64,000 nucleotides of DNA from Finegoldia magna ATCC 29328 (GTDB lineage Bacteria > Bacillota > Clostridia > Tissierellales > Peptoniphilaceae), in assembly GCF_000010185.1 (NCBI RefSeq), contig NC_010376.1:496001-560000 (forward strand), read 5' to 3'. Positions 1 to 64,000 of the stretch are shown here, one piece after another; positions within the stretch are counted from its first letter, which is position 1, and the number at the start of each line of letters is the position of its first letter. A program made the translations under genes and the position numbers. Under the pieces are notes generated by a model that saw only the letters and a program-made list of their open reading frames with translations, made no database searches and was not told where the DNA came from.

Positions 1-120
1 TGAAAAATTGAATTTGATTTATTGGAAAGTAATATAAATTTAATAGGGAAAATGCATATAAAATTAATAGAAATTATTTAGAAATCGGGATTTGAAACCA
101 TAAATAAACTAAAAAATTGC
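1..120. other. AT-rich stretch with no visible gene
   Basis: No open frame of useful length, RNA fold or promoter that I can support. It lies just beyond the terminator of the SRP RNA and is very AT-rich. It could be the 3' or 5' flank of a gene outside the window. Confidence 0.4.
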
Positions 121-148
121 AAAAAAAAAATACCAGAAAAGTCTGGTA
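121..148 (-). terminator. Intrinsic terminator of the tRNA-Ser/SRP RNA unit
   Basis: On the minus strand ACCAGA pairs with TCTGGT (132-137 with 142-147) around a 4-nt loop, extended by a flanking T-A pair, and is followed by a run of ten T (121-130). Confidence 0.85.
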
Positions 149-171
149 AATATGTAAGCACACCCGAGTCT

Positions 172-409
172 GTTAGAAAAAGCGGAGGCGATCCCTACTA
201 GTTAGCTCAAAATAGGCACCCTCACATCACACAGGAATGACTGCTTATGGCTGCTACCTTCCGATCCTGACCAGGTTCACAGGTTCCTGTTGCGTGAGAC
301 CCACTTCTCAACACCACTTTTTAAGTTCATACCAACACTTTTAATCCCTCGCTCGGGAATTCGATCCTGCTGTAGCGATTGCAGGTAACAGGGCATCGCT
401 AATTCCCCA
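172..409 (-). ncRNA. ffs: Large bacterial signal recognition particle RNA (Alu-domain type)
   Basis: The minus strand carries the diagnostic SRP helix-8 core GGTCAGGATCGGAAGG followed by TAGCAGC, which is the Ffh-binding region. Further 5' is the Alu-domain part, with GGGGAATTAGC, the loop segments around CCTGTTACCTGCAATC and CTACAGCAGG, and then GAATTCCC. The 3' end carries pairing strands (GTGAGGGTGCC, GATCGCCTCC) and leads into the terminator at 121-148. The RNA is therefore the long Gram-positive form of about 240-270 nt, which with Ffh targets membrane and secreted proteins to the translocon. It is probably co-transcribed with the tRNA-Ser just upstream. The exact ends are estimates. Confidence 0.88.
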
Positions 410-418
410 TCTAGTGCA

Positions 419-509
419 TGGCGGAGAGTAAGGGATTTGAACCCTTGAAACACGTTAATGTTTACATGATTTCCAATCATGCTCCTTCGGCCAACTCGGA
501 CAACTCTCC
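419..509 (-). tRNA. tRNA-Ser (anticodon GGA)
   Basis: On the minus strand the 7-bp acceptor GGAGAGT pairs with ACTCTCC, followed by discriminator G and an encoded CCA. The anticodon stem ATGAT/ATCAT presents TTGGAAA, giving anticodon GGA for UCC/UCU. There is a long variable arm (around AACATTAACGTGTT), as expected for a class II serine tRNA, and a T-loop GGTTCAAATCC. The SRP RNA begins within about 10 nt of the CCA end, so the two are probably processed from one transcript. Confidence 0.95.
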
Positions 510-524
510 ATATCATATTGTTAA

Positions 525-553
525 ATTATAATATGATAATTAACATTTGTCAA
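525..553 (-). promoter_or_regulatory. Consensus sigma-70-type promoter for tRNA-Ser/ffs
   Basis: Minus strand TTGACA (553-548), 17-bp spacer, TATAAT (530-525): a perfect match to both consensus hexamers, ending 16 nt before the tRNA. The -10 lies within an 8-bp inverted repeat TATCATAT/ATATGATA (511-518 and 531-538). Confidence 0.9.
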
Positions 554-636
554 ATTTTTACATTATTTATAATTGTAGATTTTTGATGATAAATTTGAAA
601 GAAAATGGATGTTTTGAATAAAATTTTTCAACAAAA

Positions 637-664
637 AAGTAGTATGTCGAAAAAGACATACTAC
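637..664 (-). terminator. Terminator of the GlsB-family gene
   Basis: A perfect 10-bp stem GTAGTATGTC/GACATACTAC (639-648 with 655-664) with a 6-nt loop is followed on the minus strand by a T-rich tract (TTTTTTGTTG). It sits 15 nt after the stop of the minus-strand gene. Confidence 0.8.
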
Positions 665-679
665 ATAAAATCAAATTGA

Positions 680-931
680 TTATTTCTTTTTAATTTTGTT
701 AATAATAGATAGTAAAATTACTGAACCTAAAATTGCAACTAAAATGCTGTAAAGGTTGAATCCATTTACTCCACTTTTTCCGATAATACTCATTACCCAG
801 CCACCGATTGTAGCTCCGACAATTCCGCAAAGAATGTTAGCACCTGCTCCCATGTTTGCATCGTTACCAGTAATTTTAGATCCTATCCATCCTGCTAATG
901 CTCCTACTATAATCCATGAAATAATTCCCAT
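680..931 (-). CDS. GlsB/YeaQ/YmgE family stress-response membrane protein
   Basis: This 83-residue protein has three hydrophobic segments (about residues 3-19, 29-50 and 59-77) and a Lys-rich C-terminus. The glycine-rich pattern is typical of the transglycosylase-associated family: IIVGALAGWIGSKI at the start and GIVGATIGGW in the middle. The family is linked to general and acid/envelope stress in other bacteria, but its biochemical role is not established. The start is set by AAGGAGGT about 8 nt upstream of ATG. A SigB-like element lies 45 nt upstream, which would suit a stress gene. It is monocistronic, divergent from ppx, and closed by its own terminator. Confidence 0.88.
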   Translation of the reverse strand: MGIISWIIVGALAGWIGSKITGNDANMGAGANILCGIVGATIGGWVMSIIGKSGVNGFNLYSILVAILGSVILLSIINKIKKK

Positions 932-975
932 ATATAATACCTCCTTAAAGTATTCTAATTTATTACAATGTATTT

Positions 976-1001
976 ATACCCGTATGATTTAAATTATAAA
1001 C
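976..1001 (-). promoter_or_regulatory. SigB-like promoter candidate for the GlsB gene
   Basis: Minus strand GTTTAT (1001-996), 14-bp spacer, GGGTAT (981-976). This closely resembles the SigB/SigF consensus GTTTAA-N12-15-GGGTAT of Bacillales and is placed 45 nt before the start codon. Whether this organism has such a sigma factor cannot be seen here. Confidence 0.4.
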
Positions 1002-1067
1002 ATTTTTAACAAATTTTTGACATTTTTTGTAAAAATAATGTAAATTAAACGAAAAATTATTGTAAAT

Positions 1068-1099
1068 TTGACAATTTAACTGATAAAATATAGTAAAAT
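1068..1099 (+). promoter_or_regulatory. Probable promoter of ppx-ppk
   Basis: TTGACA at 1068-1073 matches the -35 consensus. Candidate -10 hexamers are TATAGT (1089-1094, 15-bp spacer), TAGTAA (1091-1096, 17 bp) or TAAAAT (1094-1099). The -10 choice is uncertain. Confidence 0.5.
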
Positions 1100-1119
1100 T
1101 AAACTAAAGAGGTGTTTTT

Positions 1120-2019
1120 ATGATTTATGCAGTCATTGATATAGGATCAAATACAATTAGATTATCGGTTTATAAAGTTATAGGAGATGAAGTTAAGAAT
1201 CTTTTTAACGAAAAATCAAGTGCTTCACTGGCATCATTCATAGAAAAAGGGATGATGAACGAACATGGGATTCAAAAGTTGATTAATACACTAAAAGAAT
1301 TTAAGAATTTGATTTCAAATTTTGAAGATATTTCAAAAACATATGCAATCGCTACTGCATCCATTAGAAATTCTTGTAATAGACGAGAAATCATTGAAAG
1401 AGTTCGAACAGAAGTAGGAATAGACATTGAACTTATTAGCGGAGAAGAGGAAGCAAAGTTATCTTTTTTAGGATCTGGAATCGATTCTCAAAGCGGTATA
1501 TTGACTGATATTGGTGGTGGAAGCAGTGAGATTGTAGTATTTGAGCAGGGAAAAGTTGTGAAGACTTCTAGTTTGAATATAGGTTCACTAGTTGCTTTTG
1601 ATAATTTTGCAAGAGGATTATTCATTACTAAAGATGAGAAAAAATTATTGGAAGATGATATAAAGTTGATGCTTGCTTCTAATAATCTCAACAGAGTTCA
1701 ACACGATCTTGTGTGTGCTGTTGGTGGAAGTGCGAGAGCATGCCTTAAACTTTACAATGAATATTATGACAAGGAAGCTGGTAATGTAATTATTACTATG
1801 GATGGTTTGAAAAATCTCATTAATACTCTTATAAATATGGAAAACAGAGCAAAGATGAAATTGATTTTGAAAGTTAAGGCTGATAGAATTCACACATTGA
1901 TTCCAGGAATGATAATTTTGTATAGAATTGCAAAATATTTCTACGCAGACATTATAAGAGTTAGTATGACTGGTATTAGAGAAGGATTCGTTTACAGTAA
2001 GATATTAGAAAGGGGATAA
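1120..2019 (+). CDS. ppx: Exopolyphosphatase / Ppx-GppA family phosphatase
   Basis: A 299-residue single-domain member of the Ppx/GppA family (ASKHA fold). It would release phosphate from polyphosphate chain ends, or the gamma/5' phosphate of pppGpp. The N-terminal phosphate-binding loop is AVIDIGSNTIRL (residues 4-15). The catalytic Glu region and second glycine loop are visible as TDIGGGSSEI (about 129-138), and a third glycine loop AVGGSA at about 200-205. It lacks the C-terminal HD-like domain of the 500-residue enterobacterial form, so it is the short type. GAGG sits just upstream of ATG. Only one base separates it from ppk1, so polyphosphate synthesis and breakdown are co-expressed. The choice between Ppx and GppA activity cannot be made from sequence alone. 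Confidence 0.88.
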   Translation: MIYAVIDIGSNTIRLSVYKVIGDEVKNLFNEKSSASLASFIEKGMMNEHGIQKLINTLKEFKNLISNFEDISKTYAIATASIRNSCNRREIIERVRTEVGIDIELISGEEEAKLSFLGSGIDSQSGILTDIGGGSSEIVVFEQGKVVKTSSLNIGSLVAFDNFARGLFITKDEKKLLEDDIKLMLASNNLNRVQHDLVCAVGGSARACLKLYNEYYDKEAGNVIITMDGLKNLINTLINMENRAKMKLILKVKADRIHTLIPGMIILYRIAKYFYADIIRVSMTGIREGFVYSKILERG

Positions 2020-2020
2020 A

Positions 2021-4207
2021 ATGAACGATATTTCATTCACCCAAAATAGGGAATTATCATGGTTAAAATTTAATGAAAGAGTGCTTGAGGAAGCAGCAGA
2101 TAAAAGTGTAGAATTATTTGAAAGAGTTAAGTTTTTTTCTATATTTGATACTAATTTTGAAGAATTTTTCATGGTAAGAGTTGGAAGTCTAACAGATATC
2201 AATGATATGAAAAAAAAGGTCATTGACAACAAAACTCTTATGAGCACCCAAGAACAGATTGATTGCATTATGGATGAATCTAAAAGGTTGTATGAGAAAA
2301 AAGATACTGTGTATGAGGATTTGAAGCAAGATTTACAAGAAGAAAATGTAAGTATTTGTAGAGTTAATGAATTAGATGATAAAGAAAAAAGACTTGTTTA
2401 TTATTATTTTAACTCTACCATTGCTCCTATATTGAGTTTTCAAATAGTAGATAGAGTTCATCCTTTTCCACAAATTCCAAACCTTGCAATTGTGGTTTTA
2501 TTTCAATTAACATCTCAATCGAAAAACAAAAAGCAATTTATGGGACTTATTCAAGTACCGGATAAAATAAAAAGATATGTAAAATTATCTGACACAAAAG
2601 TTGTGCTTATTGAAGATATCATTAGAGAATTTGGTCAAGAAATATTTGATAACTACGATTGTACATCAAAGTACATATTGTCTGTAACTCGAAATGCAGA
2701 TATAGAATATGACGATGAGGATTTGGAATTTGATGATGATTACAGATCATACATGAAAAAGATGATTAAACTCAGAAAAAGACTTAGACCTGTAAGACTT
2801 GAAATCAACGAATATCCTAATGAAGAAACAAGGGAATTCTTGTTGAAAAACCTGAATTTGACAGAGCATCGTATGTTTGTAACTAAAAGTCCTATGAGAT
2901 GTGGATTTTTGTTTGATTTAGTGTATGATATGCCAAAGAATGTAATTAAAAAGTATACTTATGAGGATTTTTCTCCACAAGAATCTTCGATGATTTCAAA
3001 AGAAAAATCAGTTATAGAACAAGTTTACGATAAAGATTTGTTCCTATCATTTCCTTATGAATCAATTGATCCATTTATTAGACTTTTGAATGAGGCTGCA
3101 GAAGATGAGTCGGTAGTTTCCATCAAGATTACAATTTATAGATTGGCTAAAGATTCTGAAATCACTAAAGCCTTGATAAAGGCTGCTGAGAATGGCAAAG
3201 AGGTTGTGGTTCTTATGGAATTGAGAGCTAGATTTGATGAAGAAAATAATATTTTGTGGTCATCGAGATTAGAAAATGCTGGTTGTAGAATAATTTACGG
3301 ATTTGATCACTACAAGTGCCATTCAAAAGTTTGTTTGATTACCAAGATTAAAGATGAAAAGATTTCTTATATTACACAAGTGGGTACGGGAAATTATAAC
3401 GAAAAAACATCGAAACTCTACACTGATTTTTCTTATATGACAACGAGACAAGAGATTGGGGAAGATGCGAAGGAACTTTTCGATAATTTCTTGTTGGGAA
3501 AAATTGATGGTGAATACAAGCATTTGATGGTGAGTCCTCATTCTATGCAAGTTGGACTAGATAAATTAATCGATGAGCAAATTGAAAAAGCAAAAGTATC
3601 CGAAGATGGTTATATAAGAATTAAAATGAACTCTATTTCTGATAGAAAACTTATCGACAAATTATCCAAAGCTTCTTGTAAAGGAGTAAAGATTGATTTG
3701 ATGGTGAGAGGAATTTGCTGTTTGGTTCCAGGAATAAAAGACAAGACTGAAAATATAAATGTTTATCAAGTTGTTGGAAGGTTTTTGGAACATCATAGAA
3801 TTTATCAATTTGGTAAGGCCGAAAACTGTAAACTTTACATTTCTTCTGCAGATTTTATGACTAGAAATATCAGAAAAAGAGTGGAAGTTGCAGTTCCAAT
3901 CTATGATGATTACATTAAGCACAGAATATTAAATTTTATGGATATAATGTTTGCCGATGATACGAAAATAAGAAAACTAAATTCTGATAAATCATATTCT
4001 AAGGTTGAAAATACTGAAAATAAAAACTCACAAGAAATTCTAATAGATATTGCAAAAGAAAATTCCGTAAAAAGAAATTTGCAATCAGATGATAATAGAG
4101 TTATTAGCTCACATTCTAATAAAACTATAAATCCAGATAATAATGATAATAAAAGGATAACTGTATTCGACAAAATTAAGAATTTCTTTAAAAACTTGAC
4201 ACATTAA
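2021..4207 (+). CDS. ppk1: Polyphosphate kinase 1
   Basis: A 728-residue PPK1, which reversibly transfers the ATP gamma-phosphate to growing polyphosphate. The N-terminal domain begins with the typical NRELSWLKFNERVLEEA. Motifs of the phospholipase-D-like catalytic domains are present: SIKITIYRLA, the HxK motif CHSKVCLI with its phospho-accepting His near residue 434, QVGTGNYNEKT, and a second conserved His in FLEHHRIYQF near 591. The last 75 or so residues exceed the usual PPK1 end. They form an Asn/Asp/Ser-rich low-complexity linker followed by a basic amphipathic segment (VFDKIKNFFKNLTH) that might touch membrane or a partner. It is translationally close-coupled to ppx. Confidence 0.96.
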   Translation: MNDISFTQNRELSWLKFNERVLEEAADKSVELFERVKFFSIFDTNFEEFFMVRVGSLTDINDMKKKVIDNKTLMSTQEQIDCIMDESKRLYEKKDTVYEDLKQDLQEENVSICRVNELDDKEKRLVYYYFNSTIAPILSFQIVDRVHPFPQIPNLAIVVLFQLTSQSKNKKQFMGLIQVPDKIKRYVKLSDTKVVLIEDIIREFGQEIFDNYDCTSKYILSVTRNADIEYDDEDLEFDDDYRSYMKKMIKLRKRLRPVRLEINEYPNEETREFLLKNLNLTEHRMFVTKSPMRCGFLFDLVYDMPKNVIKKYTYEDFSPQESSMISKEKSVIEQVYDKDLFLSFPYESIDPFIRLLNEAAEDESVVSIKITIYRLAKDSEITKALIKAAENGKEVVVLMELRARFDEENNILWSSRLENAGCRIIYGFDHYKCHSKVCLITKIKDEKISYITQVGTGNYNEKTSKLYTDFSYMTTRQEIGEDAKELFDNFLLGKIDGEYKHLMVSPHSMQVGLDKLIDEQIEKAKVSEDGYIRIKMNSISDRKLIDKLSKASCKGVKIDLMVRGICCLVPGIKDKTENINVYQVVGRFLEHHRIYQFGKAENCKLYISSADFMTRNIRKRVEVAVPIYDDYIKHRILNFMDIMFADDTKIRKLNSDKSYSKVENTENKNSQEILIDIAKENSVKRNLQSDDNRVISSHSNKTINPDNNDNKRITVFDKIKNFFKNLTH

Positions 4208-4254
4208 TAAATTATGTGAGAATATTTAGGTATAATTTTTAATGGGGTGAAATT

Positions 4255-5037
4255 ATGACAGAAAGAAAAGTTCCTAATTTTTTGATTGAATCAAACACAG
4301 GAAGTAATATAAAAAACATCGTTGGAATAGTGAGTGGTAAAGGTGGGGTAGGAAAAAGCCTTGTCACTTGTTTATTGGCAAACGAAATGGCAAAAAAAGG
4401 ATATAAAGTTGGTATCATGGATGGAGATATTACGGGACCATCTATACCAAAATATTTTGGATTAACTGAAAAGGCAACAGCTGATTCTGAAGGTCACATC
4501 AATCCTGTTACAACATCTAATGGAATTAAAGTTATATCAATGAATTTGATGCTTCCAAAAGATGATGATGCAGTAATTTGGAGAGGACCTGTAATCGCTG
4601 GAGTTGTTAAACAATTTTATCAAGATGTAAATTGGGGAGATTTAGATTATTTATTCGTGGATATGCCACCAGGAACTGGTGATGTACCATTGACTGTGTT
4701 CCAATCAATACCAATCAAAGGGATAGTTGTTGCAATGTCTCCATCAGGACTTGTAGAAATAATTGTAAAAAAAGCATTGCACATGGCAAAAATGATGGGC
4801 AAGAAAGTAATAGGATTAGTTGAAAATATGAGTTACTTGGAATGTCCAGATTGCGGAAAACACATAGAAGTTTTCGGAACAAGTACTGTTGATAAAATTG
4901 CACAAGAAGAAAATATAGATACAGTTTGTAAACTTCCAATTAATCCAGAAATTTCAAAATTAACTGAAACTGGAAAAATAAGTGACGTTGACACAAATTA
5001 TTTGGAAAATATTACAAAGAAAATAGAAACTTTATAA
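4255..5037 (+). CDS. mrp: Mrp/NBP35-family iron-sulfur carrier ATPase
   Basis: A 260-residue ParA-like P-loop ATPase (ApbC/Mrp) that would bind and deliver Fe-S clusters to apoproteins. The deviant Walker A is SGKGGVGKS (27-35), a further ATPase motif is MDGDITGPS (55-63), and Walker B is LFVDMPPGTGD (133-143). The cluster-binding CPDC is at 197-200. The N-terminal DUF59 domain of many Mrp proteins is absent. GGGGTG precedes ATG. A TATAAT at 4231-4236 suggests its own promoter 47 nt after ppk1. The suf cluster-assembly operon at 31145-36047 is a plausible functional partner. Confidence 0.92.
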   Translation: MTERKVPNFLIESNTGSNIKNIVGIVSGKGGVGKSLVTCLLANEMAKKGYKVGIMDGDITGPSIPKYFGLTEKATADSEGHINPVTTSNGIKVISMNLMLPKDDDAVIWRGPVIAGVVKQFYQDVNWGDLDYLFVDMPPGTGDVPLTVFQSIPIKGIVVAMSPSGLVEIIVKKALHMAKMMGKKVIGLVENMSYLECPDCGKHIEVFGTSTVDKIAQEENIDTVCKLPINPEISKLTETGKISDVDTNYLENITKKIETL

Positions 5038-5049
5038 ATTACAAACAAA

Positions 5050-5096
5050 AAAACATTCTCTAAATTTGAGTATTACTCAAAATAGAGAATGTTTTT
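5050..5096. terminator. Bidirectional terminator between mrp and ftsH
   Basis: A long hairpin with an outer 13-bp stem (5050-5062 with 5083-5095) and an inner stem TTTGAG/CTCAAA. It has T-rich tails on both strands and separates converging genes. Confidence 0.88.
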
Positions 5097-5100
5097 GTTT

Positions 5101-6987
5101 TTATAAATCGCTAACTGTAGTATCGTCTACTTCTTCTTTTTTTACAGAATTTTCATCTGTTTCAGGTTTCTTTTCATCTTCAAGGTTAAGAATTTCCATG
5201 AATTCTTCTCCAGTTATGGTTTCTTTTTCTAACAAGAATTTTGAAATTTCGTGAAGTTTATCGATGTTCTCGGTTAAAATATTTCTAGCTTTTTCGTGAG
5301 CGGATTTTATAATCGATTCGACTTTATTATCGATTTGTCCTGCTTTGTGATCACTTGCAGCTAATGTATTACCGCCGCCAAGATATTTAGAATTTGTAGT
5401 TTCCAAACTCATCATATCGAACTCATCAGTCATACCATATTGAGTGACCATTGCACGAGCGATTTTTGTAGCTTTTTCTATATCATTTGAAGCGCCAGTA
5501 GTTCTTGTGTTAAACACAACTTCTTCTGCACTTCTTCCTCCTGTTAATGTAACTATCATGTTAAATAGTTCTTCTTTACTCATGAGAAATTTTTCTTCTT
5601 GATCTACTTGCATTGTGTAGCCCAACGCACCGCTTGTTCTAGGAATAATTGTAATCTTAGTAACAGGAGCGGAATGTGATTGCATTGCAGCAACTAATGC
5701 GTGTCCTACTTCGTGATAAGCTATAAGTTCTTTTTCTTTTGGAGTTATAACTGTGCCTTTTCTTTGTTGGCCGGCAATTACAACTTCAACAGATTCTATC
5801 AAATCTTCTTGTGTTACGATATTTCTTCCCATTCTTACAGCTCTTAGTGCAGCTTCATTGACTATGTTTGCCAATTGAGCACCACTTGTACCTGCTGTCA
5901 TCAAAGCAACTGCCTTGTAATCCATATCTTTTTCGATTTTGATTTTACGAGCGTGAACTTTAAGAATATCGATACGTCCTTGTAAATCTGGAAGTTCAAC
6001 AGGAATTTGTCTGTCAAATCTACCAGGTCTAGTAAGTGCTGGATCCAAAATTTCTGGTCTATTAGTGGCAGCTAATATTACTACTCCAGAATTTCCGTCA
6101 AAACCGTCCATTTCATTTAACAATTGGTTAAGAGTTTGTTCTCTTTCATCATTACCAGAAATTCCTGCAGTATCACGTCTCTTACCGATAGCATCGATTT
6201 CGTCTATGAATACAATACAAGGAGCTTTATCTGCTGCTTGTTTGAATAAATCACGAACCTTGCTAGCTCCCAATCCGACAAACATTTCAACGAATTCTGA
6301 ACCACTCATTGAAAAGAATGGAACTTTTGCTTCGCCAGCGACAGCTTGTGCAAGCAAAGTCTTACCAGTTCCAGGAGGTCCTACTAACAAAACTCCTTTT
6401 GGTAACACGGCACCAATTTCGTTGTATCTTTTTGGATCGTGCAAGAAATCTACAACTTCTAGTAAAGCATCCTTGGCTTCTTCTTGACCGGCAACATCTG
6501 TAAATTTCTTTCCAGTTTGACTTTCAACGTAAATTTTTGCATTGCTCTTACCAAATTGTAATGCATTGCCGCCCATTTTTTTAGTAGCTTGGCTCATTGC
6601 TAATTGCAAGAAACCAAATATTATTATAAATGGTAAAACAAATTGCAAGAAAATTGATAAAAGCGGAGCATATTTACTAGGAATATCACTTGAAAATTGA
6701 ACTTTACTGTCCAATAGACGATCCACTAATTTTTCGTCTCTAATCAAGCCTGCTTTGTATATAACGTTGTTTTGGTTCTTAGCTTTGAAATTGATGTGAG
6801 TATCTAATATTTTTACCTCTTTAACTTCTCCTTTATCGAGCATTTCGACAAATTTATTATAAGGAACTTCTTCTTCTTTTGTTTTTGAAAAAGTAGGGAA
6901 AAGTAAGCCGGCAACCACAGCATAAAGAACTATAGCTATAAGATAATAAATTATTATCTTTTTCTTAGATTGCTTGTTTTCTTTCAT
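5101..6987 (-). CDS. ftsH: ATP-dependent zinc metalloprotease FtsH
   Basis: This 628-residue membrane AAA+ protease degrades misfolded or short-lived membrane and cytosolic proteins. Two membrane segments (about 11-31 and 107-130) flank an extracytoplasmic domain. The AAA domain shows Walker A GPPGTGKT (203-210), Walker B VFIDEID (259-265) and the second region of homology near TNRPEILDPALTRPGRFDR. The zinc site HEVGH is at 425-429. The C-terminus is an acidic tail, as is common. The start is only 9 bases after the marR stop and has no good ribosome site (only AGTGG), so translation may depend on coupling to marR. In many Firmicutes ftsH follows tilS-hpt, and that linkage is absent here. Confidence 0.97.
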   Translation of the reverse strand: MKENKQSKKKIIIYYLIAIVLYAVVAGLLFPTFSKTKEEEVPYNKFVEMLDKGEVKEVKILDTHINFKAKNQNNVIYKAGLIRDEKLVDRLLDSKVQFSSDIPSKYAPLLSIFLQFVLPFIIIFGFLQLAMSQATKKMGGNALQFGKSNAKIYVESQTGKKFTDVAGQEEAKDALLEVVDFLHDPKRYNEIGAVLPKGVLLVGPPGTGKTLLAQAVAGEAKVPFFSMSGSEFVEMFVGLGASKVRDLFKQAADKAPCIVFIDEIDAIGKRRDTAGISGNDEREQTLNQLLNEMDGFDGNSGVVILAATNRPEILDPALTRPGRFDRQIPVELPDLQGRIDILKVHARKIKIEKDMDYKAVALMTAGTSGAQLANIVNEAALRAVRMGRNIVTQEDLIESVEVVIAGQQRKGTVITPKEKELIAYHEVGHALVAAMQSHSAPVTKITIIPRTSGALGYTMQVDQEEKFLMSKEELFNMIVTLTGGRSAEEVVFNTRTTGASNDIEKATKIARAMVTQYGMTDEFDMMSLETTNSKYLGGGNTLAASDHKAGQIDNKVESIIKSAHEKARNILTENIDKLHEISKFLLEKETITGEEFMEILNLEDEKKPETDENSVKKEEVDDTTVSDL

Positions 6988-6996
6988 ATTGTGCCA

Positions 6997-7434
6997 CTAC
7001 ATTAATTCAACGTTCAATTTTTCGTTCAATAAATTCAAGCTTTTAATAATACTGTTGTATTCTTCGTTAGTTAATTTAATTTGTTTTTTGTATTTTTCAG
7101 AAATTTCGTTAACTATGTTTTCGATAATTTCCTTGCCTTTTTCTGTTAAACGAACAGTAACAATTCTTTCGTCTTTTTCAGATCTTTTTCTTGAAACATA
7201 TCCTTCTTTTTCTAATGCTTTACACAAGTTAGAAATGTTTCCTCCTGCCATACCAACTAACACTCCGATATCACCAATAGTTAAATCGTCGTTTTTTCCT
7301 AATTCAAATAAAGTTTTAACTTTCATAATAGTCAATCCGTATTTATCTGAAATTGGTGCTAATAAAGCGTCTGTTTTACGATAAGTTTCTCTCAATAATT
7401 GAGATAATTCTGTGTTTATTAAATTGTAATCCAT
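6997..7434 (-). CDS. MarR family transcriptional regulator
   Basis: A 145-residue winged-helix regulator. The central helix-turn-helix (around GNISNLCKALEKEGYVSR) and wing with the family DxR-type motif (SEKDERIVTVRLTEKG) are clear, and terminal helices form the dimer interface. It probably represses its own unit and ftsH, which starts 9 bases downstream on the same strand. The ligand is unknown. GGAGG is just upstream of ATG. A palindromic AT-rich element at 7464-7487 lies in the divergent promoter region shared with the gene at 7558 and is a candidate operator. Confidence 0.9.
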   Translation of the reverse strand: MDYNLINTELSQLLRETYRKTDALLAPISDKYGLTIMKVKTLFELGKNDDLTIGDIGVLVGMAGGNISNLCKALEKEGYVSRKRSEKDERIVTVRLTEKGKEIIENIVNEISEKYKKQIKLTNEEYNSIIKSLNLLNEKLNVELM

Positions 7435-7463
7435 ACTTCCTCCATTTAATTTTTAAAATATTA

Positions 7464-7487
7464 TGTATTTTGATATAATAAAATACA
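7464..7487. promoter_or_regulatory. Candidate MarR operator
   Basis: A perfect 8-bp inverted repeat TGTATTTT/AAAATACA with an 8-nt centre lies between the divergent marR and 7558 genes and overlaps a TATAAT on the plus strand (7474-7479). A second short inverted repeat AGTGG/CCACT follows at 7492-7505. Confidence 0.45.
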
Positions 7488-7557
7488 CATAAGTGGTTAT
7501 CCACTGATTACAGTATATATGTTAAATATATAGAAATTATGGAGATAAATTTAAATT

Positions 7558-8232
7558 ATGGAAAATTTTAATAAAAAAGATTATAAAAAATTGTGGGTTA
7601 ATTTTAAATCTAGTACACAAGCTATGGACATGCTTGTAATTTTATATAATATAGAAATTTTTGAAATATCTTTGATAACAATAGAATCCGATGTTAACAA
7701 CAACGTATTGGACTTGATGGATAATTTGGATTGGGATGTAGAAGTTGTATTTTTGAAAGATTTTATGAGTGAAAATGATGTTGTTTTATCGAGATTTTTA
7801 GGTGATTTTAAAAATATTGACTTGCTTAATTTTTCAGATATGAAATATTTGTCAGAATTTTTTGCGGAAAATAACGAAACTTTGCAGTCAATAGATGATA
7901 TTTTTATGTATGACAAATACATCAAATCAAATGAAAGTGATTTGAGTGTATTAAATGGAAAAAGTGTATTCATGATTACTAATGATACATTGAATAAAAA
8001 TGATTATACTGATATTTTGAATGAAATGTTTGATGAATCATCAGAAAAATTAATAGAAGATTTGTTCTTGTTGTACGCATATTCCAAGAAAGATCATTTT
8101 ATTTACGCACAAACAAATATAAATATTGATGAAGAAAATAATTTGATAGAAGGCGAAGGAATTGATACATATATTTCAGTTACATATAATATCGACAGAT
8201 TTAGAGAATTTTTAGAAAGCGTGATTATTTAA
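7558..8232 (+). CDS. Hypothetical acidic cytoplasmic protein
   Basis: I do not recognise this 224-residue protein. It is rich in Asp, Glu and Asn, contains no cysteine, has no signal peptide or membrane segment, and shows no motif I can name. The composition suggests a folded soluble protein with alternating beta strands and helices. A GGAG lies about 14 nt before ATG, which is longer than ideal. Its TAA overlaps the ATG of the ClC antiporter (TAATG), so the two are translationally coupled and may be functionally linked. It is divergent from marR and could be regulated by it. Confidence 0.75.
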   Translation: MENFNKKDYKKLWVNFKSSTQAMDMLVILYNIEIFEISLITIESDVNNNVLDLMDNLDWDVEVVFLKDFMSENDVVLSRFLGDFKNIDLLNFSDMKYLSEFFAENNETLQSIDDIFMYDKYIKSNESDLSVLNGKSVFMITNDTLNKNDYTDILNEMFDESSEKLIEDLFLLYAYSKKDHFIYAQTNINIDEENNLIEGEGIDTYISVTYNIDRFREFLESVII

Positions 8233-9770
8233 TGAATAAAAAGTTTAAAATAGGATCTTCGATGTCGCTTTTCTTAGCAAGTTTATCCATAGGAGTATTT
8301 TCAGGTGGATTGGCTGTTTTTTACAGATTTTTGCTAAGTAAATTAGAAGTGGTTAGAAATACTATTTACTCAAACAACAGTTTTCCAAGAGCAATTTTGA
8401 TTATTGCAGTATCATTTGTACTTGGAATTTGTGTTAGTAAATTACTTAAATGGGCTCCATTATCGGGTGGTAGTGGTATTCCACAAGTTCAAGGAGAACT
8501 TATTGGAGCTTTTAATCAAAATAGTTTCAGAGTTACTGTATCCAAAATTGTTGGAGGTGCGATTGCATCGTTAGTGGGACTTTCTTTGGGAAGAGAAGGC
8601 CCATCAATACAATTGGGAGCAAGCAGTGCGAAGTGGCTTTCTGAAAAATTTGGAAAAAGCAAAACAGAAGAAAAATTGTACTTGACTGCAGGAGCTGCGG
8701 CGGGGCTTTCGGCTGCATTCTCGGCGCCGATTTCTGGGCTTGTGTTTATACTGGAAGAACTTCATAAATCTTTCTCGAAAAAAGTTGTTGCAATTAGCTT
8801 TTCAGCAGCGGTAATTGCAGATGTTATTGCAGTTTGGGTTTTCAAAATAAAACCAGTGTTTTCTTTTGGAATGACACATGTTCTTCCTACAAAATATTAT
8901 TTGTTGATTTTCCCAATGATAATTATTTGCTCTGTTGTTGGGAAATTATTCAACTGTTCAATAACATTTTTCCAAGATATATTTGCAAAGATTAAGCTAG
9001 AACAAGATATAAAAATTGCGATATTTTTTGCATTTGTTTCAGTTGTTGGATTATTTTATAAAGATATTTTAGGTGGTGGACATTCTTTCATAGAAAATAT
9101 GGCAACACACAATTACAATTCATTTTTTGTTTTGATAATACTTTTATTGTTCAAAATGTTTATGACATCGACATCTTATGCAACAGGAACTCAAGGTGGT
9201 ATTTTCTTGCCTGTTTTAGTATTAGGTGGAATTACTGGGTTGTTTTATTTTAATTTAATGAGTGCGTTTGGATTCGTACAAGATGTTTATTTATCAAATT
9301 TTGTTGTTCTCGCTATGGTTTGCGTTTTAACAGCTGTTGTTAGAAGTCCACTGTTGAGTGTTGTCTTGGTATTGGAATTAAATGGTAACATGACACATTT
9401 ATTGGGACTGGCATTTTGTTCAATCATGGCATATTTTATATGCAAGGCGTTGGATTTCGAACCAATTTACGATATTTTGTTGAAGAGAATGTTGAATAAA
9501 AGAGTCGAAGGGAATGGTGTAAACGACGAATTCACAATGTTCGATATAAAACTTGGGTATAATAATGGTGTTTCCAACAAAAAAATCAAAGATATTGATT
9601 TTCCAAAAGATGCATTGATTGCTGAAGTGGATTCAAATGGAGAAAAATACGTTCCAAATGGAGATAGCGTACTAAAAACAGGAGATATTGTCACTGTTTT
9701 AGTAAAAGATGAACAACTTTACGATACTAGAATGAAAGTTCTCGAAGTTTTTGGAGAAAATAATGGATAA
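8232..9770 (+). CDS. ClC-family H+/Cl- exchange transporter with TrkA-C domain
   Basis: A 512-residue ClC protein with the selectivity-filter motifs GSGIPQ (80-85) and GREGPS (120-125) and a GTQGGIFLP motif further on. The gating glutamate is E122. Acidic residues at the proton-glutamate position (EELH, 175-176) suggest a coupled H+/Cl- antiporter rather than a channel. About residues 440-512 form a soluble RCK/TrkA-C-type regulatory domain. It would help with acid resistance or charge balance. It starts inside the stop codon of the upstream unknown gene and its 3' end overlaps the next start by 8 bases, so it belongs to a tight operon. Confidence 0.93.
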   Translation: MNKKFKIGSSMSLFLASLSIGVFSGGLAVFYRFLLSKLEVVRNTIYSNNSFPRAILIIAVSFVLGICVSKLLKWAPLSGGSGIPQVQGELIGAFNQNSFRVTVSKIVGGAIASLVGLSLGREGPSIQLGASSAKWLSEKFGKSKTEEKLYLTAGAAAGLSAAFSAPISGLVFILEELHKSFSKKVVAISFSAAVIADVIAVWVFKIKPVFSFGMTHVLPTKYYLLIFPMIIICSVVGKLFNCSITFFQDIFAKIKLEQDIKIAIFFAFVSVVGLFYKDILGGGHSFIENMATHNYNSFFVLIILLLFKMFMTSTSYATGTQGGIFLPVLVLGGITGLFYFNLMSAFGFVQDVYLSNFVVLAMVCVLTAVVRSPLLSVVLVLELNGNMTHLLGLAFCSIMAYFICKALDFEPIYDILLKRMLNKRVEGNGVNDEFTMFDIKLGYNNGVSNKKIKDIDFPKDALIAEVDSNGEKYVPNGDSVLKTGDIVTVLVKDEQLYDTRMKVLEVFGENNG

Positions 9771-10725
9771 AATAAAAGAAAACTTGAACTATATATTGCT
9801 TGCGATAGTTGCACTTCTCGTATGTATCTTGGTAGTAATGATGTTTTCTAAGAAAAATGTCTACACTATTAATACTGGAAACAGCACTGTTTTGAAGAAA
9901 AACTACGTAGTAACTCATTACGATAACAAAATTTTCATGTATAAGAATGAGGATTTAATTTTAAAAAAGGATTACGACGATAAAAAACCTTATTATTTTG
10001 ATGGCAAATTTCTCTATTTGATTGATAAAAAGGATTTATTGCAATATAATACAAAAGGAAAGATAAATTCGAAACTTTCGTTTAAATCAGATATAAATTA
10101 CATTTTTGCTAACAAAGATCACATTATTGTCGATTTAGAAAATGAGTTTTCAATTGTGAGTGATATGAAAGTTTTGGAAAGTTTTGATCTTAAAGATGAA
10201 GTATCGAGTCTGATAGCATCGAATAAATCAAACTATGCTTTAAGCACAATTGGAAAGCGTGATGGAAGAATTTTCTCTAAGATTTACATGTACGATGATA
10301 AAGGGCTTTTTTACAAAAATATATTTGTAGATAAGCCGATTTTTAGAATGAAATATGTCGGGGACAATTTGATTGTTGTGTTTGATGGATATATCAAAGT
10401 TTTTGACAAGGCTAATATTATAAAATCAAAATCTTTTGATGGAACAAAAAATGTCGGCATTTCTGATAACAACGTATATGTTATTACAAAAACAGGAGAG
10501 CTTTTGATATACGATAAAGATTTGAATTTGGTGAGCCAATCTAAAATAGACGATTCACTAAAAATTTATTCGAATGATAAAAACTGCATATTATATAACC
10601 AAAACGGGTATTTTATCTTTGAGGATTCCAAACTAGTGGAATATAAAGCATCCGATCTTAAATCAATAACAGGAGAAGATGATTTTTATTTAATATTTAA
10701 TAACAGAATAGAAAGGATTAGGTAA
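9763..10725 (+). CDS. Membrane-anchored, probably beta-propeller protein (DUF5711-like)
   Basis: A 320-residue protein with one N-terminal membrane segment (about residues 9-29) and a large outside domain. That domain has repeating units of beta-strand character such as YYFDGKFLYLIDKKDLL and NNVYVITKTGELLIYDKD, as in propeller or PQQ-like folds. The architecture resembles the DUF5711 family, but I cannot confirm this without a profile search. I chose ATG 9763 because GGAGA lies 7 nt upstream; the TTG at 9751 overlaps that ribosome site. It overlaps the ClC end by 8 bases and ends 2 bases before yedF. The function is unknown. Confidence 0.78.
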   Translation: MDKIKENLNYILLAIVALLVCILVVMMFSKKNVYTINTGNSTVLKKNYVVTHYDNKIFMYKNEDLILKKDYDDKKPYYFDGKFLYLIDKKDLLQYNTKGKINSKLSFKSDINYIFANKDHIIVDLENEFSIVSDMKVLESFDLKDEVSSLIASNKSNYALSTIGKRDGRIFSKIYMYDDKGLFYKNIFVDKPIFRMKYVGDNLIVVFDGYIKVFDKANIIKSKSFDGTKNVGISDNNVYVITKTGELLIYDKDLNLVSQSKIDDSLKIYSNDKNCILYNQNGYFIFEDSKLVEYKASDLKSITGEDDFYLIFNNRIERIR

Positions 10726-10727
10726 TT

Positions 10728-11309
10728 ATGGAAATTGTAGATGCAAGAGGACAAGTTTGTCCAAGACCAATTATTATGACAAAAAATGTATTTGACGAAT
10801 TAGAAGAAGGTACTGTTAAAACACAAGTTGACGACATGTACTGCGTTGAAAATTTGCAAAAATACGCTAATGGTCAAGGTTTTGAATTCAGTTATGAAGA
10901 AACTGATTATGGTTTTGAAACTACTATTGTAAAAGAAAAAGGAGCACAAAAAAAGGTTGAAGAAACTAATGGTAATTTAGTATTAGCATTCTCAACCGAT
11001 AAAATGGGTGATGGAGATGAAAAACTCGGTAAATCTCTTATTAAATCATACATTTATTCTGTTGCAGAAGCTGATGAAGTTCCAAGTACACTTTTATTCT
11101 TCAACTACGGAATTCATTTGACAACAGAAGGATCAGAAGTTATCGACGATTTGAAGAGAATCGAAGAAAAAGGCGCAAAGATTATGACTTGTGGAGCTTG
11201 CTTAGACTTCTATGATAGAAAAGAAAAACTTTTGGTTGGTGAAGTTACTAACATGTATGTAATTTACGATACGTTATCAAAAGCAGACAGAAATGTAATT
11301 ATAAGATAA
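10728..11309 (+). CDS. yedF: Sulfurtransferase-like selenium metabolism protein YedF
   Basis: A 193-residue two-domain protein. The N-terminal TusA-like domain carries the CPRP motif (residues 11-14). The C-terminal DsrE/F-like domain contains a second cysteine pair region, MTCGACLDFYD. This fusion is the YedF form that co-occurs with selenium utilisation genes, and it is thought to handle persulfide or selenide. The following gene encodes a DUF3343 protein whose start overlaps the yedF stop, an arrangement also associated with selenium metabolism. No selD or selA is in the window, so the link is by family association. Confidence 0.9.
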   Translation: MEIVDARGQVCPRPIIMTKNVFDELEEGTVKTQVDDMYCVENLQKYANGQGFEFSYEETDYGFETTIVKEKGAQKKVEETNGNLVLAFSTDKMGDGDEKLGKSLIKSYIYSVAEADEVPSTLLFFNYGIHLTTEGSEVIDDLKRIEEKGAKIMTCGACLDFYDRKEKLLVGEVTNMYVIYDTLSKADRNVIIR

Positions 11310-11563
11310 TGGAAAAGATATTATTAACTTTTACATCAGTTAATTTTACAATGATGACAGAAAGTAAACTTGTGAGTATGGGATACGATATTAAAACTAT
11401 CCCTACTCCAAGGGAAATTTCTGAAAGTTGTGGATTAGCGATTATGTTAGATCCTGATAAAAAAGATGAAATGATAGCATTGAAAAAAGAACTTCCAATC
11501 TCAAAGATTTGGTCGTATCTTAAAGTAGATGGAGTAATTTTTGTGAATGAGGTAAAAGAATAA
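11309..11563 (+). CDS. DUF3343 protein, putative Se/S carrier-like
   Basis: An 84-residue cytoplasmic protein whose opening pattern (LLTFTSVNFTMMTESKLVSMGYDIKTIPTPREIS) and CGLAIML segment match the DUF3343 family. The single cysteine at the start of CGLAI is the likely functional residue. Its ATG overlaps the yedF stop (TAATG), so it is translationally coupled to yedF and probably works with it in sulfur or selenium transfer. No reaction has been assigned to the family with certainty. Confidence 0.85.
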   Translation: MEKILLTFTSVNFTMMTESKLVSMGYDIKTIPTPREISESCGLAIMLDPDKKDEMIALKKELPISKIWSYLKVDGVIFVNEVKE

Positions 11564-11566
11564 TTA

Positions 11567-12406
11567 ATGTTATTTAGTATTCAAAAATTTAACGAAATAT
11601 TTTATAATTCAGCCGGCCAACTAAATTTGTTGGCCAAGATTTTATTGTCCTTGTTAATTATTGCGCTTACGCAAGTTGTCGTAAGCATTTTAACTACGAG
11701 CTTCGATAAATTATTAATGAAAAAAGGAAGTTCCATCGAAGGAAGACAAATCACGGTTACCAAATTGTTGAACAATACAATAAAATATTTGATTTATTTT
11801 TTCTGTGTAGTTCATGTCCTAGATTTATTCGGGGTTAAAACAGATAAAATATTGGCAACTGCTGGTATCGGTGGGGTTGCAATTGGTTTTGGTGCGCAAT
11901 TTATAATCAGGGATGTAATCAGTGGGCTTGCAATAATTCTTGAAAATCAATTCAAAGTGACAGATCATGTCATTATCAATGGAATTGAAGGAAATGTTCA
12001 AGAATTGGGACTTCGCGTTACAAAAATCAGAGGATTTGACGGAGCTATTCATTTGATTAGTAACGGTCAAATCAACACAGTGACTAATTTATCTAAAGAA
12101 AATCAAAGAATTGAAGTTAAAATGGAAGTTCCAATTAAATATAGTTTGGATCAATACGCAGAAATTGTAAATGAAATTTCCAATGAATTGGTAGACAAGT
12201 ATTCAGATATTGTAAAAAAACCAGAATTAATTGGAGTTACCAAAATGGACAAGAACTCCATGACTATTACGATTTGGGGAAGTTGCAAACCAGAATCACA
12301 ATATTTGTATCAAAGAGAAATTATTAAAAAATTCATAGAAAAAGCCAAATCAAAATCAATGGATTTGAATTGTTATTTTGTAGCAGGTGATGAAAATGAA
12401 ATATAA
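11567..12406 (+). CDS. mscS: Small-conductance mechanosensitive channel (MscS family)
   Basis: A 279-residue channel with three membrane segments (about 21-43, 68-88 and 94-118). The third has the glycine/alanine-rich pore pattern of MscS (AGIGGVAIGFGAQFIIRDVISG), followed by a beta domain (DHVIINGIEGNVQELGLRVTKIRGFDG) and the cytoplasmic vestibule. It releases solutes on hypo-osmotic shock. The start codon is 3 bases after the DUF3343 stop, with only a distant GAGGT as ribosome site. The 3' end overlaps DUF951 by 11 bases, a frequent MscS-DUF951 arrangement in Firmicutes. Confidence 0.93.
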   Translation: MLFSIQKFNEIFYNSAGQLNLLAKILLSLLIIALTQVVVSILTTSFDKLLMKKGSSIEGRQITVTKLLNNTIKYLIYFFCVVHVLDLFGVKTDKILATAGIGGVAIGFGAQFIIRDVISGLAIILENQFKVTDHVIINGIEGNVQELGLRVTKIRGFDGAIHLISNGQINTVTNLSKENQRIEVKMEVPIKYSLDQYAEIVNEISNELVDKYSDIVKKPELIGVTKMDKNSMTITIWGSCKPESQYLYQREIIKKFIEKAKSKSMDLNCYFVAGDENEI

Positions 12407-12623
12407 AGTAAATGATATTGTAACACTAAAAAAAGGTCATCCATGTGGCGAAAATAAATGGGAGATTTTGAGAACTGGAGCAGATATTAAATTAAAATGC
12501 TTGGGATGCGATAAAATAGTGTGGCTTACAAGGTTAGAATTTAACAAAAGAATCAGAAAAATTCAAGATAAAACTGGCAAATTTGTATCTATAGTTCATT
12601 ACGAACCAGAAGATGACGAATAA
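12396..12623 (+). CDS. DUF951 family protein
   Basis: A 75-residue protein of the DUF951 family: KVNDIVTLKKGHPCG at the start, a CLGC pair in the middle and a basic KRIRKI segment. The CxxC and the Cys of HPCG suggest a small metal-binding or nucleic-acid-binding fold, but no function is established. I chose ATG 12396 because AGGTG lies 6 nt upstream; the GTG at 12387 and ATG at 12390 overlap that site. It is nested with the end of mscS. Confidence 0.85.
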   Translation: MKYKVNDIVTLKKGHPCGENKWEILRTGADIKLKCLGCDKIVWLTRLEFNKRIRKIQDKTGKFVSIVHYEPEDDE

Positions 12624-12640
12624 AAAAAGATAGGAGAATT

Positions 12641-13630
12641 ATGAATTACGTTGTAATACCAGCGTACAAACCAGACGAAAAACTCACAAAATTGGTGGAC
12701 AATTTATCGGTAAACCACCTAAATATAATTGTAGTTAAAGATGGTCCGTGCGATTATGATTTTTCAAAACTTAATAATATAGTTCTTCTAGAGCATCAAA
12801 CTAATATGGGAAAAGGAGCCGCTCTTAAAACTGCGTTCAAATATTTGAAAGCCCAACAAGCAAATGGGACAGTGGTTACAAGTGATGCTGACGGACAACA
12901 TTTGGTGAAGGATATTTTAAAATTAATAAAATTTTCTGAACAAAACAAGGATAAGCTGATACTTGGAGTCAGAGATTTAAAAAGAGGAATCCCGATTAAA
13001 TCTTTGCTAGGCAACACTATAACGAGAATGGTATTTTATTCTAGTTCATCGAAATACATTAAGGACACGCAAACGGGACTTCGTGCATTCAACACATCAC
13101 AGCTTGATAAAATGATTGAAATCGAAGGGGACAGATACGAATACGAAATGAATATGCTTTATGAATTTGACTCGGAAAGCATAATGCAAGTTCCTATCGA
13201 AACCATTTATATAGAAAATAATGAAACAAGTCATTTTAATGCACTTAAAGATTCAGCAAAAATCTACAAAAGTATATTAAAATTTTCTACGTCAAGTTAT
13301 TTGAGCTTTTTAGTGGATTATTTTACTTTTATATTGTTATTTTACAAATTAGATGTACAAAGTTTGGTGTTGTCTAATATAATAGCAAGGGCAGTATCAA
13401 GCACGTTTAACTTTTATGTGAATAACAAATATGTATTCAAAAACAAAGATAAAATTCTAAAAAAATACATCAAATATGTGACACTCGTAGTGTTCATATT
13501 AGCCTTGAATACAGTCGTGTTAAAAATTTTGCAAGCTTTAGGAATCAGAGTCTTTGTGGCGAAAATCATAACCGAAGCTTTGATGTTCATAGTAAGCTAC
13601 AATATTCAAAAAAGAATAATATTCAAATAG
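12641..13630 (+). CDS. Bifunctional glycosyltransferase family 2 / GtrA family protein
   Basis: This 329-residue protein is a fusion. Residues 1-200 are a GT2 domain of the dolichyl/undecaprenyl-phosphate glycosyltransferase type: VVIPAYKPDEKL, GKGAALKTAF, a DAD metal motif at 82-84, and DTQTGLRAF. Residues 205-329 form a four-segment GtrA-like membrane domain with the typical NFYVNNKYVF between segments. It would load a sugar onto undecaprenyl phosphate and help flip or use it for cell-wall or surface glycan glycosylation. AGGAG precedes ATG. It ends with its own terminator. Confidence 0.9.
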   Translation: MNYVVIPAYKPDEKLTKLVDNLSVNHLNIIVVKDGPCDYDFSKLNNIVLLEHQTNMGKGAALKTAFKYLKAQQANGTVVTSDADGQHLVKDILKLIKFSEQNKDKLILGVRDLKRGIPIKSLLGNTITRMVFYSSSSKYIKDTQTGLRAFNTSQLDKMIEIEGDRYEYEMNMLYEFDSESIMQVPIETIYIENNETSHFNALKDSAKIYKSILKFSTSSYLSFLVDYFTFILLFYKLDVQSLVLSNIIARAVSSTFNFYVNNKYVFKNKDKILKKYIKYVTLVVFILALNTVVLKILQALGIRVFVAKIITEALMFIVSYNIQKRIIFK

Positions 13631-13680
13631 CGCTTTTAATAGAAAAAAATTATAGAATTTTTATTAGAAGTGCTTTTTTA
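13629..13680 (+). terminator. Terminator after the GT2-GtrA gene
   Basis: AGCGCTTTTAATA pairs with TATTAGAAGTGCT (two G-U pairs), followed by TTTTTTA. The first stem bases overlap the stop codon. Confidence 0.65.
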
Positions 13681-13752
13681 GTTAAAATCTTTAAAATTTT
13701 GTAGATTTTTTAGTATTGGATTTGTTGTATAATAATCTTGAAAGGAGTTATT

Positions 13753-14226
13753 ATGAAAAAAATTGGATATTTGTTATTTGCGATTATCATTTCTTTATTA
13801 ATGGTAAGTTGTGCGCAAAGTGACAAATCAAGAGTCTCTGATGAACTTAACTTAAAATTAGTTAAAGCAAATCAAATCATGAAATACGATGATCACGGAG
13901 CAATGGGAGATGGGACAAGATTTATAACATTTGAATTTGGCAGCAACGATACATTGAATCAGATAAAATCGGATAGTAAATGGAAGAAATTTCCGTTGGA
14001 TAAAACAACGAAAACTTTAATGTATGGAGATGAAAAAACATCATCTTATGTGACAGATAATAATTCCAGATTGCTTTTTCCAGAAATTTCTGAAGGTTAT
14101 TATATGTTAATCGACAGACAAGAAGACAAGAGTCAAAATATCTTAAAACGTTCATCTTTAAATTTTACACTTGCAGTTTACGATACAAAATCTAATACTT
14201 TGTTTTTTGCAGAAATTGATACTTAA
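13753..14226 (+). CDS. Hypothetical lipoprotein
   Basis: A 157-residue protein with an N-terminal signal sequence and lipobox LMVSC; the Cys at about residue 19 would be lipidated and anchored outside the membrane. The rest (KANQIMKYDDHGAMGDGTRF, then several beta strands ending in TLFFAEIDT) matches no family I can name. I chose ATG 13753 with AAAGGAG 6 nt upstream; an in-frame TTG at 13738 lies upstream of that site and is not needed. A TATAAT is at 13728-13733. It is monocistronic between two terminators. Confidence 0.8.
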   Translation: MKKIGYLLFAIIISLLMVSCAQSDKSRVSDELNLKLVKANQIMKYDDHGAMGDGTRFITFEFGSNDTLNQIKSDSKWKKFPLDKTTKTLMYGDEKTSSYVTDNNSRLLFPEISEGYYMLIDRQEDKSQNILKRSSLNFTLAVYDTKSNTLFFAEIDT

Positions 14227-14240
14227 AATTATAGATTGAA

Positions 14241-14293
14241 AAAATAGCAAACCAACGGTGGACAATCCTCACGCAAATGGTTTGCTATTTTTA
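14241..14293. terminator. Bidirectional terminator (lipoprotein / GNAT)
   Basis: A perfect 14-bp stem AAAATAGCAAACCA/TGGTTTGCTATTTT (14241-14254 with 14278-14291) with a 23-nt apical part. T-rich tails lie on both strands between converging genes. Confidence 0.85.
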
Positions 14294-14295
14294 TT

Positions 14296-14799
14296 TTATT
14301 TCAATGATTTTTCGAATGCTATTCTCTCATCTGTTTTTCTGATATAAACTATTCCACATTTTTGAAATCCGTTTTTTTCTATAAATCTTAGCATGGATTT
14401 GTTATCTTTGTGTGTGTCAACTCTGATGGAGTCGTAGTTTAGTTCTTTTAATTTATCTTCAAAGAAATCCAATAAATTTTTGGCTACATTTTGTGACTTG
14501 AAATCAGGGTGAACAGCTATTCTGTGAATTACTCCGTATTTTCCATCAGATAGCCATTTTCCATCAATATTTTTATAATCATCATCCCCATCCAAGACCA
14601 ACACAGCCATTCCCACGACTTTTTTATCTATTTCTGCTACGTATAATCTATTTTCTTTCAAATCAGTTAAGAATACATCTTCATTGGGATAATTTTCGCT
14701 CCATTGATTTATTTTATTTTCTTTCATGTATGATTTGGCTTTTTCTACAATTTCCATTATTTCAGAAATATCATTTTCATTTGCAATTCTTGTTATCAT
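14296..14799 (-). CDS. GNAT family N-acetyltransferase
   Basis: A 167-residue GNAT domain acetyltransferase. The acetyl-CoA loop is the A motif region VIHRIAVHPDFKSQNVAKNLLDFFE, and motif B follows as SIRVDTHKDNKSMLRFIEKNGF. The acceptor is unknown; such proteins modify amines of small molecules, antibiotics or proteins. I chose the ATG at 14799 because GAGGTG lies 5-6 nt upstream; an in-frame ATG 33 bases further upstream has no ribosome site. Confidence 0.88.
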   Translation of the reverse strand: MITRIANENDISEIMEIVEKAKSYMKENKINQWSENYPNEDVFLTDLKENRLYVAEIDKKVVGMAVLVLDGDDDYKNIDGKWLSDGKYGVIHRIAVHPDFKSQNVAKNLLDFFEDKLKELNYDSIRVDTHKDNKSMLRFIEKNGFQKCGIVYIRKTDERIAFEKSLK

Positions 14800-14872
14800 T
14801 TTTTCACCTCGTTTTATCTCAAATTTTATCATATTTTAAATAGTATTTTAATATTAAAAAAATTTCGATATT

Positions 14873-14906
14873 TTTGTGTTAAATTTTCTCACAAATGTGT
14901 TATAAT
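14873..14906 (+). promoter_or_regulatory. arcA promoter with palindromic operator candidate
   Basis: An extended -10 TGTTATAAT (14898-14906) precedes arcA. Directly upstream, in the -35 region, is the inverted repeat TTTGTG-N11-CACAAA (14873-14895), a candidate site for an ArgR- or Crp/Fnr-type regulator. The half-site spacing is wider than the classical Crp site. Confidence 0.5.
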
Positions 14907-14938
14907 TTTATGTGGAAATCAGTTAAGGAGGCAACATA

Positions 14939-16120
14939 TTGAAACCAAATATTTACTCTGAGATTGATAAGTTAAAATCTGTAATAGTTCACAGACCGGG
15001 AGAAGAATTGAACAATTTGACTCCTGATTTTATGGAAGAGTTATTGTTCGACGAACTTCCTTACTTGGAAAATGCTATCAAAGAACATGATTTTTTCTGT
15101 GAAACTATGCGTAATGAAGGTATTGAAGTATTGTACCTAGAAGATTTGGCTGCAGAATCTATTGAACAAGATGACGTTAGAAAACAATTTATTGAAGATT
15201 TTCTTGAAGAATCGGGAAATAAATCCGCAGATGAAATCAATTTACTTAGAGATTTACTTACAAATATCTCAGATGAGAAAGAATTGATACTTAAAACTAT
15301 GTCAGGAGTTAGATTGGATGAAATCGGTATTAATGACGAAAGCGGAAGACTTTTGGCTGTTAATCCAATGCCTAACTTGTATTTCACAAGAGATCCATTT
15401 TCTTTTGTGGGAAATTGTGTAAGTATCAACAGAATGTGGTCGGAAACTAGAAATAGGGAAACGCTTTACGCAAAATATATTTTTACTTACAATTCTAGAT
15501 TCAACGATATTGAAAAGATCTACGATAGAACTGAAGATACTTCTATCGAAGGCGGAGATATTTTAATTTTGAACAGCGAATGTGTAGCTGTTGGTATTTC
15601 TCAAAGAACACAAAAAGAAAGTGTAGACAAATTCGCTAAGAATTTATTAGAAAAATCAGATTTCAAATTTGTTTTGTCTTTCAAAATTCCTAACAAAAGA
15701 GAATTTATGCACTTGGACACTGTGTTCACAATGATTGATAAGGGAATTTTTACAGTTCACCCACTAATCGAAGGACCTTTGTATGTTGAAAAGTTGTATC
15801 TTGAAGATAGTACTTTACAAAGAGAAGTTCAAAAGGGTTCATTAGAAGAAATTTTATCTTCAAATTTACACGTTGATAATGTTAAAATTATAAGATGCGG
15901 TGGAACAAACCCAATCGATCAAATGCGTGAACAATGGAATGACGGTTCAAATACTTTGGCGATTGCACCAAATACTGTTATTGTTTACGACAGAAACAAT
16001 GTTACAAACAGCTTGCTACAAGAAGCTGATGTAAATATAAGAACTATTAAATCAGGCGAATTATCTAGAGGACGTGGGGGTCCAAGATGTATGAGTATGC
16101 CATTTGAAAGGGAGATGTAA
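14939..16120 (+). CDS. arcA: Arginine deiminase
   Basis: A 393-residue arginine deiminase, which converts L-arginine to citrulline and ammonia and supplies ATP and acid protection with ArcB and carbamate kinase. Family motifs are seen: [28 protein letters not shown], the HLDTVFTM catalytic His near 258, and [10 protein letters not shown] with the catalytic Cys384 near the C-terminus. The start is TTG, with AAGGAGG 7 nt upstream; no closer ATG fits the conserved N-terminus. Only two bases separate it from arcB. Confidence 0.97.
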
Positions 16121-16122
16121 TT

Positions 16123-17112
16123 ATGTTAAAAGGAAGAGATTTTTTAACTTTAAAAGATTTCACTAAAGAAGAAATCGAACATTTACTAGATGTAAGTGCT
16201 GCATTAAAAGAAAAGAAAAGAATGGGTATTGTAGGAGAAACTTTAAAAGGCAAGAATATTGTTTTGTTATTTGAAAAAACTTCTACTAGAACAAGATGTT
16301 CATTTGAAACAGCTTGTCACGATGAAGGTGGTAATGTAACATTCTTAGGTATGAATGATAGCCAATTCGGTAAGAAAGAATCTGTAAGAGACTCTGCTTT
16401 AGTATTATCAAGATTCTACGATGGTATCGAATTTAGAGGATTTGACCATGCAACTGTAGAAGAATTAGCAAAATATTCTTCAGTTCCAGTATGGAATGGT
16501 TTAACTGATATTTATCACCCAACACAAATCTTAGCAGACTTTTTAACTGTAAAAGAAAACATCCACAAAAACTTAGACCAAGTTAAATTCGTTTATGTTG
16601 GTGATGGTAGAAACAACATGGCAAACTCTTTAATGATAGGAGCTGCTAAATTAGGTATGGAATTTGTAAATCTTGCTCCAAAAGAATTACATCCATCAAA
16701 TGAAATGATGAACACTATCCAAGAAATAGCTAAAGAATCTGGTGCAAAAATCACAGTAACTGATGATTTCAATAGCTTAAAAGGTGCAGATGTAATCTAC
16801 ACTGACGTTTGGGTATCAATGGGTGAAGAAGATCAATTCGAAGAAAGAATCAATCTTCTTAAAGATTACCAAGTAGATATGAAGAAAATCGAAATGACTG
16901 AAAATCCTAACGTAATCTTCTTACATTGCTTACCATCTTTCCACAACTTAGAAACTAAAGTTGGTCGTGAAATCCACGAAAAATTTGGCTTGAGTGAAAT
17001 GGAAGTAACTGATGAAGTATTCTACAGCAAATATTCAAAAGTATTTGATGAAGCTGAAAATAGAATGCACACTATCAAAGCAGTTATCGTTGAAACAATT
17101 GGTAATAAATAA
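16123..17112 (+). CDS. arcB: Ornithine carbamoyltransferase, catabolic
   Basis: A 329-residue OTCase. Carbamoyl-phosphate loop STRTR (54-58), ornithine-site HCLPS (268-272) and the DVWVSMGEE loop are intact. In this context it works catabolically, splitting citrulline to ornithine and carbamoyl phosphate. Carbamate kinase (arcC) and an arginine/ornithine antiporter (arcD) usually follow. Here a terminator follows at once, so those functions must be encoded elsewhere or be missing. Confidence 0.96.
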
Positions 17113-17124
17113 ATTTTAATTTTT

Positions 17125-17158
17125 AAGAGGTAACTTTCACGAGTTATCTCTTTTTTTA
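17125..17158 (+). terminator. Terminator of arcAB
   Basis: The 11-bp stem AAGAGGTAACT/AGTTATCTCTT (one G-U pair) has a 6-nt loop and is followed by a T run. Confidence 0.88.
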
Positions 17159-17296
17159 CTGGAAAAATATTGCAATTTTCATGAATTTTTGGTAAAATAT
17201 CTTGTCATTGTCAATAGTTACGATTTGTCAAAATACGTGTATTATTGCGAATTTTTGATATTATATAATTAGAGGATTTTGAATGAGAGGTGAGAT

Positions 17297-18523
17297 ATGA
17301 AAAGTTTATACAATAGAATACTAAATTACAGTACGGACCAAAAATTAATCCTGTTGACTGCGATTACAATGTTTATGCCGTTTTATATTGGAATAGGCGT
17401 TTTAATTGTAGATATGTTTTATTTTGTATACCAAAATAAATTCAAGAAAATTTTTGATAAGTCTAATCTTTCTGTATTTGGATTGATTTTTGGTGTGTAT
17501 TCTTTGGTAGTTAGCATTGTGTTCAACAATACTTATGGAATACTTGCGACAGTTGGAATGTTTGTGCTTTTCGTATTTTTGCTCTTTATTAGAAAAAATA
17601 TGACAGAACAATTTATGGAAGATTGTATGTTAATCATCATGATGTTCGCATCGATATGCTTTTTGATAACATTGACTCAGTATTCGATTATTTTGAAGGA
17701 CAATTCTTTCAACTACACTCAATTTATGAAATACATCAGCGAGAACAGAACAACTGTTGGAACATTTTTCTTTAATGCAAATTACTATGCTATGGTATGT
17801 TCGTTGGTTGGAATTATTAGTGCGTACAAATATTTTTCGACAGAATCATTTGAAAGATTATTTTCTTTTGTGGTTGGTGTTTTAAGTGTTCTCACATTAT
17901 TGATCACAGATTCAAGAGGAGCGATGTTTGCTAGTTTCATAGCAGTATTTGCTCTTACCATTATGATGAAAAAAAGAAAATATACTATAGCAATTATTTC
18001 CGTATTTGCATTAGCTTTTGTTGGAATTGTAGCTCTAGGAAGAATGGATTTGATTCCGAGAGTTGATAAAATTGGATTCGATATGGGCCTTAGAAGATCG
18101 ATTTGGATTAGTGCCATTGCAGCTTTCAAGAAAAACTTCATAATTGGCGTTGGTCCACTTGGAATTCACAATATTTATACTACAATAAGAGATCGTGCAA
18201 TACTTCATTCGCACAATTTGTATTTGGATATTTTGGTTAATTACGGACTTATAGGAGCTGGATTGTTGATTCCTATTATTTATCAACTATTTCGAGAAAT
18301 TAAAAGTCTGTATTCACAAAAATACACCAAAATGATTATTGCAATGGTGATCATGGTTATGATTCACAGCATGGTGGATGTTACAATTTTTTGGACACAA
18401 ACATCATTCATATTTTTAACATTTGTAGCTGGAGTGGGTGAATTATCAACAGTTCCGGTTTCAGAATTTAGTTTGTTCAAGGCTAAGAAATCTTTTAAAA
18501 CAAAAAATATTTATGAAAAATAA
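17297..18523 (+). CDS. O-antigen ligase / Wzy-like membrane polymerase
   Basis: A 408-residue polytopic protein with about ten to twelve membrane segments. The large external loop ends in the family pattern HSHNLYLDILVNYGLIG (about 296-312), preceded by GVGPLGIHN, as in the O-antigen ligase (Wzy_C) superfamily. In a Gram-positive cell it would polymerise or ligate a surface glycan on an undecaprenyl carrier. No other polysaccharide genes are adjacent apart from the distant GT2-GtrA gene. GAGGTGAG lies upstream of ATG. It is monocistronic. Confidence 0.85.
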   Translation: MKSLYNRILNYSTDQKLILLTAITMFMPFYIGIGVLIVDMFYFVYQNKFKKIFDKSNLSVFGLIFGVYSLVVSIVFNNTYGILATVGMFVLFVFLLFIRKNMTEQFMEDCMLIIMMFASICFLITLTQYSIILKDNSFNYTQFMKYISENRTTVGTFFFNANYYAMVCSLVGIISAYKYFSTESFERLFSFVVGVLSVLTLLITDSRGAMFASFIAVFALTIMMKKRKYTIAIISVFALAFVGIVALGRMDLIPRVDKIGFDMGLRRSIWISAIAAFKKNFIIGVGPLGIHNIYTTIRDRAILHSHNLYLDILVNYGLIGAGLLIPIIYQLFREIKSLYSQKYTKMIIAMVIMVMIHSMVDVTIFWTQTSFIFLTFVAGVGELSTVPVSEFSLFKAKKSFKTKNIYEK

Positions 18524-18535
18524 AATAAAATTTAC

Positions 18536-18570
18536 AAGATAGTTGGTAAAACTTGCCAGCTATCTTTTTT
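18536..18570 (+). terminator. Terminator of the O-antigen-ligase-like gene
   Basis: AAGATAGTTGGTAA pairs with TTGCCAGCTATCTT, mostly contiguous with G-U pairs, and is followed by a T run. Confidence 0.85.
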
Positions 18571-18572
18571 AC

Positions 18573-18601
18573 TTTAAAAAAAATTCAATATCAATTATAA
18601 T
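18573..18601 (+). promoter_or_regulatory. Probable walJ promoter
   Basis: TTTAAA (18573-18578), 17-bp spacer, TATAAT (18596-18601), 22 nt before the start codon and just after the preceding terminator. Confidence 0.55.
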
Positions 18602-18622
18602 ATTAAATAAGGAGGATTTTTA

Positions 18623-19456
18623 ATGAGCTTTAAATTTTGTTCGCTATCAAGTGGATCAAGCGGAAATAGTGAATATATAGAGACTGAACACTCCAAAATT
18701 TTAATCGACGCAGGTTTTAGTGGAAAAACAATTGAAAACCTACTTAAATATATAAATGTAGATCCAAGTGAATTAGATGCGATTTTTGTGACACATGAAC
18801 ATGCAGATCACATTAAAGGGATTGGCGTATTGAGTAGAAGATACAATCTTCCAATTATAGCAAATACTGAAACTTGGTATGCTATGGATAACAAAATAGG
18901 GAAAATAAATGATAAAAATATTTATATCTTCGAAAATAATAGACACATTAATTTTAAAGATTTGGATATTTTACCCATCAAAACCAGTCACGATAGCGCA
19001 AATAGTTGCGGATATGTGGTTAGCAAGGACAATAAGAAATTATCTATAGTTACTGATACTGGAATTATCGAAGACAGCGTGTACGAAGAAATTAAAGATT
19101 CAAATCTTTTTTTTATTGAAGCAAATCACGATATTGATATGCTAAAATACGGAAGCTACCCTCCAACATTAAAACAAAGAATCTTGTCAGATCATGGACA
19201 TTTGTCAAATGATTCTTGCGCATATTTATTGGGAGATATTTTAAGAGGTAATCATGAAGTTATTCAGTTAGCGCATTTGAGTAAGGAGAACAATACTCCA
19301 ACAAAAGCGTTGAGTACTGTAGAAGGTTATTTGAAAAGTTTAGGACTTGATGTTGGAGAATCTGTAACTTTGGAAGTTGCAGAAAGATACAGTCCTAGTA
19401 ACATAGTGGATTTAGAAAAAATGGAGATATATGCAAAGAACTGTACAAGAAGTTGA
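18623..19456 (+). CDS. walJ: MBL-fold metallohydrolase, WalJ/YycJ type
   Basis: A 277-residue metallo-beta-lactamase-fold protein. It opens with the WalJ-typical CSLSSGSSGNS and carries the zinc motif THEHADH (57-63), the later SHD, and VTDTG and HLSND sites. WalJ (YycJ) acts as a nuclease/phosphodiesterase affecting cell-wall and DNA homeostasis in Firmicutes, where it normally sits in the walRK operon. Here it is uncoupled from walRK and overlaps ttcA by 26 bases instead. AAGGAGG precedes ATG. Confidence 0.9.
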   Translation: MSFKFCSLSSGSSGNSEYIETEHSKILIDAGFSGKTIENLLKYINVDPSELDAIFVTHEHADHIKGIGVLSRRYNLPIIANTETWYAMDNKIGKINDKNIYIFENNRHINFKDLDILPIKTSHDSANSCGYVVSKDNKKLSIVTDTGIIEDSVYEEIKDSNLFFIEANHDIDMLKYGSYPPTLKQRILSDHGHLSNDSCAYLLGDILRGNHEVIQLAHLSKENNTPTKALSTVEGYLKSLGLDVGESVTLEVAERYSPSNIVDLEKMEIYAKNCTRS

Positions 19457-20258
19457 AAGAGCAATAATAAAAAAATATAGAAAACACATTTGGTCGAAGT
19501 TTATCAAGGCTATAAAAGAGTATGATTTAATTCAAGACGGAGATAAAATCGCCGTTTGTATGAGTGGAGGCAAGGATAGTTTGCTTCTTGCGAAATTATT
19601 CCAAGAACTTCAAAAACACGGAATGAATAATTTTGATCTTGAATTTATAGCTATGAATCCAGGATACAGCGAAGAAAACACTAGACTTGAAAAGGAAAAT
19701 TTTGAAAAGCTTAACATCCCTTATCACATGTACGATACAGATGTTTTTAGTGTTAGTGAGAAAATTTCATCGAACAATCCATGCTACATGTGTGCAAGAA
19801 TGAGAAGAGGAGCACTTTATTCCAAAGCAAAAGAGCTCGGCTGTAACAAAATGGCATTAGGACATCACTTTGATGATGTTATAGAGACTATTTTATTGAA
19901 TGTTTTGTGTTCTGGAAATTACAAAACAATGATGCCAAAACTTCATTCGAATAATTTTGAAGGAATTGAACTTATCAGACCGATGTATTTGATTAGAGAA
20001 GAATCTGTAAAAAGTTGGTTGAATTATTCAGGATTAAAAGCATTAGATTGTGCTTGTTCTGTAACTAAAAAAACAGAAGGATCCATGAGAAAACAAATTA
20101 AACTATTAATTGCAGAACTTTCAGATAGAGGATTTACGAATGTAGAAAATTCGATTTTTAAATCTAGTGAAAATGTTGATGTATCCAGAATACTTGGGTA
20201 TGAATATAATGGAGAAAAGCATAACTTTTTGGATACTTATGGTGAAAATGATTTATAA
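19431..20258 (+). CDS. TtcA-like tRNA thiolation protein (PP-loop ATPase)
   Basis: A 275-residue PP-loop (N-type) ATP pyrophosphatase. The motif SGGKDS is at 45-50. A CxxC pair (CYMC, 118-121) and a later CAC near 206-208 are placed as in TtcA-family enzymes that bind a 4Fe-4S cluster and thiolate tRNA cytidine-32. Firmicute relatives may modify a different position, so I leave the symbol blank. The start codon lies inside walJ with GGAGA 3-4 nt upstream, so it is translationally coupled to walJ. Confidence 0.85.
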   Translation: MQRTVQEVERAIIKKYRKHIWSKFIKAIKEYDLIQDGDKIAVCMSGGKDSLLLAKLFQELQKHGMNNFDLEFIAMNPGYSEENTRLEKENFEKLNIPYHMYDTDVFSVSEKISSNNPCYMCARMRRGALYSKAKELGCNKMALGHHFDDVIETILLNVLCSGNYKTMMPKLHSNNFEGIELIRPMYLIREESVKSWLNYSGLKALDCACSVTKKTEGSMRKQIKLLIAELSDRGFTNVENSIFKSSENVDVSRILGYEYNGEKHNFLDTYGENDL

Positions 20259-20280
20259 TCGTTAATTTATAGGAGGAAAT

Positions 20281-21474
20281 ATGGGAGTAGAACCAATTAA
20301 AATCCAAGAAAATTTGTATTACTTGGGTGTAAACGACAGACAGACAGAATTTTTTGAGAACATGTGGCCATTGCCTTACGGAGTTGCTTATAACTCTTAT
20401 TTGATTACAGGCGAAAAAACTTGTTTGATGGATACTGTAAAAGTTAGTAAAAGTGATGAATTTGTAGATAATGTTAAGGCGATATTAAAAGATAGAAAAT
20501 TAGACTATTTGGTAATTCATCACATTGAACCAGATCATTCAGGATCAATTCCACAAATTTTAGATCTTTATCCAGATATAAAAATAGTTGGAAACAAGAA
20601 AACAAGATCTATGTTGAATGACTATTATGAAATTGATTCAGATCATTTTGTTGAAGTTGGAGAAGGCGATGTACTTGATTTGGGAGATAGAAAACTTACA
20701 TTCTATCTAACAGCAATGGTTCACTGGCCAGAATCAATGGTTAGCTACGATGCTGAAAATAAAATTTTATTCTCACAAGATATTTTCGGCGGATTTGGAA
20801 CTAATGACGGAGCAATCTATGATGACGAATTAGATTACGATTTGAGAAGAACAGAATTCAGAAGATATTATACAAATATCGTTGGAAAATATTCTCAAAT
20901 GGCAGTGCGTGCTATTAACAAATTATCTTCTTTGGAAATCGAAACAATATGTCCTGTTCATGGATGTATTTGGAGAAAACAACCCTCAAGAATAGTAGAA
21001 GATTACACTAAATGGGCAACTTATGAAGTGAGTGAAGGAGTAGTAATAGCTTATGCATCAATGTATGGTAATACAGAATTGATGGCAGATCAATTAGCTA
21101 GATATTTGGCAGATGAAGGCGTCAGAAATATTGAAGTGATGGATGTAAGCAAAACTCACGAATCTTATATACTTTCAAATTGTTGGGAAAAGAAATCATT
21201 AGTATTAGGATCTTGCACATACAACAACACAGTATATCCAGTAATGAATAATTTATTGAACATTTTGAAAATGCAAAAATTAAAAAATCATGTGGTTTCT
21301 GTTTTTGGATCATTCGGATGGAGCGGTGGCGCTGTCAAAAATTTAAAAGAATTTGTTGAAGAAGGAAAATTCGAAACAACAGAAACAGTTGTTGAAGCAA
21401 AAGGTCGCATGAAAGAAGAAGACGATCAAGGCTTAAGACAAATGGCAAAAGAAATTGCAGCAAAAATTAAATAA
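20281..21474 (+). CDS. fprA: Flavodiiron protein (A-type flavoprotein, FprA)
   Basis: A 397-residue flavodiiron oxidoreductase that reduces O2 to water or NO to N2O, protecting anaerobes. The N-terminal MBL-like domain has the diiron ligands HxExDH (HHIEPDH, 80-86), then the H of VHWPESM, the D of SQDIFGG and the H of CPVHG. The C-terminal flavodoxin domain begins near 255 with the FMN loop SMYGNTELMA. No rubredoxin domain is fused, so a separate electron donor is needed. AGGAGG lies just upstream of ATG. Confidence 0.95.
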   Translation: MGVEPIKIQENLYYLGVNDRQTEFFENMWPLPYGVAYNSYLITGEKTCLMDTVKVSKSDEFVDNVKAILKDRKLDYLVIHHIEPDHSGSIPQILDLYPDIKIVGNKKTRSMLNDYYEIDSDHFVEVGEGDVLDLGDRKLTFYLTAMVHWPESMVSYDAENKILFSQDIFGGFGTNDGAIYDDELDYDLRRTEFRRYYTNIVGKYSQMAVRAINKLSSLEIETICPVHGCIWRKQPSRIVEDYTKWATYEVSEGVVIAYASMYGNTELMADQLARYLADEGVRNIEVMDVSKTHESYILSNCWEKKSLVLGSCTYNNTVYPVMNNLLNILKMQKLKNHVVSVFGSFGWSGGAVKNLKEFVEEGKFETTETVVEAKGRMKEEDDQGLRQMAKEIAAKIK

Positions 21475-21483
21475 CAAATTTCA

Positions 21484-21518
21484 AAAACCAATCATTTAAT
21501 GATTGGTTTTATTTTTTA
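21484..21518 (+). terminator. Terminator of fprA
   Basis: A perfect 10-bp stem AAACCAATCA/TGATTGGTTT with a 5-nt loop and a T-rich tail. Confidence 0.88.
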
Positions 21519-21579
21519 TTTGAAAAATACGTTAAATTAATAATAATTATCAAAAAAATAAAAAAAAGCGTTTTTTAGT

Positions 21580-21604
21580 GTTATTATTAAATAAAGTTGG
21601 GTAT
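21580..21604 (+). promoter_or_regulatory. SigB-like promoter candidate for fhs
   Basis: GTTATT (21580-21585), 13-bp spacer, GGGTAT (21599-21604), 61 nt before the fhs start. The match to GTTTAA-N12-15-GGGTAT is weaker than for the GlsB gene. An ordinary promoter using TATAAA (21602-21607) is an equal reading. Confidence 0.25.
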
Positions 21605-21665
21605 AAATTAGGTAGTGGTTATTAGGTTAATAGCTAATTAAAATAAAAATTTGGAGGTAATGTTT

Positions 21666-23324
21666 ATGGCTACAGATGTAGAAATTGCTCAAAAAGCGAA
21701 ATTAGAAAAAATCAGCGTGATTGCTGAAAAAATGGGATTAACAGAAGAAGATTATGAACAATATGGTAGATATAAGGCAAAATTAGATTTAAATCTTTTT
21801 GAAAAAAATAAAGATAAAAAAGATGGTAAATTAATTTTGATGACAAGTATTAACCCTACACCAACTGGAGAAGGTAAAACAACTATGAATGTTGGTTTGG
21901 CAATGGGACTTAACAAAATTGGCAAAAACGCTATCTCAGTATTAAGAGAACCATCTTTAGGACCAAACTTTGGTATGAAAGGTGGAGCTGCGGGTGGTGG
22001 ATATGCACAAGTAGTTCCAATGGACGAAATCAACATGCACTTCACTGGTGACTTCCATGCAATCACTACTGCAAACAACTTGATTTGCGCTATGATGGAC
22101 AACCACATTCACCAAGGTAATGCGTTAAACATCGATCCAAAACAAATCTTAATTAAAAGATGTATGGATATGAACGAACGTGAATTAAGAGATATAATTA
22201 TCGGAGTTGGCGCAAAAGGTAACGGAGTTATGCGTCAAGATGGTTTCGAAATTACTGTTGCAAGTGAAATCATGGCTATTTTATGTCTTGCAAAAGATTT
22301 GAAAGACTTAAAAGAAAGAGTTGGAAATATTCTAATCGCTTTCGATAAAGAAGGTAAACCAGTTTATGCAAGAGACGTTAAAGCTGATGGTGCAGTAGCA
22401 TTAGTTATGAAAGAAGCTATCAAACCAAACTTAGTTCAAACATTAGAACACACTCCAGCAATTATTCACGGTGGACCATTCGCTAACATTGCACATGGTT
22501 GTAACTCTTTAATAGCTACTAAATTAGGATTGAAACTTGGAGATTACGTTGTTACAGAAGCAGGTTTCGGTGCTGACTTAGGAGCAGAAAAATTCTTCGA
22601 TATTAAATGTAGAAATGATTTACATCCAAACATGGTATGTATCGTAGCTACAATAAAAGCATTAAAACATCACGGGGAAGCAGAAGATTTCAAAGTTGAA
22701 AATGTAGAAGCTTTGGAAAAAGGATATGCTAACCTTAAACGTCATATTGAAAATATGAAGAAATACAAAGTTCCAGTAGTAGTAGCAATCAATAGATTTG
22801 CAACTGATACAGATGCAGAAATTAAGAAATTAACTGAATTAGTTGAAGCAGATGGAACAAGAGCTATTTTCTGTGATGTATGGGCTAAAGGTGGAGAAGG
22901 AGCTAAAGAATTAGCAGAATATGTTGTTGAAAATACAAAAGAAGAAAACGACTTCGAATTCTTATATGACCTTGAATTACCTATCAAAGAAAAAATCGAA
23001 AAAATTGCAAAAGAAATTTACAGAGCAGACGGCGTAGAATTCAGTGCAAAAGCTAAGAAAAAATTAAAACAAATCAAAGAATTAGGATTAGACAATTATC
23101 CAGTATGTATGGCTAAGACTCAATACTCATTCTCTGATAATAAAAAATTAATCGGAGCTCCAACTGGATTTACAATCACAGTAAGTGATTTCAAAATCTC
23201 AAGAGGTGCCGGATTTGTTGTTGCATTATTAGGATCTGTAATGACAATGCCAGGTTTACCAAAAGTACCTTCAGCAGAAAATTGCGATGTTTTAGATGAT
23301 GGTACAGTTGTAGGATTATTCTAG
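21666..23324 (+). CDS. fhs: Formate-tetrahydrofolate ligase
   Basis: A 552-residue 10-formyl-THF synthetase, which interconverts formate + ATP + THF and 10-formyl-THF + ADP. The family P-loop [10 protein letters not shown] is at 64-73, followed by [10 protein letters not shown] and AAGGGYAQV. Length matches the usual 555-560. I chose ATG 21666 with GGAGGT 7 nt upstream; the in-frame TTG at 21651 and ATG at 21660 are too close to that site. Run in reverse it can make ATP from glycine-derived one-carbon units delivered by the gcv operon downstream. It has its own terminator. Confidence 0.97.
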
Positions 23325-23333
23325 AAAATTTAA

Positions 23334-23390
23334 AAGCCTGAATTTGTGTGAATTTAATGCGGTTTATAAAATTTCTATAAATTCAGGCTT
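23334..23390 (+). terminator. Terminator of fhs
   Basis: A perfect 12-bp stem AAGCCTGAATTT/AAATTCAGGCTT closes a long loop of about 33 nt and is followed by ATTTATT. The large loop makes it atypical. Confidence 0.65.
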
Positions 23391-23439
23391 ATTTATTCTC
23401 ACAATTAATAAATTTTGTTACAAAAACTATCAACATTTA

Positions 23440-23448
23440 TGGTACAAT
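23440..23448 (+). promoter_or_regulatory. Extended -10 promoter element of the gcv operon
   Basis: TGGTACAAT (TG-N-TACAAT) lies 37 nt before gcvT. The leader between the fhs terminator and gcvT is under 100 nt and contains no glycine-riboswitch-like fold. Confidence 0.5.
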
Positions 23449-23484
23449 AGTTGTGAAAAGGATTATAAGTAAAAGGAGATGCTT

Positions 23485-24579
23485 ATGAGTACAAAAAAAA
23501 CTCCTCTATATGAGGAACACAAAAAATTAGGTGGAAAAGTTGTTGACTTCGCTGGTTTTTATTTGCCAGTAGATTATGAAGGTTTACAACAAGAACACGA
23601 AGCGGTAAGAAACAGCGTTGGCTTATTTGATGTAAGTCACATGGGTGAATTTACTGTTAAAGGCAAAGATGCATTGAAATTTATCAACTATGTTTGCACA
23701 AATGATTACTCTAAATGTGCAGATGGACAAATCCAATATTCTTTATTATTACACGAAGATGGCGGAATGGTTGATGACTTATTAGTTTACAAAAACAACG
23801 ATGAAGACTTTTTAATGGTTCCAAATGCAGCTAATACTGAAAAGGACTTCAAACATATTTCTAAATATGTAGATAAATTTGACGTTGAACTTAAAAACAT
23901 TAGTGATTCAGTAGCTGAAATCGCTATTCAAGGTCCTAAAGCTGAAGAATTATTACAAAGATTAGTTGATTATGATCTTTCTAAAATCGAATACTATCAT
24001 TTCGTAAAAGATATTAAATATAAAGAATACGATGTACTAATTTCTAGAACTGGTTATACTGGTGAAGATGGATTCGAAGTTTATGCAAATGCTGAAGCAA
24101 TTGTAAAATTATGGGATGAGTTATTAGAAAAAGGAAAAGACTTAGGTGTTAAACCATGTGGTCTTGGATGTAGAGATACATTGAGATTTGAAGCAGCAAT
24201 GCCTTTATATGGTAACGAACTTTCAGATGAAGTATCTCCATTAGAAGTTGGCTTGAAGTTTGCAGTTAAAATGGATAAAGACGACTTCGTTGGTAAAGCA
24301 AAAACTCAAGAAAAAATTGATGCAGGAATAAACAAGAAACTTATTGGTATCGAAATGCAAAGCAAACGTATCGCAAGACAAGGTGCTGAAGTTCAAAAAG
24401 ATGGCAAGACTATCGGTAAAGTAACTACAGGATACCTTTCACCAACATTTGGCGTATGTTTAGCAAACGCATTTGTAGATAAATCAGCTGTAGCATTAGG
24501 TGATGAAGTAGATGTTGTTATCAGAAATAAACCAGCTAAAGCAACAGTTGTTAAAAGAAAATTTTTGGATAGAAAATAG
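23485..24579 (+). CDS. gcvT: Aminomethyltransferase (glycine cleavage T protein)
   Basis: A 364-residue T protein. It releases ammonia from aminomethyl-lipoyl-GcvH and passes the methylene group to THF. The N-terminus KTPLYEEHKKLGGKVVDFAGF and GLFDVSHMGE are typical, as are the folate-binding region RTGYTGEDGFEVY and the late RQGAEV segment. I chose ATG 23485, 6 nt after AAAAGGAG; the ATG at 23479 directly abuts that site. It leads the operon gcvT-H-PA-PB-lpd. Confidence 0.96.
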   Translation: MSTKKTPLYEEHKKLGGKVVDFAGFYLPVDYEGLQQEHEAVRNSVGLFDVSHMGEFTVKGKDALKFINYVCTNDYSKCADGQIQYSLLLHEDGGMVDDLLVYKNNDEDFLMVPNAANTEKDFKHISKYVDKFDVELKNISDSVAEIAIQGPKAEELLQRLVDYDLSKIEYYHFVKDIKYKEYDVLISRTGYTGEDGFEVYANAEAIVKLWDELLEKGKDLGVKPCGLGCRDTLRFEAAMPLYGNELSDEVSPLEVGLKFAVKMDKDDFVGKAKTQEKIDAGINKKLIGIEMQSKRIARQGAEVQKDGKTIGKVTTGYLSPTFGVCLANAFVDKSAVALGDEVDVVIRNKPAKATVVKRKFLDRK

Positions 24580-24591
24580 GGGGAAAAGAAA

Positions 24592-24972
24592 ATGGCAGAA
24601 GTAGCAAAAGATTTATTGTACACAAAAGATCATGAATGGATTAAAGTAGACGGAGATGTTTATGAAATTGGTCTTGCAGATTATGCACAAGACAGTTTAG
24701 GAGACATCGTATACGTTGAATTACCAGATGTAGATGATGAAATTGATGCAGAAGACTCTGTAGCAAGTGTTGAATCTGTAAAAGCAGCATCAGAAGTTTA
24801 TACTCCATTTGCTTGTACTATAGTAGAAGTTAATGAAGAATTAGATGATGAACCAGGCAATATCAACAAAGCTCCATATGAAAGCTGGATTGCTAAGGTT
24901 AAATTCGAAGACTTCGATGAATCTAAACTAATGAATGCTGATGAATACGAAAAATTCTTAGGAGAATTATAA
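24592..24972 (+). CDS. gcvH: Glycine cleavage H protein
   Basis: A 126-residue lipoyl carrier. The lipoyl-accepting lysine is K64 in the ESVKAASEVY motif, within a beta-barrel (HEWIKVDGDVYEIGLADYAQDSLGDIVYVELP). It shuttles the aminomethyl group between the P, T and L proteins. GGGGAAAAG precedes ATG. Its stop overlaps the gcvPA start (TAATG). No lipoate ligase is encoded in the operon, so lipoylation must be provided from elsewhere. Confidence 0.97.
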   Translation: MAEVAKDLLYTKDHEWIKVDGDVYEIGLADYAQDSLGDIVYVELPDVDDEIDAEDSVASVESVKAASEVYTPFACTIVEVNEELDDEPGNINKAPYESWIAKVKFEDFDESKLMNADEYEKFLGEL

Positions 24973-26318
24973 TGTATCCATACATCTCAGTTACTGATCA
25001 AGAAATTGAGGAAATGCTAAAAACAATTGGCATTTCCTCTCTAGATGAACTATATTCAGACGTTCCTGAAAATGTTCAATTTAAAGGCGAGTTAAATATT
25101 CCTAAAGCAAAAAGTGAAGAAGAAGTTAGAAGATACTTCAAAGACATTTTTGCTAAGAACATATCTACTGATGATAAGGTTTGTTTCTTGGGTGGTGGAG
25201 CTTATGATAGATACGTTCCTTCAGTTATCCCAGCAATGGCAAGCAGAAGTGAATTCTACACTTCATATACACCTTACCAACCAGAAATAAGCCAAGGTAC
25301 TCTTTCCTATATTTTTGAATATCAAACAATGATGGCAAACCTTACTGGTATGCCAATATCAAACGCTTCTTTATATGATGGTGGAACAGCTATCACAGAA
25401 GCAGCTTTGATGACTATCCAAAAGTCCAAAAAATCTAAAATTCTATGTGCTGACACAGTTAGCCCTTCAGCAAAAGAAATATTGTTGACTTATTGTCACG
25501 ATAGAGGAGTTGAAGTAGAATTTGTTCCTATGAAAGATTTATTAACAGATATGGACGAATTGGAAAAAATGATGACAGACGAAGTTGGTACAGTTATCGT
25601 TCAATCTCCAAACTATTACGGATATATCGAAGATGTTAAAAAATATGAAGAGTTGACTCACTCTATCAAGAAAAACTACTTGATTATGTCAGCAGATCCA
25701 ATGAGTTTAGGCTTATTAAAGAAACCATCTGAATACAACGTTGATGTTGTTGTAGGTGAAGCTCAACAATTCGGAGTTAACTTACAATATGGTGGACCTT
25801 ATTTAGGATATATGTGCTTTACTGATGAATTTGTTAGAAAATTCCCTGGCCGTGTTGTAGGACAAACTACTGACGAAGACGGCAAGAGATCATTCGTTTT
25901 AACACTTTCAGCAAGAGAACAACACATTAAACGTGATAGAGCAACTTCAAATATCTGTTCTAACCAAGGCGTTAACTTACTTGCAGCAAGTATTTATTTA
26001 TCACTTTTAGGTAAAGCTGGTATTAAAGAAGTAGCAACTCAATCATTACAAAAAGCTCATTATCTATTTGACGAATTAAAGAAATTAGATAAGGTTAAAG
26101 TTCTTAGTGAAAAACCATTCTTTGATGAATTCACTATCGGTTTTGACAAAGACACTGAAGAAGTTAAGAAAGCATTATTTGATAAAGGATTCTTAGCTGG
26201 AATTAGCATTAAAGAAGCTACAAATGGATGTGGCAATGGTTTAATTATTGCTGTAACTGAAAAGAGAACAAAAGAAGAAATGGATAATTTCGTAGCAGCA
26301 GTTAAGGAGGTATTATAA
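24972..26318 (+). CDS. gcvPA: Glycine dehydrogenase (decarboxylating) subunit 1
   Basis: A 448-residue P-protein N-terminal half of the split type found in Firmicutes. It shows the opening [49 protein letters not shown] and [13 protein letters not shown]. It forms the PLP enzyme together with GcvPB and does not itself carry the PLP lysine. It starts within the gcvH stop codon and is followed after one base by gcvPB. Confidence 0.97.
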
Positions 26319-26319
26319 T

Positions 26320-27774
26320 ATGGCTTATAATAAGTTAATATTTGAATTATCACAACCAGGTAGAACTGGATATAAACTTCCTGAATTAGACGTAGAAGAA
26401 AAAGATAACTTAATTCCTGAAGAATTTTTATCAAATGAAGAATTAGATTTACCAGAAGTTAGTGAAGTTGACGTAGTTCGTCACTATACTAACCTTTCAA
26501 CTCTAAACTTCGGCGTAGATACAGGTATGTATCCATTAGGATCTTGTACAATGAAGTACAACCCTAAAATCAATGAAGAAATTGTAGCAAATCCAAAACT
26601 TGCTCGTCTTCACCCAAAACAAGACGATTACCAAGTTCAAGGTGCATTGGAAGCAATGTATACTTTACAAAAATCACTATGCGAAGTATCTGGTATGGAT
26701 TATATGACATTACAACCAGCAGCAGGTGCTCACGGTGAAATCACAGCTATTACAATATTCAAAAAATATCATGAAGTTAATGGTAATTCTGAAAAGAATG
26801 AAATCATAGTTCCAGACTCAGCTCACGGTACTAACCCAGCAACAGCTGCAATGGCTGGATATAAAGTAGTAGAAGTTAAATCAAATGCAAATGGTGTAGT
26901 TGACGTTGAAGACTTAAGAAAAGTTGTAAACGAAAAAACAGCTGGTTTGATGTTAACTAACCCTAATACTTTAGGTTTATTTGAAACTAAAATCAAAGAA
27001 ATCGCTGAAATAGTTCACGAAGCAGGCGGATTACTATACTACGATGGAGCAAATGCTAACGCCATTTTAGGACACGCAAGACCAGGGGACATGGGATTCG
27101 ATGCAATCCACTTCAATGTTCACAAAACATTCTCTACACCTCACGGTGGTGGAGGTCCAGGTGCAGGTCCTGTAGGTGTTAAGAAATTCTTAAGAGAATA
27201 TTTACCAAAACCAATCGTTGAAAAAGATGGAGATAAATATTTCTTAGATTATAGCATGGAACATTCTATTGGTAGAATGAAAGACTTCCAAGGTCACTTC
27301 GGAATTTTAATGAGAGCATTGACTTATATCCTAACAATGGGTAGTGATGGATTGAAATGTGCATCTACTACAGCGGTATTAAATGCAAACTATCTTCAAG
27401 CTCAATTAAAAGATGACTATAACTTACCACACGACTTCATCTGCAAACACGAATTCGTATTAGGCGGATTAAAGGATGATTGCGATGGACAAGTTAAGAC
27501 ATTGGATGTAGCTAAGAGACTGTTAGATATGGGATTCCATCCACCAACAGTATACTTCCCATTAATCGTTCACGAAGCATTAATGGTAGAACCTACTGAA
27601 ACTGAACCAAAACAAACTCTTGATGCTTTCGTAGCTGCAATGAAACAAATTGCACAAGAAGCAAGAGAAAACAAAGATATATTATTAGAAGCTCCTATTA
27701 CAACTGTTGTTAGAAGACCAGATGAAACAGAAGCTGCTAAGAATTTAATATTGACTTTCAAAAAAGGAGAATAA
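26320..27774 (+). CDS. gcvPB: Glycine dehydrogenase (decarboxylating) subunit 2
   Basis: A 484-residue PLP-carrying P-protein half. The PLP lysine is K269 in [16 protein letters not shown]. Also typical are [22 protein letters not shown] and [10 protein letters not shown]. With GcvPA it decarboxylates glycine and attaches the aminomethyl moiety to lipoyl-GcvH. AAGGAGG is upstream of ATG. The stop overlaps the lpd start. Confidence 0.97.
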
Positions 27775-29183
27775 TGACTAAAGATATCATTATTATCGGC
27801 GCTGGACCTGGTGGCTATGAAACGGCCATCAGGGCATGCCAGCTCGGTTTAAATGTAACTTTAATCGAAAAAGCTGAAGTAGGTGGTACATGCTTGAACA
27901 GAGGATGTATACCTACTAAAACTTTATGGAAAATTGCTGATTTGTATAAAGAAATTAGAGAATCAGAAACTTTTGGAATTGAAGTTAATGACCATAAATT
28001 ATTAGCCGATAAAATTAAACATAGAAAAACGGAAATTATCGAAAGACTTAGAAGTGGTGTTGAATACCTTTTCAAAACTTACGATAATTTAACTTTTATT
28101 AGAGGAGAAGCTAGCTTTAAGGATAATAAAACTGTTGTTGTGAAGACTTTGGAAGGAGAAACTAAAGAACTCACAGCAGATAAAATTATCATAGCTACTG
28201 GATCCAAAGACTATAAGCCAACTAATATTGAAGGCATCGACCATCCTAGAGTTTTGACATCAACAGGACTTTTGGAATTAGAAGAAATTCCAAAATCTAT
28301 GGTTGTTATCGGAACTGGCGTAATAGGAATGGAATTTGCATCAATCTATTCACAATTTGGAACTGAAGTTACTGTAGTTGGTAACAAATTGTTGAAAACA
28401 GAAGATGGCGAAATTCAAAAACGTCTAAAATCAATTTTGAAGAGCGATACTTTGAAGTTTGTAACGGGAGTTTACGCTAAGAAAATTGTTGAAGAAGACG
28501 GAAGATTAAAAATCATTAGTCAAAAAGTTGGCAAAGATAAATTCGAAGAAACTTATGCAGACTACGTTCTTGTAGCGAGTGGTAGAAGCAGTAATACAGA
28601 CAATCTTGGACTTGAAAACACAGATATTAAAACTGAAAATAATGCTATTGTTGTAGATGAAAATCTTCAAACAAATGTTGAAGGAATTTACTCCATTGGT
28701 GATTGCGTATACAAGAATACTCAATTAGCACACGTAGCAAGTAACCAAGGTAAAAATCTTGTAAGAGAATTTTCTGGAAAAGATAGAAATATAAACATGG
28801 ACATAGTTCCAGCGGTTGTATTTACAGTTCCAGAAATTGCATCTGTAGGTCTAACTGAAGAAAAAGCAAAAGAACAAAACATTGATTATGTAACAAGCAA
28901 ATTTATGTATCAAGCTAATGGTAAGGCATTGAGTTTGAATGCTACAGAAGGTTTTGTAAAGATAGTTGCTACAAAAGATTTATCTAAGATTTTAGGTTGC
29001 CATATAATTGGTCATGATGCATCCACTATTATTCACTTCGCTGCAATCGCGATGAACAATAATGTTGGAGTAGAAGGCTTATCAGCAATGATTTACGCTC
29101 ACCCAACTATTAGTGAAGTGTTCATGGATTCTGTTGAACAATTAGAAGGATTATCTATCAATACGCCAAACCCTAACAAATAA
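27774..29183 (+). CDS. lpd: Dihydrolipoyl dehydrogenase (glycine cleavage L protein)
   Basis: A 469-residue flavoprotein disulfide reductase that reoxidises dihydrolipoyl-GcvH with NAD+. The FAD-binding GAGPGGYETA is at 9-18, the redox disulfide C40-C45 lies in GGTCLNRGC, the NAD-binding region is VVIGTGVIGMEFA, and the C-terminal HPTISE His-Glu pair is present. There is no N-terminal lipoyl domain. It is the last gene of the gcv operon, so it is likely dedicated to glycine oxidation. Confidence 0.96.
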   Translation: MTKDIIIIGAGPGGYETAIRACQLGLNVTLIEKAEVGGTCLNRGCIPTKTLWKIADLYKEIRESETFGIEVNDHKLLADKIKHRKTEIIERLRSGVEYLFKTYDNLTFIRGEASFKDNKTVVVKTLEGETKELTADKIIIATGSKDYKPTNIEGIDHPRVLTSTGLLELEEIPKSMVVIGTGVIGMEFASIYSQFGTEVTVVGNKLLKTEDGEIQKRLKSILKSDTLKFVTGVYAKKIVEEDGRLKIISQKVGKDKFEETYADYVLVASGRSSNTDNLGLENTDIKTENNAIVVDENLQTNVEGIYSIGDCVYKNTQLAHVASNQGKNLVREFSGKDRNINMDIVPAVVFTVPEIASVGLTEEKAKEQNIDYVTSKFMYQANGKALSLNATEGFVKIVATKDLSKILGCHIIGHDASTIIHFAAIAMNNNVGVEGLSAMIYAHPTISEVFMDSVEQLEGLSINTPNPNK

Positions 29184-29186
29184 ATC

Positions 29187-29234
29187 AAATCCTCGTATTT
29201 AATTTCTATGAAGAAATTGATACGGGGATTTTTT
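29187..29234 (+). terminator. Terminator of the gcv operon
   Basis: AAATCCTCGTAT pairs with ATACGGGGATTT (one G-U pair), with an inner AATTTC/GAAATT stem, and is followed by a T run. Confidence 0.85.
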
Positions 29235-29237
29235 AAT

Positions 29238-29278
29238 GTTTACAAAAAGTCAAACATAAAGTTTGATTTTTCGTAAAC
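29238..29278. promoter_or_regulatory. Inverted repeat upstream of htrA, candidate operator
   Basis: GTTTAC and GTAAAC frame an inner TCAAAC-ATAAA-GTTTGA. The arms (18 nt each) pair at all but two or three positions. It ends 75 nt before htrA and just after the gcv terminator. It could be a regulator site or an mRNA/5' hairpin. Confidence 0.45.
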
Positions 29279-29352
29279 TTTAGTACACTTTTACTCACAG
29301 TTAAAACACATTTGATTGATAAAGTATAAGTATCAAAGATGGAGGTGCAAAT

Positions 29353-30555
29353 ATGGACAGAGACCCTTACTCTGATTACAATGATTATATAAGAAAAAGA
29401 AGAGACGGCTTAAGTGAGAGAAAAGTCGAAAATATGATAAAAAAAGAAATCGCTAAGAACAAACCTAAAATTGGTTGGCTCAAAGCATTAACAATATTTT
29501 TATTAATTTATTCTTTGGTTATGAGTTATTTTGTAGTTAAAAATATGACTGGAATTACTGAAACTATTAACAAGAATGGTCAAGTGGAAAGCAGTACTAT
29601 TTCTATAAAAAATAGTAGCGTTTCAACAGAAAATGCTGTAGCTAAGAAATCTTTGGATTCTGTTGTTGGTATTACAACTGTAGGAGTCCAAGAAAATATG
29701 TTTTTCCAAGGCAGAGTTGTTGAAGGCGTTGGTAGTGGTGTTGTTGTTAGCAAAGATGGATACATTTTAACTAACGCACACGTTGTACAAGATGGTAAAG
29801 CCGAAAAAATTGACGTTTTACTTACAAATGGCAAGAAATCATCTGCAAAATTATTGTGGTATGATACAACTTTGGACCTTGCAGTAATAAAGACTGACTT
29901 AACAGGGTTAAAACCAGTTGAAATGGGAGATAGCGACAAAGTTCAAATAGGAGACAAGGCAATTGCTATCGGTAATCCACTTGGATTGGATTTGCAATCA
30001 ACATTGACTAGTGGATATATTTCTGGAAAAGATAGAACAATCACTTTACAAAATGGCTTACAAATGGACGGATTGATGCAAACAGACGCAGCTATCAACT
30101 CAGGTAACAGTGGTGGTGGACTTTTCGATCAAGAAGGTAAATTAATTGGTATAAATACTGCAAAAGCTTCTGCAGAAGGAATCGGATTTACTATTCCAAT
30201 CAATGTGGCAAAGTCTATTGTTGATAATATTATTACAGGTGGATCTTTTGATGGAGTTAAGTTGGGAATTAGTGGTGTTGATGTCAAGACTTTCCAACAA
30301 GCTACTGGTCAAAAATTATCCATTGACAAGGGAATTTATGTAGTAGAAGTTGTAAAAGGATCTTCTGCACAAAAAGCTGGCGTTACTAGAGGAGATATCA
30401 TAACGAAAGTAAATGGTAAACAAATCAATACGATGAGTTCTTTGAAGAAGGTATTGCTTGAAGTTAGACCGAAACAAAAAGGCAAAATTACAGTATACAG
30501 AGATGGTAGTACAAAAGATTTGGATATTGAATTTAGTACTTTAGAACAAAAATAA
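29353..30555 (+). CDS. htrA: HtrA/DegP-type membrane-anchored serine protease
   Basis: A 400-residue protein with a cytoplasmic basic N-terminus, one membrane segment (about 44-62), a trypsin-like domain and one PDZ domain (about 290-395). Catalytic triad H143 (TNAHVV), D175 (LDLAVI) and S253 (GNSGGG) is intact. It degrades or refolds misfolded exported proteins at the membrane surface. GGAGGTG precedes ATG. It is monocistronic, and the long inverted repeat upstream suggests dedicated stress control. Confidence 0.95.
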   Translation: MDRDPYSDYNDYIRKRRDGLSERKVENMIKKEIAKNKPKIGWLKALTIFLLIYSLVMSYFVVKNMTGITETINKNGQVESSTISIKNSSVSTENAVAKKSLDSVVGITTVGVQENMFFQGRVVEGVGSGVVVSKDGYILTNAHVVQDGKAEKIDVLLTNGKKSSAKLLWYDTTLDLAVIKTDLTGLKPVEMGDSDKVQIGDKAIAIGNPLGLDLQSTLTSGYISGKDRTITLQNGLQMDGLMQTDAAINSGNSGGGLFDQEGKLIGINTAKASAEGIGFTIPINVAKSIVDNIITGGSFDGVKLGISGVDVKTFQQATGQKLSIDKGIYVVEVVKGSSAQKAGVTRGDIITKVNGKQINTMSSLKKVLLEVRPKQKGKITVYRDGSTKDLDIEFSTLEQK

Positions 30556-30610
30556 GTTATCACGTTTTTTCCTTCCTTAATTTGCGTGAGATTTGAAATA
30601 TATAAATTTG

Positions 30611-30640
30611 AAAGCGGTAGTGAGAGCTATCGCTTTTAAA
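30611..30640 (+). terminator. Weak terminator candidate after htrA
   Basis: A 10-bp stem AAAGCGGTAG/CTATCGCTTT (one G-U pair) with a 6-nt loop. The following T tract is poor. Confidence 0.45.
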
Positions 30641-30698
30641 TTGTAAAAAACAAGAAAAATGAAAAAAACTATAAATTTCAAATTTTTCTGTTTTGCTA

Positions 30699-30727
30699 TT
30701 TACACAATGAATTAATTAGTATAAAAT
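30699..30727 (+). promoter_or_regulatory. Promoter of the small gene at 30754
   Basis: TTTACA (30699-30704), 17-bp spacer, TAAAAT (30722-30727). Confidence 0.6.
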
Positions 30728-30753
30728 ATGGGAAGGTTGAGGAGGATAGAAAT

Positions 30754-31029
30754 TTGAAGCAAATTTATTCTGTAAAAATGATTTTGAAATACAAGACAGA
30801 TGTGTCGATATATGAAGAAGATATTGTTCTTATAGAAATGGAAAGCATCGATGAATTAAAAGACAAATGCTTGGAATATGTAGATTTGATCCAAGAAGAT
30901 TTGAACGATCATGAATTTGTAGAATTGCATAAGATTGTGAATTGGAATTTATCTAATGAAAAATTTGATAGCTCTATGAATTTCAAAGAAGTATATTCCG
31001 AATTTATAGATGAAGACGAAATTGCATAG
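30754..31029 (+). CDS. Small acidic protein, possibly DUF4288-like
   Basis: A 91-residue soluble protein. The opening pattern YSVKMILKYKTD followed by EEDIVLIEMESIDEL resembles DUF4288 proteins, but I cannot confirm that. The second half is acidic and helical. The start codon is TTG, with GGAGGA 7 nt upstream and no ATG suitably placed. It has its own promoter and lies between htrA and the suf operon; no functional link is evident. Confidence 0.7.
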   Translation: MKQIYSVKMILKYKTDVSIYEEDIVLIEMESIDELKDKCLEYVDLIQEDLNDHEFVELHKIVNWNLSNEKFDSSMNFKEVYSEFIDEDEIA

Positions 31030-31056
31030 TAAAATAGTAGGCTTTTGCTTAAAGAC

Positions 31057-31085
31057 TTAACTATTTTGCTATTTTCGTGTATAAT
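31057..31085 (+). promoter_or_regulatory. Promoter of the suf operon
   Basis: TTAACT (31057-31062), 17-bp spacer, TATAAT (31080-31085), 60 nt before sufC. An imperfect inverted repeat (31026-31039 with 31060-31073, near AAAATAGT/ACTATTTT) overlaps the -35. It may be the terminator of the upstream gene or an operator. Confidence 0.65.
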
Positions 31086-31144
31086 ATAGTAGGACATAAA
31101 ATCTCTTATATATATATTTATTACATAACTGTAAGGAGGTTATT

Positions 31145-31894
31145 ATGTCAAAAAATTTATTAACTATTAAAGACTTATCCGCTAGGGTAGGCGATAAAGA
31201 AATATTAAAAAACATAAATTTAAATATAAACTATGGTGAAGTTCACGTTATTATGGGGCCTAATGGTTCTGGTAAGTCAACTTTAGCCAATGTTATTTTG
31301 AACAATCCACAATATGAAACTACTTCAGGTGATATTTTACTTGATGGAGAAAGTATTATGGATTTATCAACGGATAAAAGAGCCAAAAAAGGTATTTTTA
31401 TGTCTTTCCAAAATCCAATGGAAGTTTCAGGCATTAGTGTAGAAAATTTCATCAGAAGTGCAAAGATTGCAAAAACTGATGAAAATATAGGATTCTTAGA
31501 ATTCAGAGAAGAACTGGAAGATAATATGGATATACTTGAATTTGATCATGGATATTCTTCCAGATATTTGAATGTCGGTTTTTCCGGTGGTGAAAAAAAG
31601 AAGAATGAAATTCTACAAATGTTAATGCTACAACCAAAATTAGCAATCCTTGATGAAACAGATTCTGGTCTTGATGTTGATGCGGTTAGAACTGTATCAA
31701 AGGGTGTAAGAGAATTCTTAAATGAAAATAATTCTGTTATTGTTATCACTCACCACAAGGAAATCTTAAAAGAAGTTAAACCAGATTTCGTTCATGTAAT
31801 CATGGATGGTAGTATTGTAAAAGAAGGTTCTAGCGAACTTTTGGATCAAATTGAAGAAAAAGGATTCAATTGGATTAGAGAAGAGGTGAAATAA
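31145..31894 (+). CDS. sufC: Fe-S cluster assembly ATPase SufC
   Basis: A 249-residue ABC-type soluble ATPase of the SUF scaffold complex. Walker A is GPNGSGKS (38-45), the signature is FSGGEKKKNE, and Walker B is LAILDETDSGLD, all in the SufC-specific form. It powers conformational changes of SufB-SufD during cluster assembly. AAGGAGG precedes ATG. Its last base is the first base of sufB. Confidence 0.97.
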   Translation: MSKNLLTIKDLSARVGDKEILKNINLNINYGEVHVIMGPNGSGKSTLANVILNNPQYETTSGDILLDGESIMDLSTDKRAKKGIFMSFQNPMEVSGISVENFIRSAKIAKTDENIGFLEFREELEDNMDILEFDHGYSSRYLNVGFSGGEKKKNEILQMLMLQPKLAILDETDSGLDVDAVRTVSKGVREFLNENNSVIVITHHKEILKEVKPDFVHVIMDGSIVKEGSSELLDQIEEKGFNWIREEVK

Positions 31895-33306
31895 TGGCAC
31901 CTACAAAGAAGACTCAAGTTGATGAAATGGATAGAGGTATCTATGACATCAAGAATAAATTTACTTTTAGAAAGAAAACCGAAGAGGGTTTGACTCCTGA
32001 AATCGTAAGACAAATTTCAAAAGAAAAGAAAGAACCTCAATGGATGCTTGAAAAAAGATTAGAAGCTCTTGAAATTTTCTTTAATTCAGAAGATCCTGAA
32101 TGGGGTCCTGATTTGAGTGTCGTTGATATGGATAAGGTCACAACATATATTAGACCTGATGCAGACATGTCTAGCGACTGGAATGAAGTTCCGGATGAAA
32201 TCAGAGATACTTTTGATAAGTTAGGTATTCAAGAAGCTGAAAAAGAAATGATGTTAAGTGGGGTTGGTGCGCAATACGATAGTGAGGTTGTGTATCACAA
32301 CATTCAACAATCTTTGGTTGACCAAGGAGTTATATATACAGATTTTGATACAGCTCTTAAAGAACATGAAGATATTGTTAAAAAATACTTTGCAAAATCA
32401 ATCACACCGCGACTTCACAAATACGCTGCACTTCATTATGCGGTATGGTCAGGTGGATCATTTGTTTATGTTCCAAAAGGAGTAGATGTTAAGATTCCAC
32501 TTCAAAGTTATTTTAGATTGAATGCTCCAGGAGCAGGTCAATTTGAACATACAATGATTATCGTAGAAGATGACAGTTATTGTCACTTCATCGAAGGTTG
32601 CTCAGCTCCAAAATACAACGCATTAAATGTACATGCGGGTGCAGTTGAAATATTTGTTGGAGAAAACTCTACTCTTAGATTTTCTACAATTGAAAACTGG
32701 TCACGTAATATGTACAATTTGAACTCAAAAAGAGCAATCATTGAAAAAAATGGTAAGGTTGAATGGGTTTCTGGTTCGTTCGGATCAGCAGTATCTATGC
32801 TTTATCCTTCAAGTGTCTTGAAGGGAGAAGGCGCAAGTAGTGAGTACACTGGTATTTCATTTGCAGGACGCGATCAAAACTTAGACACAGGCGCTGTTAT
32901 GATTCACGCAGCTCCACATACTACAAGCTATGTAAACAGTAAGTCAATTTCTAAATCAGGAGGTATTAGTGTTTACAGAGGTTTGGTAGACATAAAAGAA
33001 AATGCTTACGATTCAAAATCATCAGTAAGCTGTGAATCGTTAATGTTAGATAACGAAAGTAGATCAGATACAATTCCGGTTGTTAAAATAGCGAATAAAC
33101 ATGTCGATTTAGGACATGAAGCATCTATCGGTAGGATAGATGATCAAGTTATTTTCTATTTGATGACAAGAGGTATTCCAGAAGAAGAAGCAAAATCAAT
33201 GGTAGTTCGTGGATTTGCTGAACCAATAGCGAAGGAATTACCTATGGAATATGCGGTTGAGATGAATAATTTGATTAATCTTGAATTAGAAGGAAGCATA
33301 GGATAG
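31894..33306 (+). CDS. sufB: Fe-S cluster assembly scaffold SufB
   Basis: A 470-residue SufB. It contains the typical SGVGAQYDSEVVYHN, YVPKGVDVKIPLQSYFR, CHFIEGCSAPKY and the late region NKHVDLGHEASIGRI. It accepts sulfur from SufS/SufU and assembles the nascent cluster in SufBC(2)D. It is translationally coupled to sufC and followed after 9 bases by sufD. Confidence 0.97.
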   Translation: MAPTKKTQVDEMDRGIYDIKNKFTFRKKTEEGLTPEIVRQISKEKKEPQWMLEKRLEALEIFFNSEDPEWGPDLSVVDMDKVTTYIRPDADMSSDWNEVPDEIRDTFDKLGIQEAEKEMMLSGVGAQYDSEVVYHNIQQSLVDQGVIYTDFDTALKEHEDIVKKYFAKSITPRLHKYAALHYAVWSGGSFVYVPKGVDVKIPLQSYFRLNAPGAGQFEHTMIIVEDDSYCHFIEGCSAPKYNALNVHAGAVEIFVGENSTLRFSTIENWSRNMYNLNSKRAIIEKNGKVEWVSGSFGSAVSMLYPSSVLKGEGASSEYTGISFAGRDQNLDTGAVMIHAAPHTTSYVNSKSISKSGGISVYRGLVDIKENAYDSKSSVSCESLMLDNESRSDTIPVVKIANKHVDLGHEASIGRIDDQVIFYLMTRGIPEEEAKSMVVRGFAEPIAKELPMEYAVEMNNLINLELEGSIG

Positions 33307-33315
33307 GAGTTGTAT

Positions 33316-34365
33316 ATGGAACAAATTAAAGGAAATAGACTGGGATTTAAAACTTTCAAATATTTGAAAGTCAACGATACAGAAATAAATCTTCCAGATA
33401 TAGATATAAAAGAATACAGAATAGACTCTGATCCAGTAGAAGCATTGGATAACAAAGATTTTGGTGTGTGCCAAGAAGCTTTGGATATGAACGAAAAATC
33501 GGGAAATCTATTCAAAAAATATAAAACAGAAGAAAATCAAGTAAAAGATTTCGGAGTTATTGAGTTGGTAACTGATAGAGAATATGATATTTTGTTGGAT
33601 ACTCACAAAATTGTTGCCGAAAAGAACTCAAGTTTACGAATTGTTCTTGATTACAGAGATAATGACGACAACAAGAAATTCAGAAGTTCAGTAATTGAAA
33701 TCAATGCAAAAGAAAACAGTAATGTTGAATTATTTGTAATTCAAACAGAAAAAAACACAACAGCATTGGAATCAGTTATCTTGAATTTAGATGAAGAAAG
33801 TAATGTAATCCTTAGCCAATACGAATTGGGAAGTAAGGACAATTATGTCAATACAAAAGCTAATTTGAATGGGAAGCATTCTTACTTGGATATCAACAGC
33901 ATTTATTTCACACATGGAGAAAACTCATTGAATATGCTTTATGAAATAAATCATTTCGGAAAAGAATCCAAATCTTCATGTATTGTAAATGGTGCATTAA
34001 AAGAATCATCTTACAAAAACTTCAAGTCAACTCTTGATTTCAAAAAAGGTTCCATGGGTTCTACAGGAACAGAAGAAGAATACGCAGTTTTATTATCAGA
34101 TGATGCAAAAAGCTTGTCAGTTCCTATACTTTTAGCAGGAGAAGACGACGTAATAGGAAATCACGCAGCAAGTGCAGGTAAGATTGATCAAGACATGCTA
34201 TTTTATATAATGAACCGTGCTATATCTAGAGATGTAGCAGAAAGTATGATAGTTGAATCCAAATTCAGCGAATCTCTAAGTAGATTAGATGACAAAAATT
34301 TGGAAGAAAAACTACTTTCATTCATCAGAGAAAAAATGTCAAAGAGGGAATTGGATGTTAGATAA
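33316..34365 (+). CDS. sufD: Fe-S cluster assembly protein SufD
   Basis: A 349-residue SufD, paralogous to SufB through the shared beta-helix and the C-terminal motif IGNHAASAGKIDQDMLFYIMNRAISRDVAESMIV. The N-terminal part is divergent, as usual. I chose ATG 33316 with AGGAG 6 nt upstream; an in-frame TTG at 33310 is too close. Its 3' end overlaps sufS by 11 bases. Confidence 0.93.
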   Translation: MEQIKGNRLGFKTFKYLKVNDTEINLPDIDIKEYRIDSDPVEALDNKDFGVCQEALDMNEKSGNLFKKYKTEENQVKDFGVIELVTDREYDILLDTHKIVAEKNSSLRIVLDYRDNDDNKKFRSSVIEINAKENSNVELFVIQTEKNTTALESVILNLDEESNVILSQYELGSKDNYVNTKANLNGKHSYLDINSIYFTHGENSLNMLYEINHFGKESKSSCIVNGALKESSYKNFKSTLDFKKGSMGSTGTEEEYAVLLSDDAKSLSVPILLAGEDDVIGNHAASAGKIDQDMLFYIMNRAISRDVAESMIVESKFSESLSRLDDKNLEEKLLSFIREKMSKRELDVR

Positions 34366-35605
34366 AAAGCAAGTAGAAGATATAAGAAAGGACTTTTTGT
34401 ATTTGAGTAAAGAATACAAAAATCCGATAGTTTATTTGGACAATGCAGCTACCAGCCAAAAACCGATACAAGTTATAGACAGCGTAAGTGAATTTTACAA
34501 ATATGAAAACGCAAATCCTCACAGAGGAGCACACACATTAAGCGTTTTATCGACAGATGTTTACGAATCTGGAAGAGAAAAAGTCGCGAAATTCATCAAC
34601 GCAACAGATTCTTCAGAAATAGTATTCACAAGAAATACTACTGAATCTTTAAATTTACTAGCTTATTCGTATGGATATGAAAATTTAAAAGAAGATGATG
34701 AAATTGTCATATCAATAATGGAGCATCACAGTAATTTAGTAACTTGGCAAGAAGTTTGCAAGAAAACAGGCGCCAAACTAAAATATTTGTATGTAGACAA
34801 GGGAAATATGCAATTAGATTTTGAAGAATTCAAGAAAACAATCACGAAAAAAACGAAAATTTTCTCGATAACACAAGCATCAAACGTAGTGGGAACTATG
34901 CCCGATGTTGAAAAAATGATAAAATACGTTAAATCAGTAAACAAGGATTGCATATGCATCGTGGATAGTGCACAATATATTCCACACAACAAAGTTGACG
35001 TACAAAAATTGGGATGTGATTTCCTAGTATTTTCAGGTCACAAAATGCTAAGCATAATGGGAGTCGGAATACTTTATGGAAAGAAAGAATTGTTGAACAA
35101 CCTAAAACCATTCTTGTACGGTGGAGACATGATTGAATATGTATTTGAAGACAAATCATCGTACTTGGATGCGCCTGGAAGATTTGAGGCCGGAACACAA
35201 GATGTAGGAGCAGTAAAATCACTAATCACAGCGATTGATTACATCGAAAAAATAGGAATCGAAAACATTAGAGATTATGAAAAAGCATTGATGGATTATG
35301 CTTATGACAAAATCAAACAAAAATCAGATATTATCGATGTATACACAACAAGTGATACTCACAGATCTCCAGTTTTAGATTTTAACTTTAAAGAAGCTCA
35401 TCCACATGATGTTGCAAGTATTATGGACAGTTACGGAATTGCAATCAGAAGTGGCCACCATTGTGCACAACCGCTTCACAGATATTTGAAGACGAATTTC
35501 TCATGCAGAGCAAGCTTTGCATTCTATAATACATTTGAAGAAGTTGACTTTTTCATTGAACATCTTGAAGACGTAAGGAGATTGATGAGAATTGGAACTA
35601 GGTAG
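34355..35605 (+). CDS. sufS: Cysteine desulfurase SufS
   Basis: A 416-residue group II cysteine desulfurase. It shows VYLDNAATSQKP, NPHRGAHTLS, PLP lysine K230 in SGHKML and the catalytic Cys370 in SGHHCAQP. It removes sulfur from cysteine as persulfide for transfer to SufU. I chose ATG 34355, preceded by AGAGGGA, rather than the upstream in-frame ATG at 34289 deep inside sufD, because the homologous N-terminus begins near LDKKQVEDIRKDF. It overlaps sufU by 14 bases. Confidence 0.96.
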   Translation: MLDKKQVEDIRKDFLYLSKEYKNPIVYLDNAATSQKPIQVIDSVSEFYKYENANPHRGAHTLSVLSTDVYESGREKVAKFINATDSSEIVFTRNTTESLNLLAYSYGYENLKEDDEIVISIMEHHSNLVTWQEVCKKTGAKLKYLYVDKGNMQLDFEEFKKTITKKTKIFSITQASNVVGTMPDVEKMIKYVKSVNKDCICIVDSAQYIPHNKVDVQKLGCDFLVFSGHKMLSIMGVGILYGKKELLNNLKPFLYGGDMIEYVFEDKSSYLDAPGRFEAGTQDVGAVKSLITAIDYIEKIGIENIRDYEKALMDYAYDKIKQKSDIIDVYTTSDTHRSPVLDFNFKEAHPHDVASIMDSYGIAIRSGHHCAQPLHRYLKTNFSCRASFAFYNTFEEVDFFIEHLEDVRRLMRIGTR

Positions 35606-36047
35606 TTTATATACAGAATTAATATTGGAAAAAAGCAGGGATAAATCAAACAGACGTGAATTGGAACATCCAACTCATTGTGAGTTGGGACACAATCCTA
35701 GCTGTGGAGATGAAATCACATTGCAATTGAAAGTACAAGATGACACAATTGAAGACATTGCATACACTGGAATGGGATGTGCTATATCACAAGCATCTAC
35801 ATCTATTATGTGCGATGTAATCAAAGGTAAATCTGTAAATGAAGCAATAGATTTGTGCAACAAATTCATCTCAATGATAAAAGGAGAAATCACTGACAGA
35901 AAAGAGCTAAAAGTTCTGAAAGATGCAGTGTGCTTCCAAAGCATATCCACATTACCAGCGAGAGTAAAATGTGCTGTTCTTTCATGGTACACATTAAAAG
36001 ATATGCTTGAAAATGACAAATCAGAAGGATCATTTATTCCTGATTAA
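35592..36047 (+). CDS. sufU: Zinc-dependent sulfurtransferase SufU
   Basis: A 151-residue SufU. Zinc ligands are placed as in the family: C38 and D40 in NPSCGDE, C63 in GMGCAISQAS and a late Cys in RVKCAVLSW. It takes persulfide from SufS. The only usable start in this frame is TTG 35592, because an in-frame TGA lies 6 bases upstream. AAGGAG is 11 nt away and the start is inside sufS. Last gene of sufCBDSU, followed by a strong terminator. Confidence 0.93.
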   Translation: MELGSLYTELILEKSRDKSNRRELEHPTHCELGHNPSCGDEITLQLKVQDDTIEDIAYTGMGCAISQASTSIMCDVIKGKSVNEAIDLCNKFISMIKGEITDRKELKVLKDAVCFQSISTLPARVKCAVLSWYTLKDMLENDKSEGSFIPD

Positions 36048-36075
36048 TAGACAATAAAATAGATAATAAATTTTC

Positions 36076-36108
36076 AACTGGTGAAACGTGGGTTTCATCA
36101 GTTTTTTT
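36076..36108 (+). terminator. Terminator of the suf operon
   Basis: The 12-bp stem AACTGGTGAAAC/GTTTCATCAGTT (one G-U pair) has a 4-nt loop and is followed by TTTTT. Confidence 0.9.
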
Positions 36109-36113
36109 ATTGT

Positions 36114-36157
36114 GAAATAAAATAGCCCCTCAATCTGTATTTCAGATTTTGGGGCTA
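36114..36157 (-). terminator. Terminator of the DASS transporter-apgM unit
   Basis: The stem TAGCCCC/GGGGCTA (36123-36129 with 36151-36157) has an inner ATCTG/CAGAT and is followed on the minus strand by a T-rich tail. Confidence 0.8.
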
Positions 36158-36166
36158 ATATTTAAA

Positions 36167-37402
36167 TTAGTTACCTTGTTTTTTAGTTTTTTCTAAAAAG
36201 TCGTATAGTGTATTGGATAAATCCTTACCTTTGATTCTACAAAGTCCACCGTAACTACACGAAATTTCATCAAATTTTGTAACTCTGTCTTGTCTAATTC
36301 CAGGACCTGCTATTAAAACTGGAACAGGATCTCCACTGTGTTCCATTCTTTCGCATGGAGTAGAGTGGTCTGCTGTAACGGCTATTATTGTGTTTTCTAA
36401 ATTAGCTTCTAATAAAAGACCGATAAACTTATCAAAAACCTCAACAGCTTGTGCTTTTTTCTCTGGATTTCCATCGTGACCAAAAAGGTCTGTTGCTTTT
36501 AAGTTTACTAGAACAAAGTCATGATCTTTCAATGCATCAATCGCCATTTGAGCCTTTGCATTAACATCTGTATCAATATTTCCAGTCATTGTTGGAGCTG
36601 TTAATGCTGTGAAACCAGCCAAACGAGCGACTCCCAAGACTGTTCCTTCGGCAGCAACACATGCACCTTTAATATTTAGCTTTTCAGAAATTTTTTCCAA
36701 TTTAGGCATTATTCCGGCTCCTCTTGTAAGAATAAAGTTAGCAGGTAAAAGCCCTTTGGATATTCTTTCTTCATTCACAGAATGTTTTGATAAAATTTCA
36801 TTTGCCTTTAATAAAAATTTGTTCACAATTTCTGCTGTGAAAATTGAGTCAGGTTTACCGTCTTTTGACTGACATTTTTTGTAGTTTACATCAACTCCAG
36901 CAACTTTAGGATCGGTGTCAGTAATATTTGCAGAAAGTCCTGGACCTCTTAGAATTAAAACGGCTCTGTGTTCAGTCGCTTCTTTAAAAATAACTTTTAT
37001 CCCATCAATTTCTATGTTATTTAATGATTGAGCTAACAGATTAGTGTTTTCTCTAATTCTTCCAGCTCTTCTGTCTACAACACACAGATTTTCATTTACA
37101 GTTGCAAAGTTTGATCTGAAAGCAACATCTCCTGCTTGCAATTCAATTTCTCTACCAAAGGCTTCAATAGGTCCTCGGCCTGGATAGTCTTCTAATCCAT
37201 ATCCAAACAAAATCATGTGGCCAAGATCTGTTCCAACAGGAATTCCTGCTCCATGAACATCCATTATTCCTGTTGTTCCCACAGATGCTAATTTATCTAA
37301 GTTTGGAGTGGAGGCATACTCTAATGGAGTCTTGCCTCCTAAAATTTCACAAGGTCTGTCGCCGACGCCGTCTGCAACAGCTAGTATAACTTTTCTATTC
37401 AT
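36167..37402 (-). CDS. apgM: Cofactor-independent phosphoglycerate mutase, archaeal ApgM type
   Basis: A 411-residue alkaline-phosphatase-superfamily enzyme. It opens with KVILAVADGVGDRP and contains GKTPLEYASTPNLDKLA, GTDLGHMILFGY and GRGPIEAFG, as in the ApgM group, and later NLKATDLFGHDGN, TADHSTPCE and SGDPVP metal-site segments. It would interconvert 2- and 3-phosphoglycerate. It lies 19 bases after a DASS anion transporter rather than in a glycolytic operon. A role linked to an imported phosphorylated or carboxylated substrate is possible. AGGAG is upstream of ATG. Confidence 0.9.
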   Translation of the reverse strand: MNRKVILAVADGVGDRPCEILGGKTPLEYASTPNLDKLASVGTTGIMDVHGAGIPVGTDLGHMILFGYGLEDYPGRGPIEAFGREIELQAGDVAFRSNFATVNENLCVVDRRAGRIRENTNLLAQSLNNIEIDGIKVIFKEATEHRAVLILRGPGLSANITDTDPKVAGVDVNYKKCQSKDGKPDSIFTAEIVNKFLLKANEILSKHSVNEERISKGLLPANFILTRGAGIMPKLEKISEKLNIKGACVAAEGTVLGVARLAGFTALTAPTMTGNIDTDVNAKAQMAIDALKDHDFVLVNLKATDLFGHDGNPEKKAQAVEVFDKFIGLLLEANLENTIIAVTADHSTPCERMEHSGDPVPVLIAGPGIRQDRVTKFDEISCSYGGLCRIKGKDLSNTLYDFLEKTKKQGN

Positions 37403-37421
37403 ATATTCTCCTTAATGACAT

Positions 37422-38873
37422 TTAAAATATTATTTGATAATACGTAAAGTATAAAAGTGAAATAACTACTGATCCAATGAAACAAGTTATTAAACCAAGT
37501 TTTAGCTCGTCTTTTACATCAAAATATCCAAGACTCAAGTACAAAGCATTGACTTTTGAGTGAGGTGGTAGAGTCAAAGTGTAGGCAATACCGAAAGAGC
37601 AAGCCATTGCCAAAGGAACAGGGTCGATATTTAAAGATTGTGCTAAAGTTATGATTGTTGGAATCAATATTGTAGCTCTTACTGTTTTTGTTGTAAATAT
37701 CAAGTGACTGAAAATAGTTATAAAAATAAGTATTACAGCAACTAGATTAGGGTTTAAAGTGTTAAGACCGATTTTTTCGACAAAGTTTTGAATAATAAAA
37801 CTTGCTCCGCCAGAATCATTAAATGCGTTACCAATAGCATACGCTCCAGCTGAGAAAATCATTAAGTTCCATTTAATATTTGCTTGCTTCCAATCAATAA
37901 CACCAACTTTAGGAAGTAAACAAACAAGCATACTTATCACCGCTGTTTGTTCAGTTGAAATACTGAAACCGAATAATTTTTCTTGGTAGTTACCAGTCGC
38001 CCAAGAAAGTAGTGTAAGGGCAAATATAATCGCAGTCTTTTTTTCAGCGATAGTCATTGGACCAAGATCTATTAGTTGTTTTTTCAATATTTCCTTAGTT
38101 GATTCTCCACCAATATTCAAGTCTTTAATGTGATATAGTTTATAGCCAGCTATAAAAGCTATCAAACCTGTGATTAAAACTTGAGGCAAAGAACCTAAAA
38201 GCCAATCCATATAACCTAACTTTGATCCAGTCATTTTGTTTATAAATCCTATAGCTAAAAGTTGACTGGAAGTTGCTGTTATGACCATAGAAGTTGCCAA
38301 GTGGTTGTTCATAACTCCTTGCAAAGTTATCAATCTACCAAAATTACTTTCTCCAGGAACTTGCTCATAGACTTCTAATAAAATCATAATAATTGGAATT
38401 AGTAACGCAGCCCTGGCACTTGTTGATGGAATGAAAAATGCTAGAATAAAGTTAACTAACATTAGGGAAATTAAAGTTCCCTTTGGAGTCTTGCCAAATT
38501 TGGTAAGCATTGACAATGCCAAACGCTTGCCGAGATTTGTTTCGTTAATAGCAGAAGTTAATACAAATGCAGCTACCATTAACCAAATAATATCGTAGCC
38601 CAATGCTCCAAATGTGACCTTTTGTTTTTCAACCGCTCCTATCATAGGTAAAAGTAAAATTCCAATAATCGAAGTTTGATAAATTGGAATTGGCTGAGCT
38701 ACCCACATAATAAGGGCGAATACAAAAACTGCTAGAGATTTTTGTGCCTCTGGAGTCATACCTTTCGGAGTAGGCATCAACATTAGTACAAAAAATAAAA
38801 TTACAGCAATTATGCCGCCGATTTTTGCACTAGTTGAAGTTTTTTTCTTACTTGCTGATGATTTCGTTTTCAT
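37422..38873 (-). CDS. SLC13/DASS family sodium:anion symporter
   Basis: A 483-residue polytopic carrier with about eleven to twelve membrane segments. It has family signatures: the SNT-like region FFIPSTSARAALLIPI and the second half TKTVRATILIPTIITLAQ, plus the GIAYTLTLPPHSKVNALYLS loop. Members import di- or tricarboxylates, sulfate or phosphorylated acids with Na+. The substrate is unknown. It probably forms an operon with apgM and is divergent from a LysR regulator, which should control it. A promoter with TTGTGT-N17-TATAAT lies 33 nt upstream. Confidence 0.9.
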   Translation of the reverse strand: MKTKSSASKKKTSTSAKIGGIIAVILFFVLMLMPTPKGMTPEAQKSLAVFVFALIMWVAQPIPIYQTSIIGILLLPMIGAVEKQKVTFGALGYDIIWLMVAAFVLTSAINETNLGKRLALSMLTKFGKTPKGTLISLMLVNFILAFFIPSTSARAALLIPIIMILLEVYEQVPGESNFGRLITLQGVMNNHLATSMVITATSSQLLAIGFINKMTGSKLGYMDWLLGSLPQVLITGLIAFIAGYKLYHIKDLNIGGESTKEILKKQLIDLGPMTIAEKKTAIIFALTLLSWATGNYQEKLFGFSISTEQTAVISMLVCLLPKVGVIDWKQANIKWNLMIFSAGAYAIGNAFNDSGGASFIIQNFVEKIGLNTLNPNLVAVILIFITIFSHLIFTTKTVRATILIPTIITLAQSLNIDPVPLAMACSFGIAYTLTLPPHSKVNALYLSLGYFDVKDELKLGLITCFIGSVVISLLYFTYYQIIF

Positions 38874-38905
38874 AATTTTACCAACCTTTCTAAATTGTTA
38901 GCTTA

Positions 38906-38934
38906 ATTATATTACACGGATAACTATAACACAA
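38906..38934 (-). promoter_or_regulatory. Promoter of the DASS transporter-apgM unit
   Basis: Minus strand TTGTGT (38934-38929), 17-bp spacer, TATAAT (38911-38906). ATAAC repeats on the plus strand (38920-38930) overlap the -35 and may be regulator contacts. Confidence 0.6.
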
Positions 38935-38955
38935 TTCGATTTTATTCTTAAAACA

Positions 38956-38973
38956 ATAACATTATGTTATAAT
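38956..38973 (+). promoter_or_regulatory. LysR-type box overlapping the lysR extended -10
   Basis: Perfect 7-1-7 palindrome ATAACAT-T-ATGTTAT (38956-38970), which fits the T-N11-A LysR box. Its right arm is part of the extended -10 TGTTATAAT (38965-38973) of the lysR gene, suggesting autorepression. Confidence 0.65.
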
Positions 38974-39001
38974 AGATTTAGAAAAATTTAGAGGTGAACA
39001 A

Positions 39002-39901
39002 ATGGATATTAGCAAATTAGAATCTTTTTTAGTTTTAGCAGACTGCAAAAGTTTTACTAAAACAGCAGAACTTAGGTATTTATCTCAGCCGGCAATAAGT
39101 AAACACATAGATAGTTTGGAGCAGGAACTCGGCGTATTTTTATTCGATAGAAATGGTAAAACTGTTAGCCTCACAATACAGGGAAGACATTTCATAAAAT
39201 ATGCAGAATCTATAGTTAAAATATATCAAAAATCACAAGAACTAATTAGACAAATTGAAGATCTCAACCAAGGAACACTTTACTTTGGTTCAACAAACTT
39301 TATAGGAATTTATCTGATGCCAAAATTTATTAAAGCCTTCCAAGACAAATACCCAAAGATTAATGTAAATATGACAGTTGGCTCCTCAAAAGACCTATTT
39401 AAAAAACTCGAAAAAAATGAAATTGAATTTGTATTTTTGTCTCATTATGTAAAAATTGACACAAACAAATATATTTCCAAGCCATTTTTTACAGATGAAA
39501 TGGTGTTGGTGGTAAGTAGTAAAAACAAACTGGCAGAAAAATCTACATGCAGTCTCTCAGACATAAAAGATCAAGTATTTATTACAAAATCACAAACATC
39601 TTCTCTATATAAATTTTTAGAATCTTGCGTTGTTGATGTAAAATTTAAAAAAGAACTTATAATAGATAATCAAGAAGCAATAAAAAAAGCAGTTGTAGAA
39701 AATGCAGGAGTTTCTATTATGTCAAAAAAATCAGCTCAACTAGAAGAGGAAGCTGGACTAATAAAGTGCATAAAAATTGTAGATTGCGATTTCAAAAGAC
39801 AAATAAACCTAGTTTATGATAAAAATTTACACATAACTCCAGCAGGCCAAGCCTTTTTTGATGTCTTGGATACCTTTAATAATCTTGAATTAGGAAAATA
39901 A
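39002..39901 (+). CDS. LysR family transcriptional regulator
   Basis: A 299-residue LysR protein. The N-terminal winged HTH shows FLVLADCKSFTKTAELRYLSQPAISKHIDSLEQELGVFLFDR (about 8-49). Residues 90-299 form the co-inducer-binding domain (GTLYFGSTNFIGIYLMPKFIKAF). It probably senses the substrate of the divergent DASS transporter and activates that unit, while binding the palindrome over its own promoter. AGAGGTG precedes ATG. Confidence 0.93.
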   Translation: MDISKLESFLVLADCKSFTKTAELRYLSQPAISKHIDSLEQELGVFLFDRNGKTVSLTIQGRHFIKYAESIVKIYQKSQELIRQIEDLNQGTLYFGSTNFIGIYLMPKFIKAFQDKYPKINVNMTVGSSKDLFKKLEKNEIEFVFLSHYVKIDTNKYISKPFFTDEMVLVVSSKNKLAEKSTCSLSDIKDQVFITKSQTSSLYKFLESCVVDVKFKKELIIDNQEAIKKAVVENAGVSIMSKKSAQLEEEAGLIKCIKIVDCDFKRQINLVYDKNLHITPAGQAFFDVLDTFNNLELGK

Positions 39902-39903
39902 AA

Positions 39904-39932
39904 AAGAGATAACTCACAACGAGTTATCTCTT
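39904..39932. terminator. Bidirectional terminator between lysR and the 39951 gene
   Basis: A perfect 12-bp stem AAGAGATAACTC/GAGTTATCTCTT with a 5-nt loop. The T tail is better on the minus strand. It shares ACGAGTTATCTCTT with the arcAB terminator. Confidence 0.82.
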
Positions 39933-39950
39933 AATTTAATTATTGAATTA

Positions 39951-40460
39951 TTAGAAAGCTTTGAATCTTTCTACTTTATCCTTGTCGATTCCATGTTTTT
40001 CATTATAAGTCATTTTTGTTGTACTAATCATGAATGGAACGCCATCGATTTTACGAGCTTCTAAGAAGTTTACTACTTTTGAGTAGTCTCCAGAAGTTTT
40101 TCCACCCTTTTTCATTATTTTCATAATTGAGTATGGGTGTTCTGGTTCTTTAATTGTGATTAGTGAAGAATTTGGTTTATCGAATGCTTTTTGAACGATA
40201 TCTTCGAATTCTTCAGTGTCGATACCAGGAATTAAATAGTATTCAGCATCTTCGTCAATGCTTTCTAATCCTTTAACTTGTACTGATTTGAATTGTTTCT
40301 TAGCAATTCCCATCATAATAGCTAATAATTGTCTGATTCCTGTTGATCTATGTCCTGAGATAATAATATTTTCGTGGTTTTCAATTGCTTTTTCGATGAA
40401 TTCTGCTTGTTGTTCATCTAAGAATTCTGAATCCACAAATCTTTGTATCATTGGATGCAT
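39951..40460 (-). CDS. Degenerate VirB11/CpaF-like ATPase fragment, function unknown
   Basis: A 169-residue protein whose first half follows the pattern of type II/IV secretion ATPases: FLDEQQAEFIEKAIENHENIIISG, as in CpaF before its P-loop. The expected GGTGSGKT is replaced by GHRSTGIR (36-43), so the Walker lysine and Thr are missing and ATP hydrolysis is unlikely. ITIKEPEHPYS resembles a Walker-B-like region. The usual N-terminal domain and the rest of the ATPase core are absent. It has an AGGAGG ribosome site and its own terminator, so it looks expressed rather than decayed. It may be a repurposed binding protein. Confidence 0.6.
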   Translation of the reverse strand: MHPMIQRFVDSEFLDEQQAEFIEKAIENHENIIISGHRSTGIRQLLAIMMGIAKKQFKSVQVKGLESIDEDAEYYLIPGIDTEEFEDIVQKAFDKPNSSLITIKEPEHPYSIMKIMKKGGKTSGDYSKVVNFLEARKIDGVPFMISTTKMTYNEKHGIDKDKVERFKAF

Positions 40461-40540
40461 AAAAATCCTCCTTATGTTTGATTTAATATCAATAATATTC
40501 TATCACATATTCAATAAAATATCATACTATTTTATTAATT

Positions 40541-41662
40541 CTAATTTTCTAGTTCTATAATATCTTTTAGGCCGTCAGTGTATTTGATGTCGTTGTTTTC
40601 AAATACCCAGAATGCTTCCACTCCGTCTAATGAATCCACTAATTTTCTTCCTTCGTCATAATTCATAACGAATACTGTTGTAGATAGGAAATCTGCAAGT
40701 CCCGAATCTTTTGTGACGATAGTCACAGATTTGAAATGATTTGCAGGATTTAGTGTATCTGGATCGATTATGTGGTGGTATTTTTTGTTATTGTAAACGT
40801 AAAATCTTTGGTAATCACCACTTGTAACCATGGATGTTGAGCCAGGTATTTTCAAAATTGCTACATATTGTTTGTCTGGTTCTTCATTCAAATTAGGGTT
40901 TTGGATTGCAACTACCCAGCTGTCTTTTCCTTTTATAATTGGAGTACCAATAGTTCGTACGTTTCCACCTGCTGAAATTATTCCGGATTTTAGTCCACGT
41001 TTTTCTAATTCTTGTGCTATTTTTTCTGTGGCAAATCCTTTTGCAGTAGCGCCTAAATCTAGTCTTGAATCCTTATCCTTTAAGAAAACTGTGCTGTTTT
41101 TTTCATCCAACACGATATTGTCGATACTTGTGTGAAGATTTTTTTCTTTTAAAACATCTTGTGAAGGTATTTTAATAATTTTCTTTTCGAGAGCGTTGTC
41201 TCTGTATTCCTTCCACAAATCAGTTACAGAACCAAATGCAATGTTTGTTTTCTTATGGTATTTGGCATAATCTCCAACTGACAATTTGATTAAATCAAAC
41301 AAGTCTTTGTCGACTTTTACAGGTTTAACGCCTGCATTATCGTTGATTGTCTTCGCGTTATCTACGCCATCAAAATTTTCGTAAGTGCTGTATAGTTTGT
41401 GAAGTCTGTCAAATTCATCATTAATAAATTTTGAATATTGATTGAATTCTTTTTCAGTTTTAGTATACAAACTATATCTTATTACTGTGTCAAATTTGTC
41501 ATAAAGTGTGGCTTCGTGTTTCTCAAAATCTTTAGAAGAAGATACATCACTTTCTTTTACTTGTGGTGCTGGATCTTTTGCAACTGGTTTGTTTTCAGTT
41601 TTATTTTGAGAACAGCCAACTAACATAGTTAATGTTAAAAATACTAATAATAATTTTTTCAT
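40541..41662 (-). CDS. apbE: FAD:protein FMN transferase (ApbE-like lipoprotein)
   Basis: A 373-residue extracytoplasmic lipoprotein with lipobox LVGC (Cys17). ApbE motifs include DTVIRYSLY, LDLGATAKGFATEKIAQEL, SAGGNVRTIG, TSGDYQRFY and HHIIDPDTLNPA. It attaches FMN covalently to Thr/Ser of target flavoproteins, typically RnfG/NqrC subunits or extracellular reductases, and requires Mg2+. No such target is in the window. The start is supported by GTGGTGAT and a TATAAT at 41684-41679 on the minus strand. Confidence 0.93.
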   Translation of the reverse strand: MKKLLLVFLTLTMLVGCSQNKTENKPVAKDPAPQVKESDVSSSKDFEKHEATLYDKFDTVIRYSLYTKTEKEFNQYSKFINDEFDRLHKLYSTYENFDGVDNAKTINDNAGVKPVKVDKDLFDLIKLSVGDYAKYHKKTNIAFGSVTDLWKEYRDNALEKKIIKIPSQDVLKEKNLHTSIDNIVLDEKNSTVFLKDKDSRLDLGATAKGFATEKIAQELEKRGLKSGIISAGGNVRTIGTPIIKGKDSWVVAIQNPNLNEEPDKQYVAILKIPGSTSMVTSGDYQRFYVYNNKKYHHIIDPDTLNPANHFKSVTIVTKDSGLADFLSTTVFVMNYDEGRKLVDSLDGVEAFWVFENNDIKYTDGLKDIIELEN

Positions 41663-41757
41663 ATAATCACCACTTTATATTATATCAAATTTTAGAAAAA
41701 AGTTGACATCTTTGACTTATTTTAGCATTATATGCTTTTAAATTTCCTATTTTATAG

Positions 41758-41763
41758 TATAAT
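41758..41763 (+). promoter_or_regulatory. -10 element of the glmU operon
   Basis: TATAAT 29 nt before the glmU start. No convincing -35 at 17 bp (CTTTTA). Confidence 0.4.
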
Positions 41764-41792
41764 GGTAATGACAATTTTTTAGGAGATGAATA

Positions 41793-43157
41793 ATGAAGAA
41801 AGCTATTATACTTTCTGCCGGAGAAGGCACTAGAATGAAATCTCACAACTCAAAAGTTTTGCATAAACTTTTGAACAAGCCTATGATTGATTATGTCATG
41901 GATGCTTGTGATTTTGTGGATCAAAAGATAGTTGTCGGCGGAAATAATTACGATATTTTAAGAGAAAACTTAGATGAAAGTATTCATCTAGTAAAACAAA
42001 ATATAGGAGAAAATTATCCATATGGAACGGGATATGCCGTTAAATTGTGTTTGGATGAAATAAATGACGACGATAAAGTTATTATTTTAACAGGAGATAC
42101 TCCACTAATAAAGCAAGAGACGTTGAAGAAGTTTTTTGATTATCATGAACAACAAAATTCTGTTGCAACAGTTCTTACAAGTGAAATCGACGATCCATTT
42201 GGATATGGAAGAATTGTAAAAGACGAAAATGGCAATTTGCTTAAAATCGTTGAGCAAAAAGATTGCAATGATCAACAACTTTTAATAAAAGAATTCAACA
42301 GTGGAATGATGATAGTAAATGGCGATGTGTTGAAGATGTCAATCGAAAAAATCGACACAAATAATTCAAAAGGTGAAATGTATTTGACTGATATTTTCGA
42401 AATCATTAGAAAAGATGGCAAAATCATCAAAACTTTCAAACATTCTGATGTAAACGAAACTTACGGCATCAATACAAAAGCTCAATTGTATTTTTGCGAA
42501 GAAATTTTAAAACAAAGAGTTAATGAAAAGTTCATGGAAGATGGTGTTGTTATTTCTAATTCAGATTCTGTAATCATTGAACCGTCTGTAAAAATCGGAA
42601 GGGACACTGTGATTATTGGACCTTCAAGAATTTACGGAAGTACTGAAATAGGCTCTGATTGTTTGATTAAGGGAGATTGTGAAATCGTGGATTCCAAAAT
42701 CGATGACAATGTGGTTATTAAATCATCATACATTGAAAATTCTGTTGTAGGAAAGAACACAGACATCGGACCTTTCGCTCATTTGAGACCAAACAGCGTT
42801 TTAAAAGAAAATGTTCATATTGGAAACTTTGTTGAAATCAAAAACTCAACTGTTGGAAACAAAACAAAGGCAGGTCATTTGGCTTATGTTGGAGACAGCG
42901 ATTTGAAGGAAAATATCAACATCGGTTGCGGAGTGATTTTTGTGAATTACGACGGCAAAAACAAACACAGATCTGTTGTTGAAGACAATGTGTTTGTAGG
43001 TTCAAATTCAAATGTGATTGCTCCTGTAACTTTGAAAAAAGACAGCTTCATTGCTTGTGGAACTACAATTACTGAAGATGTTGAAGAAGGTGCACTTTCA
43101 ATTGGAAGAAGTCGCCAAGAAAATAAAAAAGATTGGGTTTATAAGAAAAAAAGATAG
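41793..43157 (+). CDS. glmU: Bifunctional GlcNAc-1-P uridyltransferase / GlcN-1-P acetyltransferase
   Basis: A 454-residue GlmU that makes UDP-GlcNAc for peptidoglycan and other glycans. The N-terminal nucleotidyltransferase has LSAGEGTRMKS (7-17) and LTGDTPL. The C-terminal left-handed beta-helix carries many hexapeptide repeats (VKIGRDTVIIGPS, IGPFAHLRPNS) and the acetyltransferase site near GHLAYVGDSD and NYDGKNKH. AGGAGATG precedes ATG. It leads glmU-pth-mfd-prsA. Confidence 0.97.
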   Translation: MKKAIILSAGEGTRMKSHNSKVLHKLLNKPMIDYVMDACDFVDQKIVVGGNNYDILRENLDESIHLVKQNIGENYPYGTGYAVKLCLDEINDDDKVIILTGDTPLIKQETLKKFFDYHEQQNSVATVLTSEIDDPFGYGRIVKDENGNLLKIVEQKDCNDQQLLIKEFNSGMMIVNGDVLKMSIEKIDTNNSKGEMYLTDIFEIIRKDGKIIKTFKHSDVNETYGINTKAQLYFCEEILKQRVNEKFMEDGVVISNSDSVIIEPSVKIGRDTVIIGPSRIYGSTEIGSDCLIKGDCEIVDSKIDDNVVIKSSYIENSVVGKNTDIGPFAHLRPNSVLKENVHIGNFVEIKNSTVGNKTKAGHLAYVGDSDLKENINIGCGVIFVNYDGKNKHRSVVEDNVFVGSNSNVIAPVTLKKDSFIACGTTITEDVEEGALSIGRSRQENKKDWVYKKKR

Positions 43158-43172
43158 AAATGGAATGATTAT

Positions 43173-43742
43173 ATGTATTTAATCGCAGGACTGGGTAATC
43201 CAGGAAGTAAATACGAATACACTAGACACAATGCCGGATTTATGGTTATAGATGATTTGGCAAAAAAATTGAATATTAAGGTGAACAAATTAAAGTTCAA
43301 ATCTTTGATTGGAGAGGGATTCATTGGAGACGAAAAGGTGATTTTGATGAAACCATCAACTTACATGAATGATTCAGGGAAAGCTATTTTAGATTGTTTT
43401 AATTATTATAATTTATCAGCAGAAAATCTTATTGTCATTTGTGATGACATTGATATTCCTTTCGGAACTATTAGGATAAAAAAGAAGGGCTCCGCTGGAA
43501 CTCACAATGGTTTAAAATCAATAATTTATCTTATTGAATCTCAAGATTTTGCAAGAATAAAAGTTTCTGTTGGTCAAAATGACAAATATGATTTGAAAGA
43601 TTTTGTGTTGTCACAATTTAGCAAGAAGGAATTCGAAGTTTTGGAAAAAGAAATTGACATGTCAAGTGATGCTGCTATCAAAATAGTAGAAGAAAATGTC
43701 GATTATGCTATGAATAACTTCAACGGGAAAAGCGTGATATGA
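43173..43742 (+). CDS. pth: Peptidyl-tRNA hydrolase
   Basis: A 189-residue Pth that recycles tRNA from stalled peptidyl-tRNA. Motifs GLGNPGSKYEYTRHNAGF with catalytic His20, KPSTYMNDSGKA, the catalytic-site Asp in VICDDIDIPFG, and GSAGTHNGLKSI are intact. It is followed by mfd with a 4-base overlap (ATGA). The glmU-pth-mfd order is conserved in Firmicutes. Confidence 0.96.
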   Translation: MYLIAGLGNPGSKYEYTRHNAGFMVIDDLAKKLNIKVNKLKFKSLIGEGFIGDEKVILMKPSTYMNDSGKAILDCFNYYNLSAENLIVICDDIDIPFGTIRIKKKGSAGTHNGLKSIIYLIESQDFARIKVSVGQNDKYDLKDFVLSQFSKKEFEVLEKEIDMSSDAAIKIVEENVDYAMNNFNGKSVI

Positions 43743-46700
43743 ATTTTTTAACGAAAATTTATGAAGATAACACAGAATTTCAAGGTTATTTGGATTCTTT
43801 GTCAGCCAATAACTCGTCGATTTACATTCACGGTGTTATTAAGGAAGCTTTTGCAAGTTTCGTGTATGCGACATCAAAAAACATCAACAAACCTCTTGTA
43901 GTAGTCGTAGAAGATAATATGAGAGCGAGAAATCTGACAGAATATCTGAATGATATTGAAGAAAATATCTGTGAATTTTTCCCGAGCAGAGAACTTAACT
44001 TTTACAATGCAAAATCACTTGATGATAATGCAGAAGATCAAAGAGTTAATGTGTTATTCAAATTGTTGAACAACGAAAAATTTATTATTGTTACAACATT
44101 TGATGCTTTAACGAAGAAAATCACGAAAAAATCAGTAGCAAAAAAATACGCCTTTACAATTAAAGACACTGATTTGATAAATTTAGAAGAACTTCAAGAA
44201 AAATTGAGGGCGTTGAAATACGAAAGAGTAGACACTATTGAATCCAAGGGACAATTTGCTATTAGAGGTGGAATTGTAGATATTTTCCCTGTACACAGCA
44301 GATTTCCTGTAAGAATTGAATTATTCGATGATGAAATAGATTCGATGAGATTTTTCGAAGTATCAACTCAAAGATCGATTGAAGATTGTAAATTCGTAGA
44401 TATTATTAGCTGCAGCGAACTTATTATTGAAGATTCAAAGAAAGAATCCATTATCAATTCTATTCAGAAAAATTTGGACAAAAGAGTCGATCATCCGATT
44501 TTTGGAGAAAATGTAGATAATGTCAAGGACAAATTTGAAAAGCTGATGGAATATATCAGAAGCGATTTGGAATATGAAATCGACTTGGTATCGTGTTTTT
44601 TAACTAAAAAAGATTATGATACTGTGTTTGATTATTTTGCAGATGACACTATCATGATGATAGAAGATTTGTCCAGATGCTATGATATTTACAAGGAAAA
44701 GGAAAAGAGATTTTTGGAAGATTTCGTGTATTTGGTTGAAAAAGGAGAAGTTTTATCCAAGCACGAACAATCGCTTATTCCAATTTCCGATATTTTGAAA
44801 TTTATAAAAGCAAAAACATCGGTAAATATTACAAGTTTGGTCAAAAGAACTAGACTTATCGAATCGAATGCGATGTATCAGCTTAAGACATTGGAGGCGC
44901 CAAACTTTAATAAAAATATCGACAGTTTGGTTGAAAATATCAAATCCAACAGTTTGAGAGGATTTAAACAAATCGTATTTGCTGCAAATGTCGAACGCAA
45001 AAACATGCTCAAGGATTTGTTCTTAACCAACGGTATTCCAACTCTTGAAGCTGAGGATTACAATGCGAACATTAAATCTTCGCAGGTTTTGATTACTCAG
45101 AAAAATTTGCCAAATGGTTTTGAAATAAAAGATCCTAAGTATTTGATAATTACTTACAAGGAAATTTTCGGGAGAGAAAAACAACTAAGAAAACGCAAGA
45201 AGAAAAAAAGCACTGGTCAGGACATTGTCAATTATTCTGATTTGAACATCGATGATTATGTGGTTCATGAAAATCACGGGATTGGTCAGTACAAGGGAAT
45301 CGAAAAAATCGATGTAAATGGAATTCAAAAAGATTACATTGTAATTCAATATAAAGCTAATGATAGGCTGATGATTCCAACCGATCAAATGAATTTAGTC
45401 CAAAAATACATCGGGGGAGGCAATGTCAAAAAGCCTTCGTTAAATAAACTAAGTGGAAATGATTGGGCAAAGGCGAAACAAAAAGCCAAGAAATCAGTCG
45501 ACGAAATGGCGGATGATTTGGTTGAATTGTATTCCAAAAGAGCCAAATTAAAAGGGTATCAGTTCTCACAAGATACCGAATGGCAAAGAGAATTTGAAGA
45601 TTCTTTCCCTTATGAAGAAACAGATTCACAAGTACGATCCATTGAAGAAATCAAAGCCGATATGGAATCGGATAGGCCAATGGACAGGTTATTGTGTGGG
45701 GATGTTGGCTATGGGAAAACAGAAGTTGCTATCAGAGCTTGTTTTAAAGCGATAATGGATGGGAAACAAGTTGCGTTTTTAGTTCCGACGACGATTCTTG
45801 CGCAGCAGCATTTCAATACAATCAAAGAACGATTCAGAGATTATCCGATAAGAGTTGAAATGATGAGTAGATTCGTTTCTCCTGCACGTCAAAAACAAAT
45901 AATGAAAGATGTGCAAAGAGGTCTTGTAGATTTATTGGTTGGAACTCATAGGATTTTGTCGAAAAATTTGAAGTTCAAAGATTTGGGATTATTAGTAATC
46001 GACGAAGAGCAAAGATTTGGTGTGAGACACAAAGAAAAATTAAAATCTATGAGAGAAAACGTAGATGTGCTAACACTTTCAGCGACTCCAATTCCTAGAA
46101 CTTTACAAATGGGATTGACTGGAATAAGAGATATGAGTTTATTAGAAGAACCGCCAGAAGACAGAACTCCTATATCAACTTATGTTACAGAGTACAATCC
46201 AAGCTTGATAAGAGATGCAATAATCAGAGAACTTGACCGCGGCGGACAGATTTATTTTGTGTATAATAGAATAGAAGATATCGATCAGATGGAATTCAAA
46301 TTAAAAGAATTAGTTCCGGAATTAAACATAGCGATAGCACATGGTAGAATGAACGAAAAAGAGCTAGAAAATGTAATGCTCGACTTTCAAGATGGAATTT
46401 ACGATTTGCTATTGTGCACAACTATTATAGAAACAGGTCTTGATATACAAAATGTCAACACAATGATAATTTATAATGCAGATAAGATGGGTTTGTCGCA
46501 ATTGTATCAATTAAAGGGACGTATTGGTCGATCTGATAGAACTTCGTTTGCTTATTTCACATACGAAGGACAAAAATCATTAACTGAAATTTCCGAAAAA
46601 AGACTTATGGCTATAAAAGATTTTACGGAATTTGGTTCTGGGTTTAAAATAGCAATGAGAGATTTGGAACTTAGAGGAGCTGGAAATCTTTTGGGAGAAA

Positions 46701-47245
46701 GCCAACACGGTCACATCGCAAAAATCGGTTATGATTTGTATGTGAAGCTTTTGGAACAAGCTGTCAGAGAAGCTAAGGGTGAGACTATTTCTGAAAATAA
46801 AAATACTGTTATTATAGAAATCAAAGTCAACGGATACATTCCAGAAGATTATATTTCTGAGAATGAAACAAAGATTGATATCTACAAAAAAATCGCATCT
46901 ATTCAAGATGAAGATGATTATTCTGAAATAATTGATGAATTAATCGACAGGTTTGGAGATGTTCCTAAGCCTATCGTTAATATAATGGATGTATCTATAA
47001 TAAAAGCGTTTTGTGCGAGATTATCCATTGAAAGTATAAAAGAAATAAAGGGAGAACTTTTCTTGCAATTTTCTTCTCCTGACAAAATTTCATTAGAAAA
47101 ATTAAAATACTTGACAGAAAATTACAAAAAAGAAATGAGATTTGATTTGTCAGAAAAACCAAAAATTATTTTGGGATTTGAAGACAAAAATTTGAGAGAT
47201 CCTATCGAAGTATTATCGATACTTTTGAAGGATAATGAGAAATAA
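43739..47245 (+). CDS. mfd: Transcription-repair coupling factor
   Basis: An 1168-residue Mfd that removes RNA polymerase stalled at DNA damage and recruits UvrA. The N-terminal UvrB-like part has GQFAIRGGIVDIFPV. The RNA-polymerase-interacting CarD-like domain is near DYVVHENHGIGQYKGIEKI. The translocase has Walker A GDVGYGKT, DEEQRFG as the DEAD-box-type motif, and later TTIIETGLDI and QLKGRIGRS. The TRCF C-terminal domain closes the protein. It starts within the pth stop region and ends 11 bases before prsA. Confidence 0.97.
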   Translation: MNFLTKIYEDNTEFQGYLDSLSANNSSIYIHGVIKEAFASFVYATSKNINKPLVVVVEDNMRARNLTEYLNDIEENICEFFPSRELNFYNAKSLDDNAEDQRVNVLFKLLNNEKFIIVTTFDALTKKITKKSVAKKYAFTIKDTDLINLEELQEKLRALKYERVDTIESKGQFAIRGGIVDIFPVHSRFPVRIELFDDEIDSMRFFEVSTQRSIEDCKFVDIISCSELIIEDSKKESIINSIQKNLDKRVDHPIFGENVDNVKDKFEKLMEYIRSDLEYEIDLVSCFLTKKDYDTVFDYFADDTIMMIEDLSRCYDIYKEKEKRFLEDFVYLVEKGEVLSKHEQSLIPISDILKFIKAKTSVNITSLVKRTRLIESNAMYQLKTLEAPNFNKNIDSLVENIKSNSLRGFKQIVFAANVERKNMLKDLFLTNGIPTLEAEDYNANIKSSQVLITQKNLPNGFEIKDPKYLIITYKEIFGREKQLRKRKKKKSTGQDIVNYSDLNIDDYVVHENHGIGQYKGIEKIDVNGIQKDYIVIQYKANDRLMIPTDQMNLVQKYIGGGNVKKPSLNKLSGNDWAKAKQKAKKSVDEMADDLVELYSKRAKLKGYQFSQDTEWQREFEDSFPYEETDSQVRSIEEIKADMESDRPMDRLLCGDVGYGKTEVAIRACFKAIMDGKQVAFLVPTTILAQQHFNTIKERFRDYPIRVEMMSRFVSPARQKQIMKDVQRGLVDLLVGTHRILSKNLKFKDLGLLVIDEEQRFGVRHKEKLKSMRENVDVLTLSATPIPRTLQMGLTGIRDMSLLEEPPEDRTPISTYVTEYNPSLIRDAIIRELDRGGQIYFVYNRIEDIDQMEFKLKELVPELNIAIAHGRMNEKELENVMLDFQDGIYDLLLCTTIIETGLDIQNVNTMIIYNADKMGLSQLYQLKGRIGRSDRTSFAYFTYEGQKSLTEISEKRLMAIKDFTEFGSGFKIAMRDLELRGAGNLLGESQHGHIAKIGYDLYVKLLEQAVREAKGETISENKNTVIIEIKVNGYIPEDYISENETKIDIYKKIASIQDEDDYSEIIDELIDRFGDVPKPIVNIMDVSIIKAFCARLSIESIKEIKGELFLQFSSPDKISLEKLKYLTENYKKEMRFDLSEKPKIILGFEDKNLRDPIEVLSILLKDNEK

Positions 47246-47256
47246 TTGGAGGAAAA

Positions 47257-48222
47257 ATGAAGAAATTTTTAGCAATTGTATTAGCTATGATGATGGTAAT
47301 GGTAACAGCATGTTCTAACAAACCTAATGGAGCAGTAGCTAAGATTGGAAAAGAATACATCTATCAAAAAGATGTAGACAAAGTTATGGAAGATTACAAA
47401 CAATATTATGGACAAGATATTTTCAATCCTAACACTGAACAAGGCAAGGAAGCTTTGAAGCAAATCAAACCTAAAATCATTGATATGCTAATTAACGAAA
47501 AAATCGCAAACAAATTGATGAAAGATAAAAAAATCGAAGTGTCTGACAAGGAAGTTCAAGCAGAGGTTGATAAGCTTCAAAAACAATTAGGTGGAGCAGA
47601 CAAATTCAAAGAACAACTTAAGAAAGAAAACATGACAGAACAAGCTTTGAAAGAACAAATTGAAAAGCAATTGAAGAACAAGAAACTTTCTCAACAATTT
47701 GAAAAAGACTTCAAACCATCTGACAAAGAAATCAAAGACGAATTTGACAAAAACATAGACACTTATACTCAATATAACGCAGATCACATTCTTTTCTCAG
47801 GAAAGGATGCTAAGGGTAAAAATTTAGATGCTTCCAAGCTTAAAGCAAAATCAGAATTAGCTGACAAGACTTACGAAGAAGTAAAGAACGGCAAGAACTT
47901 CAATGAAGTTGCAAAAGCAAAATCAGAAGATCCATCAGCTAAGCAAAATTCTGGTAAATTAGGTGATTTCTTATCATCTACTATGGTAAAAGAATTTTCT
48001 GATGCATTAAAGAAAATGAAACCAGGTGAAGTTTCCAAACCAGTTAAAACAGAATTTGGATATCACATCATTAAACTTAACAGTAAAGTTACTGAATTAG
48101 ATAAGATGACTGATGCAAATAAACAAAACATTAAGACAGCAATTTCTAACAAAATTATCCAAGAAAAAGTTCAAAAAGAATTTGAAAAACAAAAAAAGGA
48201 TTTGGGAGTAAAAATTTACTAA
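47257..48222 (+). CDS. prsA: Foldase lipoprotein, peptidyl-prolyl isomerase (PrsA/SurA type)
   Basis: A 321-residue secreted lipoprotein with lipobox VTAC (Cys19). A SurA-N-like chaperone domain is followed by a parvulin rotamase domain (about 173-265: YNADHILFSGKDAKG, FNEVAKAKSEDPSAKQNSGKLGDF and GYHIIKL). The protein is Lys-rich and helical. It helps fold exported proteins outside the membrane. GGAGG precedes ATG. The position after mfd is conserved in many clostridia. Confidence 0.93.
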   Translation: MKKFLAIVLAMMMVMVTACSNKPNGAVAKIGKEYIYQKDVDKVMEDYKQYYGQDIFNPNTEQGKEALKQIKPKIIDMLINEKIANKLMKDKKIEVSDKEVQAEVDKLQKQLGGADKFKEQLKKENMTEQALKEQIEKQLKNKKLSQQFEKDFKPSDKEIKDEFDKNIDTYTQYNADHILFSGKDAKGKNLDASKLKAKSELADKTYEEVKNGKNFNEVAKAKSEDPSAKQNSGKLGDFLSSTMVKEFSDALKKMKPGEVSKPVKTEFGYHIIKLNSKVTELDKMTDANKQNIKTAISNKIIQEKVQKEFEKQKKDLGVKIY

Positions 48223-48259
48223 TTTTTAATAAAAAAGGCTATTTTTTCAGTCAAAACAC

Positions 48260-48288
48260 TTGAAATAAAAAAAATATTACTGTATACT
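48260..48288 (+). promoter_or_regulatory. Promoter of hup
   Basis: TTGAAA (48260-48265), 17-bp spacer, TATACT (48283-48288), 47 nt before the start codon. Confidence 0.75.
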
Positions 48289-48335
48289 GTATTTAAAATA
48301 GGTTTTAACTATTTTGAAAATTTAAGGAGGAAAAG

Positions 48336-48626
48336 ATGAATAAATCTGAATTATTATCAAGCATAGCTAAAAAAAGTGAGCTATCAAAAGTAGAAAGCGA
48401 AAGAGCTTTAAACGCATTCATTAAAACTGTTGAAGAAACATTAGCAAAAGGTGAAAAAGTACAATTAGTAGGATTTGGTACATTTGAATCAAGAGAAAGA
48501 AAAGCTCGTGAAGGAAGAAACCCAAGAAATCCTGAAGAAAAAATTCAAATTCCTGCATCAAATGCGCCTGTATTTAAAGCTGGTAAATCTTTAAAAGAAG
48601 CAGTTAACCAAAAAAAGAGTAAATAG
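48336..48626 (+). CDS. hup: HU family DNA-binding protein
   Basis: A 96-residue nucleoid protein that bends and compacts DNA as a dimer. The signature GFGTFESRERKAREGRNPRNPEEKIQIPASNAPVFKAGK includes the arm with the intercalating Pro (RNPRNP). AAGGAGG precedes ATG. It has its own promoter and terminator. Confidence 0.96.
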   Translation: MNKSELLSSIAKKSELSKVESERALNAFIKTVEETLAKGEKVQLVGFGTFESRERKAREGRNPRNPEEKIQIPASNAPVFKAGKSLKEAVNQKKSK

Positions 48627-48632
48627 TTTATA

Positions 48633-48659
48633 AATCAGGCCAATCGGCCTGATTTTTTA
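48633..48659 (+). terminator. Terminator of hup
   Basis: A perfect 9-bp stem AATCAGGCC/GGCCTGATT with a 4-nt loop, followed by TTTTTATTTATT. Confidence 0.92.
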
Positions 48660-48695
48660 TTTATTAAATTTTTAATTATCAAAGAAAGATTGATT

Positions 48696-49190
48696 ATGAT
48701 TTACGATTTTTATATTAACAAAGATATTAAGGATAGATTTAGAATTTTATCGGATGATAAGTTGATTTATTCTGGATATAAAGAAGGAAACAGCACTTCG
48801 TTTTTCGATGCATTTATTGGTTCCAGTTTTGATAAGGGATCGAATTTTGTGTTTTACGATGAAAATGAAGATGTTGTGATGAAGGTTGAGCGTATTTTTT
48901 ATGAAAACAACAAAAAATACGTAATTAATTCCAAAAATTTAAACTTTACATTAGAATCTGACATGTCTAACACTATTAAATACGACAACGACAAGATGAT
49001 TGATATTTCTGATTTTAAAAATATTAATGTGCTAGATTTTGGAAACATAGAATTAAACAAGAAAGGTTTCAGCATTTATGAAAAATTTACTTTGGACGAA
49101 AAGAATCATGACTACACATTCGTTGTTATTGCTGTAGCTTTGTTTATATGGGATGTATATATTAAAGAAAGATTAGGATTTATAAAATAA
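48696..49190 (+). CDS. Hypothetical membrane-anchored protein, possibly tubby/LURP-like fold
   Basis: I do not recognise this 164-residue protein with certainty. Residues 1-140 are strand-rich (YDFYINKDIKDRFRILSD, NFVFYDENEDVVMKVERIFYENNKKYVI), and a single membrane segment lies near the C-terminus (about 143-158, YTFVVIAVALFIWDVYI). This layout recalls tubby/LURP-one-like barrels with a C-terminal anchor, at low confidence. I chose ATG 48696 over the in-frame TTG at 48690; the ribosome site is weak either way. Its stop overlaps the yitT start, so the two are coupled. Confidence 0.7.
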   Translation: MIYDFYINKDIKDRFRILSDDKLIYSGYKEGNSTSFFDAFIGSSFDKGSNFVFYDENEDVVMKVERIFYENNKKYVINSKNLNFTLESDMSNTIKYDNDKMIDISDFKNINVLDFGNIELNKKGFSIYEKFTLDEKNHDYTFVVIAVALFIWDVYIKERLGFIK

Positions 49191-50071
49191 TGAGTAAAAC
49201 GGATTTTTTTGTAAAAAATTTTGGTAATAGAAATGAAGCCAAGAAGAAAATCATCTCAATTTTGTTAGCTAATTTATTGGCGGCTGTTGCGATTGACTTT
49301 TTCTTCAGTCAAAAGAACTTCTTGAGTGGTGGTTCTACTGGTATTGGATTGTTGGTTCAATATATGACAGGAATTCCTACAGGAGTTACGGTGTTTTTGC
49401 TTAATATTCCAATTATGATTATTGGATACAAATACTTAACTAGACAATTTGTAAACTATGCAGCTATTTCTACGATTGTGTTATCAGTGTATTTGACATT
49501 GTTTCACTATCTTCCAAATCCATTTATATTGAAGGATGATATGCTTGTCGCTGTAGTCGGTGGAGCGATAAATGGTACTTCGATGGGTACGCTTTTCAGG
49601 TTTGGTACATGCAGTGGTGGCTTGGATATCATAGCTGCAATTATGAAAAACGAAAAAGATATTTCTATAGGAAATGTACTTATGACTTGTAATGCAGTAA
49701 TCATCGCGATAGGTAGTGCTTTGTATGGTATTGACAAGGGATTTTACACTATAATCTCTATGTTTGTAGCTTACAGAGTTTTGGATAAAATCGAATTAGG
49801 AATTGGGGAAACAAAACAAGTTTTCGTTATAACTTCTAAGAACGAAGAAGTTGCCTCAATTATTATGGAAGATATGAACCGTGGTGTTACTTTCTTGCAT
49901 GGTGAAGGTGCTTTTTTGAATAACGAACAAGAAGTTATTTTCTGCGTATTAAAAAGAGCACAAGTTGCGTATTTGAAGAAGAAATTGAAAAAGATTGATC
50001 CTCGTGCATTTATTACAGTAAATGATGCTTACGAAGTATTGGGTAAAGGATTCGAAAGAGAAGAATATTAA
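49190..50071 (+). CDS. YitT family membrane protein (DUF161/DUF2179)
   Basis: A 293-residue protein with five to six membrane segments, then a cytoplasmic DUF2179 domain (KQVFVITSKNEEVASIIMEDMNRGVTFLHGEGAFLNNEQEVIFCVLKRAQV, about 205-255). FLSGGSTGIGLLVQY and GTLFRFGTCSGGLDIIAAIM are typical of the family. The transport role is not established. The start overlaps the stop of the preceding gene. pfp begins 11 bases after its stop. Confidence 0.9.
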   Translation: MSKTDFFVKNFGNRNEAKKKIISILLANLLAAVAIDFFFSQKNFLSGGSTGIGLLVQYMTGIPTGVTVFLLNIPIMIIGYKYLTRQFVNYAAISTIVLSVYLTLFHYLPNPFILKDDMLVAVVGGAINGTSMGTLFRFGTCSGGLDIIAAIMKNEKDISIGNVLMTCNAVIIAIGSALYGIDKGFYTIISMFVAYRVLDKIELGIGETKQVFVITSKNEEVASIIMEDMNRGVTFLHGEGAFLNNEQEVIFCVLKRAQVAYLKKKLKKIDPRAFITVNDAYEVLGKGFEREEY

Positions 50072-50082
50072 GGAGTGGTATT

Positions 50083-51297
50083 ATCAAAAACTTATTAATA
50101 GCACAATCAGGTGGACCAACTTGTGCCATCAATGCAACATTGGCTGGTTGTTACAAGAAAGCAATTGAATTGGGATTTGACAATGTGTACGGAGCTTTAT
50201 ACGGAGTACAAGGATTATTGGATTCCAAAATCATAGACTTGAAGTCGCAAATCAAAACAGATAAAGATTTGAACAGATTAAAAATCACTCCTGCAAGTGC
50301 ATTGGGTTCTTGCAGATACAAAGTAGATAGCGAAGAGAAACTTGCCAAAATCGTAGAAATTTTGAAATCATTTAATATTAATTATTTTATCTACATTGGT
50401 GGCAATGATTCAATGGACACTGTGTATCAATTATCCAAATACATCGAAAAAATTGGAGAAGATATTAATGTAATGGGATCTCCAAAAACAATTGACAATG
50501 ATTTGTTTGGAACAGATCACACTCCAGGGTTTGGTTCTGCAGCAAAATTTGTGGCGAATTCTGTTTATGAAATAGCAAAGGATGTCGAAATCTACGACTA
50601 TAGAACGATAACTATTGTAGAAATTATGGGACGATACGCTGGATGGTTAACAGCAGCAGGAGCAATCTCCAAGAAACTTTGCAATCTTGGAGCAGATCTT
50701 GTGTATATAAGTGAAGATACATTTGAATTTGATAACCTAGTCAAGGAAATCAATGAAAACTTCAAAAGGACAGATAATATTTTGATTTTAGTAAGTGAAG
50801 GTATTAAAGATTCTTCAAATAACTTCATATCCAAAACATCTGGCAAGAAAGACAAGTTCGGCCATGCACAATTGCAAGGACCATCGCACATAATCAGAGA
50901 TAAATTAAAAGAAATTTACGATATGCCAATTAGAAGTATTGAACTCAACATACTTCAACGATGTGATATGTCATTTGCATCCAAGACTGATATCGAAGAA
51001 TCATTCGAAGTTGGAGAATTTTCTGTTGAGTGTGTAGAAAATCATTCAGGTAAAATGGTTGGAATCAAAAGAATTTCCAACAAACCTTACAAGACAGAAT
51101 TTGAACTTGTTGATATAGAAAAAGTTGCCAACAAAACAAAAATGATAGTTCCAAAATACACAGACAGCCATTTCCAAATCGACGACGAATTTATGGACTA
51201 CATTCTTCCTTTAATCGAAGGAGAAATCGAAGTAGAATACAAAAATGGAATAGCACAATACTTTGCATTCGACAAAGAAGATATTGTGAAATTGTAA
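50083..51297 (+). CDS. pfp: Pyrophosphate-dependent phosphofructokinase, non-canonical start codon
   Basis: A 404-residue PFK that phosphorylates fructose-6-phosphate. PPi specificity is indicated by GGNDS (106-110, Asp where ATP enzymes have Gly) and PKTIDND (134-140, Lys where ATP enzymes have Gly), plus EIMGRYAGW. The frame is open upstream through the conserved phosphate loop IAQSGGPTCAIN, but no ATG, GTG or TTG occurs before TTG 50140, which would delete that loop. AGGAG at 50071-50075 is 7 nt from ATC 50083 (ATT 50080 at 4 nt), so initiation at AUC or AUU is the best reading. A sequencing change of ATG to ATC is the alternative. Confidence 0.85.
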   Translation: MKNLLIAQSGGPTCAINATLAGCYKKAIELGFDNVYGALYGVQGLLDSKIIDLKSQIKTDKDLNRLKITPASALGSCRYKVDSEEKLAKIVEILKSFNINYFIYIGGNDSMDTVYQLSKYIEKIGEDINVMGSPKTIDNDLFGTDHTPGFGSAAKFVANSVYEIAKDVEIYDYRTITIVEIMGRYAGWLTAAGAISKKLCNLGADLVYISEDTFEFDNLVKEINENFKRTDNILILVSEGIKDSSNNFISKTSGKKDKFGHAQLQGPSHIIRDKLKEIYDMPIRSIELNILQRCDMSFASKTDIEESFEVGEFSVECVENHSGKMVGIKRISNKPYKTEFELVDIEKVANKTKMIVPKYTDSHFQIDDEFMDYILPLIEGEIEVEYKNGIAQYFAFDKEDIVKL

Positions 51298-51301
51298 AAT
51301 C

Positions 51302-51336
51302 AAGAGCAGAGTTCGTAATAATTCTGCTCTTTTTTA
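51302..51336 (+). terminator. Terminator of pfp
   Basis: AGAGCAGA pairs with TCTGCTCT (51303-51310 with 51323-51330), followed by TTTTT. Confidence 0.88.
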
Positions 51337-51354
51337 AAAATTTGTAAAAAACAC

Positions 51355-51383
51355 TTTACAAAACAATATTATTGTGCTATCAT
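51355..51383 (+). promoter_or_regulatory. Promoter of tRNA-Lys
   Basis: TTTACA (51355-51360), 17-bp spacer, TATCAT (51378-51383), 14 nt before the tRNA. Confidence 0.75.
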
Positions 51384-51397
51384 AGAAAGGTAGTCGT

Positions 51398-51473
51398 GGT
51401 TCATTAGCTCAGATGGTAGAGCACCTGACTTTTAATCAGGGTGTCCCGGGTTCGAGTCCCGGATGAGCCACCA
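51398..51473 (+). tRNA. tRNA-Lys (anticodon TTT)
   Basis: A 76-nt cloverleaf. Acceptor GGTTCAT pairs with ATGAGCC, the D-arm is AGCTCAGATGGTAGAGC, the anticodon stem CCTGA/TCAGG presents CTTTTAA (anticodon TTT at 51431-51433), and the T-arm is CCGGGTTCGAGTCCCGG. Discriminator A and encoded CCA follow. It has its own promoter and terminator. Confidence 0.97.
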
Positions 51474-51477
51474 ATAG

Positions 51478-51505
51478 CCGAGCTTTTGTTGCTCGGTTTT
51501 TTTTA
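51478..51505 (+). terminator. Terminator of tRNA-Lys
   Basis: CCGAGC/GCTCGG stem with a 7-nt loop, followed by eight T. Confidence 0.92.
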
Positions 51506-51518
51506 TTTGAGGTGAAAA

Positions 51519-52322
51519 ATGTATTTAATTGTATCCGCATTGATATTATTATTTTTATTAATATCAATATCGTACAAAATCAACATAGTACAATACGAAA
51601 TAAAATCTGAAAAGATTGACCGTGATATTAATATATTGTTCTTATCGGATCTTCATTCATGCGATTATGGAATAAATCAAAAGAAATTAATGGATAAAAT
51701 AAAATCCGTCGATTGTGATGTGATTTTGTTGGGTGGAGACATTGTAGATGACAAATTAAAACCCAAAAAAGCATTTGAATTGCTGGAACAATTGCAACAA
51801 CTGGGCAAAAAGATATACTACGTTCATGGAAATCACGAAAAAAGAATAGAAAACCTCGTAGAAATAGATGAGACAATCAGAAAATATAATGTACAAATTC
51901 TAGATAATGAAGATGTGTTCTTATCAAACAATATTAAACTTATCGGAGTGGACGATTCATCTGGAAAAATTTTGGAAAACTATGAAAACAAATTAGATGA
52001 TTTAGATGAAAAATTAAAATCAGAAAATTTTAATATATGTTTGATTCACAAACCAGATTATTATTTCAAGAAAAATCTAAAAAATTTCGATTTGATGATA
52101 TCGGGACACACTCACGGAGGACAATGGAGGATTCCTTATATCTTAAATGGAGTCATATCTCCGGGACAAGGTTTGCTTCCAAAGTATGCTGGTGGAATGT
52201 ACAACGACGATTATACACTTATTGTGTCACGTGGACTTGCCAAGGAAAAGACCGTAGTTCCAAGGATATTTAATCGACCAGAAATCAATTTAATAAAATT
52301 AACAAAAATCAACAATAGTTAA
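51519..52322 (+). CDS. Membrane-anchored metallophosphoesterase
   Basis: A 267-residue calcineurin-like phosphoesterase with one N-terminal membrane segment (about 2-19). Metal-binding motifs are DLHSCD, GGDIVDD, GNHEKR and GHTHGGQW, in the order and spacing of the YkuE/UDP-diacylglucosamine-pyrophosphatase-like group. The substrate is unknown and could be a lipid-linked or nucleotide phosphoester. GAGGTG precedes ATG. It is separated from the tRNA by a terminator and from the next cassette by another. Confidence 0.88.
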   Translation: MYLIVSALILLFLLISISYKINIVQYEIKSEKIDRDINILFLSDLHSCDYGINQKKLMDKIKSVDCDVILLGGDIVDDKLKPKKAFELLEQLQQLGKKIYYVHGNHEKRIENLVEIDETIRKYNVQILDNEDVFLSNNIKLIGVDDSSGKILENYENKLDDLDEKLKSENFNICLIHKPDYYFKKNLKNFDLMISGHTHGGQWRIPYILNGVISPGQGLLPKYAGGMYNDDYTLIVSRGLAKEKTVVPRIFNRPEINLIKLTKINNS

Positions 52323-52360
52323 GAAAAGTATACAATGCTTGGAAAACTATTGTTTTTTTT
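52311..52360 (+). terminator. Terminator of the phosphoesterase gene
   Basis: AACAATAGTT pairs with AACTATTGTT (52311-52320 with 52345-52354), followed by a T run. The first arm overlaps the stop codon. Confidence 0.75.
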
Positions 52361-52383
52361 ATTTTAGTGTACTAAAATATAAT
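52361..52383 (+). promoter_or_regulatory. Promoter/operator of the first secreted-protein ABC cassette
   Basis: An 8-2-8 palindrome ATTTTAGT-GT-ACTAAAAT (52361-52378) abuts TATAAT (52378-52383), so a bound regulator would block the -10/-35 spacer. No good -35 is visible, which fits an activated or tightly controlled promoter. It lies 42 nt before the start codon. Confidence 0.5.
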
Positions 52384-52425
52384 TAAAGGTAAATAAATTA
52401 TTACTTGACAACGAAAGGGGACAAT

Positions 52426-52710
52426 ATGAAATACTCAATGAAAAAGCTATTTGCAACTATGGCTGTAGTATTTGTTGTAATAGCTGGACTGAATGCTAGT
52501 CTTGTAAATAAATCAGAAACGATTTCTAGTTCAGGAATAGAAGTCGATGACGATTATAAGTACATTTCACTATCACATGAAAATGTAGGAGGAGAAATGG
52601 AATATGAAAAATCTGGCTACAAGGGAGTACTGAAAAAATCAATACGTCCAGACTATGAAGAAGAGGGTAGGTTGTATTACAGATACTCTGGGAATTTAAA
52701 GAAACAATAA
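52426..52710 (+). CDS. Small secreted protein of cassette 1 (GYxGxL...YSG family)
   Basis: A 94-residue protein with a Sec-type signal peptide (basic MKYSMKK, hydrophobic core about 8-25, likely cleavage after NAS or nearby). The mature part is about 65-70 residues, acidic then basic, has no cysteine, and ends with GYKGVL, 15-20 residues and YYRYSGNLKKQ. The same pattern closes the paralogue at 60630. I chose ATG 52426 with AAAGGGG about 8 nt upstream; an in-frame TTG at 52405 lies upstream of that site. It is the first gene of a three-gene unit with an ABC permease and ATPase. A bacteriocin-like or signalling protein is inferred, not shown. Confidence 0.8.
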   Translation: MKYSMKKLFATMAVVFVVIAGLNASLVNKSETISSSGIEVDDDYKYISLSHENVGGEMEYEKSGYKGVLKKSIRPDYEEEGRLYYRYSGNLKKQ

Positions 52711-52720
52711 GGAGACAAAA

Positions 52721-55165
52721 ATGTTTACTTACAAACTAAAAAAATTATACAGATACAGGCTGATTCCATTTTTGATTCTATTTTCTATTACTATGGGTGT
52801 GGTTGTTTTTTTTCTACATTTTAGAACAACAAACCATGCGTTTGATTTTCTTAATTCAAATGACATCTCCATTTCTAATAATATCAGTTGGGATGAGTTA
52901 ATCATCAAAAAAACTGATTGGAAGAAAATAACACCAGAAGAACCAGACAAAAAAAGCTACGAAGACCACAAAGCGTACCTAAATGAAGGGAAAAATGTAT
53001 TACAAAACTTAATGAAAGCTCATGGGCTTGATGAAAACTACAAGTACGATAAGTCTAAATACAATGAAAAGGATATCATAAAGTACACTAATGAATTGGA
53101 TGCTCTGAATAATAAATACCATACAGACGAGAACATGGATAATCCTAAGGAACTCAGGAGATCTGTACTGAGATCAGAAGGCTACATAAATTTCTTGAAA
53201 GATAGAAACTCCGTAGAAGATAGATTGATTGACGAGAATGACAATCACAGTTTCAGCAAAGTGATATTTGATGAAGCTGGTGTGATTTTTGGTGCTGTTC
53301 CGATAATTCTACTAGGCTTTGTGATTATTTTCATAATGAGAGAAGATGATATAACCAGCGTAACATCGAATTCCAAAATAAAGGATGTGGCAAATAATTT
53401 TGGTATTATTATGTGTATGATTGTGATGTACATTATCATTTCATTGTTGACAGTGTTTGTGGCTTCTTTAATAACTGGAAATGGTGTGGGCGATTTAACA
53501 TATCACTACGATTCTACATTTGTTATTAGGACTGTTCAGGACAGGAGTGGTTCGATAAGAGAATACTCATACGTTATGAGAACGCCTTTGTCTACATTTT
53601 TTAAGAGTGTATTTCCTTTTGCTTTAATCACTATGTCGTTTGGATTTGCGTTTTCTTTTGTTGATAAACTTATACAAAACACCAAAGTAAAGTATTTTAC
53701 TTTGATCTTGATAATGAGTTTGCTATTGGTTGATTTTAATTTCTTCAATCATGCATACAATCCTCTAAGCTTGTTTAAGTCGTTTTCGTTAAAACCTGTG
53801 ATTGCTACAGTGTTTATGCTTTTGATAACGGCTATAGGTACGATTTTTTTGAACAGGAGAAAAGAATTCACATCACATGATACATACAAAGAGCGAAATG
53901 TATTCAGCTTAAAAGGTTCCGTGAAAAACTGTGTATTATCATTTAATGGGTTTTTGATATTGTTTGTCGTGTGTGCTATTTTGGTTGGAAATATCTGCCT
54001 ACAAAACAATTGGCACAATTTTAATTCCACTCAAATTAAAAACTATACCGATCTTAATTCTACTATGGAGAATTTGGTATATAGGGATATTGATGAGATT
54101 AAGGCAAAATACGGCAATAGCAAAAGAGCAAAGGAAATGATAGATTCTCATTCAGATGCTTTGAAATTTTACGAAAATGAGAACAAATACTTCGACGCTT
54201 ATGAAAATAGATACAAGACTCCCCAAAAGTTCAATAATGTGAATAAGGAAAGGGTAACTGAATTTAATGGTTTTGATTTTCAAGGAACAGGTAGTGAAAC
54301 AACAGGAATGGTGGATGTATTCAACGATTTTGCTCTTGAAGGAGCATTCTTCAAACAAAAATATATGCTCATAAACAACATCACACCAACAGACAGATTC
54401 TATATTCCGCAATCAGGAATTGATTATAATCCTTTTGATGTGGATAGTTTCAAAGGAACTTTGCCTAAAATCAATTACTACATTACTCATGGAATATCAG
54501 AGAGAAATAATGCTTTTGCGATGTTACATGATTACTTCTATCTTAAATTTAATGTAGTGTTGATTGTGTTTGCGGTATTGCTGTTCACATCTACGATTAT
54601 CAAATCGAATAAGCAGCTTGAACTTAAATCAGTACTTCCTGTAAGTCGAACAAAATCGTACAAGTCAAAGATAATGGAAAGCTTAATATACGCGATTGGT
54701 ATAAACATCGTTGCAGTTTTGGTATTATTCTTAGCTGGTGGTATTATGGGTGGATTTGCAGACAGTGATTTTCCAATTATTAACTATATTGTGGACGGTG
54801 GAATTATTTACTTAAATGTTGGTCCATTTCTGGTATATATACTAGAATCTTTTACAATAACTGTGTTGTTTACGATATTTATCAGTATGTTTGTAAATGC
54901 TATGTACACTACTACTAACAAGTTATTTACGATATTAATATCCATAATTGCATTGATAATTCCATTTACCGCAATTAAATACATGGGAGCAATAGGATCT
55001 TTTATTCCATTTAACTATGTGGATTCGGGATTTGTAACTACGGGATTTTTGTCGGCGTTGATAAGACAGAATTCTTACACGATGGTGATAGCTGTTGTAG
55101 TTCTTGTGATTAGTTCAATATTGTTTTATATATTGGGTAGAGTTTCATTTGGCAGGAGGAAATAA
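52721..55165 (+). CDS. Double ABC-2-type permease of cassette 1
   Basis: An 814-residue membrane protein with about twelve membrane segments arranged as two similar halves. Each half has one segment, a large extracellular domain, then five segments. The first external domain is about residues 36-180 and the second about 430-607. The halves meet near LKGSVKNCVLSFNGFLILF. It would act with a dimer of the downstream ATPase. The layout resembles membrane proteins next to lactococcin-972-type bacteriocins, but that is by architecture only. AAGGAG precedes ATG. The stop overlaps the ATPase start. Confidence 0.82.
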   Translation: MFTYKLKKLYRYRLIPFLILFSITMGVVVFFLHFRTTNHAFDFLNSNDISISNNISWDELIIKKTDWKKITPEEPDKKSYEDHKAYLNEGKNVLQNLMKAHGLDENYKYDKSKYNEKDIIKYTNELDALNNKYHTDENMDNPKELRRSVLRSEGYINFLKDRNSVEDRLIDENDNHSFSKVIFDEAGVIFGAVPIILLGFVIIFIMREDDITSVTSNSKIKDVANNFGIIMCMIVMYIIISLLTVFVASLITGNGVGDLTYHYDSTFVIRTVQDRSGSIREYSYVMRTPLSTFFKSVFPFALITMSFGFAFSFVDKLIQNTKVKYFTLILIMSLLLVDFNFFNHAYNPLSLFKSFSLKPVIATVFMLLITAIGTIFLNRRKEFTSHDTYKERNVFSLKGSVKNCVLSFNGFLILFVVCAILVGNICLQNNWHNFNSTQIKNYTDLNSTMENLVYRDIDEIKAKYGNSKRAKEMIDSHSDALKFYENENKYFDAYENRYKTPQKFNNVNKERVTEFNGFDFQGTGSETTGMVDVFNDFALEGAFFKQKYMLINNITPTDRFYIPQSGIDYNPFDVDSFKGTLPKINYYITHGISERNNAFAMLHDYFYLKFNVVLIVFAVLLFTSTIIKSNKQLELKSVLPVSRTKSYKSKIMESLIYAIGINIVAVLVLFLAGGIMGGFADSDFPIINYIVDGGIIYLNVGPFLVYILESFTITVLFTIFISMFVNAMYTTTNKLFTILISIIALIIPFTAIKYMGAIGSFIPFNYVDSGFVTTGFLSALIRQNSYTMVIAVVVLVISSILFYILGRVSFGRRK

Positions 55166-56013
55166 TGTTAGAAGTAGTAAATATTGAAAAAAGTTACGGA
55201 AAGAAAAAGATACTTCACGATATATCTTTTAGTATTGAAAAAGGACAAATCAAAGCGTTGGTAGGACCGAATGGATCTGGTAAGACTACTTTGATGAATA
55301 CTATGACCAATCTTCTCAAAAGAGATGGCGGACAAGTTTTGGTAGACGGCAAAGAGTTTAAAGATGAGAAGATTTTTAATCATATTTCTTTTTTCAAAGA
55401 TGAGAAAATCTTGGATGAAAACTTGTACGGCATGGATTATTTGAACTACATCAAAAATGTCTATAAAAGAACCAAGGATGATGTGGATAGGGTTATCAAA
55501 GAAATAGGAATTGAAAGTTTTGTAAAAAGCAAGACTGGTTCGTATTCATTAGGTATGAAAAAGAAGTTGATGCTTGCGATGGATTTCTTGCCACAAAGAG
55601 ATATTATATTGCTTGATGAACCACTTTCTGGTCTTGACCCAACTAGCGTTATCAAAATGATGGCTCTTATTAAACAAAAAGCGAATGATGGACAAGGGAT
55701 TTTAATATCTAGTCACTCTTTAAATGATATCGACGAAATAACCAATAACATTTTGTTCTTAAAAGACGGGAAAATTTTGGAAGAAGTTTTGGAAAACGAA
55801 AAGTTCATAGAGATTATTTCAAACGATAACGAAAAATTATCATCTGTTTTGCAATCCAAGGGTTTTAATATGGACAAAAATATGATAAGCTTAAACAACA
55901 GTAGTATTAATGATATTTTGTCTATTATTATAGAAAATAATATTGAGATTTTGGATATTAAAAGACGTTCCAAAACTTCTCAAGAAAGATACAAAGAAAT
56001 TTTCAAAATTTAA
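55165..56013 (+). CDS. ABC transporter ATP-binding protein of cassette 1
   Basis: A 282-residue ABC ATPase with Walker A GPNGSGKT (34-41), signature YSLGMKKK (128-135), Walker B IILLDEP (148-154) and the switch His in SSHSLNDID. Beyond residue 210 is a family-variable C-terminal tail. It is coupled to the permease by a 1-base overlap (TAATG). It energises export or extraction from the membrane surface. It closely matches the ATPase starting at 63286 in layout. Confidence 0.93.
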   Translation: MLEVVNIEKSYGKKKILHDISFSIEKGQIKALVGPNGSGKTTLMNTMTNLLKRDGGQVLVDGKEFKDEKIFNHISFFKDEKILDENLYGMDYLNYIKNVYKRTKDDVDRVIKEIGIESFVKSKTGSYSLGMKKKLMLAMDFLPQRDIILLDEPLSGLDPTSVIKMMALIKQKANDGQGILISSHSLNDIDEITNNILFLKDGKILEEVLENEKFIEIISNDNEKLSSVLQSKGFNMDKNMISLNNSSINDILSIIIENNIEILDIKRRSKTSQERYKEIFKI

Positions 56014-56044
56014 AATAAAAATATGTAAAAAATCAAGAATTTGT

Positions 56045-56073
56045 TTGACATATCATAATGTTAATGATAGAAT
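56045..56073 (+). promoter_or_regulatory. Promoter of the str operon
   Basis: TTGACA (56045-56050), 17-bp spacer, TAGAAT (56068-56073). The -10 is shared with the left arm of the terminator at 56070-56113. Confidence 0.85.
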
Positions 56074-56113
56074 ATACAAGGATAAATAAGAATATCTTGT
56101 ATATTCTTTTTTT
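56070..56113 (+). terminator. Terminator overlapping the str promoter
   Basis: A perfect 11-bp stem GAATATACAAG/CTTGTATATTC (56070-56080 with 56096-56106) followed by seven T. Transcripts arriving from the ABC cassette contain both arms and should stop. Transcripts starting near 56080 from the str promoter lack the left arm and can pass. Confidence 0.8.
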
Positions 56114-56144
56114 ATGCATAAAATAATTTCAGGAGGTGGAAAAT

Positions 56145-56558
56145 TTGCCAACAATTAATCAATTAGTAAGACAAGGAAGAAAATCTAAAACTTACAAATC
56201 TGATTCACCAGCTTTGAGTCGTAACTTCAACAGCATCAAAAAAAGCTATACAGAAGCTAACTCACCTCAAAAAAGAGGCGTATGTACTTCAGTAAGAACT
56301 ATGACTCCTAAAAAGCCTAACTCAGCACTTCGTAAGGTAGCCAGAGTTCGTTTAACTAATGGTATGGAAGTTTTATCTTACATTCCAGGTATCGGACACA
56401 ACCTACAAGAACACAGTGTTGTATTAATCAGAGGTGGTAGAGTAAAGGACTTACCAGGGGTAAGATACCACATTGTCAGAGGTGCTTTGGATACTGCAGC
56501 TGTTCAAAACAGAATGCAAGGTCGTTCAAAGTACGGTGCTAAGAAACCAAAGAAATAA
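56145..56558 (+). CDS. rpsL: 30S ribosomal protein S12
   Basis: A 137-residue S12 of the decoding centre. The sequence starts [13 protein letters not shown] and contains [16 protein letters not shown] and [12 protein letters not shown]. The lysine positions that confer streptomycin resistance when mutated look wild-type (KKPNS and the later GRVKDLPG). The start is TTG 56145 with AGGAGGT 7 nt upstream; a GTG at 56136 lies inside that site and would add three non-conserved residues. It is the first gene of the str operon. Confidence 0.97.
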
Positions 56559-56667
56559 AACAAAAACAAAAGGTATTAGTGTGAATAAAAGATTTTAATA
56601 TACATTTATAGCACAGCGATGTAATTCGAGTACCTGAGAAATACTAAATAGTAAGGAGGGAAGCGAA

Positions 56668-57138
56668 GTGCCAAGAAAAGGACATGTTCAAAAAAGAGAG
56701 GTAATGCCAGATCCAGTTTACGATGATAAGACAGTTACTAAGCTTATCAACAACATTATGTTAGACGGAAAAAAAGGTACTGCCCAAAAAATTGTTTATG
56801 GTGCTTTTGATATTATCAAAGAAACTACAGGAGAAGACGCTCTTGAAGTATTCTACAAAGCAATGAACAATATTATGCCTATCTTAGAAGTTAAAACTAG
56901 AAGAATAGGTGGAGCTAACTACCAAGTTCCTATCGAAGTTAGACCAGAAAGAAGACAAACTTTAGGTTTGAGATGGTTAACAACTTATACAAGAGCTCGT
57001 GGTGAAAAAACTATGGTTGAAAAGTTAGCTAAAGAAATCATGGATGCAGCTAATAACACTGGTGCATCAGTTAAGAAGAGAGAAGACGTACACAAGATGG
57101 CTGAAGCTAATAAGGCTTTTGCACATTATAGATACTAA
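56668..57138 (+). CDS. rpsG: 30S ribosomal protein S7
   Basis: A 156-residue S7, primary binder of the 16S 3' major domain. It starts [31 protein letters not shown] and contains [19 protein letters not shown] and [14 protein letters not shown]. The start is GTG with AAGGAGG 8 nt upstream. A 109-nt gap separates it from rpsL. In other bacteria S7 can autoregulate through the rpsL-rpsG spacer, but I cannot identify a specific fold here. Confidence 0.97.
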
Positions 57139-57166
57139 TCTATCGGAAAGTAAGTAAGGAGAAAAA

Positions 57167-59254
57167 ATGGCTAGACAAGTTTCATTAAAAGATACAAGAA
57201 ACATTGGTATAATGGCCCATATTGATGCCGGTAAAACGACAGTTACTGAACGTATTTTATACTATTCAGGTAAAATCCATAAAATTGGGGACACTCACGA
57301 TGGTGCTGCTCAAATGGACTGGATGGTTCAAGAACAAGAAAGAGGTATTACAATTACTTCTGCAGCAACAACTTGTTTCTGGAAAGGTAACAGAATCAAT
57401 ATCATCGATACACCGGGTCACGTTGACTTCACAGTTGAAGTAGAAAGATCTCTTAGAGTTCTTGACGGTTCAGTTGCTTTATTCGATGCGAAAAGCGGTG
57501 TAGAACCACAATCAGAAACTGTTTGGAGACAAGCTGATAAATATGGCGTACCAAGAATTTGCTTCATCAATAAAATGGATGCAACAGGCGCTGATTATTT
57601 CATGTCTGTTGACACTATTAGAGAAAGATTGAGAGCAAATGCTGTACCTATCGAAATTCCTATCGGAGCTGAAGATAAATTCGTAGGTGTAGTTGATCTT
57701 ATTACAATGAAAGCTAATATCTACAAAAACGAACTAGGAACAGAGTTCACTGTTGAAGAAATTCCAAGTGACTTAGTAGAAGTAGCTGAAAAATATAGAG
57801 CAGAATTATTAGAAAACATAGCAGAACACGATGAAGAGTTAATGGAAAAATACCTTGAAGGTGAAGAATTAACTGAAGAAGAAATCAAAAGAGCTATAAG
57901 AACTGCAACAATTGCTAACGCAATGAACCCAGTACTTTGTGGTTCTGCATATAAGAACAAAGGTGTTCAACCATTATTGGATGCAATAGTTGATTATATG
58001 CCAGCACCAATTGATGTACCTGACATTAAAGGTGTGGATCCTCAAACTGATGAACCAACTACAAGAAAATCATCAGATGAAGAACCATTTGCTGCATTAG
58101 CATTCAAAATCGCAACTGACCCATACGTTGGTAAACTTGCATTTACAAGAGTTTACTCAGGAACAGTTGAATCAGGAAGCTATGTATACAACTCAACAAA
58201 AGGTAAGAGAGAAAGAATTGGTCGTATCTTAATGATGCACGCTAACAAGCGTGAAGAAATTGATAAGGCATACGCTGGAGACATCGTTGCTATTATCGGT
58301 TTAAAAGATACAACAACAGGGGATACTTTATGTGATATGGATAGCGAAGTTATCCTTGAAAACATGGAATTCCCAGATCCAGTAATTTCTGTAGCAATCG
58401 AACCAAAAACAAAAGCAAGTCAAGAAAAAATGGGTATTGCTCTTGCAAAACTAGCAGAAGAAGACCCAACATTTAGAACATATACTGACGAAGAAACAGG
58501 CGATACTATCATCTCTGGTATGGGTGAACTTCACCTTGAAATTATCGTTGACAGACTTTTACGTGAATTCAAAGTAGAAGCTAACATCGGTAACCCACAA
58601 GTTGCTTACAGAGAATCAATAACTCAAGCAGCTGAAGCTCAAGGTAAATATGTTAAACAATCAGGTGGTCGTGGACAATACGGTGATTGTACTCTTAGAG
58701 TTGAACCACTTGATAATCCAGAAGAATCAAATGGTATCGAATTTGTTAATGCAATTGTCGGTGGTGCTATTCCAAAAGAATACATCCCATCAGTTCAAGC
58801 AGGTGCTGAAGAAGCAGCTCAAACAGGTATCTTAGGTGGATATCCAATGCTTGACATGAAGATTACTCTTTTAGATGGTTCTTACCACGATGTCGACTCA
58901 TCAGAAATGGCATACAAAATTGCCGGATCTATGGGCTTTAGAGCAGCAGTTGCAAAAGCAAAACCAATCTTATTAGAACCAGCTATGAAAGTTGAAATCA
59001 CAACTCCAGATGAATATTTGGGAGATGTAATGGGAGACGTTTCATCAAGAAGAGGTAAGATTGACGGTATGAATCCTAAAAATGGTGTACACGTATTAGA
59101 TGCGTTTATTCCATTGGCAGAAATGTTTGGATATGCAACAGACTTAAGATCAAAAACTCAAGGTCGTGCAACATATTCAATGCAATTCGATCATTATGAA
59201 CAAGTTCCAAACTCAATATCAGAAGAAGTTATAGGAAAAAAGAATAATAAATAG
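57167..59254 (+). CDS. fusA: Elongation factor G
   Basis: A 695-residue EF-G, the GTPase that drives ribosomal translocation. It has G1 AHIDAGKT (17-24), switch [18 protein letters not shown] and NKMD. Domain IV contains the typical [10 protein letters not shown]. Length and all domains are normal. AAGGAG precedes ATG. It is followed by tuf after 13 bases. Confidence 0.98.
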
Positions 59255-59267
59255 GAGGCTTATATAA

Positions 59268-60461
59268 ATGAGTAAAGCTAAATTTGAAAGAACAAAACCA
59301 CATGTTAACATTGGTACAATAGGTCACGTTGACCACGGTAAAACAACATTAACTGCAGCAATCACACTTGTATTAAACAAGAGAATGGGATCAGGAGAAT
59401 TCGTAGACTACGCTAACATCGACAAAGCACCAGAAGAAAGAGAAAGAGGAATCACAATCAACACTTCTCACGTAGAATACGAAACAGAAAAAAGACACTA
59501 CGCACACGTAGACTGTCCAGGCCACGCTGACTACGTTAAAAACATGATCACAGGAGCAGCACAAATGGACGGAGCAATCCTAGTAGTAAGTGCAGCAGAC
59601 GGTCCAATGCCACAAACAAGAGAACACATCTTGTTAGCAAGACAAGTAGGCGTACCAAAAATCGCAGTATTCTTAAACAAAGAAGACCAAGTTGACGACC
59701 CAGAACTAATCGAATTAGTAGAAATGGAAGTTCGTGAACTATTAAACGAATATGAATACGAAGGAGACGACACACCAATCGTAGTAGGATCAGCATTAAA
59801 AGCATTAGAAGATCCAGACGGAGAATGGGGAGACAAAATCATGAAATTGATGGAAGAAGTAGACGAATGGATCCCAGCTCCAGTAAGAGACGTTGACCAC
59901 CCATTCCTAATGCCAGTAGAAGACATCTTCACAATCACAGGACGTGGAACAGTAGCAACTGGTAGAGTAGAAAGAGGAAGAGTAAAAGTTGGTGACAACG
60001 TAGAAATCGTAGGATTAACAGAAGAAAAAAGAACAGTAGTAGTAACAGGTGTAGAAATGTTCAGAAAACAACTTGACGAAGCAGAAGCAGGAGATAACAT
60101 CGGAGCATTACTAAGAGGTGTACAAAGAGAAGAAATCGAAAGAGGACAAGTACTAGCAGCACCTGGAACAATTCACCCACACACAAAATTTGAAGCAGAA
60201 GTATACGTATTAACAAAAGACGAAGGTGGAAGACACACACCATTCTTCTCAGGATACAGACCACAATTCTACTTCAGAACAACAGATGTAACAGGAAACA
60301 TCGAACTAGAAGAAGGCGTAGAAATGGTAATGCCAGGAGATAACGCAAAATTCATCATCGAATTGATCACTCCAATCGCAATCGAAGAAGGACTAAGATT
60401 TGCCATCAGAGAAGGCGGTAGAACAGTAGGAGCAGGCGTTGTTTCTAAAATTATCGCATAG
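59268..60461 (+). CDS. tuf: Elongation factor Tu
   Basis: A 397-residue EF-Tu that delivers aminoacyl-tRNA. It has G1 [28 protein letters not shown], and NKEDQ where NKxD is expected. Codon use is sharply biased, with GTA, GCA, ACA, CCA, ATC and GAC dominant, visibly more than in fusA, as expected for one of the most expressed genes. AGGAGG precedes ATG. Last gene of the str operon. Confidence 0.98.
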
Positions 60462-60480
60462 TTAAATACTAAGATTAATT

Positions 60481-60508
60481 AGCTCTCACTTAGGTGAGGG
60501 CTTTTTTG
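60481..60508 (+). terminator. Terminator of the str operon
   Basis: AGCTCTCAC pairs with GTGAGGGCT (one G-U pair) around a 4-nt loop, followed by TTTTTGTTTG. Confidence 0.88.
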
Positions 60509-60552
60509 TTTGAAAAAAATATCTATAAAATATATAAAAAAAAACCGACTAA

Positions 60553-60567
60553 TATTTTAATAAAATA
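60553..60567 (+). promoter_or_regulatory. AT-only inverted repeat upstream of cassette 2
   Basis: TATTTTA-A-TAAAATA, perfect but made only of A and T. It is a weak counterpart of the ATTTTAGT...ACTAAAAT palindrome of cassette 1, 62 nt before the start codon. Confidence 0.25.
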
Positions 60568-60629
60568 GATTAAAAAATAAAAAAATAGGGTATTAACTAA
60601 ATAAGAAAAATACGAAAGGGGACTTGAAA

Positions 60630-60923
60630 ATGAAAAAAATTTTATTTATCGTTATGATTACATGCATGACAGTGGTTTGTACGATAAATGCAAACGTTTC
60701 ATCGGCTGTTAGTTCGGCAAGTTATTATGGATTAGAAAATGTTGAAGAGAATGAATACGGTGAGAATTTTACTTTTGTGAGGGGAAAATCACCTGTGAAT
60801 TTTAAGTATGAAGATGTATATAATGACGGTTACAGTGGGAAACTTTATAGACAGAGATTAATAACTATAGATGTGACCAACAATACTGAGACTTGGTATT
60901 ATTCGGGAGAAATTAGCAAATAA
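60630..60923 (+). CDS. Small secreted protein of cassette 2 (GYxGxL...YSG family)
   Basis: A 97-residue protein with an N-terminal signal peptide (MKKILFIVMITCMTVVCTI, cleavage probably after NAN or SSA). The mature region contains FKYEDVYNDGYSGKLYRQRL and ends WYYSGEISK. It shares GYxGxL, a spacer of about 18 residues, YYxYSGx(L/I)xK-like end and gene position with the protein at 52426, though overall identity is low. The leader CGAAAGGGGAC before the start is also shared. ATG 60630 was chosen over the in-frame TTG 60624, which abuts AAAGGGGA. Role unknown; a secreted effector or bacteriocin-like protein is inferred. Confidence 0.8.
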   Translation: MKKILFIVMITCMTVVCTINANVSSAVSSASYYGLENVEENEYGENFTFVRGKSPVNFKYEDVYNDGYSGKLYRQRLITIDVTNNTETWYYSGEISK

Positions 60924-60953
60924 TATTTTTGAAATTCAATGAAAGGAGACAAT

Positions 60954-63293
60954 ATGTTTGAACTGAAAAAACTTTACAAGTCGTTAATTTTTCCTGTTGT
61001 AGTTATTATTTTTTGTGTGTATTCTTTTGTAACATTAAACAGCATAAAATATGAATATACTGGTCAAGATTATGCTTATTTTATGAAAACTAGAGATCGT
61101 TTTGAAGATACAATGATGGAATCTTTTGCATTATCAAAATCTTCTCAAAATAAAGAAGAACAGCAGAAATATTTAAATTTGAGCAAGATGAATTTTAATT
61201 CTTTGCAATACATAAAACCATTGGAATATGATGTGAGTATGTTGATGGAAGAGACAAAAGCTGCAAAGTATTCTTCAAAAACAGAGCATAATTTCTACAA
61301 TGAATTATTGAGCCAATATGATGAGATAGAATCGTTCAAAAGGCAAAACAACTTAAACAAGTTGGCTAGTTATGGAATGTATAACGAATTGAATCCTTAT
61401 TTTAACTTGATTCGTGATGAAATTAACAGATATGGGTTCTACACAACTACCAACAATTTTAGTTTTTTCAAATCTTTTGGATTCCTAATGGAAAATGTCA
61501 TGAATGATATTTTCTTGTGTGTAGTTTTTCTGATAGCTGTATTTGCTAATGAGATGAATTTCAAAAATCTAAAATTAGACATGATTTCAATGAGCTCCAG
61601 AAAATTAGTATATGCAAGGCTTATAAAGCATGTAGTTTTCTTTGCTATTGTCATATTTTCGATGATTTTGGGCAATATTATTTTCTCTGTAATCAAAGGA
61701 TTTCCAACAGGAAGTGCGAACGATATGATTTTGAAATCTGTAACAGACCTTAAGATTAATACGTATATAACAATGAATGTAAACTCAATGGTACTTGCTT
61801 TAAAATACATAGGGACGGGGTTTTTGATTTACAGCATTGCGATGATGTTGTATGAGATTTTTAGAAGGTATATGAAACAAAATCTATCAATTATTGTTGT
61901 TTTATTAATTTACTGGATAATTTCATTGCTATCTAAGAGATATAATCTATCGTTTAGTTTAAATAGTTTTCATAATCTTGGTAATGTTTCAATAGCTGTT
62001 CCAATTGTATTAGCGCTATTTATTGTATGTTTAATATTAGTTAACAATAACAGATACAAGTTGATTTATTATAATTTTTCTAAAACATACTCCAAAATCG
62101 ATATCAAAAATATTTTGCAATTGGATTTTGCCAAAATTATGAGAAGCAAATTATATAAGTATTTTGGTATACTAACTTTAGTGGTAGTTGTGTTATTCTG
62201 CTTCAATACGATAAAATTCAAAAACATAAAATCAAAGGATGATTTGCAAACTATTGACAGTGAGATTGAAAGTGCAAAGATTAATGTTCACAACAATCCA
62301 AAAGACAAAGGATTCAAGCAAACACTAATTAATTTGGAAAATTTTAAAAAATTTTATGTTAACAGAGCTAATAATCCCACAGAATATTACAGTAATATGT
62401 TTCTTTATTTGAATTCTAAATGGGGATTTGATGTAGAATGGATAGATCCAAGTACTTCTCGATCTAATGAGAATAGGGTGAATTATTTTATGGATAACAA
62501 TTTAAAGCCCGATTCAAGTTATAAGCTTGTTAGTAATGAGATTGAACAGAGTTTATTATCTAATAAAAAGCTAAGCTTGTATAAAACAAAACAACATGAC
62601 CCTACTGAACAAAAAGGACTTATAGGAAATATTATATCTATGTATGAAAATGGGATTATTCCGGCCTTTACGTTGATTATTTGCTTGATATTTACTCTTG
62701 AGTTTAAAAAGGAAAGGTCCAATGGAACTTTGAAGTTGGCTTTTGTGAATGAATGGAAAAAAGATGTCTGGAAATCAAAGCAGATTAATTCGCTTGTATT
62801 ATCTGCCGGAATGTATGTTGTGATTTTAGCAATTAGTATGATAATTGGATTATTTAACGGAGGACTTGGTGAGAAGTTGTATCCAGTGTTCTGCTACGAT
62901 TACAGTTATAACGGTGTGGTAGAGGGCGTGTTCAGGGCATCTAGTGGTTTCATATTGCCAATGATTTTGATAAATATTTTGATAATTTTACTTGTGGTTA
63001 GTTTTTCAAATATGATGACTACATTCATCAAGAATGAAACTGTGAATATAATTGCTACAACTTTCTTGATTGTTTTGGGAATAATTATTAGCTATTTTGG
63101 AACTTTGGGTAAGTTTTTCTTATTGAATCCATTTAGTTCGTTGGATAGTTTGATGATTTTGAAAGGTGGATACAATTATTTGAATGAGTTTAGTTTTTCT
63201 AATCCGATATATAATGTGATAATGATTGTATTTTATATTATAGTGTTTAATTTGATATCAATGAAAAGGATGAAGGGGGATATTAATGCTTGA
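60954..63293 (+). CDS. Double ABC-2-type permease of cassette 2
   Basis: A 780-residue protein with about twelve membrane segments in two halves, each with a large external domain between its first two segments. The second half opens near FAKIMRSKLYKYFGILTLVVVVLFCF. It is paralogous in layout to the permease at 52721 and starts similarly (MF-x-LKKLYK). AAAGGAG precedes ATG. Its last 8 bases overlap the ATPase gene. It is likely to form one transporter with that ATPase and to handle or protect against the small secreted protein. Confidence 0.82.
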   Translation: MFELKKLYKSLIFPVVVIIFCVYSFVTLNSIKYEYTGQDYAYFMKTRDRFEDTMMESFALSKSSQNKEEQQKYLNLSKMNFNSLQYIKPLEYDVSMLMEETKAAKYSSKTEHNFYNELLSQYDEIESFKRQNNLNKLASYGMYNELNPYFNLIRDEINRYGFYTTTNNFSFFKSFGFLMENVMNDIFLCVVFLIAVFANEMNFKNLKLDMISMSSRKLVYARLIKHVVFFAIVIFSMILGNIIFSVIKGFPTGSANDMILKSVTDLKINTYITMNVNSMVLALKYIGTGFLIYSIAMMLYEIFRRYMKQNLSIIVVLLIYWIISLLSKRYNLSFSLNSFHNLGNVSIAVPIVLALFIVCLILVNNNRYKLIYYNFSKTYSKIDIKNILQLDFAKIMRSKLYKYFGILTLVVVVLFCFNTIKFKNIKSKDDLQTIDSEIESAKINVHNNPKDKGFKQTLINLENFKKFYVNRANNPTEYYSNMFLYLNSKWGFDVEWIDPSTSRSNENRVNYFMDNNLKPDSSYKLVSNEIEQSLLSNKKLSLYKTKQHDPTEQKGLIGNIISMYENGIIPAFTLIICLIFTLEFKKERSNGTLKLAFVNEWKKDVWKSKQINSLVLSAGMYVVILAISMIIGLFNGGLGEKLYPVFCYDYSYNGVVEGVFRASSGFILPMILINILIILLVVSFSNMMTTFIKNETVNIIATTFLIVLGIIISYFGTLGKFFLLNPFSSLDSLMILKGGYNYLNEFSFSNPIYNVIMIVFYIIVFNLISMKRMKGDINA

Positions 63294-64000
63294 GATTAAA
63301 GGTCTGAACAAATCTTATGGTGAAAACGAAGTGTTAAAGGATTTGAATTTGAAATTAGATAAACCTGGGATTTACGCGTTAGTTGGACCAAATGGTATTG
63401 GTAAGACTACTCTTATGGATATAATTTCTGATTTGACGAAGTACGATTCAGGTGAGATTAAGGTTAATGATATAGATAATAAAAATCCGGAGATTTTCAA
63501 GTATTTATCTTATGCAAGAAGTTTGGATATGCTGTATGATAACTTGACAGGGTTGGATCATTTTATTTTCGCAAAGAACTCACGCCACGTTTCTGATGAA
63601 AAGTTTGAAGAAGTATTGGATATTTTTAAAGTTCATAATTTTATGAAGAGGAAAGTTAGCACTTATTCTCTGGGTCAAAAACAAAAAACTTTGTTGACGT
63701 ATTTTTTCATGGGGGATTATGATATCTACATTATGGATGAGCCTGTAACGGGATTGGATCCTACTAGCGTTATTTTGCTTAGAAATTATCTTCTGAAATT
63801 AAAAGATGATGGCAAGATAGTTGTGTTGTCCTCTCATACTTTGTCAGAGGTAGACAAATTAACAGACGATGTTATGTTCTTGGTGGATAAAAAAATAGCG
63901 TTTGAGAATTTGTCTGAGATTTCAAAGGAACAATACAAGGTTGTAACATCGGATAGTGAAAATCAAAGAACTGTCAATATTGTGGCTAAGAATGATTTGG
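63286..64000 (+). CDS. ABC transporter ATP-binding protein of cassette 2 (partial)
   Basis: This gene starts within the end of the permease and runs off the window; 238 codons are visible with no stop. Walker A is GPNGIGKT (34-41), the signature YSLGQKQK (127-134), Walker B IYIMDEP and the switch His in SSHTLSEVD. Its first residues MLEIKGLNKSYG mirror MLEVVNIEKSYG of the cassette 1 ATPase, consistent with duplication of the whole three-gene unit. Confidence 0.92.
   Translation, partial: MLEIKGLNKSYGENEVLKDLNLKLDKPGIYALVGPNGIGKTTLMDIISDLTKYDSGEIKVNDIDNKNPEIFKYLSYARSLDMLYDNLTGLDHFIFAKNSRHVSDEKFEEVLDIFKVHNFMKRKVSTYSLGQKQKTLLTYFFMGDYDIYIMDEPVTGLDPTSVILLRNYLLKLKDDGKIVVLSSHTLSEVDKLTDDVMFLVDKKIAFENLSEISKEQYKVVTSDSENQRTVNIVAKNDL

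Follow-up and report, generated by a model that had tools for sequence, protein, structure and literature searches.

The rare codon AUC as the most likely start of the pfp gene in Finegoldia magna

The window analysed here is a stretch of 64,000 nucleotides of Finegoldia magna ATCC 29328, in which a YitT-family membrane protein gene is followed by pfp, a gene for a PPi-dependent phosphofructokinase (Table 1). Just upstream of yitT, positions 48690 to 49190 hold a 166-aa ORF (ATG 48696) without Pfam or NCBIfam match. The reading frame of pfp is open after an in-frame TAA at 50044–50046 and contains no ATG, GTG or TTG until TTG 50140, which is preceded by the codons for LLIAQSGGPTCAIN. An earlier note on this DNA had described this layout, together with the loss of the phosphate loop from a protein started at 50140, and both the coordinates and the profile alignment given below agree with it. 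Folding of the RNA from 50040 to 50130 gave an ordinary value (z = -0.68), with no unusual structure over the start site, and a consensus scan for a promoter just upstream of pfp found no more sites than in shuffled sequences; from 49530 to 50083 the + strand had no site.

Table 1. Features of the yitT-pfp junction (window coordinates)
Feature	Position	Strand	Remarks
YitT-family membrane protein gene (PF02588 + DUF2179)	49190..50071	+	upstream of pfp; stop TAA 50069-50071, 11 nt before ATC
Shine-Dalgarno AAGGAG	50070..50075	+	shares two bases with the upstream yitT stop; conserved in DSM 20470
ATT (AUU), alternative pfp start codon	50080..50082	+	4 nt after AAGGAG
ATC (AUC), most likely pfp start codon	50083..50085	+	7 nt after AAGGAG; same in DSM 20470
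pfp	50083..51297	+	404 aa if ATC 50083 is the start; PPi-dependent phosphofructokinase, PRK14072/NF010675 subfamily
TTG, rejected start; the first canonical codon in frame	50140..50142	+	without Shine-Dalgarno; a start there loses the QSGGPT loop

Read from 50080, the pfp product matches NCBIfam NF010675 (diphosphate--fructose-6-phosphate 1-phosphotransferase) with 441 bits (cut-off 273, E 3e-132), and it also has a Pfam PF00365 match. Phosphofructokinases of the PPi type carry an Asp in GGxDS and a Lys in PKTIDND, where the ATP enzymes have Gly. The pfp product contains GGNDS at residue 106 and PKTIDND at residue 134, which we take to be PPi-type motifs, and the other phosphofructokinase of the same genome, adjoining pyruvate kinase, has GGDGS and PCTIDND and an ATG start. 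The profile score above the curated cut-off and the residue rule both place the protein in the PRK14072 subfamily. In the PRK14072 alignment, residue 3 of the protein read from 50080 falls on profile position 4; when the protein is started at TTG 50140, the match begins only at profile position 24, so that this canonical start would cost ~20 conserved residues. Moreover, the PPi-phosphofructokinase structures 3hno and 3k2q of the PDB align over residues 1–395, from the first residues on and with the AQSGG loop included. A functional gene for a PPi-dependent phosphofructokinase is the best explanation of this sequence evidence.

Judged from its sequence, F. magna pfp almost certainly lacks an AUG, GUG or UUG start, and the rare codon AUC at 50083 is most likely used instead, giving a predicted N-terminus of (M)KNLLIAQSGGPTCAINATL. 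The earlier note had proposed a non-canonical start, with AUC favoured over AUU and with a Shine-Dalgarno sequence suited to ATC 50083, and the spacing and the homologues bear this out. The 7 nt between AAGGAG and ATC lie inside the range of 4–9 nt that covers most AAGGAG-ATG pairs. Among 55 starts with AAGGAG and a first ATG in the sampled ORFs, the gap was 6 nt in 20, 5 nt in 10, 7 nt in seven and 4 nt in three. In an ungapped alignment, the column of 50083 holds ATG in one of the two closest homologues (G010, 53% identical protein) and TTG in the other (G011, 47%), and in most of the more distant relatives the start lies no more than two codons away. An AUU start at 50080, which would give MIKNLL and a protein one residue longer, is the strongest competitor, albeit an unlikely one. 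AUU is the classical start codon of infC and pcnB; here it is in frame behind the same AAGGAG and is also conserved in F. magna DSM 20470, some homologues (L007, L009) carry ATG in its column, and the start columns of pfp homologues vary by one or two codons. Its spacing is tight, however (3/55 AAGGAG-ATG pairs, against 7/55 for the spacing of ATC), and the two closest homologues start one codon later; for these two reasons we prefer ATC 50083.

The comparison within Finegoldia covers two genomes, that of ATCC 29328 and the separately deposited draft of DSM 20470; a search of the genus for further strains returned the same two genomes only, and a search of viral contigs returned none. In the 1.8 kb surrounding the start, 7.1% of positions differ between the window and DSM 20470. 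Over pfp, 61 codon differences are synonymous and six non-synonymous, and by this comparison the gene is evolving under purifying selection. DSM 20470 has the same AAGGAGTGGTATTATC and an in-frame TGA at the position of 50053, which is its nearest upstream in-frame stop, closer to pfp than TAA 50044. This TGA confines the start of pfp to the stretch from 50056 to about 50098, where only near-cognate codons are available. The change behind it, 50053 C>T, is the nearest upstream difference; it is silent in the frame of yitT (TTC/TTT), which argues that the sequence upstream is translated as yitT, not as pfp.

A start at TTG 50140 or later, giving a shortened protein, is highly improbable. A gene finder restricted to ATG, GTG and TTG would choose this codon, the first ordinary start in the frame, but the codon has no Shine-Dalgarno sequence, and a start there drops a loop (QSGGPT) that is conserved in the homologues and in the PPi-phosphofructokinase structures. 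The 19 codons from ATC 50083 to TTG 50140 show two synonymous differences between the two genomes (CCA/CCG and ACT/ACA) and no non-synonymous ones, as expected if the segment before the TTG is translated. TTG 50140 was rejected on these three counts.

One base change would be enough to make an ATG, and a sequencing error or a mutation confined to one strain could thus produce the observed codon. An ATG at 50083 in another strain was the observation that the earlier note had named as refuting its reading; we looked for it in DSM 20470 and found ATC. The start context there is that of the window, AGAAGAATATTAAGGAGTGGTATTATCAAAAACTTATTAATAGC, including the same six bases ATTATC, despite the local divergence of ~7%, which makes an error or a one-strain mutation very unlikely. 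A -1 frameshift from yitT into a YitT-PFP fusion was rejected as scarcely credible: the two frames do overlap at 50056–50071 in both Finegoldia genomes, but reading of the sequence found no slippery heptamer in the overlap, pfp possesses its own Shine-Dalgarno sequence, and its homologues are separate genes that have different neighbours. It should be noted that the identical run of 64 nt around the pfp start is only the fifth longest in the aligned stretch; given this unexceptional length and a comparison of two Finegoldia genomes, selection on the ATC itself cannot be deduced. On the sequence of these two related genomes, the AUC reading of pfp appears to be a conserved and natural start other than AUG, GUG or UUG.

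How common such starts are was assessed in a sample made of the window and 20 further stretches (464 kb, ~23% of the F. magna genome, which comprises two contigs and 1,986,740 bases, 1,797,577 of them in the larger contig), containing 325 ORFs that do not overlap and are 150 codons or longer. Under a strict test, requiring a non-canonical codon at Shine-Dalgarno spacing and over 30 nt ahead of the first ATG, GTG or TTG, pfp alone passed (1/325 ORFs in the 464 kb). This uniqueness, the PRK14072 profile alignment and the identical context in DSM 20470 together argue that the start context of pfp did not arise by chance. A looser test added infC (AUA) and a gene for a DUF2232 membrane protein (AUU), both conserved in DSM 20470; its remaining hits look gene-internal.

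The infC gene (L034:1495; G000:C2:761495) reads GGAGGTGAATAAT ATA AAA GAC TTA ATG, with ATA 8 nt and ATG 20 nt from GGAGG, and its start context is identical in DSM 20470 (L035); from its sequence, F. magna infC probably starts at ATA. In the DUF2232 gene (L039:19048-19053), GGAGGTGGG is followed by ATT ATT AAT ACG, and the first ATG lies 27–30 nt downstream without a Shine-Dalgarno sequence. About 20 nt after a TATAAT box, this gene has the stretch GGAGGTGGGATTATTAATACGATTGATTAT, which is conserved in DSM 20470 (L080). In other genera, 45 pfp-type loci were compared, and almost every one has ATG, GTG or TTG close to the start column. The pfp of one genome of another genus (G087, L070:213) has ATT after GGAGGAAGCGCT (GGAGG), exactly where its congeners have ATG; this locus is ambiguous because an in-frame ATG lies six codons before the ATT, ahead of the GGAGG.

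Initiation at non-AUG codons with the help of a Shine-Dalgarno sequence is already known from infC, pcnB, sigR, ccpN and cvfC1. The pcnB gene of E. coli, started by AUU, is like pfp an enzyme gene with a near-cognate start, although the two differ in enzyme, codon and phylum. Like pfp, infC has a Shine-Dalgarno sequence and a near-cognate codon that departs from AUG in its third base: AUU in E. coli, ATC in Streptomyces (PMC5472188) and AUA in S. aureus (PMC13009471). The infC precedent cited in the earlier note therefore stands, but its restriction to enterobacteria does not, given these two cases and the probable AUA of F. magna. The infC product, IF3, regulates its own gene, whereas the pfp product is a metabolic enzyme, and IF3 would be acting there, if at all, on a gene other than its own. 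Streptomyces sigR (GTC, PMC5472188) resembles pfp in having a genus-conserved non-canonical start unseen in related genera; its repression by IF3 was demonstrated experimentally (PMC5472188), whereas the pfp start is read from the sequence of two genomes. Among Firmicutes, conserved non-AUG starts like that of pfp are found in ccpN (AUA, S. aureus and B. subtilis) and cvfC1 (AUU, S. aureus) (PMC13009471). Both have extended Shine-Dalgarno pairing, in contrast to the six bases (AAGGAG) of pfp, and ccpN likewise acts on central carbon metabolism, but as a regulator and not as an enzyme. A search of open-licence full text found no AUC-started PPi-phosphofructokinase and no relevant paper tying Finegoldia or pfp to unusual starts.

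We consider it likely that pfp is a functional gene on which ribosomes start at AUC 50083 with the ordinary initiator tRNA and the AAGGAG sequence, and that the ATC was acquired in the Finegoldia lineage. The initiator tRNA (anticodon CAU) would read AUC with a mismatch at the third position, while the Shine-Dalgarno pairing would hold the codon in the P site and enable initiation. A special initiator tRNA with another anticodon was sought with the pattern GGGNTNNTRACCC, which presumes the usual initiator anticodon stem; it returned two copies only, both with CAT. The canonical codon present in the 50083 column of the closest homologues would have changed to the ATC common to the two Finegoldia genomes. 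Ribosomes that end translation of yitT, the stop of which overlaps the Shine-Dalgarno sequence, may help by re-initiation.

IF3 accepts Watson-Crick and G/U third-base pairs in vitro and excludes weaker ones (PMC10158994). By analogy with E. coli, Streptomyces and S. aureus, it probably lowers initiation on pfp to some degree, and control of pfp by IF3 is plausible. In S. aureus, AUU and AUA starts give ~10% of the AUG level, with up to 30% for ccpN in rich medium (PMC13009471). Reporters with AUC, AUU and AUA initiate far better in Clostridium than in E. coli: with one leader, six non-AUG codons reached 40–100% of AUG in Clostridium (0.04–3% in E. coli, with the native leader), and with another, AUU, AUA, CUG and AUC reached 5–20% (0.1–0.3% in E. 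coli) (PMC9680021). Going by these reporter figures (~10–30% in S. aureus and 5–100% in Clostridium), the effect of the start codon on the PFP level in Finegoldia may be small or moderate. The low or tuned translation that the earlier note had read from the start codon is not established, as the Clostridium values range so widely with the leader (PMC9680021). That the small set of AUC-, AUU- and AUA-started genes (pfp, infC and the DUF2232 gene) follows the IF3 level or ribosome state, and so ties the flux through PPi-phosphofructokinase to growth state, is a doubtful extension.

Few bacterial genes have a verified non-AUG start, and an AUC-started metabolic enzyme would be an unusual addition to them. 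Since gene finders limited to ATG, GTG and TTG would remove the phosphate-binding loop of PFP, database entries for the protein may be wrong. Moreover, pfp offers a natural test of the tolerance of near-cognate starts that reporters suggest for clostridia-like bacteria, and of whether IF3 may set the level of a glycolytic enzyme.
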